NCBI GenBank assembly: GCA_905181635.1
Contig: CAJIYM010000004.1
Span: forward strand, 266,264-330,263
DNA from: an uncultured Flavobacteriales bacterium
Lineage (GTDB): Bacteria; Bacteroidota; Bacteroidia; Flavobacteriales; BACL11
Direction: 5' to 3'
Length of the DNA: 64,000 nt
The position numbers and the translations under genes are program-made. Shown here piece by piece: positions 1 through 64,000 of the stretch (its first letter is position 1; each line of letters starts with the position of its first letter). The notes under the pieces were generated by a model. It did not search any database. It saw only the letters and a list, made by a program, of their open reading frames with translations, and had not been told where the DNA came from.

Positions 1-347
1 ATGGCAGAGAGCTAGTCTCTTTAAGAGGATATAGTAATAACTCTGTTTCTCCGCTAACAGGAGCTACTATTTACAACAAATACACTTCCGAACTTAGATA
101 TGCATTAAGTCTAAATCCAAGCTCGACTATGTATGCTTTAGGATTTCTAGAAGCTGGTAATGCTTGGGACAATTTTGACAACTTTAATCCTTTTGGAGTA
201 AAACGATCAGCAGGATTTGGGGTAAGAATTATGTTGCCAATGATAGGCATGATGGGGCTAGACTACGGCTGGGGTCTTGATGATATTACTGGAAAATCAG
301 ATGCAAACGGCGGTCAATTTCACTTTTCAATAGGTCAACAATTTTAA
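1..347 (+). CDS. bamA: BamA outer-membrane assembly factor, C-terminal end (partial)
   Basis: The reading frame is open from base 3 to the stop at 345-347; the 5' part lies outside the window. BamA is the outer-membrane barrel that inserts other beta-barrel proteins. The visible piece is the end of the barrel. It carries the LRGY form of the conserved VRGF/Y loop-6 motif (frame residues about 6-9), alternating aromatic strands ending in LDYGWGLDD, and a C-terminal Phe (QQF), the usual recognition signal of barrel proteins. Two ompH/skp genes follow immediately, which is the usual Bacteroidota order. The alternative is the related TamA, but the following Skp genes favour BamA. Confidence 0.85.
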   Translation, partial: GRELVSLRGYSNNSVSPLTGATIYNKYTSELRYALSLNPSSTMYALGFLEAGNAWDNFDNFNPFGVKRSAGFGVRIMLPMIGMMGLDYGWGLDDITGKSDANGGQFHFSIGQQF

Positions 348-348
348 T

Positions 349-356
349 TATATTTG
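349..356 (+). promoter_or_regulatory. -7 element TATATTTG upstream of first ompH
   Basis: The sequence matches the Bacteroidota -7 consensus TAnnTTTG and lies 17 bases before the ATG at 374. No clear -33 TTG is seen. It would allow the skp pair to be expressed separately from bamA. Confidence 0.5.
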
Positions 357-373
357 CATACTAAATTTAAATT

Positions 374-880
374 ATGAAAAAGTTTCTTTTATTATTAGTA
401 ATTAGTTTTTTAACACTAAGCATACAGGCTCAAAAGTTTGCATATGTAGATACAGAATATATCTTAAATAAAATTCCTGATTTCAAGCAAGCACAAGACA
501 AGCTAGATGCCCTTTCAACAGACTGGCAAAAAGAAATAGAAAATAAATATGCTGATGTTGAAAAAATGTATCGTGCATATCAGCAAGAACAAGTTCTGTT
601 AACTTCTGACATGAAAGAAAAAAGAGAGGGAGCAATCATTAAGAAAGAAACAGACGCAAAAAATTTACAACAAAAATACTTTGGGCCTGAAGGGAGCTTA
701 TACATCAAAAGACAAGAATTTATAAAACCTATTCAGGACAAAATATATGATGCAATTCAACAGTTAGCTGTAGAAAATAAATATGCAATTGTTTTTGACA
801 GTTCAAGCGATTTAATAATGCTTTACAAAAACAATAACTATGACAAAAGCGATAAAGTACTTAATTTAATGGGGTACTAA
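374..880 (+). CDS. OmpH/Skp family periplasmic chaperone (copy 1)
   Basis: A 168-residue protein with a Sec signal peptide (residues 1-20, ending SIQAQ), then a helical, charged, Gln/Lys/Glu-rich segment (about 30-120) that fits the long coiled-coil arms of Skp. The C-terminal part (AIVFDSSSDLIMLY) fits the small beta core. Skp trimers hold unfolded outer-membrane proteins in the periplasm and hand them to BamA. The gene sits 26 bases after bamA and 60 bases before a second family member. The start is the only ATG before the signal peptide. Assignment rests on signal peptide, composition and neighbours. Confidence 0.88.
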   Translation: MKKFLLLLVISFLTLSIQAQKFAYVDTEYILNKIPDFKQAQDKLDALSTDWQKEIENKYADVEKMYRAYQQEQVLLTSDMKEKREGAIIKKETDAKNLQQKYFGPEGSLYIKRQEFIKPIQDKIYDAIQQLAVENKYAIVFDSSSDLIMLYKNNNYDKSDKVLNLMGY

Positions 881-940
881 AAGTATTTAGAGTAGATCGA
901 CAATTAAAACACTAATTTAATAATAACAATAAACAACAAA

Positions 941-1438
941 ATGAAGAAAATTACCTTTTTAGTACTATTAAGTGCACTAACTATCAGCTCAATAGCTCAA
1001 AATAAATTTGGATATATTGATTCACAAGAACTTTTAACATTAATGCCTGAGCGGGTAGCTGCAGCAACTGAGGTAGAAAATTTTGCAAAAAGCTTGGAAG
1101 CTCAGTTAGGTTCAATGACTGCTGAATATCAGCAAGGAGTACAAGAATACCAAGCAAATGAAGCAATTTATACTGATTTAGTAAAACAGGATAAAGTTGC
1201 TGAAATTACCGGCTTAGAACAAAGAATTCAGGCTTTCCAGCAAAACGCACAAAAATCGTTACAAGCAAAAGAGCAAGAGATGTTAGAGCCAATTCTAGCT
1301 AAAGCAAGAAAGGCAATTGAAGATGTAGCTACAGAAGGAAATTACACTTATATCTTTGACAAAAGTATTGGTTCAATACTTTATGCTAAAGATAGTGAAA
1401 ATGTAATAGCCTTGGTAAAAAAGAAATTAGGTCTTTAA
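941..1438 (+). CDS. OmpH/Skp family periplasmic chaperone (copy 2)
   Basis: A 165-residue protein with a signal peptide (1-20, ending SSIAQ), a GYIDSQELL start to the mature domain, a long helical region (about 40-120) and a C-terminal YIFDKSIGSILYAKDS segment. It follows the first Skp gene in the same direction and is clearly paralogous but quite divergent from it, so the two may serve different client sets. A hairpin terminator follows 25 bases after the stop, closing the bamA-skp-skp unit. Confidence 0.88.
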   Translation: MKKITFLVLLSALTISSIAQNKFGYIDSQELLTLMPERVAAATEVENFAKSLEAQLGSMTAEYQQGVQEYQANEAIYTDLVKQDKVAEITGLEQRIQAFQQNAQKSLQAKEQEMLEPILAKARKAIEDVATEGNYTYIFDKSIGSILYAKDSENVIALVKKKLGL

Positions 1439-1462
1439 TAAAAACTTAAAATCCATTATTTT

Positions 1463-1490
1463 AAAAAGCATCTTTGTAAGGTGCTTTTTT
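1463..1490 (+). terminator. Rho-independent terminator after second skp gene
   Basis: An 8-bp stem (AAAAAGCA / TGCTTTTT) with an 11-base loop and a T-run, 25 bases after the skp stop. The descending T-run merges into the murI upstream region. Confidence 0.75.
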
Positions 1491-1492
1491 TA

Positions 1493-1500
1493 TATCTTTA
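1493..1500 (+). promoter_or_regulatory. Variant -7 element (TATCTTTA) directly before murI
   Basis: One mismatch from TAnnTTTG, 4 bases before the murI ATG at 1505. It lies just after the terminator, so murI needs its own promoter; spacing implies a transcript with almost no leader. Confidence 0.35.
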
Positions 1501-1504
1501 ACTC

Positions 1505-2305
1505 ATGAAAAAATCTCCTATTGGTATATTTGACTCTGGAATCGGTGGGTTAACTATTGCTCATGCTTTAAAAGAAAAATTACCTAATGAGAATATTATA
1601 TATTTTGGAGATACTGAGCATTTACCTTATGGAGAAAAATCCAAAACTGCTATTCAGAATTTCAGTAAAAAAATTACCCAATTTCTATTAGACAAAAATT
1701 GTAAAACAATAATTATTGCATGTAATAGCGCTTCATCAGTAGCCTATCAAAGTGTGAAAGAGATAGCCGGAAATACACCTGTATTTAATGTTATTCAACC
1801 CGTAATAGATGAAGTAGTAAAGCAATGTTCAGAATACAAAATTGGAGTAATTGGTACAAAAGCAACTATACAATCCAATAGTTATGAAAAAAAAATAAAA
1901 GCACTTTGTAGTTCTGCTAAAGTTTTATCGTTAGCGACTCCTCTTCTAGCCCCTATGATAGAAGAAGGGTTTATCAATGAGGATATTAGCCATACAATTA
2001 TAGCCAACTACCTTTCCAATAAGCAACTGGCTAGTATTGATCACCTAATATTGGCATGTACTCATTACCCATTAATTCATCAAGAAATAAAAGATTATTA
2101 CAAAGGATCGGTTAAAGTAATTGATTCCGCCAACATAGTTGTTGAGCATATTGCCAATAAGCTTAAAAAAGATAATTTACTAAGCAACAACATTAAAACT
2201 GAACATCATTTTTATGTTTCAAATTATACAGAATCCTTTGAAAAAAGTGCTCAATTTTTCTTCAAAGAGGATCTGAAATTGAAAGAAGTAAAAATTTGGG
2301 ATTAA
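1505..2305 (+). CDS. murI: Glutamate racemase
   Basis: A 266-residue cofactor-independent racemase that converts L-glutamate to D-glutamate for peptidoglycan. The family motifs are present: GIFDSGIGGLTI near the N-terminus (Asp10, Ser11), the first catalytic cysteine in ACNSAS (Cys73) and the second in ACTHYP (Cys185, with His187). Length is normal for the family. Its TAA stop overlaps the stop codon of the convergent carbonic anhydrase-like gene. It is transcribed away from the skp terminator. Confidence 0.95.
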   Translation: MKKSPIGIFDSGIGGLTIAHALKEKLPNENIIYFGDTEHLPYGEKSKTAIQNFSKKITQFLLDKNCKTIIIACNSASSVAYQSVKEIAGNTPVFNVIQPVIDEVVKQCSEYKIGVIGTKATIQSNSYEKKIKALCSSAKVLSLATPLLAPMIEEGFINEDISHTIIANYLSNKQLASIDHLILACTHYPLIHQEIKDYYKGSVKVIDSANIVVEHIANKLKKDNLLSNNIKTEHHFYVSNYTESFEKSAQFFFKEDLKLKEVKIWD

Positions 2306-2817
2306 TCCTTAAACCATGAGGAATACATAAGATAATTATTAGAGATACCTTCAATCAAAAGAGCAGACTCTTTCTCATTTAATTTTTTCACCATTTTAGC
2401 AGGAATACCTGCATATATTGTCCCTGATTCAATATGAGTTCCCTCTAATACAACAGCTCCTGCTGCGATAATTGAATTACTTTCAATAACGACACCATCC
2501 ATAACAATTGCTCCCATACCAATAAGAACATTATCACGTACAGTACAGCCATGCAACAAGGCGTTATGACCTACAGACACATTATTTCCCAAAATGGTAG
2601 CTGCTTTTTGGTAAGTACAATGAATAATTGCACCATCCTGAATATTAACCTTATTGCCTATTCTAATTGAGTTCACATCACCTCTTAAAACAGCCGAGAA
2701 CCAGACGCTACAATCACTACCCATTTTAACATCACCCACTACTGTTGCATTTTCTGCCAAATATATATTAGCTCCAAAAATAGGGCTACTGCCTTTTACA
2801 CTTTTAATCAATGCCAT
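2302..2817 (-). CDS. Gamma-class carbonic anhydrase-like (LbH hexapeptide) protein
   Basis: A 171-residue left-handed beta-helix protein of the YrdA/PaaY type. Hexapeptide repeats run through most of the chain. Three histidines at the usual zinc positions are seen (His66 in IIHC, His84 and His89 in GHNALLHG). Members bind a metal; some hydrate CO2, others have unknown activity. An upstream in-frame extension of 49 codons exists but would run through the opposite gene and promoter, so the ATG at 2815-2817, giving MALIKSV, is chosen. It diverges from the Nfu-type gene with only 39 bases between start codons. Confidence 0.9.
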   Translation of the reverse strand: MALIKSVKGSSPIFGANIYLAENATVVGDVKMGSDCSVWFSAVLRGDVNSIRIGNKVNIQDGAIIHCTYQKAATILGNNVSVGHNALLHGCTVRDNVLIGMGAIVMDGVVIESNSIIAAGAVVLEGTHIESGTIYAGIPAKMVKKLNEKESALLIEGISNNYLMYSSWFKD

Positions 2818-2832
2818 ACTATTATTTGTTTG

Positions 2833-2840
2833 TATTTTTG
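2833..2840 (+). promoter_or_regulatory. -7 element TATTTTTG for Nfu-type gene
   Basis: Matches TAnnTTTG, 16 bases before the ATG at 2857. It faces the -7 element of the opposite gene across two bases; see findings. Confidence 0.6.
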
Positions 2841-2842
2841 TA

Positions 2843-2850
2843 CAAAAGTA
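2843..2850 (-). promoter_or_regulatory. -7 element TACTTTTG for carbonic anhydrase-like gene
   Basis: On the minus strand it reads TACTTTTG and lies 25 bases before the ATG at 2817. It is the partner of 2833-2840 in a palindromic block. Confidence 0.6.
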
Positions 2851-2856
2851 AACATT

Positions 2857-3450
2857 ATGAATTATAGTATCTACGCAGAGAGCACTCCTAATCCTGGAGT
2901 AATGAAATTTGTTGCCAATCGTATGCTTGCAGATAAAAGTATTGAGATAACAGAAGCTGAACAAGCTAAAGATATTTCTGTCGCTAAGGCTTTATTTAAC
3001 TTTCCCTTTGTAAAAAGTTTATACATAAGTTCTAACTTTATATCAATTGCTAAAACTGATAACGTAGAATGGGATATGATTGCAATGCAGTTGCGTAATT
3101 TTATTACTGATTTTTTAAATGAAGAAGGATTAAAAAACTACACAGAAAATATTACTGAAGAAGAAATAATTAAAACAGAAATAAAAGTAGAAACAAATAC
3201 AGAAAAAATTGAATTTACTGATAAAGAAAAAGCAATTATTGATTTGTTAAATGAGTATATAAAACCAGCTGTAGAAGCAGATGGGGGAGCTATTACTTTT
3301 AATTCTTATGTAGGAGATGTCGTTACGGTAAATTTAAAAGGGGCATGCAGTGGTTGCCCTTCAGCAACTAGCACTTTAAAAGGAGGGATTGAAAGCCTGC
3401 TAAATCAAAAGGTCGATCCTAATATTGTCGTTAGAGCTAATGAAAGGTAA
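2857..3450 (+). CDS. Nfu-type Fe-S cluster scaffold/carrier protein
   Basis: A 197-residue protein with an N-terminal Nfu_N domain (residues 1-85, ESTPNPGVMKF motif), a charged linker (about 95-122), and a C-terminal NifU domain (125-195). The latter contains the cluster-binding GACSGCPS motif (Cys164, Cys167). Such proteins carry 4Fe-4S clusters to apo-enzymes; the nearby ferredoxin, KorAB and IspG are plausible clients in the same genome. An upstream in-frame ATG at 2830 would lie inside the promoter block, so the ATG at 2857 is used. The gene overlaps the next one by 11 bases. Confidence 0.92.
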   Translation: MNYSIYAESTPNPGVMKFVANRMLADKSIEITEAEQAKDISVAKALFNFPFVKSLYISSNFISIAKTDNVEWDMIAMQLRNFITDFLNEEGLKNYTENITEEEIIKTEIKVETNTEKIEFTDKEKAIIDLLNEYIKPAVEADGGAITFNSYVGDVVTVNLKGACSGCPSATSTLKGGIESLLNQKVDPNIVVRANER

Positions 3451-4150
3451 AATTCTTTTTATCCTATTTTTTATTTTTGCATTTAATACAAAATCTCAAA
3501 ATAGTAAAACAACCTTTGGCCTACAGTACAAACCAATAATTCCAAGTGCATATTTTAATGCTGCGGAGTTGAGTAAGAGTTCAACATCTTATATTTTCAA
3601 CTTAAATCCTAAATACAGTAACTCATTTGGGATGGTTATCCGAAATCAGATAAATAAAACTTTCTCACTAGAGTCAGGATTAAATTTTACGCAAAGAAAT
3701 TTTGAACTTTCAATAACTAATGATGCAATTAACTTAGTTGATTTCACTGGTTTTGGCATGAGATCATATGAATTCCCTATACAATTACTAACTTATGTTC
3801 GTGCTTCAGAAAATTGGTATCTGAATATTTCTTTTGGGATTTCGCATAATGTATTAGCTTCTGATGTTAAATCATATGGTGAAGAAAAAGAAAAATTTTT
3901 CTTCCAAAACACAATTAGAAGAAGCGGAGGGTATAGTGCTATTTTAGCGAATTTAGGTATGGAATATAGAACAGATAGTAAAGGTTACTATTATTTTGGT
4001 ACAAGCCTGCATAGACCTTGGAAAGTAATTGGTAGAATTTATCCAGAATATGATGACAAAATAAATATATTCAATGAGGATAGAGAATTCTACTTCGACA
4101 TGATTGGTAATTTTGTTACAATAGATTTCAGATATTTTTTTAAAGAATAA
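3440..4150 (+). CDS. Outer-membrane beta-barrel protein (PorT-like fold), function unknown
   Basis: A 236-residue protein with a signal peptide (1-19, ending FNTKS) followed by an amphipathic strand-rich sequence with alternating aromatics and a C-terminal aromatic residue pattern (TIDFRYFFKE). This fits an 8-strand outer-membrane barrel of the OMP_b-brl/PorT group. Its start overlaps the Nfu gene, so the two are co-transcribed, but a functional link is not obvious. I chose the ATG at 3440 because it opens directly onto the signal peptide. A strong bidirectional terminator follows. PorT itself acts in T9SS; that role is not shown here. Confidence 0.7.
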   Translation: MKGKILFILFFIFAFNTKSQNSKTTFGLQYKPIIPSAYFNAAELSKSSTSYIFNLNPKYSNSFGMVIRNQINKTFSLESGLNFTQRNFELSITNDAINLVDFTGFGMRSYEFPIQLLTYVRASENWYLNISFGISHNVLASDVKSYGEEKEKFFFQNTIRRSGGYSAILANLGMEYRTDSKGYYYFGTSLHRPWKVIGRIYPEYDDKINIFNEDREFYFDMIGNFVTIDFRYFFKE

Positions 4151-4179
4151 AAAAAAGGAAGCAAATGCTTCCCTTTTTT
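4151..4179. terminator. Bidirectional terminator between barrel gene and ferredoxin gene
   Basis: A perfect GGAAGCA-AA-TGCTTCC-type hairpin with an A-run on the left and a T-run on the right. It lies between two converging genes and can serve both strands. Confidence 0.85.
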
Positions 4180-4197
4180 ATAAATACTGCTCTTATA

Positions 4198-4509
4198 TTA
4201 AACGTGTAGAATATCTTTTTTAGCCATTAGTTCAGACTCTGACTCTATATTTTCATCATCAGGAATACAGCAGTCAACTGGACAAACAGCAGCGCATTGA
4301 GGCTCATCATGAAAGCCTATACATTCTGTACATTTATCAGTTGCTATGTAGAAGAAATCATCTGATTCAGCTTCATTTTCGGTATGATTATCAACACTTG
4401 TTCCGTCTGACATTTTCCATTTTTCCTCAGGAGCATAAATTGCATTATTAGGACATTCTGGCTCGCAAGCCTCACAATTAATACAGTCATCTGTTATTCT
4501 AATTGCCAT
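4198..4509 (-). CDS. 2[4Fe-4S] ferredoxin
   Basis: A 103-residue acidic ferredoxin. The first cluster motif is CINCEACEPECP (C-x2-C-x2-C-x3-C-P, residues 9-20). The second is CTECIGFHDEPQCAAVCP, with the 8-residue insertion between the second and third Cys that marks the Alvin/Azotobacter type. An acidic insertion (about 33-55) separates them. It diverges from korA by 178 bases and is a likely electron acceptor for KorAB, which reduces ferredoxin. That pairing is inferred from position and chemistry. Confidence 0.93.
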   Translation of the reverse strand: MAIRITDDCINCEACEPECPNNAIYAPEEKWKMSDGTSVDNHTENEAESDDFFYIATDKCTECIGFHDEPQCAAVCPVDCCIPDDENIESESELMAKKDILHV

Positions 4510-4539
4510 GTTTTTTTATATTCATTAATTATTTGAATA

Positions 4540-4547
4540 CAAAAATA
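4540..4547 (-). promoter_or_regulatory. -7 element TATTTTTG for ferredoxin gene
   Basis: Matches TAnnTTTG on the minus strand, 30 bases before the ferredoxin ATG. Confidence 0.45.
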
Positions 4548-4649
4548 TAATTTTTTTCAATAGAAATAACATAACTTATTAATTTATACTTATTATAAAT
4601 TACTCTTAAAATAATCAAGTAATCCTCTAAAAATTAAAGCTAAGGTTTG

Positions 4650-4657
4650 TACTTTTG
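4650..4657 (+). promoter_or_regulatory. -7 element TACTTTTG for korAB
   Basis: Matches TAnnTTTG, 30 bases before the korA ATG at 4688. No convincing -33 element is visible. Confidence 0.5.
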
Positions 4658-4687
4658 CTTAAGTAATTTTTTTGCTTTAAACTAAAA

Positions 4688-6529
4688 ATGAATAAAACTA
4701 ATAAGGTTGTTGATTTAGAAAAGGTTGTAATTAAGTTTGCTGGTGATTCAGGTGATGGAATGCAATTAACAGGAACTCAATTTACAGATACATCTGCATT
4801 GCTAGGGAATGATTTAGCAACTTTCCCTGATTATCCTGCTGAAATTAGGGCTCCTCAAGGAACAGTTGCTGGAGTTTCAGGTTTTCAAATTCATATTGGA
4901 AGGATTGATATTAATACCCCTGGTGATATTGCCGATGTCTTGGTAGCCATGAATCCTGCCGCATTAAAAGCTAATAAAAATTGGATTAAAAAAGGAGGGA
5001 CTATCATAGTAAATATTGATACGTTTACAAAAAGAGATTTAGATAAAGCGGGATATGAAACTTCACCATTAGAAGATAGTTCTTTTGAAGGATATAACAT
5101 TATACAGGCTCCAATTACCAAATTAACCCGAGAAGCTTTAAAAGATTCTGGTTTAGATGGTAAGAGTATTGGTAGATCAAAAAATATGTTTGCTTTAGGC
5201 GTTGTCTACTGGATGTTTAATCGACCAATGGAACAAACTGAAAAATTTTTACAAAAGAAATTTGCTAATAACCCTGAAGTAGTAGCCGCCAACATTAAGG
5301 TTATGCATGCAGGATATAACTTTGCAGACACTATAGAGGCACTTCCTTCATCATACACTGTACTTTCTGCAAACTTAAAGCCTGGTATATACAGGAACGT
5401 AATGGGAAACCAAGCAATTGCCTGGGGATTTTTAGCTGCTGCTGAAAGAGCAAGGAAGGGATTATTTCTAGGGTCTTATCCTATTACTCCCGCATCAGAT
5501 ATTTTACATGAACTAGCAAAACATAAAAATTTAGGAGTAAAAACTTTTCAAGCAGAAGATGAAATTGCTGGCATCTGCTCAGCAATAGGGGCAAGTTTTG
5601 CTGGAAGCCTTGCTATTACTACAACATCAGGACCTGGACTTGCTCTAAAAGGAGAAGGGTTGGGATTAGCAATTATGGCAGAACTTCCTTTAGTAGTCGT
5701 TAATGTGCAAAGAGGAGGCCCATCAACTGGATTACCAACCAAAACAGAACAATCAGATTTAATGCAGGCTCTCTACGGAAGAAATGGGGAGAGCCCATCA
5801 GTAGTTTTAGCAAGCTCTACTCCAGGAAATTGCTTTGACTGGGCTTACATGTCATCAAAAATAACATTAGAGCATAATACACCTGTTGTTTTACTCTCTG
5901 ATGGATATTTAGGTAACGGGGCAGAACCCTGGAAAATAAAATCAACACTTGATATGCCTGAAATTCATCCAAGTATTGCAATTGAAGGAGAAGAATATCA
6001 GCCTTACGCTAGAAACGAAAAAACATTAGCTAGAAAATTAGCGCTGCCCGGAACCAAGGGATTAGAGCATAGGCTTGGAGGACTTGAAAAGGAGGATATC
6101 ACTGGAAATGTCTCTTATGATGCAGAAAATCATGAAAAAATGGTTGGAATAAGAGCTGAAAAAATAAAAAGAATCGCAAATATAATTCCAAACCAAGAAA
6201 TATTTGGCGAAGAAAAAGGCGATTTATTAGTTGTTGGTTGGGGAGGAACTCATGGATCCTTATATTCTGTGGTAGATAGTCTATTAAAGCAAGGTAAAAA
6301 GATCGCTCTCTGTCAATTCAATTATATCAATCCACTTCCAAAAAATACATCAGAAATATTTAAACAATATAAACAGATTATAGTGTGTGAATTAAATTCT
6401 GGGCAGTTTGCTAATTACCTTAGAATAAATTTCCAAGGAACTATTTTTCAACAGTACAATAAAATACAAGGTTTTCCTTTTACAACAATTGAATTAGAAT
6501 CTCATTTTAAAACCTTATTATCAAAATAA
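4688..6529 (+). CDS. korA: 2-oxoglutarate:ferredoxin oxidoreductase, alpha subunit (gamma-alpha fusion)
   Basis: A 613-residue subunit in which the gamma domain (about 1-200, starting VIKFAGDSGDGMQLTG) is fused to the alpha domain (about 215-613; ITPASDILHELAKHK, FQAEDEIAGICSAIGASFAG, TTTSGPGL). With KorB it oxidises 2-oxoglutarate with CoA to succinyl-CoA and CO2, reducing ferredoxin; the reaction is reversible. Fusion and length are normal for aerobic Bacteroidota. The korB start follows the stop by one base. A pyruvate or branched-chain substrate cannot be excluded from sequence alone, though context of sucAB and this domain order favour 2-oxoglutarate. Confidence 0.9.
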   Translation: MNKTNKVVDLEKVVIKFAGDSGDGMQLTGTQFTDTSALLGNDLATFPDYPAEIRAPQGTVAGVSGFQIHIGRIDINTPGDIADVLVAMNPAALKANKNWIKKGGTIIVNIDTFTKRDLDKAGYETSPLEDSSFEGYNIIQAPITKLTREALKDSGLDGKSIGRSKNMFALGVVYWMFNRPMEQTEKFLQKKFANNPEVVAANIKVMHAGYNFADTIEALPSSYTVLSANLKPGIYRNVMGNQAIAWGFLAAAERARKGLFLGSYPITPASDILHELAKHKNLGVKTFQAEDEIAGICSAIGASFAGSLAITTTSGPGLALKGEGLGLAIMAELPLVVVNVQRGGPSTGLPTKTEQSDLMQALYGRNGESPSVVLASSTPGNCFDWAYMSSKITLEHNTPVVLLSDGYLGNGAEPWKIKSTLDMPEIHPSIAIEGEEYQPYARNEKTLARKLALPGTKGLEHRLGGLEKEDITGNVSYDAENHEKMVGIRAEKIKRIANIIPNQEIFGEEKGDLLVVGWGGTHGSLYSVVDSLLKQGKKIALCQFNYINPLPKNTSEIFKQYKQIIVCELNSGQFANYLRINFQGTIFQQYNKIQGFPFTTIELESHFKTLLSK

Positions 6530-6530
6530 T

Positions 6531-7541
6531 ATGGAGCACTTAACAAATAAAGATTTTACCAGTGATCAAGAAGTAAAATGGTGTCCTGGCTGTGGAGATT
6601 ACGCAATATTAAGAGCCATGCAGAAAGCATTACCTGATCTTGAAAGAAAAAAGGAGGAGTTTGTTTTTATTTCAGGAATTGGCTGTTCATCTCGTTTCCC
6701 ATACTACATGAATACATATGGCTTTCATACTATACACGGAAGAGCTCCAGCATTTGCAACAGGTGTGAAATTGGCAAACCCAAAACTTAGTGTTTGGCAG
6801 ATCACCGGAGATGGTGACGCACTAGCTATTGGGGGAAATCATTTTATACATGCCTTAAGAAGAAATATTGATATTAATATTTTACTCTTTAATAATGAGA
6901 TTTACGGTTTAACAAAAGGACAGTTCTCTCCTACTTCCAAAAAAGGGATAAAAACAAAATCAAACCCTCACGGAACTACTGATGAGCCATTTTCTCCTTC
7001 TGATTTAGCGATTGGTGCTCAAGGGTCTTTCTTTGCAAGAGTTGTTGATACTAACCCAAAATTAATGCAAAAAATATTTACCGAAGCAGAAGAGCATCGA
7101 GGCACTTCACTAATTGAGATTTTACAGAACTGTGTTATTTTTAACGATAAAACCTTTGCTTCAATTACTGGTAAAGAAGTAAAACAAAACGCACAACTTA
7201 TACTTGAAAATGGAAAGCCAATGCTATTTGGTCCAGATTTGAATAAAGGGATTATTCTAAATGGCTTTAAATTAGAAGTTGCTACTGTTGGAGAAAATAA
7301 TGTGAAAGAAGAGGATATTTTGATTCATAATGCACATGAGCAAGATCAAAGCTTACACACTATGTTAGCAAGAATGAGACCTCCAGAATTTCCTGCTGCA
7401 CTAGGAGTAATTAGATCAGTAAAACGACAAACCTTTGATGATGGTGTTCTTAGTCAATTAGAATACGAAAAAGAAAACGCGAAATTCAGAACAGTAGACG
7501 AACTTCTTAAATCAGGGGAGACTTGGGAGATTAAAAGTTAA
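6531..7541 (+). CDS. korB: 2-oxoglutarate:ferredoxin oxidoreductase, beta subunit
   Basis: A 336-residue TPP-binding subunit. The 4Fe-4S cysteines are visible at Cys18 and Cys21 (WCPGCGDY) and Cys52 (GIGCSSRFPYY), with a further Cys in EILQNCVIF. The TPP motif runs from GDGD (93-96) to NN (121-122), followed by IYGLTKGQFSPTS. The partner korA ends two bases upstream, so the two are translated as a pair. A clear terminator is not visible in the 235 bases to the convergent sucB. Confidence 0.93.
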   Translation: MEHLTNKDFTSDQEVKWCPGCGDYAILRAMQKALPDLERKKEEFVFISGIGCSSRFPYYMNTYGFHTIHGRAPAFATGVKLANPKLSVWQITGDGDALAIGGNHFIHALRRNIDINILLFNNEIYGLTKGQFSPTSKKGIKTKSNPHGTTDEPFSPSDLAIGAQGSFFARVVDTNPKLMQKIFTEAEEHRGTSLIEILQNCVIFNDKTFASITGKEVKQNAQLILENGKPMLFGPDLNKGIILNGFKLEVATVGENNVKEEDILIHNAHEQDQSLHTMLARMRPPEFPAALGVIRSVKRQTFDDGVLSQLEYEKENAKFRTVDELLKSGETWEIKS

Positions 7542-7776
7542 AAAATAGGAAAATAAATACTTTTAAAACAAATATTGAAAATATTAAACTATCAAATTAT
7601 AATTCCAAATACAACCACTCGTTTTACGAATTAAACAAAAGTTAAATTGAAGGTTTTGGATATTAGAAGATTAAAACTTAAATATTTACTCAATCTAAGA
7701 TAGTCTATTATAGATCTTGGGCCATCCATTTGTCTTATAAAAGAATAAAAGAGGTAACTATAAAATTACTCTAAGA

Positions 7777-8964
7777 CTATAAACCCAAAGTGTTTTTCAC
7801 ATTACCATCCATAAGATGCTCAGTTGGATTTTCCAAATATTCTTTTACTCTAACCAAGAACCCAACTGATTCTCTTCCGTCAATAACTCTATGGTCATAT
7901 GAAAGAGCTAGATACATAATAGGTCTAATCTTAACCTCACCATTAACCGCCATTGGTCGTTCGACAATATTGTGCATTCCTAAAATTGCAGATTGTGGAG
8001 GGTTAATAATAGGCGTTGAAAGCATAGAACCAAATACCCCACCATTTGTAATAGTAAAAGTCCCTCCTAACATTTCATTAATTGTAATCTTTCCATCTCT
8101 AGCTTTTATTGCCAAACGCTTAATCTCGGATTCTATTTCCTGAAAATTCATCAATTCTGCATTCCTTACCACAGGTACCATCAGTCCTTTTGGAGCACTT
8201 ACTGCAATACCAATATCAGTATAATTATGATGAATCACTTCATTTCCGTCAATCATTGCATTTACATCCTTAAACTCCTGCAAAGCCATGGTAACAGCCT
8301 TAGTAAAAAAAGACATGAATCCTAAGCTGACTCCATACTGTTCTTTAAACTGTTCTTTATATTGCTTTCGGATAGCAAAAATTTCCGTCATATCTACTTC
8401 ATTAAAAGTAGTAAGCATTGCTGTTTCGTTTTTAACAGCAACTAATCTGCTTGCAATTTTTCGTCTTAAGGATGACATCTTTTTACGAGAAGTTCCTCTT
8501 GATCCTCCAGTTGAATTTGCCTGTATTAATCCTAATACATCACTCTTAGTGATTTTACCAGCCTCTCCTGTTCCTTTTAGCTCAGTTGCCGATATATCAT
8601 GCTCGCTAATCATAGCAGATGCCACTGGAGTAGCTTTTGTTACACCCAAAACTACCTTTGATTTTACAGCTGATTTTGTAGTTTTGGCAACTTCTTCGTT
8701 ATTTACTTTTACTTTCATCTCTCCCTTTACAGAAGTATCAATAACACAAACAATGTCGCCTACTGCAACAGTTTCGCCATCAACTACAATAATTTTTATA
8801 GTTCCACTTTCTTCAGCTGGCAATTCTAAAGTTGCTTTATCAGAATCTATTTCTGCAATAGCTTGATCTTTTTCTACATAATCACCATCTTCAACTAACC
8901 ATTCTGCAATTTCTACTTCTGATATTGACTCTCCCGGACTTGGGACCCTCATTTCTAATAACAT
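7777..8964 (-). CDS. sucB: 2-oxoglutarate dehydrogenase E2, dihydrolipoyl succinyltransferase
   Basis: A 395-residue E2 with an N-terminal lipoyl domain (1-75, lipoylated Lys43 in [10 protein letters not shown]), a linker, a peripheral-subunit-binding domain (about 112-145, [14 protein letters not shown]) and a C-terminal acyltransferase domain with the [10 protein letters not shown] active site (His358, Asp362). It transfers the succinyl group from E1 to CoA. The gene lies 3 bases after sucA on the same strand. No E3 (lpd) gene is in the window. A second in-frame ATG at codon 5 is a possible start. Confidence 0.95.
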
Positions 8965-8967
8965 GCC

Positions 8968-11670
8968 TTATTTTTTAAAAACTTTATTAATTAACTCGTT
9001 TTGTTCTGCTGTTGATGTTTTGCTAGAACCTGTAGCTGTTGCTGCTGAAGATTCTCTTGAAATAACATCAATATTAAACGTTCTTAACTCAGACAGAATA
9101 AAAGTCCAAGCTCCCATATTTTGCGGTTCCTCCTGTACCCAAACAACTTCTTTAGCCTTGTATTTTTCAATCAATTCCTTTATTTTTTGTTTATCTAGCG
9201 GAAACAACTGTTCAATTCTAACTAAAGCTATATTTTCTAATTTTTCTTTTTCTCTTCTTTCTAATAACTCATAGAAAATTTTCCCACTACAAAGCACCAA
9301 TTTATCTATAGATTTTGAATCAATAGAATCATCAATAATTGCCTCAAATTTACCATCCACTAAGTCCAAAATAGAAGAAACACATTTAGGATGCCTAAGT
9401 AAACTTTTAGGGGTAAATACTATTAAGGGTTTTCTGTATTCTCTCTTTAATTGTCTCCTTAAAACATGATAAAAGTTTGCTGGAGTAGTGCAATTTACAA
9501 TCTGCATATTATACTTAGCACACATTTGCAGATAACGCTCTAATCTTGCAGAAGAATGCTCCGCACCTTGCCCTTCATAACCGTGAGGCAATAACATGAC
9601 CAAACCACTCATCACCTTCCATTTATCCTCAGAACAAGAAATAAACTGATCAAAAATAATTTGAGCCCCATTTGAGAAATCTCCAAATTGGGCTTCCCAA
9701 ATTGTTAAGGTATTTGGAGTTGATATGGAATATCCATAATCAAAACCAAGAACTCCATATTCTGAAAGTAAGGAATTATATGCTTCAAAATTTGTGCTTG
9801 CATTAATGTTATTTAACGGGCACACTTCCTCCTCAGATTGCTCTACTTTAAGAATAGCGTGTCTATGCGAAAACGTACCCCTTTCTACATCTTGTCCGCT
9901 AAGTCTGATATCATGTCCTTCATCCAAAAGAGAAGCATAAGCTAATAATTCCCCCATTGCCCAATCTAAAGAATCTGATTCCTCTACCATCTTTTTCCTG
10001 TCGGCTAGTAATTTTCTTGTTTTCTTAAATAACTTATCTGCCTGTGGGACGTTATACAAATACTTCGCCAACTCCATTAACTTTTTCTGCCCTATATTTG
10101 TAGCATTTGAGCTATGGAAATCAGGAGAAAATACTCGCTTTACTTCACTCCATTCTTCTTTTAAAAATCGTGTAATTTTTGCTTTCTTAATCTCCTTTGC
10201 TTTTGCAAATCTATCCTGCAACAAATCTTGAAAATCTTTTTCTAACTCTGTGGCAATACCTGCTTCTACCACTCCTTCATTCATCAATTTTTCTTTGTAA
10301 ATCTCTCTTGGATTCTTATGTTTTGAAATTGCTTCATACAGTTTTGGCTGAGTAAACCTTGGCTCATCTCCTTCATTGTGACCGTATTTACGGTAACACA
10401 ATAAATCAATAAATATATCCTTATGGTATTTTTGCCTATATTCTACTGCCAATTTTAAGGCATGGACTACTGCCTCCACATCATCCCCATTTACATGAAG
10501 TACTGGAGATAAAGTTACTTTAGCAACATCCGTACAATAAGTACTTGACCTAGCATCCAAATAATTTGTAGTAAACCCTACCTGATTATTTACAGCAATA
10601 TGAATTGTCCCTCCAGTTTTATACCCATCTAACTGAGCCATTTGAATAACTTCATAAACAACTCCTTGACCAGCAAGTGCCGCATCACCATGTAATAGAA
10701 TAGGTAATATTTTTTTAACATCACCTCCGTACTTGCTATCAAGTTTTGCTCTTGTAATTCCCTCAACAACAGGATCAACAGCCTCCAAGTGCGAAGGGTT
10801 AGGGGTTAAATTCAACTTGATGTTATTTCCGTTACTACATTTCTGCATAGATGTAAAGCCTAGGTGATATTTTACATCTCCAGAAATATTATTGTCTTCA
10901 TATAATTTTCCTTCAAATTCTGAAAAAATCTCCTTGTAAGTCTTGTTGAAAATATTAGCTAACACATTTAACCTTCCCCTATGCGACATCCCCATAATAA
11001 ATTCTTCAACACCCAAATCCGAACTATGTTCTACCAAAGCATCTAACGCTGGAATTAAAGATTCAGCTCCTTCTAATGAAAATCGTTTTTGTCCAACAAA
11101 TTTCTTGTGCAGGAAGTTTTCAAAAGCAACTGCCTGATTTAGTTTGTGTAGTATATGTTTTTTTTGGCTTGATTCAAATTTCGGTGTATTTGAGTTTCTA
11201 TGCAATCTATTTTTAATCCATTCTATTTCGTTAGGATCACGAATATACATGTATTCAACTCCAATAGATTGGCAATACACTTTTTCCAAATGTGCAATAA
11301 TCACCTTTAAAGAAGAAGGACCAATGCCCACTTGCTCCCCAGCTTGAAATATAACTTCTAAATCAGATTCTTCTAAACCAAAATTTTTAAAATTAAGAGT
11401 AGGAGTATACTTTCTTCTTTCTCTTACGGGGTTTGTTTTAGTAAATAAGTGTCCGCTTTTCCTGTAAGCATCAATCAAGTTAATTACCTTGAATTCTTTC
11501 TGGAAAACTTGAGGAATATCTTCATCAGAATACACTTCTTTTGCAAAGTCAAAGCCTTGGAAAAAACTTCTCCACTCTTCCTCTACACTTAAAGGATCTT
11601 TTAAGAATTGATCATACATCTTCTCAATCATTCCAGTATGTAGTGCTCCTAAAAATGAAAACTTATCCAT
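8968..11670 (-). CDS. sucA: 2-oxoglutarate dehydrogenase E1 component
   Basis: A 900-residue thiamine-diphosphate E1. The N-terminal E2-contact segment (residues 1-40, MYDQFLKDPLSVEEEWRSFF) is typical of 2-oxoglutarate rather than pyruvate E1. Later come MGMSHRGRLNVL, the TPP site GDAALAGQG to AVNNQVGFTT, CYRKYGHNEGDEPRFTQP, and the transketolase-like C-terminal half (LPHGYEGQGAEHSSARLER). It decarboxylates 2-oxoglutarate in the TCA cycle and passes the succinyl group to SucB downstream. Length is normal. The pair faces korAB, which carries out the same oxidation with ferredoxin. Confidence 0.96.
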   Translation of the reverse strand: MDKFSFLGALHTGMIEKMYDQFLKDPLSVEEEWRSFFQGFDFAKEVYSDEDIPQVFQKEFKVINLIDAYRKSGHLFTKTNPVRERRKYTPTLNFKNFGLEESDLEVIFQAGEQVGIGPSSLKVIIAHLEKVYCQSIGVEYMYIRDPNEIEWIKNRLHRNSNTPKFESSQKKHILHKLNQAVAFENFLHKKFVGQKRFSLEGAESLIPALDALVEHSSDLGVEEFIMGMSHRGRLNVLANIFNKTYKEIFSEFEGKLYEDNNISGDVKYHLGFTSMQKCSNGNNIKLNLTPNPSHLEAVDPVVEGITRAKLDSKYGGDVKKILPILLHGDAALAGQGVVYEVIQMAQLDGYKTGGTIHIAVNNQVGFTTNYLDARSSTYCTDVAKVTLSPVLHVNGDDVEAVVHALKLAVEYRQKYHKDIFIDLLCYRKYGHNEGDEPRFTQPKLYEAISKHKNPREIYKEKLMNEGVVEAGIATELEKDFQDLLQDRFAKAKEIKKAKITRFLKEEWSEVKRVFSPDFHSSNATNIGQKKLMELAKYLYNVPQADKLFKKTRKLLADRKKMVEESDSLDWAMGELLAYASLLDEGHDIRLSGQDVERGTFSHRHAILKVEQSEEEVCPLNNINASTNFEAYNSLLSEYGVLGFDYGYSISTPNTLTIWEAQFGDFSNGAQIIFDQFISCSEDKWKVMSGLVMLLPHGYEGQGAEHSSARLERYLQMCAKYNMQIVNCTTPANFYHVLRRQLKREYRKPLIVFTPKSLLRHPKCVSSILDLVDGKFEAIIDDSIDSKSIDKLVLCSGKIFYELLERREKEKLENIALVRIEQLFPLDKQKIKELIEKYKAKEVVWVQEEPQNMGAWTFILSELRTFNIDVISRESSAATATGSSKTSTAEQNELINKVFKK

Positions 11671-12077
11671 TATTTATCTGTGACATTTGATTGCAAAATT
11701 ATCTATTTTTATTCATATAGGTTGTAAAATACTACTGATTTTCATGGCCTGAGTAATAATTCTTCATTATCACCTTTTTAAGTCCTTTTTTCACAATCAA
11801 TTCAGTCAACAATTCTGAAAATAAAGTGATAATATTTGTATTTCTGATTGCACTTCTTCCAATGACAAATCAATACGTATAACAAGTTTACAATTCCTCT
11901 AGGATCTTGATCCTTTAATCTGTTAACGAGTTAAATAAAAATAATTGTTTATAATCATGATTAGGTTTTTCAACATCAAAATTCACTCAAATATTCAAAA
12001 ATATTTTTTTAATTTAAAACTAGTTTCTATTAGAAATTTATTAGACGTAATTATATTACTAACTTTTATTAAATCCA
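11671..12077. other. 407-base intergenic region between prenyl synthase and sucA
   Basis: Apart from the sucA -7 element I see no gene, hairpin or repeat here. The sequence is very A+T-rich, especially 11930-12070. A short plus-strand frame (11945-12145) overlaps the end of the prenyl synthase gene antisense and has no protein-like character. No terminator for the prenyl synthase operon is obvious. Confidence 0.6.
11694..11701 (-). promoter_or_regulatory. -7 element TAATTTTG for sucAB
   Basis: Matches TAnnTTTG on the minus strand, 23 bases before the sucA ATG. Confidence 0.55.
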
Positions 12078-13043
12078 CTAAGAAACTCGATCCATCAATA
12101 ATGATGAGAAAACCAATAAAGGCTCTTTATTTTCAGAATTTATAGCTGCTAAATTATCCATTGCTTTTAAATGGTATTCTTTTATCAAATTAGTAGTTAA
12201 TTCAGGAATTGCTAATTTATAAAATATGGCTTTTACTGAATCAATCTTCAATTGAGAAGTATCATTAGTTGAAAAATACTGCTTCAAATCAGCTCTCTGT
12301 TTTTTATCTGATAACGACAATGCTTTTAAGTATAAATAGGTTTTTTTATTAGCCATAATATCTCCTCCCACTTGTTTGCCAAAAGTTTCAATATTTCCAA
12401 AAGCATCAAGCAAATCATCCTTTAACTGAAAGGCGATGCCCAAATCTCTACCAAAAGCATACAAATGATTTTGTTCTTTTGTGGACGCTCCTGCTGTAAT
12501 TCCACCAATCTGTAAAGCAGCGCCCAACAATACAGCTGTTTTATACTCAATCATTTTTAGGTAATCAGTAATACTAACATCCGATTGAGTTTCAAAATCC
12601 ATATCCCATTGCTGTCCCTCACATACCTCAATTGCTGCTTTACTAAATACAGCTAATACTTGCTTAACAATAGTATTGTCAACATCAGATATTAGCTGAT
12701 AAGCTTGAACCAACATCGTATCACCCGATAAAATAGCAACATTATTATTCCATTTTTCGTGTACTGTTTTCTGCCCTCTTCTTAACGGAGCATTATCCAT
12801 AATATCATCATGTAAAAGTGTGAAGTTATGAAAAATTTCAATTGCCAATGCGGGTGGAATTGCTTTCTCAATATTCTTGCCAAATAATTGATAAGCCATT
12901 AAAACCAAAATTGGACGCATACGTTTACCTCCTAAATCAAGAATATATTCTATCGGCTCATATAATGATGAAGGGGTTTTGGGATACTTTATGCTACTTA
13001 ACTCATCACTAATCAACGAACTTAATTCTTGTATAGATTTCAT
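12078..13043 (-). CDS. Polyprenyl (farnesyl/geranylgeranyl-type) diphosphate synthase
   Basis: A 321-residue trans-isoprenyl diphosphate synthase. It has the first Asp-rich motif HDDIMDNAPLRRG (DDIMD 79-83), KRMRP before it, and the second Asp-rich motif FQLKDDLLDAFG at about 205-215. It condenses IPP with allylic diphosphates; product length cannot be read safely. It is the third gene of a minus-strand operon and its ATG overlaps the rfbA stop (TAATG). IspG elsewhere in the window supplies the upstream MEP pathway. Confidence 0.92.
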   Translation of the reverse strand: MKSIQELSSLISDELSSIKYPKTPSSLYEPIEYILDLGGKRMRPILVLMAYQLFGKNIEKAIPPALAIEIFHNFTLLHDDIMDNAPLRRGQKTVHEKWNNNVAILSGDTMLVQAYQLISDVDNTIVKQVLAVFSKAAIEVCEGQQWDMDFETQSDVSITDYLKMIEYKTAVLLGAALQIGGITAGASTKEQNHLYAFGRDLGIAFQLKDDLLDAFGNIETFGKQVGGDIMANKKTYLYLKALSLSDKKQRADLKQYFSTNDTSQLKIDSVKAIFYKLAIPELTTNLIKEYHLKAMDNLAAINSENKEPLLVFSSLLMDRVS

Positions 13044-13900
13044 TATTTCTTTACTAAATTAATCAAATAATCTCCATATCCACTTTTTCTTAGTGGCTCT
13101 GCAATTTCTAATAATTTTTGAGAGTCAATATAACCCATTCTATAAGCGGCCTCTTCAATACAGCCTATTTTTCTTCCTTGCCTATCCTCAATAACTTGAA
13201 CATATTGATTGGCCTGCATTAAAGATTGAAAAGTGCCAGTATCCAACCAAGCTGATCCTCTACCTAGAACTTTTACGTCTAATTTTCCTCTTCTCAAATA
13301 TTCTTTATTTACATCAGTAATTTCATACTCTCCTCTTTTAGAAGGTTTGATGTTCTTAGCTATCTCCACCACTGAATTATCATAATAATATAAACCTGGA
13401 ACAGCATAATTTGATTTCGGATTTTCAGGTTTTTCCTCTAGTGATAAGGCTTTAAAATTATCATCAAAATCAACCACTCCATATCGTTCAGGGTCATTAA
13501 CATGGTAGCCAAATATAATACCGCCTTTAACATCAATACAAGAAGATAAGGTCTTTGTTTTAATTTGGAAAATATTATCACCTAACACTAAACATACATT
13601 GTCATCACCAATAAATTCCTCACCCAATACAAAGGCTTGAGCTAGTCCATTTGGTATTTCTTGCACTTTATATTCAAATCTGCAGCCTAAACTACTTCCG
13701 TCTCCTAATAACTTTTTAAATAATGGTAAATCGTGGGGAGTGGAAATAATCAGAACTTCCTTTATTCCTGAATACAGCAAAGTAGATAAAGGATAATAAA
13801 TCATGGGTTTGTCATAAATAGGCATCATTTGTTTGCTGACAGCTAAAGTTAAGGGGTGTAAACGTGTACCTGAACCTCCCGCTAAAATTATTCCTTTCAT
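13043..13900 (-). CDS. rfbA: Glucose-1-phosphate thymidylyltransferase
   Basis: A 285-residue sugar nucleotidyltransferase with the signature [11 protein letters not shown] at the N-terminus, [19 protein letters not shown], and [21 protein letters not shown] in the middle. It makes dTDP-glucose from dTTP and glucose-1-phosphate, the first step to dTDP-rhamnose and related sugars. The rfbB, C and D partners are not in the window, which is unusual because these genes normally cluster. It is translationally coupled to the prenyl synthase and starts 7 bases after the MMPL gene. Confidence 0.93.
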
Positions 13901-13907
13901 TTTATTT

Positions 13908-16286
13908 TTATTTTCGTTTTACAATTAATTCATCTAACTCAACATCCTCTTCTTCATCAAAAATATCCAATAACGGCTCTTGGAAAGCCTCATAGTTGAT
14001 TATCTTTTCCAAAGATAGTAATAATGCCGGAAGCAACAATAGATTAGATAGCATAGCGAATAATAAAGTAATTGACACTAATAAACCAAGCGCTATTGTC
14101 CCTCCGAAATCAGAAGCAACAAATATAAAAAACCCAAAGAACAATACAACAGAAGTATAAAACATACTCACCCCCGTTTCATTTAGGGCAGATAAAACTG
14201 ATTTTTTTATATTCCAATTATTAACCAATAGCTCCTGTCTATATTTAGCTAGGAAGTGAATAGTATCATCGACCGATATACCAAAAGCTATGGAAAAAAC
14301 CAAAATAGTTGATGGTTTCAAAGCAATCCCAAAATATCCCATAATGGCACCAGTAAGAAGTAAAGGAATAAGATTAGGAATAATAGAAACAACCACCATT
14401 CTAAAAGAATTAAACATCCAAGCCATAAAAATAGAAATCAATACTATAACTAATAGTAAACTCAACATTAAGTTCTTAAGCAAAAATTTTGTTCCGTTCA
14501 AGAAAACAACACTAGAACCAGTAATAGTTACATCATATTTATCAGAATCGAATATGTTGTTTACCTTAGGAATTAGAGCATCAAATACGCTATCCATTTT
14601 AGAAGTAGAAATATCAGCTACCCTTAAACTAATACGAGCTTCCTGATTTAAAGAATCTATCATTAATGAACTCATGTTAATACTTGCAGCGCTATTCTTA
14701 AGATAATCCAAAATCATCCTTTGCTCCTGAGAGTTAGGTAAAGAATAATAAGCTGAATCACCATTGTAAAAAGCTTGTTTACTATACTTTACCATATCAA
14801 CATATGAGGATGGCTTAGAAAATTCTTTAAAACTAGAAAGCTCCTCACTTAACTCTTCAATCTTTCTTAAATTATAGGATTTTAATAAGCCATTTTTCTT
14901 TTTAGTGTTGACAACAACTTCTAGTGGCATTACTCCTCCAAAATTACTCTCAAAGAATTTTAAATCCTTATACAAATCGCCGTTCTTAGGTAACTCGTCA
15001 GTAAGATTTCCTGTTGTTTTGATATTTATAATACCAAAAACACCAATTAAAATAAGAATAATCGTAATAATATATATGTATTTTCTTCTAAACTGAACTA
15101 AGAATACTAAGCGCTCAACTAGCTTATTAATCCATATCTTATCTAAATGTTTTGTGTGCCTGTTCTGTGGAGGAGAGGCAAAAGAAAAATAAATAGGAAT
15201 AATAAATAATGAAAGAAGAAATATAAAAATAATATTGATTGACGCAATTAAGCCAAACTCTTGTAATGTCTCACTATTAGTAAGAATAAAAGCAGCAAAA
15301 CCAGAAGCTGTGGTAAGATTTGTCAAGAGGGTAATGTTTCCAATCTTTTGAATCATTTTTCTTAATGCATAATTCTTGTTTTGTGTTCGCTTAAATTCAC
15401 TATGAAACTTATTAATAAGGAAGATACAATTTGGGATTCCTATAACAATTAAAACAGGTGGAATAAGTGCCATAAGAACAGACACCTCATAACCCAATAA
15501 TGAGATGGATCCAAATGAGAAAACTACTCCCAATATCACTACAATCATAGAGGAAATTACTGCCTTAAAAGATCTGAAAAATAAAAATAATATTAACGAA
15601 GTAATAAGTAAAGTAAAAATAATAAATAATGATATTTCTTCCTTTACCTTTATAGAATCAATCGTACGTATATAAGGAAGACCTGAGTAATGAGCCTTGG
15701 CTTGAAACTCATTAGCATAAATATCTACCAAATCCTTAATAGACAAAATTAACTTTTCTCTACTTGCTGATTTCATCACAATATCATCTAATGTAATTAA
15801 CATAGTACTTACCTTATTATCACTAGAGTTAATTAGTCCTTTATAGAAGGGCTGCTTGCTATATTGAGACAATGCACTATCTAGTTGTTCTTGTGTTTCT
15901 AATTCTTGAGAAAACCAATTTTTCAATACCAATTTCTTATTTTCTGCATCCTTAATAAGAATAGGTAGATTAGTAAATGAAACAACTTGTGATACCCCAT
16001 TAATAATTTCAATATTCTTAGTTACCTCATCCCACTTTTTTAGATGATCCAATGTTAACATCAAACTATCTTCAATAGCAATAACTAGGACATTTTGATC
16101 TCCATATTTTTCTAAAAAATCTTGATAATCTAAACTAATTTGATGATCACTTGGAAGTAATTTAGGCATACTGTAAGACAGGTTAACATCTCTACCATTT
16201 TTAACCATAAATACAGTTATAGCTGAAATAAGTAGAATAATAATGAATCTATTTTTTAGTATTAGTCTAGAAATAAATATCCACAT
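13908..16286 (-). CDS. RND-superfamily (MMPL/HAE3-like) exporter
   Basis: A 792-residue membrane protein with the RND layout of two repeats. TM1 is at about 8-26, a large periplasmic loop at 30-205, TM2-6 at 210-365, TM7 at 395-415, a second loop at 420-600 and TM8-12 at 615-765. It ends in an acidic cytoplasmic tail ([11 protein letters not shown]). MMPL/HAE3 members move lipids or hydrophobic compounds using the proton gradient. There is no membrane-fusion partner beside it, consistent with this subgroup. It heads the operon with rfbA and prenyl synthase; the substrate is unknown. Confidence 0.85.
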
Positions 16287-16349
16287 AAGGGCAAATAATT
16301 TATGCTAAAATACTTCAATTTTAAAGCTTAAAGCTGAAATATAGCAATA

Positions 16350-16376
16350 AAAAAAGGGGCATTTAGCCCCTTTATT
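16350..16376 (-). terminator. Terminator after pyrH-frr
   Basis: A perfect 8-bp stem (AAAGGGGC / GCCCCTTT) with a 5-base loop; read on the minus strand it is followed by a T-run. It lies 19 bases beyond the frr stop. Confidence 0.85.
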
Positions 16377-16394
16377 TTTAATATTTAGCAACGA

Positions 16395-16958
16395 TTAAAC
16401 CGTCATTATTTCAACCTCTTTTGCTGCATAAACAACATCAATTTTAGATGAATATATATTAGTGAGTTCCTGAACAGATGCCTCCGCATTTCTAACTGCA
16501 TCTTCTGAAAGACCTTCTTTTCCTAATTTTTTCATTTCATCATTTGATTTTTGCCTGATATTTCTAACACTAACCTTTGCGTTTTCAATTTCAACTTTGG
16601 CTTGCTTTACCAAATCTTTTCTTCTATCTTCAGTTAAAGGGGGTACATTGATAATTATTCTCTCACCGTTATTTGATGGATTGAACCCTAGATTTGCATC
16701 TACAATAGCTTGTTCGATTTCTGAAATTAAACTTTTATCAAAAGGTTGGATAGAAATAGTCTGGGAGTCAGGAGTAGAAACATTAGCAGCCTGTGCAAGA
16801 GGAGTGGAAGCACCATAATAATCCACCTTAATTGTTCTTAGCATTTGTGGATTTGCCTTCCCAGCTCTAATTTTACCTAATACATTTTCAAGATGCGCTA
16901 TAGCTTCTATCATTTGCTCTTTAGTAATGTCCAATTGGAAATTTACATCTTCATTCAT
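16395..16958 (-). CDS. frr: Ribosome recycling factor
   Basis: A 187-residue protein matching RRF in length and motifs: LGKIRAGKANPQML, VDYYGASTPLAQAANVS, IQPFDKSLISEIEQAI and GERIIINVPPLTEDRRKDLVK. With EF-G it splits ribosomes after termination. It lies 24 bases downstream of pyrH, the common pyrH-frr order, and is closed by the terminator at 16350-16376. Confidence 0.97.
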   Translation of the reverse strand: MNEDVNFQLDITKEQMIEAIAHLENVLGKIRAGKANPQMLRTIKVDYYGASTPLAQAANVSTPDSQTISIQPFDKSLISEIEQAIVDANLGFNPSNNGERIIINVPPLTEDRRKDLVKQAKVEIENAKVSVRNIRQKSNDEMKKLGKEGLSEDAVRNAEASVQELTNIYSSKIDVVYAAKEVEIMTV

Positions 16959-16982
16959 AATAATATTTATATTAAGTTATAA

Positions 16983-17690
16983 TTAAAAATTAACAAGAGT
17001 CCCTACATTCTCTCCTTTACAAATCTTAGCTAAATTCCCTTTAATATTCATATTGAATACTTTAATAGGTAAATTATTCTCTTGGCACAGTGTAAAGGCA
17101 GTCAAATCCATAATACTTAATTTCTTTTGGAATACTTCATCAAAAGTAATGGTCTCATATTTTGTTGCACTTGGATCCTTTTCAGGGTCTGCAGAATAAA
17201 TCCCATCTACTCTTGTTCCTTTTAAAATAACATCTGCCTCTATTTCAATAGCACGCAAAGTAGCCGCAGTATCTGTGGTGAAATATGGGTTTCCTGTACC
17301 TCCTCCGAAAATGACAACTCTTCCTTTTTGCAAGTGACGCATTGCCTTTCTTCTTATGTAGGGCTCAGCAACTTGCTCCATTCTTATTGCAGTAAGCAAT
17401 CTAGTTTCAATGTCAATAGATTCCAATGCTGATTGGAGTGCCATTCCATTAATAATAGTAGCTAACATACCCATATGATCGCCTTGCACTCTATCAAAAC
17501 CAGCCCCCTCTGACTGTATTCCTCTGTAAATATTTCCACCACCAATTACTATAGCAAGCTCAATATTTTGCCTTACAATTGCTTGAATTTCATTGGCATA
17601 AGCACTCAAAACCTTAGAATCAATACCATACTCTCCATCACCCATTAAAGCCTCACCACTTAATTTTAAAAGAATTCTCCTGTATTGCAT
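16983..17690 (-). CDS. pyrH: UMP kinase
   Basis: A 235-residue hexameric bacterial UMP kinase of the amino-acid kinase fold. Motifs are [11 protein letters not shown] at the N-terminus, [25 protein letters not shown], and [18 protein letters not shown]-type with [12 protein letters not shown]. It makes UDP from UMP and ATP. Its own -7 element lies upstream, after the tsf terminator, so pyrH-frr is a separate transcription unit from rpsB-tsf. Confidence 0.97.
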
Positions 17691-17709
17691 AATTGTGTTA
17701 AAAATTCCT

Positions 17710-17717
17710 CAAATATA
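17710..17717 (-). promoter_or_regulatory. -7 element TATATTTG for pyrH-frr
   Basis: Matches TAnnTTTG on the minus strand, 19 bases before the pyrH ATG and downstream of the tsf terminator. Confidence 0.6.
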
Positions 17718-17761
17718 GGAAAATACATACACTCAAAAGAAACTGAAGAATGGAATTTATA

Positions 17762-17791
17762 CACAAAAAAGCCATCCGAAAAAGGATGGCT
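17762..17791 (-). terminator. Terminator after tsf
   Basis: An 8-bp GC-containing stem (AGCCATCC / GGATGGCT) with a 6-base loop and a T-run on the minus strand, 29 bases beyond the tsf stop. Confidence 0.88.
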
Positions 17792-17819
17792 ATTAATTAT
17801 CATTCAATAAGCTATGTTA

Positions 17820-18785
17820 TTAACCTAAAGAAACTCTTTTAAAGCTAGTTACTGCTACATCACCAAACGATTCAATATACTCAGAAACAATTTTATTTTC
17901 GTCTTTAATGAAATTTTGATCCAATAAACATTGCTCTTGGTCAAGTGATGTGTTGTCAGAAACAAAGCGCTCCATTTTTCCAGGCACAATTCTATCCCAT
18001 ATTTTTTCTGGCTTACCTTCTGCTTTTAATTCTGCTTCAATAACAGCTTTAGCTTCTGCCATTACTGAATCACTTAATTGTGACATAGAAATATATTGAG
18101 GAATGTTTTTTAATGTCTTTCCTAATCTTCCTAATTCAATATTATCTTTTTCAATAACCGCTATTCTAGCTTCTGTTTCGTTTGCAACAAAATCAGAATC
18201 AAAATCCTTGTAAGAAAGACTAGATGCACCCATTGAAGCAACCTGCATTGCTAAGTCCTTAGATAAAATATCTGCATTATCAACTGAATTATTTAATCCA
18301 ACTAAAACTGAAATTTTAGAACCATGAGTATAGGTGCCAACATAAGAAGCCTCTACTCTTTCAAAGCCTGATATCTCAATTTTCTCACCAATGACACCTG
18401 TCTGTTCAGTTAATTTTTCTGCAACAGTAATCCCTCCAAAATCAGCAGCTAAAAAAGCATCTTTGTTATCATGTTCTAAAGCTATATCTACAAAACTATT
18501 TGCTAAAGCTTTAAATGAATCGTTAATTGCAACAAAATCAGTTTCGCAGGCTAAAACAATAGCAACCCCTGAAGTATTATCAGTATTAATTTTAGTAATC
18601 GCAATTCCCTCACTTGCATCCCTATCAGCTCGCTTTGCCGCTACTTTTTGACCTTTCTTTCTTAATACATTAATTGCAGCATCAAAATCACCATTAGCCT
18701 CGACTAGTGCATTTTTACAATCCATCATCCCCGCACCTGATTGCTTTCTTAATGTTGCTACATCAGCAGCTTTAATTGCTCCCAT
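17820..18785 (-). CDS. tsf: Elongation factor Ts
   Basis: A 321-residue EF-Ts, the nucleotide exchange factor for EF-Tu. It has the UBA-like N-terminus (VATLRKQSGAGMMDCKNALVEA), the ACETDFVA motif at the start of the core and a C-terminal VTSFKRVSLG. It is longer than the E. coli protein (283), within the range of the family. It follows rpsB by 23 bases, the conserved rpsB-tsf pair, and is terminated by the hairpin at 17762-17791. Confidence 0.97.
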   Translation of the reverse strand: MGAIKAADVATLRKQSGAGMMDCKNALVEANGDFDAAINVLRKKGQKVAAKRADRDASEGIAITKINTDNTSGVAIVLACETDFVAINDSFKALANSFVDIALEHDNKDAFLAADFGGITVAEKLTEQTGVIGEKIEISGFERVEASYVGTYTHGSKISVLVGLNNSVDNADILSKDLAMQVASMGASSLSYKDFDSDFVANETEARIAVIEKDNIELGRLGKTLKNIPQYISMSQLSDSVMAEAKAVIEAELKAEGKPEKIWDRIVPGKMERFVSDNTSLDQEQCLLDQNFIKDENKIVSEYIESFGDVAVTSFKRVSLG

Positions 18786-18808
18786 TTTTCTTTTGTAAAA
18801 AGTTAATA

Positions 18809-19633
18809 TTATTTTTCTTCAGTTGTTTTGGTAGCCGATTCAATCTTCTCTTCTGGATTTTTATCTTTTACAGCCTTTTTTTCCAAACTTTCAGCTATTT
18901 TTTTAGCCTTTTCCTTCTTCTCTACTGCCTTTTTATCCTGATCAGCATTTCTTTCTTCTAAACCTTCAGCAATTGCTTTGGTCACAATTGATAAGATGCA
19001 CTCGATTGATTTTGTAGCATCATCATTTCCAGGTATTGGAAAATTAACTTGAGAAGGGTTAGTATTTGTGTCATTTAATGCAAATGAAAGTATACCTAAC
19101 TTATTTGATTCAGCTAAAGCAATGTGCTCTTTATTAGTATCAATAATAAAAACAGCTTCAGGCATTCTTGTCATTTTAACAATAGAGCCTAAGTTAAGAT
19201 CTAGCTTAGCTCTTTGTCTATCAATCTGCAATCTTTCTCTTTTAGATAATGAATCGAATGTACCATTCTCTTTCATTTTATCAATTATTTGCATTTTTTT
19301 GATTGACTTACGAATAGTAGCAAAGTTGGTTAACAAACCACCAGGCCATCTTTCAGTAATATAAGGCATATTCAAAGCTTCAGCAGCTTCAGCAACTAAA
19401 CCTTTAGCTTGTTTTTTAGTTGCAACAAATAAAATCTTTTTTCCCGATAAAGCAATTTGCTTCATTGCAGCAGCTGCGTCTTCCACCATTGCTACAGTTT
19501 TATTCAAATCAATGATATGAATCCCATTCTTCTCCATAAATACATAAGGAGCCATTGCTGGGTTGTACTTTTTCTTAAGGTGTCCAAAGTGTACACCTGA
19601 GTCTAATAATTCTTTGAAATTTGTTCTTGACAT
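18809..19633 (-). CDS. rpsB: 30S ribosomal protein S2
   Basis: A 274-residue S2 with FKELLDSGVHFGHLKKKYNPAM near the start, VATKKQAKGLVAEAA, and TERWPGGLLTNF. The S2 fold ends near residue 225; the last 45-50 residues are a Lys/Glu/Ala-rich tail (KKEKAKKIAESLEKK and following) absent from E. coli S2 (241 residues). An in-frame ATG 27 bases upstream exists, but the chosen ATG gives the family-typical MSRTNFKELL start. The 98-base leader contains hairpins and may carry feedback control. Confidence 0.96.
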   Translation of the reverse strand: MSRTNFKELLDSGVHFGHLKKKYNPAMAPYVFMEKNGIHIIDLNKTVAMVEDAAAAMKQIALSGKKILFVATKKQAKGLVAEAAEALNMPYITERWPGGLLTNFATIRKSIKKMQIIDKMKENGTFDSLSKRERLQIDRQRAKLDLNLGSIVKMTRMPEAVFIIDTNKEHIALAESNKLGILSFALNDTNTNPSQVNFPIPGNDDATKSIECILSIVTKAIAEGLEERNADQDKKAVEKKEKAKKIAESLEKKAVKDKNPEEKIESATKTTEEK

Positions 19634-19693
19634 GTTTACGTTCTTTTTTTCGTTAAGCAACTGCTCGGTAGAAGTTATTCACTTGTCCCAACA

Positions 19694-19708
19694 GTTTAGA
19701 TGCTAAAC
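19694..19708 (-). promoter_or_regulatory. Hairpin in rpsB leader (candidate ribosomal-protein leader)
   Basis: A 6-bp perfect stem with a 3-base loop (GTTTAG-CAT-CTAAAC on the minus strand) in the 98-base gap between rpsI and rpsB. The rest of the gap holds a second short AGCA/TGCT pairing near 19658-19669. No TAnnTTTG is found here, so rpsB is probably co-transcribed with rplM-rpsI. Proposed as a leader only from position and structure. Confidence 0.35.
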
Positions 19709-19731
19709 ATTTATTAATAAATTGATTGATT

Positions 19732-20118
19732 CTATCTTTTAACCCACTGGAATTTCTTCCTTGCTTTTTTCTGACCAGGTTTTTTACGCTCAACAACTCT
19801 AGCATCTCTTGTAAGCATTCCTTCTGGCTTTAATGTAATTCTATTTTCAGGATCTAATTTACAAAGCGCTCTTGAAATTGCTAAACGAATAGCTTCAGAT
19901 TGCCCAGTGGTACCGCCTCCATTTACATTTGCCTTTACATCAAACTTACCTACAAGGTCAGCAATATTAAATGGTTGTTCTAACTTAAATTGCATAGTAT
20001 CAACAGGAAAATACTCTTTAAAGTCTTTACCGTTTACAGTAATATTTCCTTTTCCTTTTGACATGTAGATTCTAGCAACAGATGCTTTTCTTCTACCAAT
20101 TGTGTGAATTGTATCCAT
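19732..20118 (-). CDS. rpsI: 30S ribosomal protein S9
   Basis: A 128-residue S9. It has [24 protein letters not shown] at the N-terminus and [21 protein letters not shown] in the middle. The basic C-terminus [14 protein letters not shown] is the tail that reaches the P-site tRNA; the family usually ends in KR, as here. It lies 2 bases after rplM, the universal rplM-rpsI pair. Confidence 0.98.
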
Positions 20119-20120
20119 GA

Positions 20121-20576
20121 TTATTTTAAGTCGTTTAAATTAAGAGTTGTTGGTTTCTGAGCTTCTTGCTCGTGCTCAGTACCAGCGTAAATATAACAGT
20201 TTTTTAAGATAGCTGCTCCTAATTTGTTTTTAGGTAACATACCTTTAACTGCATGTTTAACAACTGACGTTTCGTCTTTTGCTAACATTGCACTAGGTGA
20301 AATTCTTTTTTGTCCACCAGGATAACCTGTATGTGAAAAGATTCTTCTGTCTTCCATTTTATTCCCTGTCATTACGATTTTTCCTGCGTTAATTACGATA
20401 ACGTAATCACCACAATCCGCATGAGGAGTAAAATTTGTTTTGTATTTTCCCCTTAGAATTTTAGCAATTTTTGATGCCATTCTTCCAAGAACCTGTCCTT
20501 CAGCATCAACAACAAACCATACTTTGTTTGCTGTTTCTTTATTTGCTGATAATGTTTTGTAACTTAATGTATCCAC
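20121..20576 (-). CDS. rplM: 50S ribosomal protein L13
   Basis: A 151-residue L13 with [43 protein letters not shown] and FSHTGYPGG. The start codon is GTG (complement of CAC at 20574-20576), giving [12 protein letters not shown] after the initiator. No ATG lies nearby that would keep the conserved N-terminus. It heads the rplM-rpsI-rpsB-tsf run. Its 5' leader is about 35 bases from the -7 element at 20615-20622. Confidence 0.97.
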
Positions 20577-20614
20577 TGTATATATGTTTATTTAGTCCTC
20601 TATAAAAAGGGTTG

Positions 20615-20622
20615 CAAAATTA
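20615..20622 (-). promoter_or_regulatory. -7 element TAATTTTG for rplM operon
   Basis: Matches TAnnTTTG on the minus strand, 38 bases before the GTG start of rplM. This leaves a leader of roughly 35 bases that includes a small inverted repeat (CCC...GGG). Confidence 0.6.
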
Positions 20623-20673
20623 CACTTTTTTACTATTCTGCAAAGTATTATTAACTATTATTGCTTATAACAT

Positions 20674-21861
20674 TTATATAACTCCTAATTCCTTTCCAAT
20701 TTTAGTAAAAGCTGCTATGGCTTTTTCTAAGTTTTCTTTACTGTGTGCAGCAGAAATTTGAACTCTAATTCTTGCTTGATCTTTAGGGACAACTGGGAAG
20801 AAAAATCCAATTACATAAATTCCTTCCGCCAATAGTTTGTCTGACATTACTTGTGAAAGCTTTGCGTCATATAGCATTACTGGTATAATCGCATGCACAC
20901 CTTCCTTTATATCAAATCCAGCTTTAGTCATTTCTTTTCTAAAATAACTTGTGTTTTCCTCTAACTGATCACGCAAATGAGTAGTCTTACTTAATAAATC
21001 AATAACCTTATCAGCCGCTCCGACAATTGATGGCGCCAAAGAATTAGAAAACAAATAAGGGCGTGATCTTTGTCGTAAAATATCAATTACCTCCTTTTTT
21101 CCTGAAGTGAAACCACCCATAGCCCCACCTAATGCTTTTCCTAAAGTTGAAGTAATAATATCAACTCTACCCATAACGCCACAGTGTTCGTGAGTACCTC
21201 TACCTGTCTTACCCACAAAACCTGTAGAATGACAATCATCCACCATTACTAAAGCATCGTATTTTTCGGCCAAATCACATATTTTATCCAATTGCGCCAA
21301 ATAACCATCCATAGAAAATACACCATCCGTAACAATTATTCTATTTCTTTGATCTTGTGCTTTAATCAGTTGCACTTCCAAATCAGCCATATCATTATTT
21401 GCATATCGGTAACGAGCAGCCTTACATAAACGCACCCCATCAATAATAGAAGCATGATTTAAAGAATCGGAGATAATAGCATCTTCCTTTCCAAATAATG
21501 GCTCAAAAAGACCACCATTAGCATCAAAAGCTGCAGCATACAATATAGTGTCCTCCATTCCTAAAAATTCAGAAATCTTTTTCTCTAAATTTTTATGAAT
21601 ATCTTGTGTTCCACAAATAAAACGAACAGATGACATTCCAAAACCATGCGTATCCAAAGCATCCTTGGCTGCTTGAATTACATCAGGATGAGATGACAAT
21701 CCTAAATAATTGTTTGCGCAAAAATTCAATACTTCTTCACCAGTGCTTACACGAATGCATGCTCCTTGAGGATTGGTAATTATTCTTTCTTTTTTATACA
21801 AACCAGCCTCTTTAATATTTGCTAATTCATCTTGTAACTGCTTTTGGAATTTTCCTAACAT
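20674..21861 (-). CDS. kbl: 2-amino-3-ketobutyrate CoA ligase (glycine C-acetyltransferase)
   Basis: A 395-residue PLP enzyme of the alpha-oxoamine synthase family. It closely follows E. coli Kbl: [52 protein letters not shown], and the PLP-lysine segment [12 protein letters not shown] (Lys at about 245). It splits 2-amino-3-ketobutyrate with CoA into glycine and acetyl-CoA in threonine breakdown. No tdh is adjacent. I use the ATG at 21861; an upstream ATG at 21891 would sit inside the promoter. Serine palmitoyltransferase is related, but the match to Kbl is much closer. Confidence 0.93.
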
Positions 21862-21880
21862 AATTTTATTTTTGGGAGAG

Positions 21881-21888
21881 CAAAAGTA
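21881..21888 (-). promoter_or_regulatory. -7 element TACTTTTG for kbl
   Basis: Matches TAnnTTTG on the minus strand, 19 bases before the kbl ATG and just beyond the gdhA terminator. It decides against the longer kbl start. Confidence 0.6.
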
Positions 21889-21891
21889 CAC

Positions 21892-21914
21892 AAAAAAGGA
21901 GGCAAAAGCCTCCC
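21892..21914 (-). terminator. Terminator after gdhA
   Basis: A compact GGAGGC-AAAA-GCCTCC hairpin followed on the minus strand by a T-run, 29 bases beyond the gdhA stop. It lies 4 bases from the kbl -7 element. Confidence 0.85.
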
Positions 21915-21942
21915 TTAATATTCTGTTATTATAATGTAACTA

Positions 21943-23304
<1,362 letters not shown>

Positions 23305-23321
23305 TTAAACTTAAATTTTGG

Positions 23322-23329
23322 CAAATGTA
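23322..23329 (-). promoter_or_regulatory. -7 element TACATTTG for gdhA
   Basis: Matches TAnnTTTG on the minus strand, 41 bases before the gdhA ATG. Confidence 0.5.
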
Positions 23330-23563
23330 GAATATTTTAATAAAGCGCAAAAAAATTACATACTCTTCTTATAAAATTTCTAGTGGGTGAAATAATTGCT
23401 ATACTTAAATACCGTCTTCAAAATCACTTTATACATTTTGAAAACTCCAGTTTAAATATTCATTAAATGCATGAATATGAATTTTTTTATCAGAGAAAAC
23501 CCCCAGTTAATGAGAGTGTAATTGATATTTCTTTTTATTTTTTATTAAACTCATTCGATTTTC

Positions 23564-23571
23564 TATATTTG
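23564..23571 (+). promoter_or_regulatory. -7 element TATATTTG for TonB receptor operon
   Basis: Matches TAnnTTTG, 28 bases before the ATG at 23600. Confidence 0.5.
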
Positions 23572-23599
23572 TCATGTTAAATATTAATTCAGTAAATAC

Positions 23600-25963
23600 A
23601 TGAGAAGAATCTTTACGCTAGTTATTATTACTCTTTGTAATTCAACACTCTACAGCCAAATCATAATTGGTACAATAACCGACTTAGCCAACAATGAAAA
23701 ATTAATTGGCGTCAATATTATCCTTGAAAATGGAGGAGGAACTTCTACTGATATATTTGGAAAATACACCTTAAATACTAATGAAGGGACGCAAAAATTA
23801 ACTTTCAAATACATAGGCTATCAAGATATTGTTAAAGAAATTTCTTTAGCCAAAGATGAAAATAAAATAATCAATATTGCTTTAGAAAGCTCATCAGAAC
23901 AATTAAGTACAGTAGTTATTTCTGCTGGAAGGTTTGAGCAGAAAATTGAGGAGATTACGGTTTCCATGGAGGTAATAAAGCCCAGACTTATTGAAAACAA
24001 AAATACAACCCAAATAGAAACAGTTATGGATCAAATTCCTGGCGTTAATATTACTGATGGACAAGCAAATATTAGAGGAGGAAGTGGCTGGAGTTTTGGC
24101 GCAGGAACAAGAGTATTAGTTATGGTGGATGACATGCCTTTAATTTCTGGTGATGCAGGACAAGTACAATGGAGTTTAATCGCAACCGAAAATATTAATC
24201 AAGTAGAAGTTATAAAGGGCGCTTCTTCTGCACTTTATGGTTCATCAGCCTTAAATGGAGTTATCAATGTACGCACAGCATTCCCAAGCCAAAAAGATAT
24301 TGATAAAAATAAATTACCAGGATTTACAAAAGTAAATATGCATTTTGGATTAATTGACAAGGCAGAACGTGAAATATTGAATTGGAATGGAGAAAAAAGA
24401 AGGGCATTTAAAGGAATTGAGTTCTTACAAGCAATGAAGTTTGACAACCTAGATTTATCTCTTGGAGGAAATATTTTTAAAGATGATGGTTATAGGCAAG
24501 ATGAAATAACAGATAGGAAAAGGTTCAATATTAACTCCACTTACAAAAGTAAAAAAACTGAGGGTCTTTCATATGGCTTAAATGCTAATTTCTTATTTCA
24601 AACAACAGGATCTGCAATAGTTTGGGACGGATTAGACAGGGCTTATATCCCACTTGATAATGAAATTACAACTACTAGTGGAGATACTTATAATATTGAC
24701 CCTTTTATCATATATTTAAATGGAAATAACCGACACTCATTGAAGACAAGATACCTGAAGGTTATAAACGATAATAGTACAAAAGAGGATGATGTAGGGC
24801 AAGACAATCAGGCTGAGAGTTATTATTCAGACTACAAATGGCAAAAAAATATAGAAAGATATAATTTACGAATTACTAGCGGAATAACAAATGAAATAGT
24901 ATATGCTAATTCAGATTTATTTAATGGAAAAAATTACAAAACAAATAATTCCCTTTACACACAATTAGATAAAAAATGGAATCGATTAAATGCTTCATTA
25001 GGAGCTAGATACGAAAGCTTTTCTTTACATTCAGATGAAAAGCACTTTATTAATGGAGATTCTATTAATGATTTTTCAGCTGGAAAACCAGTTTTCAGAA
25101 CAGGCATTAATTACCAAGCAGCTGAAGCTACATATTTAAGAGCATCATGGGGGCAGGGCTATCGCTTTCCATCAATGGCAGAACTATTTATTTCTACAAA
25201 TACATCTGGATTAGAAATTTATCCTAACCCAGAGTTAAAGCCAGAAAGTGGTTGGAGTAGCGAAATTGCAATTAAGCAAGGAGTTAAATTAGGAAAATGG
25301 ATTGGGTATATTGATGTTGCTGCATTTATTCAGCAATATGATGACATGATGGAGTTCTCTTTTGGGCAATGGGGAGGTCCTGAAAAACCAGATGGTGGCT
25401 TGGGCTTTAAGTCAATAAATGTAGGAAAAACACAAATTAGTGGACTAGAAATAAGTGTAAATGGGCAAGGGAGAATAAAACCTAATTTAAGTATAAACGT
25501 AATAGCCGGTTATACCTATATGAATCCTATTGCCTTAGATTTAGATTATGTATATACTGAATCAAGTAACGGTTACGAACTAACTTACAGAAATACTAGC
25601 TCAGATTCTACTATGCTAAAATATCGCTATAAACACATTGCCAAAGCTGATATTGAAGTTGTATACAAAGATATTTCAATAGGAGGAAGTATGCGATACA
25701 ATAGTTTTATGAAAAATATTGATAAGATATTCACTCTAATTGGAGGAGATGGTGAAGGTGCGCAAATCCCAGGAATCAATTCTGCTAGAGAGAAGTTCAA
25801 AGATGGCGATTTTATTGTTGACTTAAGGGCTGGATATCAAATAACTAAAGCAGCAAGAATAGGCTTTATCGTAAATAATATGTTCAATCGAGAATATATG
25901 ACAAGACCAGCTACTATGATGTCACCTAGAACTTTTGCCATGCAATTAGCATTAAAAATATAA
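23600..25963 (+). CDS. TonB-dependent receptor with carboxypeptidase-like N-terminal domain
   Basis: A 787-residue outer-membrane receptor. It has a signal peptide (1-19, ending STLYSQ), a carboxypeptidase-D regulatory-like domain (about 20-95, GTITDLANNEKLIGVNI), a plug (about 115-240, ending GSSALYGSSALNGVINV) and a 22-strand-type barrel to the C-terminus. The end, FAMQLALKI, is strand-like. It imports an unknown large or scarce ligand using TonB energy. KdsB is coupled to its stop (TAATG), which is a positional rather than functional link. No SusD-like partner is present. Confidence 0.92.
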   Translation: MRRIFTLVIITLCNSTLYSQIIIGTITDLANNEKLIGVNIILENGGGTSTDIFGKYTLNTNEGTQKLTFKYIGYQDIVKEISLAKDENKIINIALESSSEQLSTVVISAGRFEQKIEEITVSMEVIKPRLIENKNTTQIETVMDQIPGVNITDGQANIRGGSGWSFGAGTRVLVMVDDMPLISGDAGQVQWSLIATENINQVEVIKGASSALYGSSALNGVINVRTAFPSQKDIDKNKLPGFTKVNMHFGLIDKAEREILNWNGEKRRAFKGIEFLQAMKFDNLDLSLGGNIFKDDGYRQDEITDRKRFNINSTYKSKKTEGLSYGLNANFLFQTTGSAIVWDGLDRAYIPLDNEITTTSGDTYNIDPFIIYLNGNNRHSLKTRYLKVINDNSTKEDDVGQDNQAESYYSDYKWQKNIERYNLRITSGITNEIVYANSDLFNGKNYKTNNSLYTQLDKKWNRLNASLGARYESFSLHSDEKHFINGDSINDFSAGKPVFRTGINYQAAEATYLRASWGQGYRFPSMAELFISTNTSGLEIYPNPELKPESGWSSEIAIKQGVKLGKWIGYIDVAAFIQQYDDMMEFSFGQWGGPEKPDGGLGFKSINVGKTQISGLEISVNGQGRIKPNLSINVIAGYTYMNPIALDLDYVYTESSNGYELTYRNTSSDSTMLKYRYKHIAKADIEVVYKDISIGGSMRYNSFMKNIDKIFTLIGGDGEGAQIPGINSAREKFKDGDFIVDLRAGYQITKAARIGFIVNNMFNREYMTRPATMMSPRTFAMQLALKI

Positions 25964-26676
25964 TGAAAATAATTGGAATCATACCATCTAGATTTGGATC
26001 AAGCCGTTTTCCTGGAAAACCCTTATCAGATATTTTAGGTAAAAGTATGATTCAGAGAGTTTATGAACAATGTAAAAAAGCATCTTCTCTTTCCAAGGTG
26101 ATAGTTGCTACTGATGATGAAAAAATTTTCAATCATGTTGTAGATTTTGGCGGTCAAGTAATGATGACTTCAGAATCTCATCTTTCAGGTACAGACAGGT
26201 GTAATGAAGTAATACAATCTTTGGACGAAAAATACGATATCGCCATAAATATACAAGGAGATGAACCATATATTAATCCTGAGCAAATTAACCAAGTAGC
26301 TTCATTATTTTCTTCAAAAGAGGTTAGCATTGCTACTTTAGCTAAAAAGATTGAAGATCAAAATATAGTAACTGATATAAATAGCCCAAAAGTAATTTTT
26401 GATGAAAAAGGAATAGCTCTCAATTTTTGCAGGATAGTCACCAATCCAAGTGAAGTAAAAACTTATTTCAAACACATAGGAATCTATGCTTACCTAACCG
26501 AAACTCTAGCTGAAATTTGCAAATTACCTTCATCAAAAAATGAACTTAAGTATCGTTTAGAGCAGCTTCGTTGGCTTGATAATAAGTACTTGATTAAAGT
26601 AGGGATTACTACATGTGAGGGTATATCGGTAGACACACCTGAGGATATTGAAAAAATTAAAGCTCAAATGGGATAA
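25963..26676 (+). CDS. kdsB: 3-deoxy-manno-octulosonate (KDO) cytidylyltransferase
   Basis: A 237-residue CMP-KDO synthetase with IPSRFGSSRFPGKPLSDI at the N-terminus, VIVATDDEKI, and the NIQGDEPYINPEQI motif. It activates KDO for the inner core of LPS, so the cell has KDO-containing LPS. Its ATG overlaps the stop of the TonB receptor gene. Length is normal for the family (E. coli 248). Confidence 0.96.
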   Translation: MKIIGIIPSRFGSSRFPGKPLSDILGKSMIQRVYEQCKKASSLSKVIVATDDEKIFNHVVDFGGQVMMTSESHLSGTDRCNEVIQSLDEKYDIAINIQGDEPYINPEQINQVASLFSSKEVSIATLAKKIEDQNIVTDINSPKVIFDEKGIALNFCRIVTNPSEVKTYFKHIGIYAYLTETLAEICKLPSSKNELKYRLEQLRWLDNKYLIKVGITTCEGISVDTPEDIEKIKAQMG

Positions 26677-26682
26677 ATTCCT

Positions 26683-26690
26683 TAATTTTG
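26683..26690 (+). promoter_or_regulatory. -7 element TAATTTTG, 5 bases before the HU-SPOR gene
   Basis: Matches TAnnTTTG and ends 5 bases before the ATG at 26696, implying a near-leaderless transcript. Confidence 0.5.
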
Positions 26691-26695
26691 TACTT

Positions 26696-27646
26696 ATGAA
26701 AAGAACGATTGAACATTATATTTCAGAACTCTTATTTTTACATGATTGTGTAATTATTCCTAATTTTGGAGGATTTGTAGGTAACGATCAATCTGCAAAA
26801 CTCAATAAGATAACAGGAGTATTAAGCCCTCCATCAAAACAAATTCTTTTTAATGCTAGCCTAAAAACGAATGATGGTTTACTCATTACTCATATTTCTA
26901 ATCAAGAAGAAATTACGCAAGAAGTAGCTAAAAATGAGGTAGAAAACTATGCTACAAAAATTATTAAGAAACTAACAGAATCCAAAGTTTTAAGATTAGA
27001 TAAGATTGGATTACTCTCTCTTGGGAAAGAAGGAAATATCATTTTTTTACAAGATAACATTAATAATTATAGTTTAGATTCTTTCGGAATGAAAGCAACC
27101 TACAACAAAGCAATTGTAAGGGAGGCTATTTCTGAAGAAAAGATATCTTCTACCATTAAAAATATTCGTACACAAAGTAATAATCCAAAAGTATTCTTAA
27201 GGGCAGCTGCAGTAATTATTCCCCTGATTGCCCTATCTTATGTTAGCATTACTCAACAAGATAAAATCAATAACTTATATACTCAAATGGCCAGCTTAAA
27301 TCCATTTGAGAATAGTATAATCACTGAACCAATGACAAAAGTGATTCCTGATATTAAAATTGAAGTTCAACTAACGCCAACAGTAGAAGTTATTGAAGAA
27401 GAAGTTGTGCCAATTATAACACTACAGAAAACCACATATTATATTATCGCAGGTGCTTTTGCTGAGAAAAAAAATGCAGATAAAATGCTTGAAAAATTAA
27501 AGAAGTGGAATTACAATACTAAGCTTGTTCCAGGAGGAAGTTTATTACGTGTAAGTTACAATTCCTTTACAAATAAAACAGAGGCTCTTATCGCATTACA
27601 CGAGATAAAACAAGAAAATTCAGATGCTTGGCTACTTACTCAATAA
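26696..27646 (+). CDS. HU-CCDC81-like / transmembrane / SPOR domain protein
   Basis: A 316-residue protein. The N-terminal half (about 1-125) matches the paired HU-like modules found in Bacteroidota SPOR proteins (HYISELLFLHDCVIIPNFGGFVGN...LFNASLKTNDGLL). One TM helix follows (about 170-188, AAAVIIPLIALSYVSI), then a linker and a C-terminal SPOR domain (about 238-316, YYIIAGAFAEKKNADKML). SPOR domains bind denuded peptidoglycan at the division septum. The HU part faces the cytoplasm and the SPOR part the periplasm. The ATG at 26696 is preferred over one at 26648 inside kdsB. Function beyond cell-wall binding is unproven. Confidence 0.85.
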   Translation: MKRTIEHYISELLFLHDCVIIPNFGGFVGNDQSAKLNKITGVLSPPSKQILFNASLKTNDGLLITHISNQEEITQEVAKNEVENYATKIIKKLTESKVLRLDKIGLLSLGKEGNIIFLQDNINNYSLDSFGMKATYNKAIVREAISEEKISSTIKNIRTQSNNPKVFLRAAAVIIPLIALSYVSITQQDKINNLYTQMASLNPFENSIITEPMTKVIPDIKIEVQLTPTVEVIEEEVVPIITLQKTTYYIIAGAFAEKKNADKMLEKLKKWNYNTKLVPGGSLLRVSYNSFTNKTEALIALHEIKQENSDAWLLTQ

Positions 27647-27652
27647 CATATT

Positions 27653-28162
27653 ATGAAATCTAAAAGAGCACAAGAATCATTATCAATTACTACTGAAATA
27701 GTATTACCTAATGATACAAATAACTTGAATAACCTCATGGGTGGTCGATTATTGCATTGGATGGATATTGCTACAGCTATTGCAGCACATAGACATTGTG
27801 GAAGAATAGTTGTTACAGCAGCCGTAAATAATGTATCCTTTACTAAGGCAATTCCTGCAGGAAGTATTGTAACATTAGAAGCTAAAGTAACACGTGCATT
27901 CACCTCCTCAATGGAAGTAATTGTTGATGTATGGATGGAAAATAATCAGCACAAAGGAAAGGTTAAATGCAATGAAGCCATTTATACTTTTGTAGCTGTT
28001 GATCAGCTAGGAAACCCTATTGATGTACCAGGATTAATTGCAGAAACAGAAGAAGAAAAAAGTCGTTTCACAGCTGCACTTAGAAGAAGGCAATTATCTT
28101 TAGTTATTTCTGGAAGAATGAAGCCAAATGAAGCAACTGAGCTTAAAGCTCTATTTAATTAG
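27653..28162 (+). CDS. Acyl-CoA thioesterase (hotdog fold, YciA/BACH-like)
   Basis: A 169-residue hotdog protein with VLPNDTNNLNNLMGGRLLHWMDIATAIAAHRH, the typical N-terminal helix and catalytic Asn/Asp region of YciA/BACH thioesterases. It continues VTAAVNNVSFTKAIPAGSIV. These enzymes hydrolyse acyl-CoA to free acid and CoA. The gene lies 6 bases after the HU-SPOR gene and its last 12 bases overlap the convergent GT9 gene. Preferred acyl chain is unknown. Confidence 0.88.
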   Translation: MKSKRAQESLSITTEIVLPNDTNNLNNLMGGRLLHWMDIATAIAAHRHCGRIVVTAAVNNVSFTKAIPAGSIVTLEAKVTRAFTSSMEVIVDVWMENNQHKGKVKCNEAIYTFVAVDQLGNPIDVPGLIAETEEEKSRFTAALRRRQLSLVISGRMKPNEATELKALFN

Positions 28163-29119
28163 CCTAGTAATTGCTTTATAAATGGTTGTATGATCAATAT
28201 CTTTAATGCAACCTTTTGATTGAAATCTGCAATATTGACCATGCTTAGAGCATGGTTTTTTAGAAAGTTCTATAATTATATTTTCTGAATTTTTATTTGG
28301 CATATATGCTGAAAACCCCAAAGATGGTTTTGTGCAACCCCAAAAAGAAATAATCGGACTATCAAATGCAGATGCAATATGCATCATTCCAGTATCATTA
28401 GTTAAAAATAATCTGCTTTTTTTAATTAAAAATGCAGATTCTTCAATAGAAATTTCCCCGCAAAAACTATGAACCTTTTTTGACATAGTATTCTTAATTA
28501 TTTCAGCAGCCATTTTCTTTTCATCAGATCCACCTATCAATACAACATCTGTACTAAGTTTATTTATAACATTTGAAATTTGCTTGACAGATAATTTCTT
28601 TGCTTCATAAGTACCTCCTATACACCAAGAAATATAATCTTTATCTGTTTCTAATTTAATTTTTGACACATTACTTAGCGTATAATCTATTCCTTTATTA
28701 TCATTATATACTTTCAAACTCTCTACTGTTTTAAAGTATCTGTCAACAATATGATTATTTAACAAATTTACCCCAAAATATATTAGAATATATCTCTTAA
28801 TATTTTCCTTTGAAACAACAAATGATTTAATTTTTAATCCTAAACGTATTTTAAATGATCGAAAATTATTTTGAAGATCAATAATTATATCATATTCTAT
28901 ATCTTTTAAAAAAGTAATTGTGTCATTAGACTTATCTTTAAGCAAATAAATATCATGAATGTTTGGATTTGATTGAAGAAGGTTTTGATATTTTCTATTT
29001 GTTAAAAAGTCAATATCACAATTTAGTTGTGACTTTAGAGACCTAAGTATAGGGGTAGTTAAAATTATATCACCTATAGAGCTAAATCTTATAACTAATA
29101 TTTTAAGTTTCTTAGACAC
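28151..29119 (-). CDS. Glycosyltransferase family 9 (heptosyltransferase-like)
   Basis: A 322-residue GT-B enzyme with the GT9 N-terminus KILVIRFSSIGDIILTTPILRSLK and the donor-site segment LIKKSRLFLTNDTGMMHIASAFDSPIISFWG. Family members add heptose or related sugars to the LPS core, consistent with kdsB nearby. The start is GTG (complement of CAC at 29117-29119); no ATG precedes the conserved N-terminus. Its promoter leaves only about four bases before the start codon. The coding region is more A+T-rich than its neighbours by eye, common for LPS genes. Confidence 0.88.
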   Translation of the reverse strand: MSKKLKILVIRFSSIGDIILTTPILRSLKSQLNCDIDFLTNRKYQNLLQSNPNIHDIYLLKDKSNDTITFLKDIEYDIIIDLQNNFRSFKIRLGLKIKSFVVSKENIKRYILIYFGVNLLNNHIVDRYFKTVESLKVYNDNKGIDYTLSNVSKIKLETDKDYISWCIGGTYEAKKLSVKQISNVINKLSTDVVLIGGSDEKKMAAEIIKNTMSKKVHSFCGEISIEESAFLIKKSRLFLTNDTGMMHIASAFDSPIISFWGCTKPSLGFSAYMPNKNSENIIIELSKKPCSKHGQYCRFQSKGCIKDIDHTTIYKAITRLIK

Positions 29120-29123
29120 TCCA

Positions 29124-29131
29124 CAAAATTA
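29124..29131 (-). promoter_or_regulatory. -7 element TAATTTTG, 4 bases before GT9 GTG
   Basis: Matches TAnnTTTG on the minus strand; the start codon lies 4 bases downstream. Confidence 0.5.
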
Positions 29132-29143
29132 TATAAATTATCC

Positions 29144-29151
29144 TAATTTTG
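29144..29151 (+). promoter_or_regulatory. -7 element TAATTTTG, 5 bases before tatD
   Basis: Matches TAnnTTTG and ends 5 bases before the tatD ATG. It is back-to-back with the GT9 promoter, 12 bases apart. Confidence 0.5.
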
Positions 29152-29156
29152 CACTC

Positions 29157-29930
29157 ATGAAATTTATTGATACACATAGCCATTTATATAGCAGTGAATT
29201 TGACTCAGATAGAATACTAATAATTAAAGAAGCTATTTCGAATGGTGTTTCTACAATTTTACTACCTAATATATCTAGTAAATATACCAAAGGGATGTTA
29301 AAAATATGCAATGAATTTCCTAAAAATTGTTTTCCTATGATGGGGTTACATCCGTGTGATGTAAATAAAGATAATATAGATCACGAACTATTTCATGTGG
29401 AACAAGAATTGGCAAAAGGAAAATATATCGCTGTGGGTGAAATTGGTTTGGATTTATATTGGGACAAAACAAAATTAGAAATTCAGAAAAAGGCATTTAT
29501 TCATCAAATTGAAATAGCAAAAAAATACAAGCTGCCTATTGCTATTCATGTGAGAGATTCATTTGCTGAGGCTGTTGAAATCATTGAAAAGTTGAATGAT
29601 GAAAACTTAAGGGGAGTCTTTCATTGCTTTACCGGTTCCGTTGAAGATGCCCAAAGAGTTATCAATTTAGGAGGTTTTTATTTAGGAGTTGGAGGAGTAT
29701 TAACTTTTAAAAACTCAGGATTAGATAAAACTATTGCTGCAATTGAACTCCAATATTTAGTTTTAGAAACAGATGCACCATACCTTACTCCAACTCCATT
29801 TAGAGGAACAAGGAATGAAAGTAAGTATATTGTAAATATTGCAGAGAAGCTAGCAGAAGTACATCAAATAGAAATAGAAGATGTAGCAAAAATTACGACC
29901 ATAAATGCAAAAAAATTATTCGGATTATGA
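29157..29930 (+). CDS. tatD: TatD-family metal-dependent hydrolase (DNase)
   Basis: A 257-residue TIM-barrel hydrolase. Metal ligands are visible: His7 and His9 (DTHSHL), Glu in VGEIGLDLYW, His in PIAIHVRD, His in VFHCFTGS and Asp in LETDAPYLTP. The family acts as 3'-5' DNase in DNA repair and possibly quality control. Its last 4 bases overlap the ansA start (ATGA), so the two genes are coupled. Confidence 0.94.
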   Translation: MKFIDTHSHLYSSEFDSDRILIIKEAISNGVSTILLPNISSKYTKGMLKICNEFPKNCFPMMGLHPCDVNKDNIDHELFHVEQELAKGKYIAVGEIGLDLYWDKTKLEIQKKAFIHQIEIAKKYKLPIAIHVRDSFAEAVEIIEKLNDENLRGVFHCFTGSVEDAQRVINLGGFYLGVGGVLTFKNSGLDKTIAAIELQYLVLETDAPYLTPTPFRGTRNESKYIVNIAEKLAEVHQIEIEDVAKITTINAKKLFGL

Positions 29931-30928
29931 TAAATAAAAGAACATTACTTGTATATACTGGAGGAACTATAGGAATGGTAAAGGATGATCTGAAAAAAAC
30001 CTTAGTTCCTTTTAATTTTGATGAGTTACTGAAAGCAATTCCTGAGTTAAAAAGTGAAGATGTAGATTTGGATAACATAAGTATTGCAAAGCCTATTGAC
30101 TCTAGTAATATGAATCCTGATGTTTGGACAGAAATAGCTACACTTATTAAAGAAAATTATGAAAAATATGATGGCTTCGTAATTCTTCATGGGACAGACA
30201 CTATGGCCTATACAGCATCAGCATTGAGTTTTATGTTGGAAGGGCTTAACAAAGCAGTTATACTTACGGGTTCACAAATTCCCATTGGAGCTAGAAGAAG
30301 TGACGCTAAAGAAAACTTAATTACAGCTGTAGAAATTGCAAATAGCGGAAAAGTAAGTGAGGTATGTATTTTTTTTGAAGACCAATTGTACAAGGGAAAT
30401 CGTACAGTAAAAGTAAATACCGAACATTTTGAAGCTTTTGAATCACCTAACTACCCTATTTTAGCTGAAGCAGGTGTGAATATCAAATATAAATCATCTA
30501 TAGCTAATCCAGAAAATAAAAATCTTATTGTTCATCAAAATATTAGTAATGATGTAGCTATCTTAAAGTTATTTCCTGGAATTACTGTCACTACTATTAA
30601 AGCTATTATAAATAGTGCTAAGGGAATTGTAATTGAAAGTTTTGGAGCAGGAAATGCACCTACTACAAATGAACTAAGCGCTTTACTTAGTACGGCTAAC
30701 AGAGATGGCAAAATCTTAATTAACATTACTCAATGCCTACACGGAAGTGCCGTTGATGGACAATACGAAACCAGTGAACCCTTCGGTAAATCAGGAGTTA
30801 TTTCAGGTAAGGATTTAACAACTGAAGCTGCTATTACAAAACTAATGTTCTTGTTAGGGAAAGGATTAAATGATGAAGAAATCAAGACAGAATTACAAAA
30901 AAATATAAGGGGAGAGATTACCAACTAA
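29927..30928 (+). CDS. ansA: Type I (cytoplasmic) L-asparaginase
   Basis: A 333-residue asparaginase with both catalytic Thr segments: YTGGTIGM near the N-terminus and ILHGTDTMAYTASALSFML in the middle. It lacks a signal peptide, so it belongs to the cytoplasmic type I group. It hydrolyses asparagine to aspartate and ammonia. It is translated from an ATGA overlap with tatD and is followed 23 bases later by a tRNA gene with its own promoter. Confidence 0.95.
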   Translation: MINKRTLLVYTGGTIGMVKDDLKKTLVPFNFDELLKAIPELKSEDVDLDNISIAKPIDSSNMNPDVWTEIATLIKENYEKYDGFVILHGTDTMAYTASALSFMLEGLNKAVILTGSQIPIGARRSDAKENLITAVEIANSGKVSEVCIFFEDQLYKGNRTVKVNTEHFEAFESPNYPILAEAGVNIKYKSSIANPENKNLIVHQNISNDVAILKLFPGITVTTIKAIINSAKGIVIESFGAGNAPTTNELSALLSTANRDGKILINITQCLHGSAVDGQYETSEPFGKSGVISGKDLTTEAAITKLMFLLGKGLNDEEIKTELQKNIRGEITN

Positions 30929-30933
30929 TTTTT

Positions 30934-30941
30934 TAGATTTG
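30934..30941 (+). promoter_or_regulatory. -7 element TAGATTTG for tRNA-Ser
   Basis: Matches TAnnTTTG, ending 10 bases before the mature tRNA 5' end. Confidence 0.5.
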
Positions 30942-30951
30942 CTCCCCAATT

Positions 30952-31038
30952 GGTGAGGTGGCCGAGTGGCTTAAGGCGCACGCTTGGAAAGCGTGTAAAC
31001 GGGAAACTGTTTCGGGGGTTCGAATCCCTTCCTCACCG
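30952..31038 (+). tRNA. tRNA-Ser (anticodon GGA)
   Basis: An 87-base class II tRNA. The acceptor stem is GGTGAGG / CCTCACC with discriminator G. The anticodon arm is CACGC-TTGGAAA-GCGTG, giving anticodon GGA (serine codons UCC/UCU). A long variable arm follows (AAAC...GTTT), then the T arm GGGGGTTCGAATCCC-like. CCA is not encoded: the genome reads CAT after the discriminator. A terminator hairpin follows. Confidence 0.97.
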
Positions 31039-31052
31039 CATACTAAACCAAA

Positions 31053-31093
31053 AAACCCTTGTATATCAATCATTTACAAGGGGTTTCTTTTTT
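31053..31093 (+). terminator. Terminator after tRNA-Ser
   Basis: An inverted repeat AAACCCTTGTA / TACAAGGGGTTT (one unpaired base) with an 11-base loop, then a T-rich run, starting 14 bases after the tRNA. Confidence 0.8.
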
Positions 31094-31203
31094 CTGTTGT
31101 CAGATTCGTTGTCGTTTTAGAACTAATACATAGCTTTACTCAGCTTCAGTAAACCTTTAATTGGTCTTTTTTGCAAATAGAATATGGAAGAGTGATGAAT
31201 TAA

Positions 31204-31668
31204 CTAATCCCATAAATTAGATGGCATTTTTGAGGCTATTTCATATGTTTTGCGTTGAATAGCTTTCTTTATATCATTTTCAGCTTTTATTGAACTATCC
31301 AATTGGATATTCTGTCTTGTACTAAGCACAACTTCTTCAGCAATTTCTCTTGCTCTTTCATCTATCATATCTTCCAAGCTATTGTGCCTTGATATAAAAC
31401 CATATACTAAATCCATATCTAAAACGCGACCAACTTCTTTTAAGGTATTAATAGTAATAGCACCTTCTTTTTCTCTTTTCTCCAGATCTCTTACTCCTTG
31501 TGGGGTGATATGAAGCCTTTCACCTAATTGCCTTAATGACATTTTAATGGAAATACGAATAGCATTAACCCATCCTTTCTCTGGCTTTATTTCAGATTTT
31601 AAATCAGAAAAAGGATTTAACTTACCTTGAATTTCATCTAAAAAAAATTGTATTTTTGAACTTTTCAT
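31204..31668 (-). CDS. Mobile mystery protein A-like HTH protein (orphan)
   Basis: A 154-residue protein. The middle (about 40-100) is an XRE-like helix-turn-helix: IRISIKMSLRQLGERLHITPQGVRDLEKREKEGAITINTLKEVGRVLDMDLVYGF. Length and this segment match the 'mobile mystery protein A' family, which normally sits beside protein B, a Fic/DOC-type protein. No B gene is in the window on either side. It lies next to tRNA-Ser, a usual integration spot, and three AACTTTAA boxes lie upstream. I infer an antitoxin- or repressor-like DNA-binding role; the family assignment is from memory of its sequence pattern. Confidence 0.75.
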   Translation of the reverse strand: MKSSKIQFFLDEIQGKLNPFSDLKSEIKPEKGWVNAIRISIKMSLRQLGERLHITPQGVRDLEKREKEGAITINTLKEVGRVLDMDLVYGFISRHNSLEDMIDERAREIAEEVVLSTRQNIQLDSSIKAENDIKKAIQRKTYEIASKMPSNLWD

Positions 31669-31676
31669 AAGCCTAA

Positions 31677-31739
31677 AACTTTAAAATAATAATGCAATAT
31701 TAAAATAATAACTTTAATTACACAATAATTTTTAAAGTT
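31677..31739. repeat. Three AACTTTAA boxes upstream of the orphan HTH gene
   Basis: AACTTTAA occurs at 31677-31684 and 31710-31717, and as its complement at 31732-31739. Spacings are 33 and 22 bases between box starts, near multiples of the helical turn. They lie directly upstream of the HTH gene start (31668), where an autoregulatory operator would be expected. Confidence 0.4.
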
Positions 31740-31755
31740 ATATACTTAATTAATA

Positions 31756-32451
31756 TTACATATTTAAATAAAAGTCCTTACATAAGTTAATATATTTTTC
31801 TGTGTAATTATGTCTTGACCTTTCTATAGTAAGATGCTCTATTAAGACTATAGATTTAATAAATGAAAATTCCATCATCACTCTTTTCACTTCTGATGTT
31901 TCATTCCCCTTTACATAACAAACTTTATTTAGATATAATTTGTGAGCGCTAGCAGTTTGACAAAAATATTCTTCAGAATTTTTAGGAATTATTACAGAAA
32001 AAATCCCTTTTTCTGAAAGCAGATTAGTAGCATTATCTATCAACTCTTCAAATGAAAGCGTATTAGTGTGCCTTGCAATATCTCTGCTTTTTAGAGATTT
32101 ATTTTTAGGAAAAAAAGGAGGATTACTTACTATTAAATCAAATTTTAATTGAGTAGTAAACTGCTGCAAGGAAGAATGCTTGATTCCAATTCTTTCCTCC
32201 CAATCAGAATTACTAATATTTAGTTGTGCTTCCTGACTAGCTATTTTGTCAATTTCAATTCCAATAACATTACTATTTAAATTTCTCTGTGCAAGCATTA
32301 ATGTTATTAAGCCTGAACCACAGCCTATGTCTAAAATAGTGTTTGCCGCTTCACAACTTCCCCAGCATCCTATCAGCACTCCATCAGTACCCACTTTCAT
32401 TGCTGATTTTTCTTGTGTTATGTAAAACTCTTTAAATTTGAAAACTGACAC
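31756..32451 (-). CDS. SAM-dependent methyltransferase, TrmN6/YfiC-like (tRNA1(Val) A37 N6)
   Basis: A 231-residue Rossmann methyltransferase. Motif I is LDIGCGSGLITLMLAQ and the amino-methylating motif IV is SNPPFF, which points to N6-adenine methylation. The N-terminus FYITQEKSAMKVGTDGVLIGCW is typical of TrmN6/YfiC, which modifies A37 of tRNA1(Val). The start is GTG (complement of CAC at 32449-32451). It follows the rhodanese gene by 7 bases and is the last gene of that run. Confidence 0.88.
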   Translation of the reverse strand: MSVFKFKEFYITQEKSAMKVGTDGVLIGCWGSCEAANTILDIGCGSGLITLMLAQRNLNSNVIGIEIDKIASQEAQLNISNSDWEERIGIKHSSLQQFTTQLKFDLIVSNPPFFPKNKSLKSRDIARHTNTLSFEELIDNATNLLSEKGIFSVIIPKNSEEYFCQTASAHKLYLNKVCYVKGNETSEVKRVMMEFSFIKSIVLIEHLTIERSRHNYTEKYINLCKDFYLNM

Positions 32452-32458
32452 CTCAGCT

Positions 32459-32806
32459 TTATTTCAACTTACTTTCTAAATTTGACCAACCACCACCATT
32501 AACAACATTAGTGTAGCCTTTAGCCGAAAGAATTCTTTTTGCACCTGCACTTCTAATTCCAGAAGCACAACAAGTAATAATTGTTTGGTCTTTATCCTTC
32601 AAATGGTTAAGATTAGAAGTTAGAGCTCCTAAAGGAATATTTAATGAGTTTTCAATATGTCCCGAATAAAATTCAGCCTCTGAGCGAACATCAATAATAA
32701 TTCCCCCATCACTAACCATAGATTTATAATCAGTATTATCAAAAAATATTTTCTTGAGAAAGAAAAATGCAATCAGAAATAATAGAATTAAAGGCAAGTA
32801 CTTCAT
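32459..32806 (-). CDS. Membrane-anchored rhodanese-like domain protein
   Basis: A 115-residue protein. An N-terminal hydrophobic helix (about 3-20) anchors a single rhodanese domain (28-115). The active-site loop is C-A-S-G-I-R with catalytic Cys80, preceded by another Cys79; IIIDVRSEAEFYSGHI is the family's CH2-type strand. It could transfer sulfane sulfur at the membrane; the sulfur acceptor is not known. It lies 1 base downstream of the OmpA-like gene and 7 bases before the methyltransferase. Confidence 0.88.
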   Translation of the reverse strand: MKYLPLILLFLIAFFFLKKIFFDNTDYKSMVSDGGIIIDVRSEAEFYSGHIENSLNIPLGALTSNLNHLKDKDQTIITCCASGIRSAGAKRILSAKGYTNVVNGGGWSNLESKLK

Positions 32807-32807
32807 T

Positions 32808-33803
32808 TTAATCTAATAAGTCAAATAAATCATCTAGGTTGGGAGAGAGAATCATTTCAATTCTTCTATTAGAACTCCTACCCTCCTTTGTCTCGTTACT
32901 AGAAATAGGCGAGAACTCTGCCCTTCCGGCAGCTGTCAATTGTAAAGGATTTAAGCTTGGATTTTTTGTAAGCACTTTTACAACATTGGTAGCACGCATG
33001 ACACTCAAATCCCAATTATCTTTCACCAACCCTTTGCCACTCAAAGGAATATCATCTGTATGCCCTTCTACTAAAATTTCTAAATCTGTTTGGACAGATA
33101 AAGCCGTTGCTAACTTATTAAGCGCTGTAATGCCTCCATTATTTACTACATATTTACCTGAGGCAAATAATAAATCTTCCTCTAATGAAATATATACTTT
33201 TCCATTTCTCTGTTCAATAGTTAACCCTTCTCCTTCAAGACCAATTAGCGCTTTTGAAATTGAGTTTTTCAAGGACGTAACCATAGAATCCTTCCTATTA
33301 ATTATAGCCTCTAACTCAGTAACTCTTATCGAACGAGCAGATAGCTCATCTTCTGCTAATCTCAATTCTTTTTCCTTGATATCTAGCGAATTAGATAGAT
33401 TATTCAACTCATCTTCTTTTGCAAAAAGTGCAGTTTGTACTTGCTCCAATTGTTCTAATAATTTTTTAGTTTCCTTTGCTTTATCCGCCATATACCTACT
33501 ACTCTTGGATGTAAGTAAATCATAAGTATCACTAAGTTCATTATACTTATCTTGTAAAACAGTAAGGGCTTTCCCATTCTGAACAGAATCATTTCTTAAT
33601 TCTGAAAGTAGGTTTTCAATAATAAGAATTTTACCTTCTTTTTCTTCTAAAGCATCATTTAATTGCAACACCATCTTCTCGTTAGCCGTTAGCTTATTAG
33701 ATACTCTTTCGTTTTCAGATAATAAAGCATTATGTATTTTAGGTGTCACGCATGAACTCACTAAAAGTATTATGGCAATAAAGTGTAGAATAGAATTTTT
33801 CAT
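32808..33803 (-). CDS. OmpA-family lipoprotein with coiled coil
   Basis: A 331-residue envelope protein. The N-terminus ends in LVSSC, a lipobox (Cys about 18). A long coiled coil follows (about 30-185), then an OmpA C-terminal peptidoglycan-binding domain (about 205-322; LVEGHTDDIPL, NWDLSVMRATNVVKVL, SSNRRIEMIL). It probably tethers the outer membrane to the cell wall. The ATG at 33803 is chosen; a TTG two codons earlier is also possible. It begins the OmpA-rhodanese-methyltransferase run. Confidence 0.9.
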   Translation of the reverse strand: MKNSILHFIAIILLVSSCVTPKIHNALLSENERVSNKLTANEKMVLQLNDALEEKEGKILIIENLLSELRNDSVQNGKALTVLQDKYNELSDTYDLLTSKSSRYMADKAKETKKLLEQLEQVQTALFAKEDELNNLSNSLDIKEKELRLAEDELSARSIRVTELEAIINRKDSMVTSLKNSISKALIGLEGEGLTIEQRNGKVYISLEEDLLFASGKYVVNNGGITALNKLATALSVQTDLEILVEGHTDDIPLSGKGLVKDNWDLSVMRATNVVKVLTKNPSLNPLQLTAAGRAEFSPISSNETKEGRSSNRRIEMILSPNLDDLFDLLD

Positions 33804-33823
33804 TTTCAAAATTTTTATATTCT

Positions 33824-33831
33824 CAAAATTA
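33824..33831 (-). promoter_or_regulatory. -7 element TAATTTTG for OmpA-like lipoprotein operon
   Basis: Matches TAnnTTTG on the minus strand, 20 bases before the ATG at 33803. Confidence 0.55.
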
Positions 33832-33897
33832 CAAAGGAAGGAAGTGAAAACAGAAATGAATACTAATACTTTTCAACAGTTATAATATAATAAAAAA

Positions 33898-34317
33898 CTA
33901 GCGCCCCCAATAACCTTCAACCCAAATAAATCCGTTCAAACTAACTTCCCAAAATCCTGACACCCAATAATATCCGCTTCTTTCACGTATCCACTTTCCT
34001 TTAACCCAAATATACTCTCTATAAAAATCATTCCATTTCCAGTGTCCTTCAATCCAAATATAATTTTTTCGGATCTTGACAGGACGTTTTACAGTTACAT
34101 GCGGCCGAAGTGGCTTTGTAACAACAATCCTTGAAGAATACTTATAGATCGGACGTCTCTTTAACCTAACACCTTTATTACGATTAGTTTTTTTAACTAC
34201 TACTTTCTTGTTTCTTTTATTTTTTTGTGATTTTATTACTCCTTGAGAAAAACTACTTTGAGGAACAAATAAAACAGCTCCAAAAAGAAGAATAAAACTA
34301 AAAACTATTTTTTTCAT
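33898..34317 (-). CDS. Secreted YXWGXW-type repeat protein
   Basis: A 139-residue protein with a signal peptide (1-25, ending SSFSQ), a strongly basic stretch (30-85, rich in Lys and Arg), and four W-rich repeats: YIWIEGHW (86-93), YIWVKGKW (102-109), YYWVSGFW (116-123) and FIWVEGYW (130-137). The repeats resemble the YXWGXW motif of small envelope proteins of unknown function. The last repeat ends two residues from the stop. The gene diverges from the DUF502 gene. A function is not assigned. Confidence 0.8.
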   Translation of the reverse strand: MKKIVFSFILLFGAVLFVPQSSFSQGVIKSQKNKRNKKVVVKKTNRNKGVRLKRRPIYKYSSRIVVTKPLRPHVTVKRPVKIRKNYIWIEGHWKWNDFYREYIWVKGKWIRERSGYYWVSGFWEVSLNGFIWVEGYWGR

Positions 34318-34374
34318 GACTATATATTTTAAAGATTAGTACCTTTACTTAAACGAAAACTAAAGATTAAAAGT

Positions 34375-34926
34375 ATGAAAAAAATTATTAATTATTTTTT
34401 ACAAGGATTATTATATACAGTCCCTATAACAGTAACAGGGGCTTTTGTAGTATGGACTTTTAATAAAATAGATACAATCATACCAGGTTTATTTCCAGGA
34501 TTAGGCCTCGTCATTGTTATTGTTCTAATCACAATAATTGGAATTATTGGGTCGGCAGCAATTGCAAGTCCAATAAACTCCTTTTTCCAAAACCTACTAA
34601 AAAGAGCGCCATTACTTCAAACAATTTACTCCTCAGTAAAAGACTTGATGAGCACCTTTGTGGGAAATAAGAAAGGATTTGACCAGCCAGTACTGATAAA
34701 ACTTTATGAGAACTCATCTATTGAGAGAATTGGTTTTATTACAAATGAAAATTTAAACTCATTAGGAATTAAAGGTGAGAAAATTTTAGTGTATCTTCCT
34801 CACTCTTATGCTTTTTCTGGGCAACTTTTTGTAGTAGAAAAATCTTATATTACACCAATTGATAAGCCCTCATCTGAAATTATGAAATTAATCGTTTCGG
34901 GTGGCGTTACTAAAATTGAAAATTAA
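34375..34926 (+). CDS. DUF502 family integral membrane protein
   Basis: A 183-residue protein with two TM helices (about 9-28 and 39-63; LLYTVPITVTGAFVVWTF and GLVIVIVLITIIGIIGSA) and a soluble C-terminal domain with the family-typical PLLQTIYSSVKDLMSTFVG segment (about 81-100) and LVYLPHSYAFSGQLFVV. The DUF502 family has no settled function. It ends 31 bases before the PNGase F-related gene and could be co-transcribed with it. Confidence 0.85.
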   Translation: MKKIINYFLQGLLYTVPITVTGAFVVWTFNKIDTIIPGLFPGLGLVIVIVLITIIGIIGSAAIASPINSFFQNLLKRAPLLQTIYSSVKDLMSTFVGNKKGFDQPVLIKLYENSSIERIGFITNENLNSLGIKGEKILVYLPHSYAFSGQLFVVEKSYITPIDKPSSEIMKLIVSGGVTKIEN

Positions 34927-34957
34927 ACCTAACTTTGTAAATCAAATACTTCAGATT

Positions 34958-37174
34958 ATGAAAACAAAATTACTATCTTTATTTTCCATACTTTTTTGTA
35001 TAACATTAATTGCAGGAGACACAACAACTGTTCGCATCCACGACCATACCGACATGACTTGGTACGGAAATTATGATGCCTGGGGAGAACTTCCTGATGC
35101 AACAAAAGACTACCAAAAAGTATATTTAAACTATACTATGGGTTGCGCTACTGGTGGTTGTTCTGATTGGGATTATACTTCTCAAATTTTTGTTAGACAC
35201 AGAACAGGTGAAATTGATTCTTCTCTACAAACAGCACCTTTGTTTACTGTAAATGGAAATACAATAGACTCTATTCATTACAGTGCTGATTCAACATATT
35301 TTCATTTCTGGGACACCACAAGTAATACTGTAGATTCAACACTACACACACATTATGAAATAATAGAGTTTAATGACCCAAACAATCCAACAATTTCTAC
35401 GGACACAATAAATGGTTGGGTAGCTAATTACTATAATATGGATTTTGATAGTTTAGGAAATATCATTGATTCTAATTTTATATCTGCTAACACATCACTC
35501 TACCTTACCAACTATACTTGGTATACTGTCTATGATGTAATTGAAAATTATGAGTTGGCACGGGTAATCACACCTTACGGAAGTGGTTTAGCAAACAATT
35601 GGGAGTTTACAACAGTCTTTGATATTACCGATTTTATTCAAATTCTTAGAGATTCTGTTGAAATTAGATGTCATTATAGCGGTTGGTCATCAGGCTTTAG
35701 TGCTACGCTTGACTTTGAGTTTATTGAAGGAACCCCTGCCAGGAATGTAGTAAAAGTTGAAAACATTTATAGTGGCGGGTATAACTATACTTCTTCAAGT
35801 GACTTTGAAGCTAATAAATTAATGCCTCAAACAAAATTTATTGAATCAAATAGCTCTCAGGCAATGGTAAAAATGACAACAACAGGACATGGATTTGATA
35901 ATAATGCTTCTGCTGCCGAGTTTAAACCTATTGATTATTTTATAAACATTGATGGAACTCTTACTCATACTCAATACAATTGGGATTCGGATTGTGGAGA
36001 AAATCCAATTTACCCTCAAGGAGGAACTTGGATTTATGATAGAGCAAATTGGTGTCCAGGAAAAAGAGCTCAAGCTTTTAATCATGAAATAACACCACAT
36101 ATTACAGCGGGAGATTCTATTGAGTTAAACATCGACTTTCAATCTTATTCATGGGGTGGCACTCAAACGCCTTCATATATAGTTGAATGTCAGTTATTTC
36201 AATATGAAGATGCTAATTTTTCAAATTCAGCTGAAATTGTAGATATTATAAAACCCTCATTAAAAGATGAGTATAGCCGTAAAAATCCAATTTGTGGAAA
36301 ACCTTTAATTACAATCAGAAATTACGGAAGCAGTCCATTAACTACTTTAGACATTGAATACAAAGTAGTTGGAGGCAATTCTCATACTTATAACTGGGTA
36401 GGAAACCTAGCATTTTTGGAAACTGAAGATGTAGAGCTTCCAAACCTAACTAGCTGGCAAGGAAGCGAAAATACATTTGAAGTAATACTTTCCAGCCCCA
36501 ATGGACAAGTTGATGACTATTTAGAAAATAACACTTTGAAAAGTGAATTTGAAAATGTACCAGAATATCCAGAAAGTTTTGCACTTTGGATAGGAACAAA
36601 TAGTGGTGTGATAAACACCTTCACGCAAGAATCAGAAACGACATGGGATTTTTACAATGAAAATGGTAATGTTGAATTCACAAGTGGGAGTCTATACGGG
36701 AATATTCAATATCGAGATACTTTAACTTTTACCTCAGGCTGCTATACATTTGTGGTGAATGATACTGATGAGGATGGATTAGACTTTTGGGCAAATAATG
36801 ACGGGGGAGGTATGGTTCGTTTTCGAGAAATTGGAGCTTCATGGCTTAAATCTTTTAATGCTGATTTTGGAACGAATATTATTCACCAATTTACCATAGG
36901 ATCTACAGAAACAATAATATCAGTTGGACAAGAAAATAATTGGGAAATATATCCAAACCCAACAAAAAACACCTTAACAATTGAAGGCCTCTCTGATGAA
37001 AAAACAAAACTGACACTTCAAGATAATCTTGGAAAAATAATTTTGGAAAGGATAATAACAAAATCAGGGTTCAATTCTGAAACTATAAACTTAGAGCAAT
37101 TTGAAAATGGAATTTATTTCATTAAAATATCTAACTTAAAAGAAGAAATAACTAAAAAAGTAGTAAAAATATAA
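34958..37174 (+). CDS. PNGase F-related secreted protein with T9SS sorting domain
   Basis: A 738-residue protein with a signal peptide (1-19). The N-terminal region (about 21-270) resembles peptide-N-glycosidase F: GCATGGCSDWDYTSQIF (63-79) parallels the EWDRYANV segment of PNGase F that carries catalytic Asp60, here Asp72. Later come a CARDB-like region (about 435-540) and a C-terminal type A sorting domain (about 660-738, IYPNPTKNTLTIEG). PNGase F removes N-glycans from glycoproteins; activity here is inferred. An upstream ATG inside the DUF502 gene is rejected. The stop touches the ispG ATG. Confidence 0.8.
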   Translation: MKTKLLSLFSILFCITLIAGDTTTVRIHDHTDMTWYGNYDAWGELPDATKDYQKVYLNYTMGCATGGCSDWDYTSQIFVRHRTGEIDSSLQTAPLFTVNGNTIDSIHYSADSTYFHFWDTTSNTVDSTLHTHYEIIEFNDPNNPTISTDTINGWVANYYNMDFDSLGNIIDSNFISANTSLYLTNYTWYTVYDVIENYELARVITPYGSGLANNWEFTTVFDITDFIQILRDSVEIRCHYSGWSSGFSATLDFEFIEGTPARNVVKVENIYSGGYNYTSSSDFEANKLMPQTKFIESNSSQAMVKMTTTGHGFDNNASAAEFKPIDYFINIDGTLTHTQYNWDSDCGENPIYPQGGTWIYDRANWCPGKRAQAFNHEITPHITAGDSIELNIDFQSYSWGGTQTPSYIVECQLFQYEDANFSNSAEIVDIIKPSLKDEYSRKNPICGKPLITIRNYGSSPLTTLDIEYKVVGGNSHTYNWVGNLAFLETEDVELPNLTSWQGSENTFEVILSSPNGQVDDYLENNTLKSEFENVPEYPESFALWIGTNSGVINTFTQESETTWDFYNENGNVEFTSGSLYGNIQYRDTLTFTSGCYTFVVNDTDEDGLDFWANNDGGGMVRFREIGASWLKSFNADFGTNIIHQFTIGSTETIISVGQENNWEIYPNPTKNTLTIEGLSDEKTKLTLQDNLGKIILERIITKSGFNSETINLEQFENGIYFIKISNLKEEITKKVVKI

Positions 37175-39103
37175 ATGAACTATTGTAATTCATTAACCAA
37201 ATATTCACGATTTAAAACACGTGAGGTCAAAGTTGGAAATTTAATTTTTGGAGGAAACAATCCTATTCATGTGCAATCCATGACTACTTCCGACACTATG
37301 GATACAGAGGCTACTGTATCTGAATCCATAAGAATGATAGAGGCAGGTTGTAAACTTGTACGCATAACTGCACCAAATAAAAAGGAGGCTCACAACCTGA
37401 AAAATATTAAAGAAGAACTCACAAAAAGAGGGTATACTACTCCAATTGTTGCTGACATACATTACACCCCAAATGCTGCAGAAGTAGCGGCTACTATTGT
37501 AGAAAAAGTAAGGGTAAATCCAGGTAACTATGCTGATAAAAAAAAGTTTGAAGAAATTGAATACACTGATGAAAGCTATAAAGACGAATTAGAAAGAATT
37601 AGAAAAAAGTTTACCCCACTTGTCAAAATTTGTAAAGAGTACGGAACAGCCATGCGTATTGGCACTAATCATGGCTCTTTGTCTGACAGGATATTGAGCA
37701 GGTATGGAGATACTCCTAAAGGAATGGTGGAATCAGCAATGGAGTTTTTGCGTATATGTAGAGATGAAGATTATCATGAAATTATCCTTTCCATGAAGGC
37801 ATCCAACACAAGAGTGATGGTACAAGCCTATAGAATGTTAGTAGCTAAAATGATACAAGAAGAAATGAACTACCCTCTTCATTTAGGAGTGACAGAAGCT
37901 GGTGAGGGTGAAGATGGAAGAATAAAATCGGCAGTGGGAATAGGTACCCTTTTGGCTGATGGAATTGGCGATACAATAAGGGTTTCATTAACAGAAGCTC
38001 CAGAGTTTGAAATGCCAGTTGCAGAGCAGTTACTTTCTCATTTTAATGAATTAGAAGGGCATGAAAAGATAGAAGAAATTACAAAAAATCCGATTCATTC
38101 ATTTGATTATATAAAAAGAGAAACTACTGATGTTTTAAATATAGGCAACAATAATGTCCCTGTAGTAATGGCTGACTATTGCTTAAAAGAAAAAATTACA
38201 CCTGCCAGCTTTTTTGCATTGGGATACAACTACTCTGTACCTTTAGATAAATGGCACCTCACTGATATGGCTGCCGATTATATTTTTGTAGGTAATCATG
38301 ATGTGGATTTTGAAGTGCCAGGTACTTTAGGGGTTATTTACAATTATCAAAAATGGAAAGAACACAAAAAGGGATATCCTTTTTTAACGATAAATGACTA
38401 TTTGGATGAATCTGAACTTTCTAAAAAACTAAATCTTGTTTATATTTGTCTTGCAGATTTGAGTGAGGAGCTTTACACAAAGTTAAAAACAGATACTACA
38501 GCAGTTTTAGTAATAGATTCTTACAATGATAATGGCTTAGCAGAACAAAGAAAACTATTTGCTGAACTAATGATAAATAAAATAAGGACTCCCGTTATTA
38601 TTGGAAGAGCTTACAACGATTTATCAGAAGAACAATTGCAACTTTCAGCAAGTGCTGATTTTGGGGCTTTATTGTTAGATGGTTTAGGAGAAGGAATATT
38701 TATTGCCGCTGAAAATTGTGGCTCGTACCAGTCAATAAATTCTTTAGCATTTGGAATATTACAAGCTAGTCGTACTCGTATTTCAAAAACAGAATATATT
38801 TCATGCCCAAGCTGTGGAAGGACTCTTTTTGATCTACAAGAAACCACAGCAAAAATCCGAAAAGAAACAAGTCATTTGAAAGGTCTTAAAATTGGGATAA
38901 TGGGTTGTATTGTAAATGGGCCTGGAGAAATGGCTGATGCCGATTATGGATATGTAGGTACTGGTAAAGGCAAAATTACACTTTACAAAGAACAAACAGT
39001 GGTGGAGAAAAATATCTCTGAAGAAAAGGCTGTAACTGCCTTAATTAACCTTATCAAAGAGCATGGAGATTGGATCGATAAAAAAATTAATTACCAGCAA
39101 TAA
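37175..39103 (+). CDS. ispG: 4-hydroxy-3-methylbut-2-enyl-diphosphate synthase, large form
   Basis: A 642-residue IspG (GcpE) that makes HMBPP from MEcPP in the MEP isoprenoid pathway. The TIM-barrel domain (about 1-290; VQSMTTSDTMD, RITAPNKKEA) is followed by an extra domain (about 290-530) and the 4Fe-4S domain with Cys544, Cys547 (SCPSCGRT) and Cys578 (GCIVNGPGE). The enzyme is much longer than E. coli IspG (372) because of the inserted domain, as known in plants and Bacteroidota. The ATG directly abuts the upstream stop. Electron supply probably comes from a ferredoxin or flavodoxin. Confidence 0.96.
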   Translation: MNYCNSLTKYSRFKTREVKVGNLIFGGNNPIHVQSMTTSDTMDTEATVSESIRMIEAGCKLVRITAPNKKEAHNLKNIKEELTKRGYTTPIVADIHYTPNAAEVAATIVEKVRVNPGNYADKKKFEEIEYTDESYKDELERIRKKFTPLVKICKEYGTAMRIGTNHGSLSDRILSRYGDTPKGMVESAMEFLRICRDEDYHEIILSMKASNTRVMVQAYRMLVAKMIQEEMNYPLHLGVTEAGEGEDGRIKSAVGIGTLLADGIGDTIRVSLTEAPEFEMPVAEQLLSHFNELEGHEKIEEITKNPIHSFDYIKRETTDVLNIGNNNVPVVMADYCLKEKITPASFFALGYNYSVPLDKWHLTDMAADYIFVGNHDVDFEVPGTLGVIYNYQKWKEHKKGYPFLTINDYLDESELSKKLNLVYICLADLSEELYTKLKTDTTAVLVIDSYNDNGLAEQRKLFAELMINKIRTPVIIGRAYNDLSEEQLQLSASADFGALLLDGLGEGIFIAAENCGSYQSINSLAFGILQASRTRISKTEYISCPSCGRTLFDLQETTAKIRKETSHLKGLKIGIMGCIVNGPGEMADADYGYVGTGKGKITLYKEQTVVEKNISEEKAVTALINLIKEHGDWIDKKINYQQ

Positions 39104-39186
39104 ATTTTAATTAAATTCGTTTTTTGGTTTTAAGTTTGTGTACCTAAGATTCAACTATACTGTTTTCATACAACACTATATTTAAG

Positions 39187-39194
39187 TACATTTG
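39187..39194 (+). promoter_or_regulatory. -7 element TACATTTG for efflux operon
   Basis: Matches TAnnTTTG, 19 bases before the ATG at 39214. Confidence 0.55.
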
Positions 39195-39213
39195 CAATCA
39201 ATAAATTAATTAT

Positions 39214-39894
39214 ATGATCAACATAACTAATCTTCATAAATCCTATCAAATGGGAGAAAATTCCTTGCATGTTTTAAAAGGAATTGACCTAAAAATTAAT
39301 GAAGGTGAATTAGTTGCTATTATGGGGTCCTCTGGATCTGGAAAGTCTACACTTTTAAATATTATTGGAATGTTAGATAACTATGATTCAGGATCATACG
39401 ATTTAGACGGTATTCCTATAAAAGATCTTAACGAAACAAAGGCTGCCAAATACCGAAATAAATTTCTGGGATTTGTTTTTCAATCTTTTAATTTAATAAA
39501 CTATAAAACTGCTATTGAAAATGTTGCCCTACCTCTTTATTATCAAGGAATAGGGAGTAAAGAACGTCAAGAAATTGCACATGAGTATCTAAAAAAAGTA
39601 GGGTTAGCTAAATGGGCAGAACACCTACCTAGTGAATTATCTGGAGGCCAAAAACAAAGAGTTGCTATTGCTCGAGCATTAGCATCACAACCAAAAGTAC
39701 TGCTTGCAGATGAACCAACTGGAGCATTAGATTCACAAACTTCTGAAGAAGTAATGAGTCTGATAAAAAAAATAAATGATGAAGGAAAAACAATATTAGT
39801 TGTTACACATGAACATGAAATAGCTAATATGTGCAACAGGATAATTACATTAAAAGATGGAGTAATCATTACAGATATTAATACACAAGAATGA
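39214..39894 (+). CDS. ABC transporter ATP-binding protein (MacB/LolD type)
   Basis: A 226-residue ATPase with Walker A GSSGSGKST (about 39-47), the Q-loop FVFQSFNL, signature LSGGQKQR, Walker B VLLADEPTGALD and the H-loop VVTHEHE. It belongs to the MacB/LolD/FtsE group that drives FtsX-like permeases. It starts an operon with two such permeases, an adaptor and a TolC-like channel. Its last 4 bases overlap the first permease (ATGA). Confidence 0.95.
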   Translation: MINITNLHKSYQMGENSLHVLKGIDLKINEGELVAIMGSSGSGKSTLLNIIGMLDNYDSGSYDLDGIPIKDLNETKAAKYRNKFLGFVFQSFNLINYKTAIENVALPLYYQGIGSKERQEIAHEYLKKVGLAKWAEHLPSELSGGQKQRVAIARALASQPKVLLADEPTGALDSQTSEEVMSLIKKINDEGKTILVVTHEHEIANMCNRIITLKDGVIITDINTQE

Positions 39895-41126
39895 TATTTA
39901 GTAAAGATAGTTGGAGAGAAATTTTTGATACAATTAAAAAAAATAAACTCAGAACATTTCTTTCTGGCTTTACTGTTGCTATGGGGATTTTTATTTTCAT
40001 AATACTATTTGGGTTTGGTAATGGTCTGCAAAATAGTTTTGCAAAATATTTTACTGATGACAAGGTCAATACTATAAGAATATACCCAAGTTCAACTTCT
40101 TTACCATATAAAGGCTACACCGCAAATAGAACAATAGAATTTACTAATCAGGATCTTGTTGAAATAAAAGAACATTTTAAAGCTCAAGTCAAAGATATAG
40201 TTGTTAGGAATACAAGATACTTTCAAATTAAATATAAAGAAAAATCAAATAATTACCAAGTTAGGGCTGTTTCACCTGGACATAAAGAGGCTGAGATGAC
40301 TATAATTATGCATGGGAGATATCTTAATGAAGGTGATATTACCAATCGCAAAAAATATGCTGTAATTGGAAGATTGATTGCTCAAGATTTATTTAAGGGA
40401 AAAAATCCTATTGGTCAATATATTTTTGGCAGTAATCATAGCTGGAGAGTAGTAGGTGTATTTCAAGATGAAGGGGGAGATAGAGAAGAAAGAACTCTGT
40501 ATGTGCCATACACTGCAATGCAAGAAATAGAAAAAAATAATGACAAAATTGAACAGATTATTGTTGTATATAATCCAGAAATGGATTACGCAGCATCAGT
40601 TCAATTAGAAAAAAAACTAGAAGATTTCATAAAAAAGAAAAAATTTATTTCCCCTGAAGATAATAGAGGTGTTTATATTAGCAATACTGGGGAGCAACTT
40701 GAAAATTCAAAAAATTTCGATTGGCTACTACAAATTGTTGTTTCATTTATTGGCATAGGAACTCTTATAGCTGGTATAATAGGAATTAGTAATATAATGG
40801 TATTTGTTGTTAAAGAAAGAACCAAAGAAATAGGGATACGAAAGGCAATTGGGGCTACGCCTAAAAGCATTATATCAATGATTTTACATGAATCAATATT
40901 TATCACAACAATTTCTGGATATACAGGACTTATCTTTGCTATGATTGTACTAAAATTAATAGGAAATAATTTGGAAGAAAAATATTTTATCTCCAATCCA
41001 TATATAGACACAGGAGATGCAATATGGGCAACTGTAATATTAATATTTTTTGGAGCCCTAGCTGGCTATCTACCCGCAAGAAAAGCAGCTAAGATTAAAC
41101 CTATAATTGCTTTAAGAGATAAATAG
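39891..41126 (+). CDS. MacB-type ABC permease, subunit 1
   Basis: A 411-residue permease with TM1 at about 23-43 (FTVAMGIFIFIILFGFGNGL), a periplasmic domain (about 45-275) and three TM helices at the C-terminus (about 285-400) containing the FtsX-core motif VKERTKEIGIRKAIGATPKSI. MacB-type pumps expel macrolides, toxins or lipopeptides by a mechanotransmission stroke. It overlaps the ATPase gene by 4 bases and directly abuts the next permease gene. Unlike E. coli MacB, the ATPase is a separate protein. Confidence 0.92.
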   Translation: MIFSKDSWREIFDTIKKNKLRTFLSGFTVAMGIFIFIILFGFGNGLQNSFAKYFTDDKVNTIRIYPSSTSLPYKGYTANRTIEFTNQDLVEIKEHFKAQVKDIVVRNTRYFQIKYKEKSNNYQVRAVSPGHKEAEMTIIMHGRYLNEGDITNRKKYAVIGRLIAQDLFKGKNPIGQYIFGSNHSWRVVGVFQDEGGDREERTLYVPYTAMQEIEKNNDKIEQIIVVYNPEMDYAASVQLEKKLEDFIKKKKFISPEDNRGVYISNTGEQLENSKNFDWLLQIVVSFIGIGTLIAGIIGISNIMVFVVKERTKEIGIRKAIGATPKSIISMILHESIFITTISGYTGLIFAMIVLKLIGNNLEEKYFISNPYIDTGDAIWATVILIFFGALAGYLPARKAAKIKPIIALRDK

Positions 41127-42395
41127 ATGAATTCATTATTTGATAAAGACACTTGGCAAGAAATTTTTGGCTCAATAAGTCAAAATAAAATAAGAACTGT
41201 AATAACTATTATTGGAGTTCTATGGGGAATATTTTTATATATTGTACTTTCTGGACTAGCTAAAGGCGTTGATAATGGTTTCGAAAAACAGTTTGAAAGA
41301 ATTTCTTCTAATAGCTTGTTTATTTGGTCACAGAGCACAAGCATTCCCTATGCCGGATTTAAAACTTCTAGAAATTGGGATTTAAAATTAAGTGATGTAG
41401 AAGCACTAAAAAATAATATTCCTGAAATACAATATATTGCTCCTAGAATTCAAAGAGGAAATTTCGGCTCATCTGGGGCTACTGTTGTAAAAGGAACACG
41501 TTCAGGAACATTTAATATTTATGGTGACTTCCCTATTTTAACAACAATATCAACAAAAGATATTTATGAAGGGGGGAGGTTTATTAATGAACTAGACATT
41601 AAGGAAAGCAGAAAAGTATGTGTAATAGGAGAAAGAACCCAAAAAGAATTATTTAAGGATAATATAAATCCAATTGGAAATTTTATTAAAATAAATAATA
41701 TTTACTTTAAAGTTATTGGAATCCATAAATATAGAGACGAAGGAGGGGGTAGTTTTGATGATGATGGAGATATTCATGTTCCATTCTCAACATTTAAGAG
41801 AATCTATAATACTGGAGATTATGTAGGATTTTTACTAATTGCTGGATTTGATGATGTTGACATTATAGCTGTAGAGAAAAAAATAAGAACACAATTAAAG
41901 AAAATCCATAAAATTCATCCTGACGACAAACAAGCTGTAGGGGGTTTTAATCTTGGAGCCCTATTCACAAGAATTACTAGTTTTGCAAAAGGAATGTCAT
42001 TTCTATCATTAATTATAGGAATTGCAACTATTCTAGCAGGAGTTATTGGAATAGGAAATATATTATTAATTTCTGTTAAAGAAAGAACAAAAGAAATTGG
42101 AGTAAGGAGAGCTATTGGCGCTAGCCCAAATCATATAAGAAAACAGATTATTTTAGAATCTGTTTTTTTAACTACCATTGCAGGTGTAATAGGAATAATC
42201 CTTGGGGCATTTGTATTATATATAATTAATATAGCAACTGAAGGCTCAGAAATACCATTTACAAATGCAACAGTTCCAATTAGCTTTATATTAGGCGCCC
42301 TATTTTTAATGGTAGGGTTAGGCACTTTAATAGGATTTATTCCTGCAGAAAAAGCAATAAGCATTAAACCAATAGAAGCATTAAGAGAAGAATAA
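41127..42395 (+). CDS. MacB-type ABC permease, subunit 2
   Basis: A 422-residue permease with the same plan as its neighbour: TM1 at about 24-44, a periplasmic domain, and C-terminal TM helices with VKERTKEIGVRRAIGASPNHI. The two are clearly paralogous yet divergent in the periplasmic part, so the transporter is probably a heterodimer with one ATPase pair. The ATG follows the preceding stop without a gap. Confidence 0.92.
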   Translation: MNSLFDKDTWQEIFGSISQNKIRTVITIIGVLWGIFLYIVLSGLAKGVDNGFEKQFERISSNSLFIWSQSTSIPYAGFKTSRNWDLKLSDVEALKNNIPEIQYIAPRIQRGNFGSSGATVVKGTRSGTFNIYGDFPILTTISTKDIYEGGRFINELDIKESRKVCVIGERTQKELFKDNINPIGNFIKINNIYFKVIGIHKYRDEGGGSFDDDGDIHVPFSTFKRIYNTGDYVGFLLIAGFDDVDIIAVEKKIRTQLKKIHKIHPDDKQAVGGFNLGALFTRITSFAKGMSFLSLIIGIATILAGVIGIGNILLISVKERTKEIGVRRAIGASPNHIRKQIILESVFLTTIAGVIGIILGAFVLYIINIATEGSEIPFTNATVPISFILGALFLMVGLGTLIGFIPAEKAISIKPIEALREE

Positions 42396-42407
42396 AAAAC
42401 AAAAATT

Positions 42408-43535
42408 ATGAAAAATTACAAGAAAATTGCACTAATATTACTAATCATTGGGATAGTATTTGCTACTTCATTCTTTATAACATCAAATAATAAAGCATTA
42501 ATTCCTTTCGAAACAACTAAAATGATCAAAGCTACAATTGAAAATAAAATAGTTGCAACTGGAAAGGTAGTGCCTGAAGATGAGGTAGAAATAAAACCTC
42601 AAATTGCTGGAATTATTGACAAGATCCTAGTAAAGGAAGGAGATAAGGTTATAGCTGGAGACTTACTAGTAAAAATAAAAGTTGTGCCAAATGAACAAAC
42701 TCTTAATAGCGCTGAGGGAAGAGTAAAGAGTTCTAGAATTATTTTAACTAATTCAGAAATAGAATTTAAAAGAAATAAATCTTTATTCTTAAAAGAGATT
42801 ATTTCAGAGCAGGAGTATAATAATATTGAACTTCAATATAATCAATCACTTCAAAACTTTAAGAATGCTGAAAGTGATCTTCAAATTATAAAATTAGGAT
42901 CTTCTGATGGATCAAGCGTTACAAATACAAATGTTAGAGCTACAATCACAGGAACAATATTAGAAATACCAGTTAAGAAAGGTGATCAGGTCATACAAGC
43001 TAATACATTTAATCAAGGAACAACTATTGCAACAATTGCAGATTTAAATATCATGATATTTGAAGGGAAGGTAGATGAAGGAGAGGTTAGTAAACTGAAA
43101 CAAGAAATGGATATGATAATTAACCTTGCGGCTATTGAAGAAAAAAAATATCCAGCAAAATTAAAATTTATTGCACCAAAGGGAATTGAAGAATCTGGTG
43201 CCGTACAATTTAAAATAGAGGCTGATGTATACTTAGATGATGAGTATTTTGTTAGAGCCGGATATAGTGCAAATGCCTCGATAATAACTGCTCAAAGAAA
43301 AGAAGTAGATGCCTTAAATGAGGCGGTAATACAATATGATCTGGAAACCAAAAAACCTTATGTAGAAATAGAAATTGGCAACCAAGAATTTGAAAGAAGA
43401 GAAATTGTTTTGGGATTAGCAGATGGAATTAATGTAGAAATAATATCAGGACTAAAAAAAGATGAGAAAGTCAAGATATGGAGTATTACGCAACCTAATA
43501 AAAAAGGTGATATAAGTGTTACCGTAACAAATTAA
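42408..43535 (+). CDS. Periplasmic adaptor (HlyD/MacA-like membrane fusion protein)
   Basis: A 375-residue adaptor. An N-terminal TM anchor (about 6-25) is followed by a split lipoyl domain (IEIKPQIAGIIDKILVKEGDKV-type at about 60-90, completing near 180-200), an alpha-hairpin (about 95-165) and beta-barrel and membrane-proximal domains. It bridges the MacB-like permeases and the TolC-like channel downstream. The hairpin is short compared with MacA, and no extra domains are visible. Confidence 0.9.
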   Translation: MKNYKKIALILLIIGIVFATSFFITSNNKALIPFETTKMIKATIENKIVATGKVVPEDEVEIKPQIAGIIDKILVKEGDKVIAGDLLVKIKVVPNEQTLNSAEGRVKSSRIILTNSEIEFKRNKSLFLKEIISEQEYNNIELQYNQSLQNFKNAESDLQIIKLGSSDGSSVTNTNVRATITGTILEIPVKKGDQVIQANTFNQGTTIATIADLNIMIFEGKVDEGEVSKLKQEMDMIINLAAIEEKKYPAKLKFIAPKGIEESGAVQFKIEADVYLDDEYFVRAGYSANASIITAQRKEVDALNEAVIQYDLETKKPYVEIEIGNQEFERREIVLGLADGINVEIISGLKKDEKVKIWSITQPNKKGDISVTVTN

Positions 43536-43538
43536 GAA

Positions 43539-44861
43539 ATGAAAACGAAAATGAAATCAATAATTTTTACTGTAATAATCATTTTTTATTCAGTTGAATT
43601 AAGTGCACAAAAAAAATGGACACTAAATGAATGTATTGAAAGAGCAATCAACAAAAATATATCTATTAAGCAATCTAAGGCAGATTTAAAAAGCGCCAGC
43701 CTAACCAAAACAACCGCTATTGCTAATTTTTTACCAAATATAAATTTAGGATCTTCTCATTCTTGGAATATTGGGCTTAACCAAAATATTACAACTGGGC
43801 TGTTGGAAAATATGACAACTACCTCAGCTTCATTGAATGCTAATCTGGGGATTGATTTATTCAATGGTCTACAGAATATTCAACAATTATACAGAGCTAA
43901 CCTGAGTATTTTAGCGAGCCAATATCAATTGGCAGATATGACAGAAAATATTTCCTTACTAGTAGCAAATTCTTATTTACAAATTTTGTTTAATAGAGAA
44001 AGTTTGGGAGTACAGTATTCTCAATTAACAATTGCAAATGAAGAACTAATCATTGCACAAGAACGCCTCAAAACTGGAATTATTCCAAAAGGAGAAGTTC
44101 TAGAAATTGAAGCAAATGTAGCTACTATTGAACAAAATGTAGTAGTGGCCGAAAATAACTATCAACTTTCAAAAATTTCTCTTGCACAATTACTGCTTAT
44201 TTCTGAAATTGATAATTTTGAAATAGCACAGGAAACAGTAACTAGTCCTGAATCATCAATACTAAATACAAATGTAAATAACATATATTTAACTGCTGTA
44301 GCTAAACGTAATGATGTTAAATTAGCAGAAACAAATTTGAAAATTGCCAAGAAAGACTTAGCTATTTCTAAAGGAAGTATCTTACCAAAAATAACTGGTT
44401 ACTATTCTTATAGCTCCAGAATATTATTTGATAATCCAAATTCTATTTCAAATCAATTGGATGCTAATGGAGGAGAAAACTTTGGGGTACAACTTTCAAT
44501 TCCTATTTTTAATGGAATGGGAAACAATACAAATATCAAAAGAAATAAAATTAATATACAGAAAACTAACTATGCTTTAGAACAGGTAAAATTGGATTTA
44601 AGAAACACCATTAACCAAGCCTATAATGATGCAAAAGGTTCTTTAAAAGCTTACCAAGCAGCTGAAAAAACAGTAGCAGCTCGCAAATTAGCCTACGAAT
44701 ATGCCAAAGAAAGATTTGATAATGGAGGAATGAATACCTTTAATTTTTTACAAGCTGGACAAAGGAATGAGGCAGCTCAATCAGAAATGATAAAAACAAA
44801 ATACAATTATATTTTCAAATTAAAAGTTTTAGAATTTTACTTTGGAGAAGCTAGTTTGTGA
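43539..44861 (+). CDS. TolC-family outer-membrane channel
   Basis: A 440-residue channel protein with a signal peptide (about 1-24, ending ELSAQ), then WTLNECIERAINKNISIKQSKADL, the usual start of the TolC fold, and two OEP repeats (about 25-225 and 240-440) with long heptad-rich helices. It completes a full tripartite exporter with the four genes upstream. The stop lies two bases from the convergent purT stop, and no terminator hairpin is seen between them. Confidence 0.92.
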   Translation: MKTKMKSIIFTVIIIFYSVELSAQKKWTLNECIERAINKNISIKQSKADLKSASLTKTTAIANFLPNINLGSSHSWNIGLNQNITTGLLENMTTTSASLNANLGIDLFNGLQNIQQLYRANLSILASQYQLADMTENISLLVANSYLQILFNRESLGVQYSQLTIANEELIIAQERLKTGIIPKGEVLEIEANVATIEQNVVVAENNYQLSKISLAQLLLISEIDNFEIAQETVTSPESSILNTNVNNIYLTAVAKRNDVKLAETNLKIAKKDLAISKGSILPKITGYYSYSSRILFDNPNSISNQLDANGGENFGVQLSIPIFNGMGNNTNIKRNKINIQKTNYALEQVKLDLRNTINQAYNDAKGSLKAYQAAEKTVAARKLAYEYAKERFDNGGMNTFNFLQAGQRNEAAQSEMIKTKYNYIFKLKVLEFYFGEASL

Positions 44862-44863
44862 AA

Positions 44864-46024
<1,161 letters not shown>

Positions 46025-46028
46025 TTCA

Positions 46029-46036
46029 CAAAAGTA
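46029..46036 (-). promoter_or_regulatory. -7 element TACTTTTG, 4 bases before purT
   Basis: Matches TAnnTTTG on the minus strand; only 4 bases separate it from the purT ATG. Confidence 0.5.
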
Positions 46037-46104
46037 AGAAGAATTACTTTCTTGAGTAAATAAGATTCTATTTTTTCATTCAACAAAAGCATAATTATAT
46101 TTAG

Positions 46105-46112
46105 TACCTTTG
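46105..46112 (+). promoter_or_regulatory. -7 element TACCTTTG for metal/thiol cluster
   Basis: Matches TAnnTTTG, 17 bases before the ATG at 46130. Confidence 0.55.
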
Positions 46113-46129
46113 CTTGAAATTTGATCATT

Positions 46130-46474
46130 ATGAAAATTATAAAATTACTAACTTTAGCTTGCCTTACCATATTTTGCTTAACAACATTTGCTCAAAAACC
46201 CAAATGGGAGAAAGCAAACTTTCAAGTTTCGGGGAATTGTGACATGTGTAAAACAAAAATTGAGAAAGCAGCAACTGGAATTGAAGGTGTAAAAACAGCA
46301 AGATGGAATGTTGTAAACGGAAAGATGAAAGTGAAATTTAAGCCTGCAATTACAAATACTGAAAAGATACAACAGATTATAGCTAGTATAGGCTATGACA
46401 CTGAAAAAAACAAAGCAACTGATGAGGCGTATAACAACCTACACCACTGTTGCAAATATGAAAGAGAGCAATAA
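46130..46474 (+). CDS. Secreted heavy-metal-associated (HMA) domain protein
   Basis: A 114-residue protein with a signal peptide (1-21, ending TTFAQ) and one HMA domain (about 28-95). The metal motif is CDMC (Cys37, Cys40) in SGNCDMCKTKIEKA, a variant of GMxCxxC. A second possible ligand group, HHCC, lies at 105-108. This points to a periplasmic copper or other soft-metal carrier. The ATG at 46130 opens directly onto the signal peptide; a TTG 9 bases upstream is possible. The next two genes follow closely on the same strand. Confidence 0.9.
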   Translation: MKIIKLLTLACLTIFCLTTFAQKPKWEKANFQVSGNCDMCKTKIEKAATGIEGVKTARWNVVNGKMKVKFKPAITNTEKIQQIIASIGYDTEKNKATDEAYNNLHHCCKYEREQ

Positions 46475-46484
46475 AATTAAACTT

Positions 46485-47246
46485 ATGAAAAAAACCCTAA
46501 TGATTATTTTAGCAATTCTAACTACTTTAGGATTTGGCTACGCACAAACTACTGCTACTGATTTTACTACTGATGATTGTAATGGAATATCACACAGCTT
46601 ATTTGATGAGCTTGACAATGGAAATGTAATTGTAATTGCTTGGGTAATGCCTTGTGGCCCTTGTGCAACCTATACAATACCCGCTTATTCCGCAGTACAA
46701 TCTTTTGGCACTTCAAATCCAGGACAAGTTAGTTTTTACTTAGTAGATGATTTTGCCAATACTAACTGTGCTACATTAACAGGCTGGGGTAATTCAAACA
46801 ATATGCCTTTAAACACTACTTTTTCTTCAAGTGATATTAGCATGAGTGACTATGGGACAAATGGGATGCCAAAAGTTGTTGTTCTAGGTGGGTCAAACCA
46901 TACAATTTATTTAAATAAGAATGACAATAAAATCAACTTTGCAGGAGTTCAAGGAGCTATTAATGATGCATTAAATGCACCTTTAGGTATTGAACAAGCA
47001 GAAAGTTCTCACTTTCAACTTTTAACATTCCCTAACCCAGTAAACAATATTCTTAATGTTATAAATACTAAAGTTCATTCAGAAAAAATTACTTATAGAA
47101 TCATAGATGCATTAGGTAAAATAGTTATACAAGACAAAAAATTAACAACATCTGTTGATGTTAGTTCATTAAATAATGGAAATTATTTTCTAAAAGTATC
47201 TTCCGAGACAAGTTCAGAGAGTATTCCATTTGTAGTTAATCATTAG
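46485..47246 (+). CDS. Secreted thioredoxin-like protein with T9SS sorting domain
   Basis: A 253-residue protein with a signal peptide (1-20, ending FGYAQ). A thioredoxin-like domain follows (about 22-175) with the redox motif CGPC (Cys57, Cys60) in VIAWVMPCGPCATYTIP and a cis-Pro-like GMPKVVVLG segment. The C-terminus (about 178-253, FPNPVNNILNV) is a type A T9SS sorting domain, so the protein is sent across the outer membrane. It starts 10 bases after the HMA gene. A role in thiol or metal handling at the surface is inferred from the neighbours. Confidence 0.85.
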   Translation: MKKTLMIILAILTTLGFGYAQTTATDFTTDDCNGISHSLFDELDNGNVIVIAWVMPCGPCATYTIPAYSAVQSFGTSNPGQVSFYLVDDFANTNCATLTGWGNSNNMPLNTTFSSSDISMSDYGTNGMPKVVVLGGSNHTIYLNKNDNKINFAGVQGAINDALNAPLGIEQAESSHFQLLTFPNPVNNILNVINTKVHSEKITYRIIDALGKIVIQDKKLTTSVDVSSLNNGNYFLKVSSETSSESIPFVVNH

Positions 47247-47250
47247 GCGT

Positions 47251-48255
47251 ATGCGTATAGCGTTAATGAGCTTCTTAATTCTTGTAGCTAATATTAGTAT
47301 TTACGCACAAGGCTGTTGCTCTGGAGGCGCCGGCAGTCCTATTGCTGGAGGTGCAGCATCTGGAGTTTTGCAGGAATATCAAATGGAAATTTCGGTAAAT
47401 CATCAGTTCAATTCATCTAACAAATTTTATACCGGAAGCAAATCTACTGAACCATTATTTAAAAATTTGACAAGTAATTATATGTTTTTTAGGACTGATT
47501 ATGGGGTAAGCAAAAAACTCACTTTATCACTAGCTACAGGTTACTATTTAAACAAGTCAAAAGAAGCAGATTACGTAATAAATAATAGGACTTCTTCAGG
47601 ATTTAGTGATTTAATTATTTTTCCTAGATATAGTGTTTATAATAAGAACAATAATTTTAAAAGAACAGAGATTGCATTAGGCTTAGGAATAAAAATGCCA
47701 ATAGGAACGCATATAGACTCTACATTAACAGGCCCTAATGAATGGGACTTTTATAAAACTAATCCTCCATTAGTACAAACTACAAATGGATCAAATGATT
47801 TTATGTTCTATTCATTCATTTTTAGAGAGTATCAAAAAAGAAAATTAAGACTATTTATTAGTGCTCTACATGTTAAGAAGAACTTTAATTCTCTAGGACT
47901 TAAGTTTGGGGACTATTCAAGTTTGGGATTATTTATTTCTAAAACATTCTTTAGAAAATGGGGTGTAACTACACAACTAAAACTAGAGCATATTGGAAAA
48001 ATTCAATCTGCAAAAGAAATTAATCCTGAGTCTTTGTACGACATAGTTCCTATATCAACAGGCAGCAATAAAGCATTTTTTACCCCTCAGATAAGTTATT
48101 CCCAAAATGGGTTAACTTTTTTTGTAACTTCTGAAATACCTATATATCAATATTTACATGGGACGCAAATTGGATCACAAAGCCAGTTTACTGCAGGTGT
48201 GAATTATCGTTTTCTTACCAAAGAATGTGAACCTGAATTTGAGTTAGAGAAATAG
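47251..48255 (+). CDS. Outer-membrane barrel protein with N-terminal CCSGG motif
   Basis: A 334-residue protein with a signal peptide (1-20, ending SIYAQ), then immediately GCCSGGAGSPIAGG (21-34) with adjacent Cys22 and Cys23. The rest is strand-rich with alternating aromatics and ends in a barrel-like final strand (QFTAGVNYRFL) followed by an acidic tail. It fits a 12-strand-like transporter barrel. The CC motif would sit at the periplasmic N-terminus of the mature protein, a plausible metal site. It lies 4 bases after the thioredoxin-like gene, so the three genes form one unit. The substrate is unknown. Confidence 0.75.
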   Translation: MRIALMSFLILVANISIYAQGCCSGGAGSPIAGGAASGVLQEYQMEISVNHQFNSSNKFYTGSKSTEPLFKNLTSNYMFFRTDYGVSKKLTLSLATGYYLNKSKEADYVINNRTSSGFSDLIIFPRYSVYNKNNNFKRTEIALGLGIKMPIGTHIDSTLTGPNEWDFYKTNPPLVQTTNGSNDFMFYSFIFREYQKRKLRLFISALHVKKNFNSLGLKFGDYSSLGLFISKTFFRKWGVTTQLKLEHIGKIQSAKEINPESLYDIVPISTGSNKAFFTPQISYSQNGLTFFVTSEIPIYQYLHGTQIGSQSQFTAGVNYRFLTKECEPEFELEK

Positions 48256-48258
48256 ACT

Positions 48259-48846
48259 TTATAAGTCCCTAATAAATTGCTTAGCAATATATTTTCCTAG
48301 AATATCATATTCAATATTCACTACCGAACCCTCTTTAAGCTCATGAAAATTAGTATGCTCATGCGTGTAAGGAATAATAGCTACTGAAAAAGAAGTGTCT
48401 TTGGAATTAACAACTGTTAAACTTATGCCATTTACACAAACAGAACCTTTCTCCACCGTCATATTGTCGGATTCCTTGTGCTTAAAAGTATATACATAAG
48501 AACCATTTTCTTTTTTAACCTCTACGCACTTTGCCGTTTGATCAACATGACCTTGTACCATGTGCCCATCAAGCCTATCTCCTACTTTAAGGCACCTTTC
48601 TATATTTACTTTACTCCCAACTACTAATAAACCAATATTGGATTTATCCAAAGTTTCTTTAATAGCAGTAACAATATATTTATCTCCATTAATTTTAACT
48701 ACCGTTAAGCAAACTCCATTATGCGCTACACTTTGGTCAATTTTTAATTCTGAAGTAATAGTCGACTTTAAGGAAATATGCACATTACTTCCTTCACTTT
48801 CAACTTTAACAACCTCAGCTATTTGCTCAATTATTCCTGTAAACAT
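48259..48846 (-). CDS. ribE: Riboflavin synthase (alpha subunit)
   Basis: A 195-residue enzyme built of two lumazine-binding repeats (1-about 95 and 96-195). It starts with MFTGIIEQIAEV and has the second-repeat segment GHMVQGHVD and VNGISLTVV. It dismutates two 6,7-dimethyl-8-ribityllumazine molecules to riboflavin. It follows mqnC by 1 base on the minus strand and converges with the barrel gene. Confidence 0.96.
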   Translation of the reverse strand: MFTGIIEQIAEVVKVESEGSNVHISLKSTITSELKIDQSVAHNGVCLTVVKINGDKYIVTAIKETLDKSNIGLLVVGSKVNIERCLKVGDRLDGHMVQGHVDQTAKCVEVKKENGSYVYTFKHKESDNMTVEKGSVCVNGISLTVVNSKDTSFSVAIIPYTHEHTNFHELKEGSVVNIEYDILGKYIAKQFIRDL

Positions 48847-48847
48847 A

Positions 48848-49969
48848 TTAATAATCTATTAATTGCTCTTCCATTTCTGGCATTTCTCTTTCCGCATACA
48901 ATTGTGTTCTCAGTTGCGGTTCAAACCCTGCCTCTTTTATGCATTCCTGAATACTATTAGCGGTAAACCTATGAGGTGCTCCTGCAGCTGAAACTACATT
49001 TTCCTCAATCATTATTGAACCCATATCATTAGCCCCACCATGAAGAGTGAGCTGAGCTGTATCTGCACCAACAGTAAGCCATGAAGTTTGAATATTCTTA
49101 ATATTTGGTAACATAATTCTGCAAATAGCAATCATACGCATGTATTCATCAGCTGAAGTATTGTTATTAATACCTTTTACCCTTTGCAATAGCGTTCCAT
49201 CATCCATAAACGGCCAAGGAATAAAGGCTAAAAATCCATTTTCTCCTTCAGGTTTTTGGGCCTGTACCTCTCTAATTCTCACTAAATGATCAAAGCGTTC
49301 TTCTATAGTTTCAATATGTCCAAACATCATAGTTGCTGATGTGGTTAAGCCTACCTTGTGGGCAACTTTCATAACATCCAACCATTCCTGCCCAGTACAT
49401 TTTCCCTTTGAAATTAAGCGTCTGACTCTATCGCTTAAAATTTCTGCTCCTGCTCCTGGCATACTGTCCATTCCAGCCGCCTTTAGTTCAGTTAACGCAT
49501 GCTCATGAGTATAACCCCCAATTTTACAAATATGAGCTACTTCTGGGGGTCCAAGCGCATGCAATTTCATCTCAGGATAAAGTCCCTTTAAATCACGGAA
49601 TAATTTTGTGTAATAATCCAAACCTAAATCTGGATGATGCCCTCCTTGTAAAAGCAATTGATCCCCACCATATTTTATAGTTTCTTCAATTTTAACTTTA
49701 TAGGTTTGCATATTAGTTATATAAACTTCTTCATGCTTTGGATGACGGAAAAAATTACAGAATTTGCAATTAGCAGTGCAGGCATTAGTCGTATTTACAT
49801 TTCTGTCAATCTGCCAAGTAACAACATTGCCAGGCACTTGCATTTGTCTTAATTCATTAGCTATCCACATCAAATCAGCAGTAGGTACATTTTCATATAA
49901 AAACTGACCCTCATCTGCTGTTAAAAATTCTTTTTTTAATGCCCTTTCAAGCAATAGCTTACTCTCCAT
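48848..49969 (-). CDS. mqnC: Cyclic dehypoxanthinyl futalosine synthase (radical SAM, MqnC)
   Basis: A 373-residue radical SAM protein of the MqnC/MqnE/CofH group. The cluster motif is CTANCKFC (Cys-x3-Cys-x2-Cys). Other group motifs are GGDQLLLQGGHHPDLGLDYY, MPGAGAEILSDRVRRLISKGK and GGANDMGSIMIEENVVSAAG. In the futalosine route MqnC closes the ring on the way to menaquinone. A longer frame begins 47 codons upstream but crosses the opposite gene and promoter, so the ATG at 49969 is used. MqnE is the main alternative. Confidence 0.88.
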   Translation of the reverse strand: MESKLLLERALKKEFLTADEGQFLYENVPTADLMWIANELRQMQVPGNVVTWQIDRNVNTTNACTANCKFCNFFRHPKHEEVYITNMQTYKVKIEETIKYGGDQLLLQGGHHPDLGLDYYTKLFRDLKGLYPEMKLHALGPPEVAHICKIGGYTHEHALTELKAAGMDSMPGAGAEILSDRVRRLISKGKCTGQEWLDVMKVAHKVGLTTSATMMFGHIETIEERFDHLVRIREVQAQKPEGENGFLAFIPWPFMDDGTLLQRVKGINNNTSADEYMRMIAICRIMLPNIKNIQTSWLTVGADTAQLTLHGGANDMGSIMIEENVVSAAGAPHRFTANSIQECIKEAGFEPQLRTQLYAEREMPEMEEQLIDY

Positions 49970-49978
49970 AAAATTACT

Positions 49979-49986
49979 TAGTTTTG
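49979..49986 (+). promoter_or_regulatory. -7 element TAGTTTTG for aminopeptidase gene
   Basis: Matches TAnnTTTG, 23 bases before the ATG at 50010; it faces the mqnC element across 6 bases. Confidence 0.6.
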
Positions 49987-49992
49987 TAGCAT

Positions 49993-50000
49993 CAAAATTA
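49993..50000 (-). promoter_or_regulatory. -7 element TAATTTTG for mqnC-ribE
   Basis: Matches TAnnTTTG on the minus strand, 23 bases before the mqnC ATG, exactly mirroring the plus-strand element. Confidence 0.6.
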
Positions 50001-50009
50001 CACAATATT

Positions 50010-51431
50010 ATGAAGACTATAATCAAAAATAAACAAGCATTTTCTGATAAAGATAATTTAATTCTTTTATGCAATAAAAAAAGTGATTTATCAGCATTTT
50101 CAATAAGCAAGGATGAGCTTAATTACATCCAAAAGAAGCAAAAAGAGGGTAAGGAAATTATCACCATAAATCAATACAGCAGATTAGTTTTTGTAGTGAA
50201 TCCTAAATTAGACAACGAAGTTAATAAACACCTTGAAGATGTTCGCTTATTAGGAGATAAATTACAAGTAAATCTAAAAGATGAAGATTCTGTAATGATT
50301 ATTGACGTAAAAGGCAATCAAACTGAAGTATTAGCAATTGCTGAAGGAATGGCACTAGCTAATTATACGTTTACCTCTCGTAAAACAGACCCAAAACCAA
50401 ATAAATTAAGAACCCTTTATTTATGTAAAAACACATCAGAAAATGATACTGAGGAATTACAAAACTTAGTAGATGCTGTTTATTTAACAAGAGACTTAAT
50501 TAACGAACCTTTCTCTCACATGACAGCTAAGGATTTAGCTGAGGCTGCTGTTAACTCAGGCAATAAAAACGGAGTCAACACTACTGTTTTTAATAAGAAG
50601 AAAATTGAAACTCTAAAAATGGGAGGGCTATTAGCAGTAAACAAAGGAAGTATTGACGAACCAACTTTCACTATTATGGAATACAAGCCAAAAAATGCAA
50701 CAAACAAGCAGCCAATTATTTTAGTTGGAAAAGGCATAGTATATGATACAGGTGGATTAAGTTTAAAGCCTACAGCCAACTCTATGGATTTAATGAAAAC
50801 TGACATGGGGGGTGCAGGCACAGTAATTGGGGCTATGCAAGCCATATCAGCTAACAAATTAGATAAATATGTTATAGCATTAGTTCCTGCAACTGATAAC
50901 CGCCCTTCTGGAAATGCTTATGCTCCAGGAGATGTAATTACAATGCACGACGGAACAACTGTAGAGGTTTTAAATACAGATGCAGAAGGAAGATTAGTTT
51001 TGGCTGATGCACTCAGTTTTGCAAAAAAATATAATCCTGAGTTAGTAATTGACTTAGCTACGTTAACAGGAGCCGCTGCTGCAGCCATTGGACATTACGG
51101 AATCGTTAGTATGCATGATGGATCTGAAAATGAACATTTAGAATTAAAAAAGGCAGGAGATATAACTCACGAGCGATTAGCAGAGATGCCATTTTGGTCG
51201 GATTATGATGAACTAATAAAATCAGATGTTGCAGATATCAAAAACTTAGGAGGTCCTGCAGGTGGAGCAATCACAGCAGGAAAATTCCTTGCTCATTTTG
51301 TTGATTTCCCTTGGATTCATTTGGATATTGCAGGACCTACTTTTATAAAAGCAAAGTATGGCTACAGAGGAAAGGGAGCTACAGGAATGGGCGTTAGATT
51401 ATTATATCAATTCATAAAAAACAAAACCTAA
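50010..51431 (+). CDS. M17 leucyl aminopeptidase
   Basis: A 473-residue M17 peptidase. The catalytic C-terminal domain (about 160-473) shows VGKGIVYDTGGLSLKP, KTDMGGAGTVIGAM and NTDAEGRLVLADAL, which hold the two-zinc ligands and the catalytic Lys/Arg. It removes N-terminal residues, with Leu preferred, in the cytoplasm. The N-terminal domain is divergent, as usual. Its stop overlaps the pdxA ATG (TAATG). Confidence 0.94.
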   Translation: MKTIIKNKQAFSDKDNLILLCNKKSDLSAFSISKDELNYIQKKQKEGKEIITINQYSRLVFVVNPKLDNEVNKHLEDVRLLGDKLQVNLKDEDSVMIIDVKGNQTEVLAIAEGMALANYTFTSRKTDPKPNKLRTLYLCKNTSENDTEELQNLVDAVYLTRDLINEPFSHMTAKDLAEAAVNSGNKNGVNTTVFNKKKIETLKMGGLLAVNKGSIDEPTFTIMEYKPKNATNKQPIILVGKGIVYDTGGLSLKPTANSMDLMKTDMGGAGTVIGAMQAISANKLDKYVIALVPATDNRPSGNAYAPGDVITMHDGTTVEVLNTDAEGRLVLADALSFAKKYNPELVIDLATLTGAAAAAIGHYGIVSMHDGSENEHLELKKAGDITHERLAEMPFWSDYDELIKSDVADIKNLGGPAGGAITAGKFLAHFVDFPWIHLDIAGPTFIKAKYGYRGKGATGMGVRLLYQFIKNKT

Positions 51432-52468
51432 TGAATAAAATTAAAGTAGGAGTTTCTGTAGGTGATTTAAATGGCATCGGGTTAGAAACTATCATTAAAA
51501 CTTTTAATGATAGTCGGATGATGGACTTTTGTACTCCAATTATTTTTGGATCTACAAAAGTGGTTTCCATTAACAAAAAAGCACTTGATATCAAGGATTT
51601 TAACTTTAATATCATAAATAATACAAAAGACGCCCATCCAAAAAAAGTGAATCTGTTAAATATCTGGAAAGATGAAATTGAAATAAATTTTGGAAAAGCT
51701 ACAACACGTTCAGGAGAACTTGCTTTTGATTCCTTGAAACAAGCTACACAAGCATTAAAAGATAAAAAAATTGATGTCTTGGTTACCGCTCCGATCAACA
51801 AATCATCTATTCAGAAAAAAGTAAGCGGTTTTATTGGGCATACTGAATTTCTACAAGGAAATTTTGAAGGAGAATCATTAATGATAATGCTTAGTGAAAT
51901 AATGAAAATCGCTTTTGTTACAGGACACGTTCCCTTAACAGATGTAAAGAAAGCAATTACAGCTGAAAATATTTATGCTAAAAGTCTTCAACTAAACACA
52001 TCATTAACTCAAGACTTCGGCATAAGAAAACCAAAAATAGCAGTACTTGGTCTTAATCCTCATGCAGGAGAAGAAGGCATGCTTGGTAATGAAGAAAATG
52101 ATATTATTACACCAACAATAAAGAAATTAAAAGAGAATGGTATAATGGCTTTTGGCCCTTACCCAGCTGATAGTTTTTTTATTAATAAAAACTTACAACA
52201 ATTTGACGGAATTCTATCCATGTATCATGATCAGGGTTTAACAGCTTTTAAAACCTTATCCTTTTCTGAAGGAGTTAACTATACAGCAGGACTAAATATA
52301 GTGCGAACTTCGCCTGTGCATGGAACAGCTTATGAAATAGCAGGAAAAGGCATTGCTGATGAAAAATCATTTAGGGAAGCAGTATATTTAGCCTGCGATA
52401 TTTTTAAAAAAAGGGCTGATTTTAAGGAGTTGAATAAAAATCCTTTAGTTTTTAAAACAAGAAAGTAA
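51431..52468 (+). CDS. pdxA: 4-hydroxythreonine-4-phosphate dehydrogenase
   Basis: A 345-residue PdxA with VSVGDLNGIGLETIIK at the N-terminus, TAPINKSSI, the metal-binding GHTEFL, and the C-terminal YHDQGLTAFKTLSF and VRTSPVHGTAYEIAGKG segments. It oxidises 4-phosphohydroxy-threonine in pyridoxal phosphate synthesis. It is coupled to the aminopeptidase gene. Kbl at 20674 is one of the PLP users. Confidence 0.95.
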   Translation: MNKIKVGVSVGDLNGIGLETIIKTFNDSRMMDFCTPIIFGSTKVVSINKKALDIKDFNFNIINNTKDAHPKKVNLLNIWKDEIEINFGKATTRSGELAFDSLKQATQALKDKKIDVLVTAPINKSSIQKKVSGFIGHTEFLQGNFEGESLMIMLSEIMKIAFVTGHVPLTDVKKAITAENIYAKSLQLNTSLTQDFGIRKPKIAVLGLNPHAGEEGMLGNEENDIITPTIKKLKENGIMAFGPYPADSFFINKNLQQFDGILSMYHDQGLTAFKTLSFSEGVNYTAGLNIVRTSPVHGTAYEIAGKGIADEKSFREAVYLACDIFKKRADFKELNKNPLVFKTRK

Positions 52469-52497
52469 ACTTAATACGTTCAGAAAGAATAAATTTG

Positions 52498-52505
52498 TAT
52501 CTTTG
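52498..52505 (+). promoter_or_regulatory. -7 element TATCTTTG for yceD-rpmF operon
   Basis: Matches TAnnTTTG, 22 bases before the ATG at 52528. A second match, TAAATTTG, directly precedes it at 52490-52497, so two start sites 8 bases apart are possible. Confidence 0.6.
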
Positions 52506-52527
52506 CGGCCCTTTAAAATTCAGCTTA

Positions 52528-53046
52528 ATGAATGATTTTAAAATAAAATTAGGAGCAATTAATGGTGGTGAAAACTACTTTTTATTTGAAATAAAGGACC
52601 AGTTCTTTGAAGAATTTATATTGTCTGATGTAGAGCATGCAAACATCAAGGCTATAGCTTTACTAGATAAAGAGGGGGATAGATTAGGGCTAACGCTTTC
52701 AATTGATGGTAAGATAAATAAGTTGCTTTGTGATATTTGTACTGATGAAATTTCAGTAGATATTAATGCTGAAACTAAAGTGATTATAAAAACAACTGAT
52801 GAAGATTTAGTTTCAACTGATGAAATATTTTACGTCAAAACAAGTGAAAATGCAATAGATTTAAAACAATTAATTTTTGAATTAATTGTTTTAAATGTCC
52901 CGAAAAAAAGACAACACGCCTTCAATGAAGACGGAAGCAGTAAATGCAACAAAGAAATGATTGATTTAGTAAATAAATATACCGTTACAAAAGAAAAGTC
53001 ATCTGACCCTAGGTGGGATGCATTAAAAAAGTTAAAAATAAAATAG
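52528..53046 (+). CDS. yceD: YceD/DUF177 family protein
   Basis: A 172-residue acidic protein of the YceD family. It has the Cys-containing LLCDICTDEISVDINAETKV segment (about 66-86) and a C-terminal DPRWDALKKLK, both typical. The family is linked to 23S rRNA metabolism and always sits before rpmF, as here (13 bases). The ATG at 52528 follows the promoter; an in-frame ATG at 52495 would overlap it. The exact molecular role is not settled. Confidence 0.9.
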   Translation: MNDFKIKLGAINGGENYFLFEIKDQFFEEFILSDVEHANIKAIALLDKEGDRLGLTLSIDGKINKLLCDICTDEISVDINAETKVIIKTTDEDLVSTDEIFYVKTSENAIDLKQLIFELIVLNVPKKRQHAFNEDGSSKCNKEMIDLVNKYTVTKEKSSDPRWDALKKLKIK

Positions 53047-53059
53047 TAAAAGAAAGAAA

Positions 53060-53245
53060 ATGGCACATCCTAAAAGAAAAATTTCTAAGACTAGAAGAGA
53101 TAAAAGAAGAACTCATTACAAAGCATCAGCTACAACAATGTATTCTTGCCCTAACTGTAGTACTCCGGTACAATATCACAGAGTTTGTGAGGAGTGTGGA
53201 ACTTACAGAGGGAAACAGGCAATAGAAAAACAAGTATCTTTATAA
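53060..53245 (+). CDS. rpmF: 50S ribosomal protein L32
   Basis: A 61-residue L32 with MAHPKRKISKTRRDKRRTH at the start and a zinc-ribbon pair CPNC (residues 30-33) and CEEC (43-46). All four Cys are present, so this is the zinc-binding form. It belongs to the conserved yceD-rpmF-plsX-fabH run that couples ribosome supply and fatty-acid synthesis. Confidence 0.97.
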   Translation: MAHPKRKISKTRRDKRRTHYKASATTMYSCPNCSTPVQYHRVCEECGTYRGKQAIEKQVSL

Positions 53246-53262
53246 TTCTTTAATAGAATTTT

Positions 53263-53287
53263 GTAGTTTTAGGCTTTATAAAACTAC
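53263..53287 (+). promoter_or_regulatory. Perfect 9-bp hairpin between rpmF and plsX
   Basis: GTAGTTTTA pairs with TAAAACTAC across a 7-base loop. The hairpin ends 9 bases before the plsX ATG and has no T-run after it. It could be a weak terminator, an mRNA processing site or a translation-controlling structure. Confidence 0.5.
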
Positions 53288-53296
53288 AATCTATTT

Positions 53297-54235
53297 ATGA
53301 GAATCGGTATAGATATTATGGGAGGAGATTACGCTCCTCAAAAAACAGTTCATGGAGCAATTCTTGCTTTAAATGAACTTCCAAGCGATATCAAAATAGT
53401 TTTGTTTGGTAAAGAAAATGAAATTATTTCCGAGTTAAAACAGCATAATATTAATACAAATAATTTTGAAATAGTTAATTGTACTGACATTATCGATATG
53501 GGGGAGCATCCTACAAAAGCCTTTAAATCAAAACCAAATTCTTCTATTGCAAGAGGATTTGAATACCTAGCAAAAGGAAAAATTGATGGTTTTTCATCAG
53601 CGGGTAATACAGGAGCAATGTTTGTTGGTGGTTATTATTCAGTAAAAGCAATAACCGGGGTTTTACGCCCAGCAATTTCTACCCTAATTCCAAGAGAAGA
53701 CGGGGGGGTTACTGTCCTTTTAGATGTTGGTGCTAATGCAGATTGCAAACCTGATGTTTTGTATCAGTTTGGTATTTTAGGATCTTTATTTTCCGAACAT
53801 GTTTGCGGTATAAAAGCACCTAAAGTTAGTTTACTAAACTTAGGTGAAGAAAAAACCAAAGGTAATATGCTTACCCAAGCAAGCTACAGCATGATGGAAA
53901 AAAACTGTGACTATAACTTTATTGGTAATATTGAAGGGAGAGATATTTTTGATTCCGAAACAGATGTCATTGTTTGTGATGGATTTACAGGTAACATTGT
54001 GCTTAAACAAGCAGAAGGAATCTACTCAATTATGGAGAAAAGAGGATTACTTGACGATTATTTTAAGCGTTTCAACTATGAAAATTATGGAGGAACCCCT
54101 ATTTTAGGACTGAACAAAACCGTAATAATTGGACATGGGATATCAAATGAGATTGCTATTAAAAATATGATTATACTAACTAAAGATGTTATTGAAGCAG
54201 ATTTGGTAATTAAAATAAAAAACGAACTTAACTAA
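53297..54235 (+). CDS. plsX: Phosphate acyltransferase PlsX
   Basis: A 312-residue PlsX with MRIGIDIMGGDYAPQKTVHGA at the N-terminus, SAGNTGAMFVGGYY, LLDVGANADCKPDVLYQFGILG and VVCDGFTGNIVLKQAEG. It converts acyl-ACP to acyl-phosphate for phospholipid synthesis. Its stop overlaps the fabH start (TAATG). The hairpin upstream separates it from rpmF by 51 bases. Confidence 0.96.
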   Translation: MRIGIDIMGGDYAPQKTVHGAILALNELPSDIKIVLFGKENEIISELKQHNINTNNFEIVNCTDIIDMGEHPTKAFKSKPNSSIARGFEYLAKGKIDGFSSAGNTGAMFVGGYYSVKAITGVLRPAISTLIPREDGGVTVLLDVGANADCKPDVLYQFGILGSLFSEHVCGIKAPKVSLLNLGEEKTKGNMLTQASYSMMEKNCDYNFIGNIEGRDIFDSETDVIVCDGFTGNIVLKQAEGIYSIMEKRGLLDDYFKRFNYENYGGTPILGLNKTVIIGHGISNEIAIKNMIILTKDVIEADLVIKIKNELN

Positions 54236-55236
54236 TGGGGAAAATCAATGCTGCTATAACTGGAATTCAGGGCTATGTACCAGATTATATCTTAACTAAT
54301 AAAGAATTAGAAACACTTGTTGATACTAATGATGAATGGATTGTTAGTAGAACAGGTGTAAAAGAAAGAAGAATATTAAAAGAAGAAGGTAAGGGAAGTT
54401 CTGAACTGGGAACTCAAGCAATAAAAGGGCTTCTATCAAAAACGAACACGTCAGCTGAGGAAATTGATTTGATAATTTGTGCTACTGCAACTCCTGACAT
54501 GGTATTCCCTTCAACAGCTTGTATTATCGCAAATAATGTAGGGGCAAAAAATGCTTTTGCATATGACCTAATGGCTGCTTGTTCAGGATTCTTATTTGCC
54601 TTGAGCACTGCATCAAAATTTATAGAAACAGGAACTTATAAAAAAGTGATAGTTGTTGGTGCAGATAAAATGTCATCTATTGTAGATTATACTGAAAGAG
54701 CTACATGTATTATTTTTGGTGATGGAGCTGGAGCAGTTTTACTTGAACCAAATAAAGATGGATTAGGCATTCAAGATGCCATACTAAAAAGTGATGGTGC
54801 AGGTATTGAGTTTTTACACATGAAGGCTGGTGGATCAGCAAAGCCAGCTTCACATGATACTATTGATGCTAAGGAACACTTTATTTTTCAAGATGGACAA
54901 CCTGTATTTAAGGCAGCTGTAAAATCAATGGCTGATGTTTCAGCAGAAATTATGGAGCGGAATAACCTAAGTGCTGATGATGTGGCATGGTTAGTTCCAC
55001 ATCAAGCCAATAAACGAATTATTGATGCTACTGCAAGAAGAATGGGAGTAGGTAATGAAAAGGTAATGTTAAACATTGAAAAATACGGAAACACTACTAA
55101 CGGGACTATCCCTTTGTGTTTATGGGAATGGGAAAATAAATTGAATAAAGGTGATAATATTATTCTTGCAGCATTTGGAGGGGGGTTTACTTGGGGTTCA
55201 ATTTTTATAAAATGGGCTTACGATTCAAACAAATAA
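54235..55236 (+). CDS. fabH: 3-oxoacyl-ACP synthase III
   Basis: A 333-residue ketoacyl synthase III that starts fatty-acid chains from acyl-CoA and malonyl-ACP. The catalytic triad is visible: Cys in MAACSGFLFAL (about residue 118), His in VPHQANKRI and Asn in GNTTNGTIPL. Length and spacing are normal. The gene is coupled to plsX and followed 31 bases later by accB. Confidence 0.96.
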   Translation: MGKINAAITGIQGYVPDYILTNKELETLVDTNDEWIVSRTGVKERRILKEEGKGSSELGTQAIKGLLSKTNTSAEEIDLIICATATPDMVFPSTACIIANNVGAKNAFAYDLMAACSGFLFALSTASKFIETGTYKKVIVVGADKMSSIVDYTERATCIIFGDGAGAVLLEPNKDGLGIQDAILKSDGAGIEFLHMKAGGSAKPASHDTIDAKEHFIFQDGQPVFKAAVKSMADVSAEIMERNNLSADDVAWLVPHQANKRIIDATARRMGVGNEKVMLNIEKYGNTTNGTIPLCLWEWENKLNKGDNIILAAFGGGFTWGSIFIKWAYDSNK

Positions 55237-55237
55237 T

Positions 55238-55245
55238 TACTTTTG
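55238..55245 (+). promoter_or_regulatory. -7 element TACTTTTG for accBC
   Basis: Matches TAnnTTTG, 22 bases before the accB ATG. It would let accBC be transcribed apart from the plsX-fabH unit. Confidence 0.5.
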
Positions 55246-55267
55246 TATTATAAATAAAACTTAAACA

Positions 55268-55744
55268 ATGGACTTAAAAGACATTCAAGAATTAATAAAA
55301 TTTGTTGCAAAATCAGGAGCAACTGAAGTAGATTTAGAAATAGATAATATTAAAATTTCTATCAAATCACCAGAAAAGAAAAAAAGAGGTGAAGCAGATG
55401 AGATCACAACTATTATACAGCAACCAACACCATCAGTAATGGCGGTGCCATTAGTTGCTAATACTACTATTCCAAGTATCCCAAAAGCTGACGATAATGC
55501 TAACTACATTACAATTAAATCCTCAATGATTGGAACATTTTACCGTTCTTCATCACCAGAAAACCCTTCTTTTGTAAATATTGGGGACACTATTAAAGAA
55601 GGTGATACATTATGTATTATTGAAGCAATGAAATTATTCAACGAAATTGAATCAGAAGTATCAGGTAAAATTGTAAAAGTTTTAGTTGATGATACTACTC
55701 CTATTGAATTTGATCAACCATTATTTTTGGTTGATCCTTCCTAA
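55268..55744 (+). CDS. accB: Biotin carboxyl carrier protein of acetyl-CoA carboxylase
   Basis: A 158-residue BCCP. An N-terminal helix and linker (about 1-78) lead to the biotinyl domain (80-158). The biotinylated Lys lies in [13 protein letters not shown], and the domain has the thumb-like segment [22 protein letters not shown] of the AccB type. It carries CO2 from AccC to the carboxyltransferase. accA and accD are not in the window. Confidence 0.96.
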
Positions 55745-55764
55745 TTATTCTTAAACAATTAATT

Positions 55765-57099
55765 ATGTTTAATAAAATCCTAATAGCAAATAGAGGAGAA
55801 ATTGCACTTAGAATTATCCGCACCTGCAAAGAGATGGGGATAAAAACGGTTGCCGTTTATTCCACTGCTGATAAAGATAGCTTACATGTTAGGTTTGCTG
55901 ATGAAGCTGTTTGTATTGGTCCTGCTGCTAGTTCAGAATCATATTTAAAAATTTCTAATATTATAGCCGCGGCTGAAATCACTAATGCGGATGCAATTCA
56001 TCCTGGGTATGGTTTCTTGGCTGAAAACTCGAATTTTTCAAAAATATGTGGTGAAAACAACATCAAGTTTATTGGAGCTTCCCCGTCCATGATTGATGGC
56101 ATGGGAGATAAAGCCGCAGCAAAAGAAACAATGAAAGAAGCTGGAGTACCTACTATTCCCGGTTCTGTTGGTATTATTCCTGATTTTGAAACTTGTAAAA
56201 AACTAGCTATTGAAGTTGGATACCCAGTAATGCTAAAAGCAACTGCTGGTGGTGGTGGTAAGGGAATGCGGTTAGTTTGGGAAGCTGAAAATCTAGAAGA
56301 TGCTTGGAACAGCGCCAGACAAGAATCAAAAGCTGCATTTGGTAATGACGGGATGTATATGGAGAAATTTATTGAAGACCCAAGACATATTGAGATTCAA
56401 ATTATAGGTGATCATACAGGAAAAGCAGCACACCTTTCTGAAAGAGATTGTTCTATTCAAAGAAGACATCAAAAATTAGCGGAAGAAACACCTTCTCCAT
56501 TCATGACAGAAAAATTAAGAGCTGACATGGGAAAAGCGGCAATTTTAGCTGCTGAAGCTGTAAAATACGAAGGAGTAGGTACAGTAGAATTCCTAGTAGA
56601 TAAACATAGAAAATTCTTTTTTATGGAAATGAATACTCGTATTCAAGTAGAACATCCTATTACTGAGGAAGTAGTAGATTATGATTTGATTCGTGAGCAA
56701 ATTAAAGTAGCTGCTGGTATTAAAATTTCAGGAGAAAATTATTATCCACAATTGCACGCAATTGAATGTAGAATTAATGCTGAAGATCCTGAAAACAACT
56801 TCAGGCCTTGCCCTGGCTTAATTACTAATTTCCATGCGCCAGGTGGTCATGGGATTAGAATTGATACCCATGTATATGCAAATTATATGATTCCACCATT
56901 TTATGATTCTATGATTGCTAAAGTAATCACAGTTGCACAAACAAGAGAAGAAGCAATTGCTAAAATGGAAAGAGCATTAGATGAATTTATTATTGAAGGA
57001 GTAAAAACAACTATACCTTTTCACAAGAAACTTATGAAAGATGAAGATTTTAGAGCTGGTAACTATACAACTAAGTTCATGGAAACATTTAAAATGTAA
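55765..57099 (+). CDS. accC: Biotin carboxylase of acetyl-CoA carboxylase
   Basis: A 444-residue ATP-grasp enzyme with [24 protein letters not shown], the glycine-rich ATP loop [29 protein letters not shown] and the catalytic [16 protein letters not shown]. It carboxylates the biotin of AccB using bicarbonate and ATP. It follows accB by 20 bases and is closed by a strong hairpin. Confidence 0.97.
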
Positions 57100-57103
57100 A
57101 ATA

Positions 57104-57133
57104 AAAAAGCCCACTTTTCAGTGGGCTTTACTT
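57104..57133. terminator. Bidirectional terminator, accC / PLD gene
   Basis: A perfect 9-bp stem (AAAGCCCAC / GTGGGCTTT) with a 6-base loop, flanked by an A-run and a T-rich stretch. It lies between two converging genes. Confidence 0.88.
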
Positions 57134-57149
57134 TTGTATCAAATTTCAA

Positions 57150-59276
57150 TTACTCAACTATAACCTTCCTTACAGTAGTTCCTTTGTCAGTTATAATCTT
57201 TAAAAAGTAGATTCCTTTAATATCAATATCAATAGTTTTACTTTCAGTAGTAGAAAGATGCTTTCCATCCACAGTATACACTTTTATCTGTTTAATTCTC
57301 AAATCAGTTCTAATAATAATCATACCTGATGAAGGATTTGGGAAGATGGATACTTCAACATCAATCAAATCTTGAATAGAGTTAGCAGTAGATAATTCCC
57401 CCCACCTTTTCTCAAACTCTTGCAAATAAATATTCGCAATTGTTGCGTCATGTATAATTATTGTATTTTCATCAGAATTATTTTCAGCATTACTACTCCA
57501 ATTGTGAGATCCTGTTAATAAAGTAGGATTAGAAGAGGTTGTATTAGCATCTGCAATTGAATATTTATGATGAAAAGAATGAGTCACTCCCATGTGTGAT
57601 TTGACGTTTACCCCAGCAGCAATTAAATTAGCGAATTCAGATCCGGTTGTATTTTCTTGCTCGATAATACCCCTTACATTTACTCCAAACTGATTATCTT
57701 TCTCAATTACAGCAAGGCCAAGATCATCTCTAGTAAAACCTAGAAGTCCGAATTCTAAAGTATAATCCACATCATTAATAAATTCTAAAATACGTGAGGT
57801 TGTTTGGTCGGAAGGCGAAAAATAAACTTCTAAATCCTTGCCATTTACAACAAATTTATGGGGTGTATTATCTGTTTTATTGCTTCCAAAATTTCCACTC
57901 CACATTTCTTCAAATTCTAAAGTATATGCCTTAGCAACAGCTTCATCCTGAATAAAAATAATATTGTTATAGTCATTGAATAAATTTGAAGGGTTAGACC
58001 AATTAGTAGACCCTCCCATTACCCATGAATTTTCAGTTGAATCTGCATCTATAATAATAAATTTATTGTGCATTATTCCAGCAAGAGAAGGGTCTCGATA
58101 AATAATTGGAATATTTGAGTTTAATGATGAAAGCATAGAATTAACAACATCATCATCTGCAATATAACGTACAGAAACACCTCTATTATACGCATCATTT
58201 ATTGCACTTGCAATAGTAGCATCTGAAGCATTATACACGCAAATATCTAATGTATTTTGAGCTAAATCCATGTAGGCTGCTATAGTATCATTAAAATACG
58301 TGGTTATGTTCTGAGCATCAACTCCTGAAGAGAAGGTAACATCTACAGAGTGATTAAAATATGGCCTTATAGATCCTGATGAATTAGATGCAGTAGAGTA
58401 AAGTCCAATAGAAGAAAAAGTTGTGTCTACACCAATTATAGAATAACATTTCACATAATAAAAAGTAGCTGGCAGCAATCCAGTTAAACTAATACTGTGT
58501 GATAAGGTATTTCCACCATTACTTAAAACTGTCCCTAATCCATTTCCTAATCCATAATTACAATTTGTAGATGATGAATCAGAAACACCCCAAGATAAAT
58601 CAAAAGATGAAGTTGTAATATTTGACTGTACAACGGCAGAAGTAAAAATTAAAGCCCCAGTTTGTATAATGTCAGCTGAATCTCTAGGTAGAATTTGATA
58701 ACCATCATCTGCAGGGCTTGAAAAAGTGAATTGTGAAGATATTCCAATTAATGTAACTGGACCCATAGGAATTAATAAATTTTCTAGAGGACTACCTCCT
58801 CTTATGTATACTTTTCCTGTTTCTGCATTAGAAGTAAAATCATGTGTTCCTGCTGTAAAAAGTGATCCTCCACTATTAAAAATTACATTATTAATCTGAA
58901 TTAATTCTGATTCAGTTGTCTCTCCAATCTGAATAGGAGTAATTAACTGAGGAGTTAATGAATTTCCTGAATTATTAGTAATACTTGAATTTACAGGAGT
59001 CATTTCCATAAGCCCATTATAATCAACTAAAACTCCACTAACAGTAACCTCATCTCCTCTTACAACTCCAACTAAAGCCCCTGGGTCATACAATGCAATT
59101 CCTGCTGTTGCATCTTCAATATATCTAATCGGACCAAGTTCATCACCATTAGTTACAATACCGGTAATTGTTACAGTTGCTCCAACTCCTTGCGTTCTAG
59201 CTGTTGCAATATCCGTTTGTGCAAACCCAACTACACTAAATATTGTAGCTATAATTAATGTTGTTATTTTTTTCAT
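57150..59276 (-). CDS. Secreted phospholipase D-like protein with OB/FnIII-like modules and T9SS domain
   Basis: A 708-residue protein with a signal peptide (1-19, ending VVGFAQ). An OB-like domain follows (about 22-110, VTITGIVTNGDELGPIRYIED), then an FnIII-like module (about 210-295) and a PLD region with two HxK motifs: HNKFIIIDADS (about 400) and HHKYSIADA (about 568), each followed by GSTNWS or GSHNWS. The C-terminus is a T9SS type A domain (SIFPNPSSGMIIIR). PLD enzymes cleave phosphodiesters in lipids or DNA. Domain order resembles a secreted nuclease more than a lipase, but this is inference. It lies 17 bases after the TonB receptor gene. Confidence 0.87.
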   Translation of the reverse strand: MKKITTLIIATIFSVVGFAQTDIATARTQGVGATVTITGIVTNGDELGPIRYIEDATAGIALYDPGALVGVVRGDEVTVSGVLVDYNGLMEMTPVNSSITNNSGNSLTPQLITPIQIGETTESELIQINNVIFNSGGSLFTAGTHDFTSNAETGKVYIRGGSPLENLLIPMGPVTLIGISSQFTFSSPADDGYQILPRDSADIIQTGALIFTSAVVQSNITTSSFDLSWGVSDSSSTNCNYGLGNGLGTVLSNGGNTLSHSISLTGLLPATFYYVKCYSIIGVDTTFSSIGLYSTASNSSGSIRPYFNHSVDVTFSSGVDAQNITTYFNDTIAAYMDLAQNTLDICVYNASDATIASAINDAYNRGVSVRYIADDDVVNSMLSSLNSNIPIIYRDPSLAGIMHNKFIIIDADSTENSWVMGGSTNWSNPSNLFNDYNNIIFIQDEAVAKAYTLEFEEMWSGNFGSNKTDNTPHKFVVNGKDLEVYFSPSDQTTSRILEFINDVDYTLEFGLLGFTRDDLGLAVIEKDNQFGVNVRGIIEQENTTGSEFANLIAAGVNVKSHMGVTHSFHHKYSIADANTTSSNPTLLTGSHNWSSNAENNSDENTIIIHDATIANIYLQEFEKRWGELSTANSIQDLIDVEVSIFPNPSSGMIIIRTDLRIKQIKVYTVDGKHLSTTESKTIDIDIKGIYFLKIITDKGTTVRKVIVE

Positions 59277-59293
59277 TCTTTTTTTATTTTTTA

Positions 59294-62159
59294 TTAAAAA
59301 CTAAATTTTGCTGATAGATTCATCCTTCTTCCTAAACCAAAAAATACGCCTGCCGATTTAGCGTCAAAATTTTGATAATTGGCATTGTAAGGATCGTTAT
59401 TCTGAGCGTCTGAAATATACATTTCATCTAATACGTTCAATACACTAAATCTTATATTTAATCTATTCTTATCTGATAATTTGAAATTATAACCACAATG
59501 TAAATCTATTAATTGATATGCTGGAATTTTCCAACTTTCTCTACCAACATTAGCTCCATTTAATGACAATGGATCAAAATCAGCATAATAATTATCAAAA
59601 TAGGTTCCTCTTAACTTTATATATGATTGATGTGTTGGTTCAAACCTTACACTCAAACCATACTGCGTTTGAGCAGCATCACCAACATGCACCCCTATTG
59701 CGTCAAATTCTCTATTTGCATGTTCACCTCCTTCTAATATTGGCTGATTATTTTCATTAAAAAAGTAAACTTTATTAGCTGAATTCCATCTCCAATCTCC
59801 TAAAGACAATAGTCCTTCTAGGCTTAAATTAGACATAATTTTATATGCTAAATCTATTTCAATTCCTTTATGCAGAGCATCCATACCATTAATATTTGCA
59901 TAAATAACATCTCCATCATCATTTTCTATTTTAATAGCATTATCTACTGGTTTATTTTGCCAAACTGTATAGTAAGCATTTACATTTGCAGAAAATAATG
60001 AAGACCTAAAAGAATACCCCAACTCTACCGCCTTTACTTTTTCATTTTTTATTTCTTTTAGATAAGAAATATCATACCTCTCAAATACATTCTTAAACAA
60101 AGGTGCTTTTGAAATATATCCCATATTAAAAAATATATTATTGTATTCATCTAAATTAACATTTGCGCCAGCCTTTATAGTATACCCTCTTATCCATTTC
60201 CAATCAGATTCTGAAAACCTTGCTTCATCCGAATTCATAGTGTAAGATTTTCCGTTATACCAAAAAGTATCAGCAACCATTGTTTTATGAGCGCTAATAG
60301 GAGTGGTCCCTAAACTATCATATTCTATTTCAGTATATTGAGATGTCCCCAAAACTTGCAATAAAGTTGTGTCCTCTAAGACTAAATCTTTCTTTTTAAA
60401 ATAATCAATCTTCTTATATGCAGAATTTGATCCAGAAATATTCAAAAATGCAGAAAGTATTCCATTACTATATTCTGCTTGAGAAAATATACCACTCCAT
60501 TTTACTATTCCTTCATAATTTTTACCTACTTTATCTCCTATTCTTTTAACTTCTGTCGTTTGAATTTGACTTGCTCCTTTTGTATAATCATTATCTGCCA
60601 CATAATCAGCTCCTAATAAATCATATACCTCTTGATAATGCTGTCCTTTATAATAACGCATATCCAATCCCCCTGCTAAAGAAATTTCATCAGAAACTTG
60701 ATAATTAAGTGTTGATAACCCTCCATACCAATAATGATTGTTGATGGAACTTCTTAAATAAGTCTCAGCACTATTTTCAGTAGTTGAATAAATTGAAGTA
60801 ATTTTATTTATATTTGTATTGTAGGCTTCCTGTAAGCTATATTGCCCATCACTATTATATTCTTCATCAGAAGTTCTTGGATCAAAAGGATTAGTTCCTC
60901 CGCCATGACCAATAGAAGCGTACAGAATATTCGAAACATAAAATTTCTCATTCACTGTCCAAAAATCTCTTAATGAAAATTGTGGTTTATGATAATAATT
61001 CTGCTTTGTATTTAAAGTTTCATTATTATGAATTGTATCTCCGCTTGCATTAATAGTCCATCTATCTAAATAGCCCCAATGTTTATTATATTGAATTCCC
61101 TTATTTATAATTCTACCTGGATTTCCTTTGTTTCCAACTTGGTGTCTAAAATTAGAAGTATCTCCTAATGAGCGAGCAAAAGAAGTGTCGTAAGTTGCAA
61201 TATCACTTTTATAAGATCTTTGTCCGTGTTTTTGTGGAGCCCCCATAGCTGATAAACTAAGGATATGATTTCCTAATTCTTTTTGAATTTTCGCATAGTA
61301 AAAATAGCCTTCACTCCAAGTCTCATCTACAAATCCATTTCCTTTTTTATAAGAGCCGGCCAAAGTATAGCCCCATCCATTTTCTAATCTACCAGAATTA
61401 TAACCCACTGAAGTTCTTAATTTTCCAAATGATCCCACCTCTTGCTTTATTGTACCTCCAGCCTTATTTCCAGTTCCTTTTGTTAAAATATTCATAGTAC
61501 CTCCAATAGATGGAATAGCAATTTTTGAAGATCCAAGACCTCTTTGTACTTGTATATTAGATGTTACTGCATCTAATCCAAACCAGTTACTCCAATAAAC
61601 CCAACCATTTTCCATGTCATTGACAGGAATTCCATCAATCATCACAGCAACATTTCTTTGGTTAAACCCTCTAATGGTAATTCTAGCGTCACCATCACCA
61701 CCACCACTTTGTGTAGCGTACACTCCTGGAGTTGAATTTAAAACCATTGGAATATCTTGAGAAGCTAATTCTTCATTAATTTTTTTCATTGGAATAGTTG
61801 AAAAGGCAACAGGAGTTTCTCTATCACGAGCAATATCAGCTACTACTTGAACTTCATTTAGCAAGATGGTTTTTAGTTTAAAATCCAAAATTTGAAGCTT
61901 ATTTTCAATGACTACAACTCTTATTTATTGCTTTATAGCCTACATAAGAAACTTGTACGCTTCTTTCCCCAGTTGGCAACGAAATAGAATAATTTCCGTC
62001 AAAATCAGTAGCGGTACCCATTCCTTTACCATAAACTATAGTTGCTCCAATTAACGATTCACCCGTATTCTTATCAAGAACTTTACCTCTAAGTATTGTT
62101 TGGGCTTCAGATGTAAAGCTTAGGATAACAATTAATAATAAAGTACTGATTTTTTTCAT
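59294..62159 (-). pseudogene. TonB-dependent receptor, interrupted by a one-base frameshift
   Basis: Two frames make one receptor. The 5' frame (61905-62159, 84 codons) has a signal peptide (ending SEAQ) and a carboxypeptidase-like domain up to SYVGYKAINKS, then runs into TGA. The 3' frame continues in register if one T at 61916-61917 is skipped: VVIENKLQILDFKLKTI, followed by the plug (VMIDGIPVNDMENGWVYWS) and a full barrel to 59294. The region totals 2866 bases, one more than a multiple of three. The rest is intact for about 870 codons, so the break is recent, a sequencing error, or a recoding or phase-variation site. Ligand unknown. Confidence 0.85.
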
Positions 62160-62172
62160 GCTGATTACAATT

Positions 62173-62202
62173 AAAAAATGCTGATGTTTCCATCAGCATT
62201 TT
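62173..62202 (-). terminator. Terminator between lamin-tail gene and TonB receptor
   Basis: A perfect 12-bp stem (AAAATGCTGATG / CATCAGCATTTT) with a 4-base loop and a T-run on the minus strand. It starts 18 bases after the lamin-tail stop and ends only about 14 bases before the receptor ATG. Confidence 0.88.
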
Positions 62203-62220
62203 AATGTTATATTTTATGAA

Positions 62221-63234
62221 TTATTGAATAACTAATTTATTTTCTTTTAGTCTTCCATCCAAAAATTCAATGGATATAATATAAGTTCCTTTTATTAAAT
62301 CAGAAGTTGAAATAGACTTGTCACTTAAGCTAATTACCTTTCCTCCTAATATATTTTTCACACTAATATTTTGAATTTTTAAGTTTGAATTTATTGACAC
62401 AAGACCACCTCTAACTACTGGATTAGGGTACATAACATAAGAAACATCTGATTCATTTATTGCAGTGGCATTACACGCTGCATTACAATCAGACAAAGAA
62501 GAATATTGTCCTGATCCTGAATTTCCTGTATCAAAACATCCTGTTATAGGATCACAATCCCATGAATCTGGTGGTAGTACATAACAATCACATTCATGCT
62601 CTCCCATTCCACTGTATGTTCCATCAGGCAGAGAATCATATTCCAATGTAGGGTTAAATAATATTGGGTTTACTGACACCCCTTTCTTTACATTCCACTT
62701 TCTTACTAAAGTTTGTCTTTTTGTCCACCATGTCCCACCATTTGCATCTGTATATCCAGCTGTTGCATCATCCGTCCAAGAACCTCCTGGGTCTTCCCCT
62801 ACTTTACCAAATATATCAATTATATCTCCACCTTTCTCTAAAGTCATAGCATCATCACCATTAAAATAAAAAGGAGTTGGATAAATTCCGCTTCCATGTA
62901 TTCCAGATGCAGTATAAAATGCTTGATCAACGGGTAAGGACCAATAAGTTGAAACCCAAACTGAATCTAATTGTCCATTTCCAACAGCAATAGCTTCAAA
63001 TGCAGCAATTGAACCACTTAATGGCCAAGAATCTGGTCCTGAACTTGCACCATTTCCGTATCTATTAATTGTGTAGGATGACAAATCAATTGCTACATTC
63101 GTTGGGTTATATATCTCAATAGCATTATTATTCCCCGGCCCTTCAATATATTCTGAAATAAATAATTCAGAACAATCTTGAGCATTTATACTCATTGCAA
63201 AAAGCACACTTATGGATAGTAAAATTTTTTTCAT
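62221..63234 (-). CDS. Lamin-tail domain protein with Cys-rich module and T9SS domain
   Basis: A 337-residue secreted protein. It has a signal peptide (1-18, ending SINAQ), a lamin-tail (LTD) domain (about 20-135, LFISEYIEGPGNNNAIEIYNP), a Trp/Cys module (about 220-257, SWDCDPITGCFDT...YSSLSDCNAAC) and a T9SS type A domain (about 265-337, MYPNPVVRGGLVSIN). LTD modules appear on extracellular nucleases and adhesins of this phylum; here no catalytic domain is attached, so it may be structural or adhesive. It lies upstream of the TonB receptor and PLD genes on the same strand. Confidence 0.88.
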   Translation of the reverse strand: MKKILLSISVLFAMSINAQDCSELFISEYIEGPGNNNAIEIYNPTNVAIDLSSYTINRYGNGASSGPDSWPLSGSIAAFEAIAVGNGQLDSVWVSTYWSLPVDQAFYTASGIHGSGIYPTPFYFNGDDAMTLEKGGDIIDIFGKVGEDPGGSWTDDATAGYTDANGGTWWTKRQTLVRKWNVKKGVSVNPILFNPTLEYDSLPDGTYSGMGEHECDCYVLPPDSWDCDPITGCFDTGNSGSGQYSSLSDCNAACNATAINESDVSYVMYPNPVVRGGLVSINSNLKIQNISVKNILGGKVISLSDKSISTSDLIKGTYIISIEFLDGRLKENKLVIQ

Positions 63235-63304
63235 AGTTTTTTTTTAATGCTGCTAATTTAAACATTCAATACAAAAAATTGGTTGTTAAATATAAATTGT
63301 TTTC

Positions 63305-63312
63305 TATCTTTG
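63305..63312 (+). promoter_or_regulatory. -7 element TATCTTTG for acs
   Basis: Matches TAnnTTTG, 20 bases before the ATG at 63333. Confidence 0.55.
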
Positions 63313-63332
63313 AATAATTAGAGAAATTAATA

Positions 63333-64000
63333 ATGAGTAAGAACATAAATTCCTTAGAAAAATACAAAATTGAATACACCAAAAGTATTGAAAATCCAGA
63401 AGCATTTTGGAAAGAAAAAGCAGAACAATTTTTTTGGCATAAAAAATGGGATAAGGTGCTTTCTTGGGATTTTAATACCCCAAAAGTAAACTGGTTTGAA
63501 GGGGGAAAGTTAAATATTACAGAAAATTGCCTTGATAGGCATTTAGAAAAAAAAGGGAGTCAAACAGCTATAAAGTGGATTGCAAATAATCCTAATGAGC
63601 AAATCAGGTCTCTATCTTACAAAGAATTGCATACTGAAGTCTGTAAATTTTCAAATGTGCTAAAAAGTAATGGTGCAAAAAAAGGAGATAGAATTTGCTT
63701 ATATATGCCTATGGTTCCTGAATTGGCAATTGCTGTTTTGGCCTGCGCTAGGATTGGAGCTATACACTCAGTTGTTTTTGCTGGTTTTTCAGCAAAATCA
63801 TTATCTGATAGAATTAATGATGCCGATTGCACAATCTTAATTACTGCTGATGGTGGATTCAGAGCAGAAAAAATTACTCCACTAAAAGACATCTCAGATG
63901 AGGCATTAGAATCAACTCCATCAATAAAAAAATGTATTGTTTTAGAGCGCACAAAAAGCAAAATCTCTATGAAAAGAGAAAGAGATGTTTGGTGGCATAA
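63333..64000 (+). CDS. acs: Acetyl-CoA synthetase, N-terminal part (runs off the window)
   Basis: The frame from ATG 63333 is open to the end of the window, about 222 codons. It reads FWKEKAEQFFWHKKWDKVLSWD, then VNWFEGGKLNITENCLDRHL, YKELHTEVCKFSNVLKSNGA, RICLYMPMVPELAIAVLACARIGAIHSVVFAGFSA and ITADGGFRAEK. This is the N-terminal ACAS domain and start of the AMP-binding domain of acetyl-CoA synthetase. It activates acetate with ATP and CoA. Propionyl-CoA synthetase is related but the N-terminal segments fit Acs. The ATG follows a -7 element and the divergent lamin-tail gene. Confidence 0.93.
   Translation, partial: MSKNINSLEKYKIEYTKSIENPEAFWKEKAEQFFWHKKWDKVLSWDFNTPKVNWFEGGKLNITENCLDRHLEKKGSQTAIKWIANNPNEQIRSLSYKELHTEVCKFSNVLKSNGAKKGDRICLYMPMVPELAIAVLACARIGAIHSVVFAGFSAKSLSDRINDADCTILITADGGFRAEKITPLKDISDEALESTPSIKKCIVLERTKSKISMKRERDVWWH

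Follow-up and report, generated by a model that had tools for sequence, protein, structure and literature searches.

A three-gene module in a marine Bacteroidota genome that probably handles a soft metal, most likely copper, at the outer membrane

Why would a marine Bacteroidota genome keep genes for a periplasmic HMA-domain protein (HMA), a T9SS-exported thioredoxin-like protein (TRX) and an outer-membrane beta-barrel (BAR) side by side? In the 64,000-nucleotide stretch of DNA that we analysed (the window), the ORF list gives HMA at 46130..46474 (114 aa), TRX at 46485..47246 (253 aa) and BAR at 47251..48255 (334 aa), all on the + strand and separated by 10 nt (HMA/TRX) and 4 nt (TRX/BAR). These gaps agree with the initial annotation, which had put the three genes within 10 bases of each other, and every motif to which it had pointed (CDMC, HHCC, CGPC and GCCSGG) is found in the ORFs. 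The flanking genes are purT upstream and riboflavin synthase (ribE) downstream; because both are on the opposite strand, the trio stands alone in the window. A MacB/HlyD/TolC-type operon (39214-44861) was considered as part of the system and rejected, because the opposite-strand purT intervenes and, in relatives, the operon keeps company with purT and not with the trio. At 34901-37174 the window encodes a large T9SS-tailed protein that has the appearance of a PNGase F-type glycosidase.

HMA carries a signal peptide and is a periplasmic protein whose HMA domain falls within PF00403 (6.4e-10; 39.7 bits against a Pfam gathering cut-off of 24.8). Its CDMC motif, a CxxC, lies at 46238-46249 and the CC of its C-terminal HHCC at 46448-46453; in an alignment, the cysteines C37 and C40 and the tail cysteines C107 and C108 were invariant in 17 of 17 relatives. 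HMA scored below every NCBIfam equivalog cut-off, the best CopZ equivalog reaching 39 bits against 91-95 and the MerP equivalog 15 bits against 92.55, and its matches to the MerP/MerTP models were weak. When its profile was compared with the PDB, the best matches were HMA domains of copper ATPases and CopZ, with MerP also found. HMA thus has the HMA domain and CxxC in common with MerP/CopZ metallochaperones (PF00403), but differs from them in having a signal peptide, NCxMCK in place of GMTCxxC and an additional invariant C-terminal CC.

The second protein, TRX, ends in a T9SS type A sorting tail (47028..47216, + strand, residues 182-244), for which both tail profiles exceed their cut-offs: PF18962 at 3.8e-13 (50 bits against 27, Pfam) and TIGR04183 Por_Secre_tail at 7.7e-11 (41.8 bits against 23, NCBIfam). 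Together with a signal peptide judged by eye, this makes TRX a T9SS type A cargo and would place it at the cell surface. Its thioredoxin domain matched no Pfam family. The predicted model (pLDDT 79) retrieved ResA/TlpA-type structures with Foldseek (ResA TMt ~0.75, E ~1e-6), with BsSco further down the list, so that TRX has a thioredoxin/TlpA-like fold as judged from this model and from the active-site-type motif MPCGPC, whose CxxC lies at 46653-46664. Seven residues were invariant in 19 of 19 sequences (C32, C57, C60, C95, M55, M120 and M128); M55 precedes the CxxC and M128 precedes the conserved proline, and these two methionines could complete a Cu(I) site. We also considered TRX as a substrate of MbnH through its near-invariant W53 and dropped this idea, as the distant MbnH-linked TRX of L143 is without a Trp at that position.

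BAR matched no Pfam family; PF13557 was not hit even at E 1, although distant BAR relatives do match it, and the BAR profile found no PDB sequence. The predicted model (pLDDT 75) is a 12-stranded barrel whose best fold match is the COG4313 channel 4rl8 (Z 26.3, rmsd 2.2, 254 residues), followed by FapF, with PcoB (7pge) much weaker (Z 12.5). By the fold of this model, BAR is a COG4313-type outer-membrane channel. Its N-terminus reads ...IYAQ-GCCSGGAGSPIAGG, the mature protein starting GCCSGG, and the vicinal pair C22-C23 (47314..47319, + strand) is present in 19 of 19 trio barrels. In the wider barrel family across the phylum, a CC or CxC pair opens the mature protein in every copy with an intact N-terminus (for example QCCSAGNP, TCSCAGAP and DACGCAAG). 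In 4rl8 the N-terminal 14 residues occupy the lumen at the periplasmic side (PMC4493636), and by this analogy the CC segment of BAR would be expected at the pore's periplasmic opening or just within it; residues 9-37 of the AlphaFold model have pLDDT <50, so the position of the CC is not confidently placed. BAR therefore resembles the COG4313/Phenol_MetA_deg channels (4rl8, PF13557; PMC4493636) in its 12 strands and in the segment ahead of strand 1, and differs from them in its N-terminal Cys pair, its metal-gene neighbours and the absence of a PF13557 match of its own. PcoB (PMC9210255) is likewise a small copper-tied outer-membrane barrel, but COG4313 fits BAR better, and BAR is without a PDB sequence match and has other partners and ligands; the fold ranking does not support membership of BAR in the PcoB family.

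Elsewhere in the phylum, the barrels keep varied company. At 12 loci (L072, L074-L080, L082, L104, L105 and L108) CC/CxC barrels adjoin DUF3179 proteins, on whose function a literature search returned nothing. PKD/Ig-like lipoproteins lie directly 5' of the barrel at six loci (L070, L073, L081, L084, L087 and L088), some of them with a CC close to the C-terminus. In L090 (G013 C1, about 492 kb) the barrel is broken into three frames, by decay or sequencing error.

Whether the three genes form a unit was asked of the relatives. A close-barrel search of 119 relatives returned 23 genomes, the window's own counted, plus a few distant barrels. TRX lies immediately 5' of the barrel in 22 of 22 relatives where the contig continues, and HMA lies 5' of TRX in 19 clear cases and as a truncated remnant in G072, with no counterexample; G006, G012 and G015 are uninformative, their contigs ending too early. 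The flanks, named by eye except for the genes that were profile-scanned, are of several unrelated kinds: purT/ribE (the window's genus and others), TonB receptor plus a methylmalonyl-CoA-mutase-like subunit (G001, G007 and G029), MbnP-MbnH (G083), metF/ABC-type genes (G024) and era/der-type GTPases (L036). A single 436-aa ORF encodes both barrel and HMA in Crocinitomix sp. GLR79 (L036), with TRX in front, and in a genome from a different class of the phylum (G268, L070) a second barrel bears a C-terminal HMA with CxxC and LPKCC; these fusions place HMA at the C-terminal, periplasmic end of the barrel. TRX and barrel are also present in family f37 (L069). Because the flanks differ and BAR::HMA fusions exist, the trio is not mere inherited synteny, and we rejected an explanation by purT-trio-ribE synteny only. 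HMA-TRX-BAR is a real unit, and its order and its cysteines are conserved across genera and families well beyond chance. The initial annotation had made its proposal depend on the genes keeping together across Bacteroidota, and the conserved trio and its fusions bear this out. The remnant in G072 (L014/L091) is without the N-terminal half of HMA, CxxC included, in frame, and is possibly decayed or frameshifted.

TRX and BAR are further tied to each other by their recent history. Against G010 DNA, the flanks of the trio in the window are mostly 83-97% identical and ~46700-48200, covering mature TRX and barrel, only 55-68%; against G004 DNA, identity is ~99-100% over 46550-48300, ~88% in the left flank and 83-99% in the right. 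From these opposite patterns we infer that TRX and barrel were swapped jointly by recombination, which fits two surface-exposed partners. Protein distances, compared descriptively over related genomes and without a significance test, correlate between the TRX domain and the barrel (r 0.73) and between the T9SS tail and the barrel (0.74), and less so when TRX or BAR is compared with HMA (0.23-0.36; 0.23 for HMA and the barrel). The identity breakpoints of 46550-48300 against L034 and L031 are sharp and show allelic exchange of TRX and barrel among close relatives. Such exchange is expected of surface proteins under diversifying selection, and raises the question of a phage receptor.

Many relatives have a Cys-rich small protein and a TonB receptor ahead of the trio, or ahead of HMA-TRX where the barrel is absent. 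The small protein gives a weak HYC_CC_PP match, below that model's cut-off (family f1); a literature search returned no paper naming HYC_CC_PP and nothing on its function. The associated receptor is present in 49 of 60 relatives, in many families of the order, and its plug contains AACCNLSESF or a close variant, with C138-C139 invariant in the 29 of 29 sequences covering the site; the OprC-type CxxxM motif is absent from 30 associated receptors, which are therefore not of the OprC type (CxxxM, HxM). TRX was found in 30 genomes, and in the 8 of these without a barrel it comes either after an HMA or after the TonB receptor, which it follows directly or with HMA intervening. The window's own genome holds such a locus on contig C3 (L121, about 103-106 kb), where a Cys-rich HYC_CC_PP-like protein, a TonB receptor with plug CC and an HMA of a different type from that of the trio (SAECVANCCK) make up a second soft-metal locus. 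In one genome of family f3 of the same order (L108), HYC_CC_PP (78.7 bits, over the cut-off), receptor, HMA, barrel and DUF3179 follow one another, and in L131 (G056, family f6) the TonB receptor carries an HMA domain fused to its N-terminus. A CC pair is thus common to the Cys-rich protein, the plug of the receptor, the tail of HMA and the barrel. Most likely, the trio is an offshoot of this phylum-wide locus of Cys-rich HYC_CC_PP-like protein, TonB receptor with plug CC and HMA. The finding of the initial annotation is sound and its interpretation holds in part: the main guess is well supported by comparison, but the trio is only a fragment of a wider system, whose other members (Cys-rich protein, TonB receptor and HMA) lay outside what it could see.

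Which metal might the module handle? In G083 (L092), genes for MbnP, an MbnH-like di-haem protein, HMA, TRX and barrel are consecutive on one strand. MbnP-MbnH-Cys-barrel triads occur in several families (L107, L151, L152, L156, L157 and L159). The barrels of these triads have a CxxCGC-type N-terminus and often lie 3' of a small protein with CxNxxxPxxxCxGKC. MbnP is present in 77 of 119 genomes and next to the full trio only in G083; because it is so common, its presence alone means little and the gene order is the evidence. TRX itself adjoins MbnH twice (L143 and L146) and in L144 stands between HYC_CC_PP and a T9SS-tailed multicopper oxidase. Beyond the order, only five of the 391 other genomes have TRX; in four of these it adjoins MbnH (G489 and G134, the latter TRX a weak match), HYC_CC_PP (G489 and G300) or barrel (G276); in G300 a multicopper oxidase is one gene away. 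From the MbnP/MbnH and multicopper oxidase neighbours, copper is the best-supported metal, and mercury or another soft metal is possible. The initial annotation had suggested copper or a similar metal, and the operon links to MbnP/MbnH and multicopper oxidase strengthen this suggestion, with the metal itself read from neighbouring genes. Its further proposal of soft ligands at the surface, in the outer membrane and in the periplasm is supported by the invariant cysteines in all three proteins, the location of TRX being a prediction.

Known copper systems share parts of this arrangement. Copper-related operons of Proteobacteria combine MbnPH genes with a TonB receptor and a Cys-containing leader (CruR); one of these operons is copper-repressed and a proposed copper importer (PMC9426467). 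The CruR-BfrG(CrtA)-Bp2921 operon of Bordetella (PMC9426467, PMC12914433) resembles the larger locus in its short Cys-containing leader, TonB receptor and third envelope protein, in the MbnPH of related operons and in its proposed copper import. By comparison, the leader here is HYC_CC_PP-like, a periplasmic HMA stands in place of the PepSY_TM protein, the plug of the receptor carries a CC where CrtA is without any conserved Cys, and the locus also has TRX and a separate barrel. The trio in the window has no adjoining leader ORF or TonB receptor, and so is not itself a CruR-TBDT operon; leader and receptor accompany HMA on contig C3 and lie beside the trio in relatives. The MbnP/MbnH pair (PMC3621798; PF20243, TIGR04039) shares an operon with HMA-TRX-BAR in G083 and with the Cys-barrel in several families, but is usually absent from the trio, and the trio loci read yielded no recognisable methanobactin genes.

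Taken together, HMA-TRX-BAR is probably an outer-membrane module for handling a soft metal, most likely copper, and probably for its uptake. The comparison shows gene order, fusions, co-exchange, conserved ligands, predicted fold and neighbours; in the proposed mechanism, T9SS would export TRX to the surface, where its reduced CxxC and flanking Met would capture the metal; alternatively, its redox activity may keep the metal as Cu(I) and the CC sites as thiols. Surface TRX and BAR together would form an entry port, with BAR a small COG4313-like channel whose N-terminal CC would sit in or at the periplasmic pore mouth, and HMA would accept the metal from BAR at the periplasmic side through its CxxC and tail CC and hand it onward. 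We favour uptake and not export, given that a TonB receptor has an HMA of this kind as its partner and that copper represses the closest operon studied so far, which is taken to be an importer (PMC9426467, PMC12914433). Counting against copper uptake, barrel relatives occur in other soft-metal or thiol loci (L086 and L071) or beside DUF3179 (the 12 loci above), and COG4313 channels have been proposed for hydrophobic molecules (PMC4493636).

It is possible, if rather unlikely, that the module is instead a defence against copper, mercury or another thiophilic metal, with BAR releasing or trapping bound metal and HMA and TRX sequestering it. Consistent with this, barrel relatives lie in an ArsR-MerTP-GDCCVxC cluster (L086) and in an ArsR-redoxin-CDF locus (L071), and HMA weakly matches the MerP/MerTP models; however, no efflux ATPase, RND pump, MerA or metal regulator adjoins the trio in the trio loci read, and the partner is instead of an outer-membrane importer type, the TonB receptor. 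We consider it quite improbable that TRX and HMA serve surface T9SS cuproproteins such as MbnP and multicopper oxidase, supplying their copper or setting their disulfides, with BAR an accessory pore. TRX does adjoin MbnH or a T9SS-tailed multicopper oxidase, the MbnP of L092 has a T9SS tail match and the TRX model also resembles BsSco, but most trio loci, the window among them, are without an adjoining cuproenzyme gene, and the BAR::HMA fusion indicates a channel-chaperone pair. A third reading, very improbable, makes BAR a usual COG4313 channel that passes hydrophobic or small polar molecules, with a CC that is only a structural disulfide and with HMA and TRX as coregulated bystanders. In its favour is the best fold match, 4rl8, which is not regarded as a channel for hydrophilic molecules (PMC4493636); against it stand the Cys pair, which marks out this branch of barrels and persists as CC or CxC, the two BAR::HMA fusions and the recurring MbnPH neighbours.

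We therefore return to copper handling, probably uptake. A literature search found no description of a gene set of this composition and no named system, as the initial annotation, which recognised none, had also held. Most likely, the trio is a branch, not described before, of a pathway that handles copper across the phylum, probably by taking it up. More tentatively, copper in Bacteroidota may move inward across the outer membrane along a chain of vicinal-Cys sites, which would comprise the Cys-rich small protein, the plug CC of the TonB receptor or a CC-gated COG4313-like channel, the T9SS surface thioredoxin and the tail CC of HMA; CC barrel and TonB receptor would then be ports of entry that can replace each other and feed one chaperone. 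Bacteroidota are major marine and gut bacteria, and for the question of how they bring copper across the outer membrane, the CC sites that are conserved, the fusions of BAR with HMA and the link to MbnPH provide defined proteins and residues for testing.
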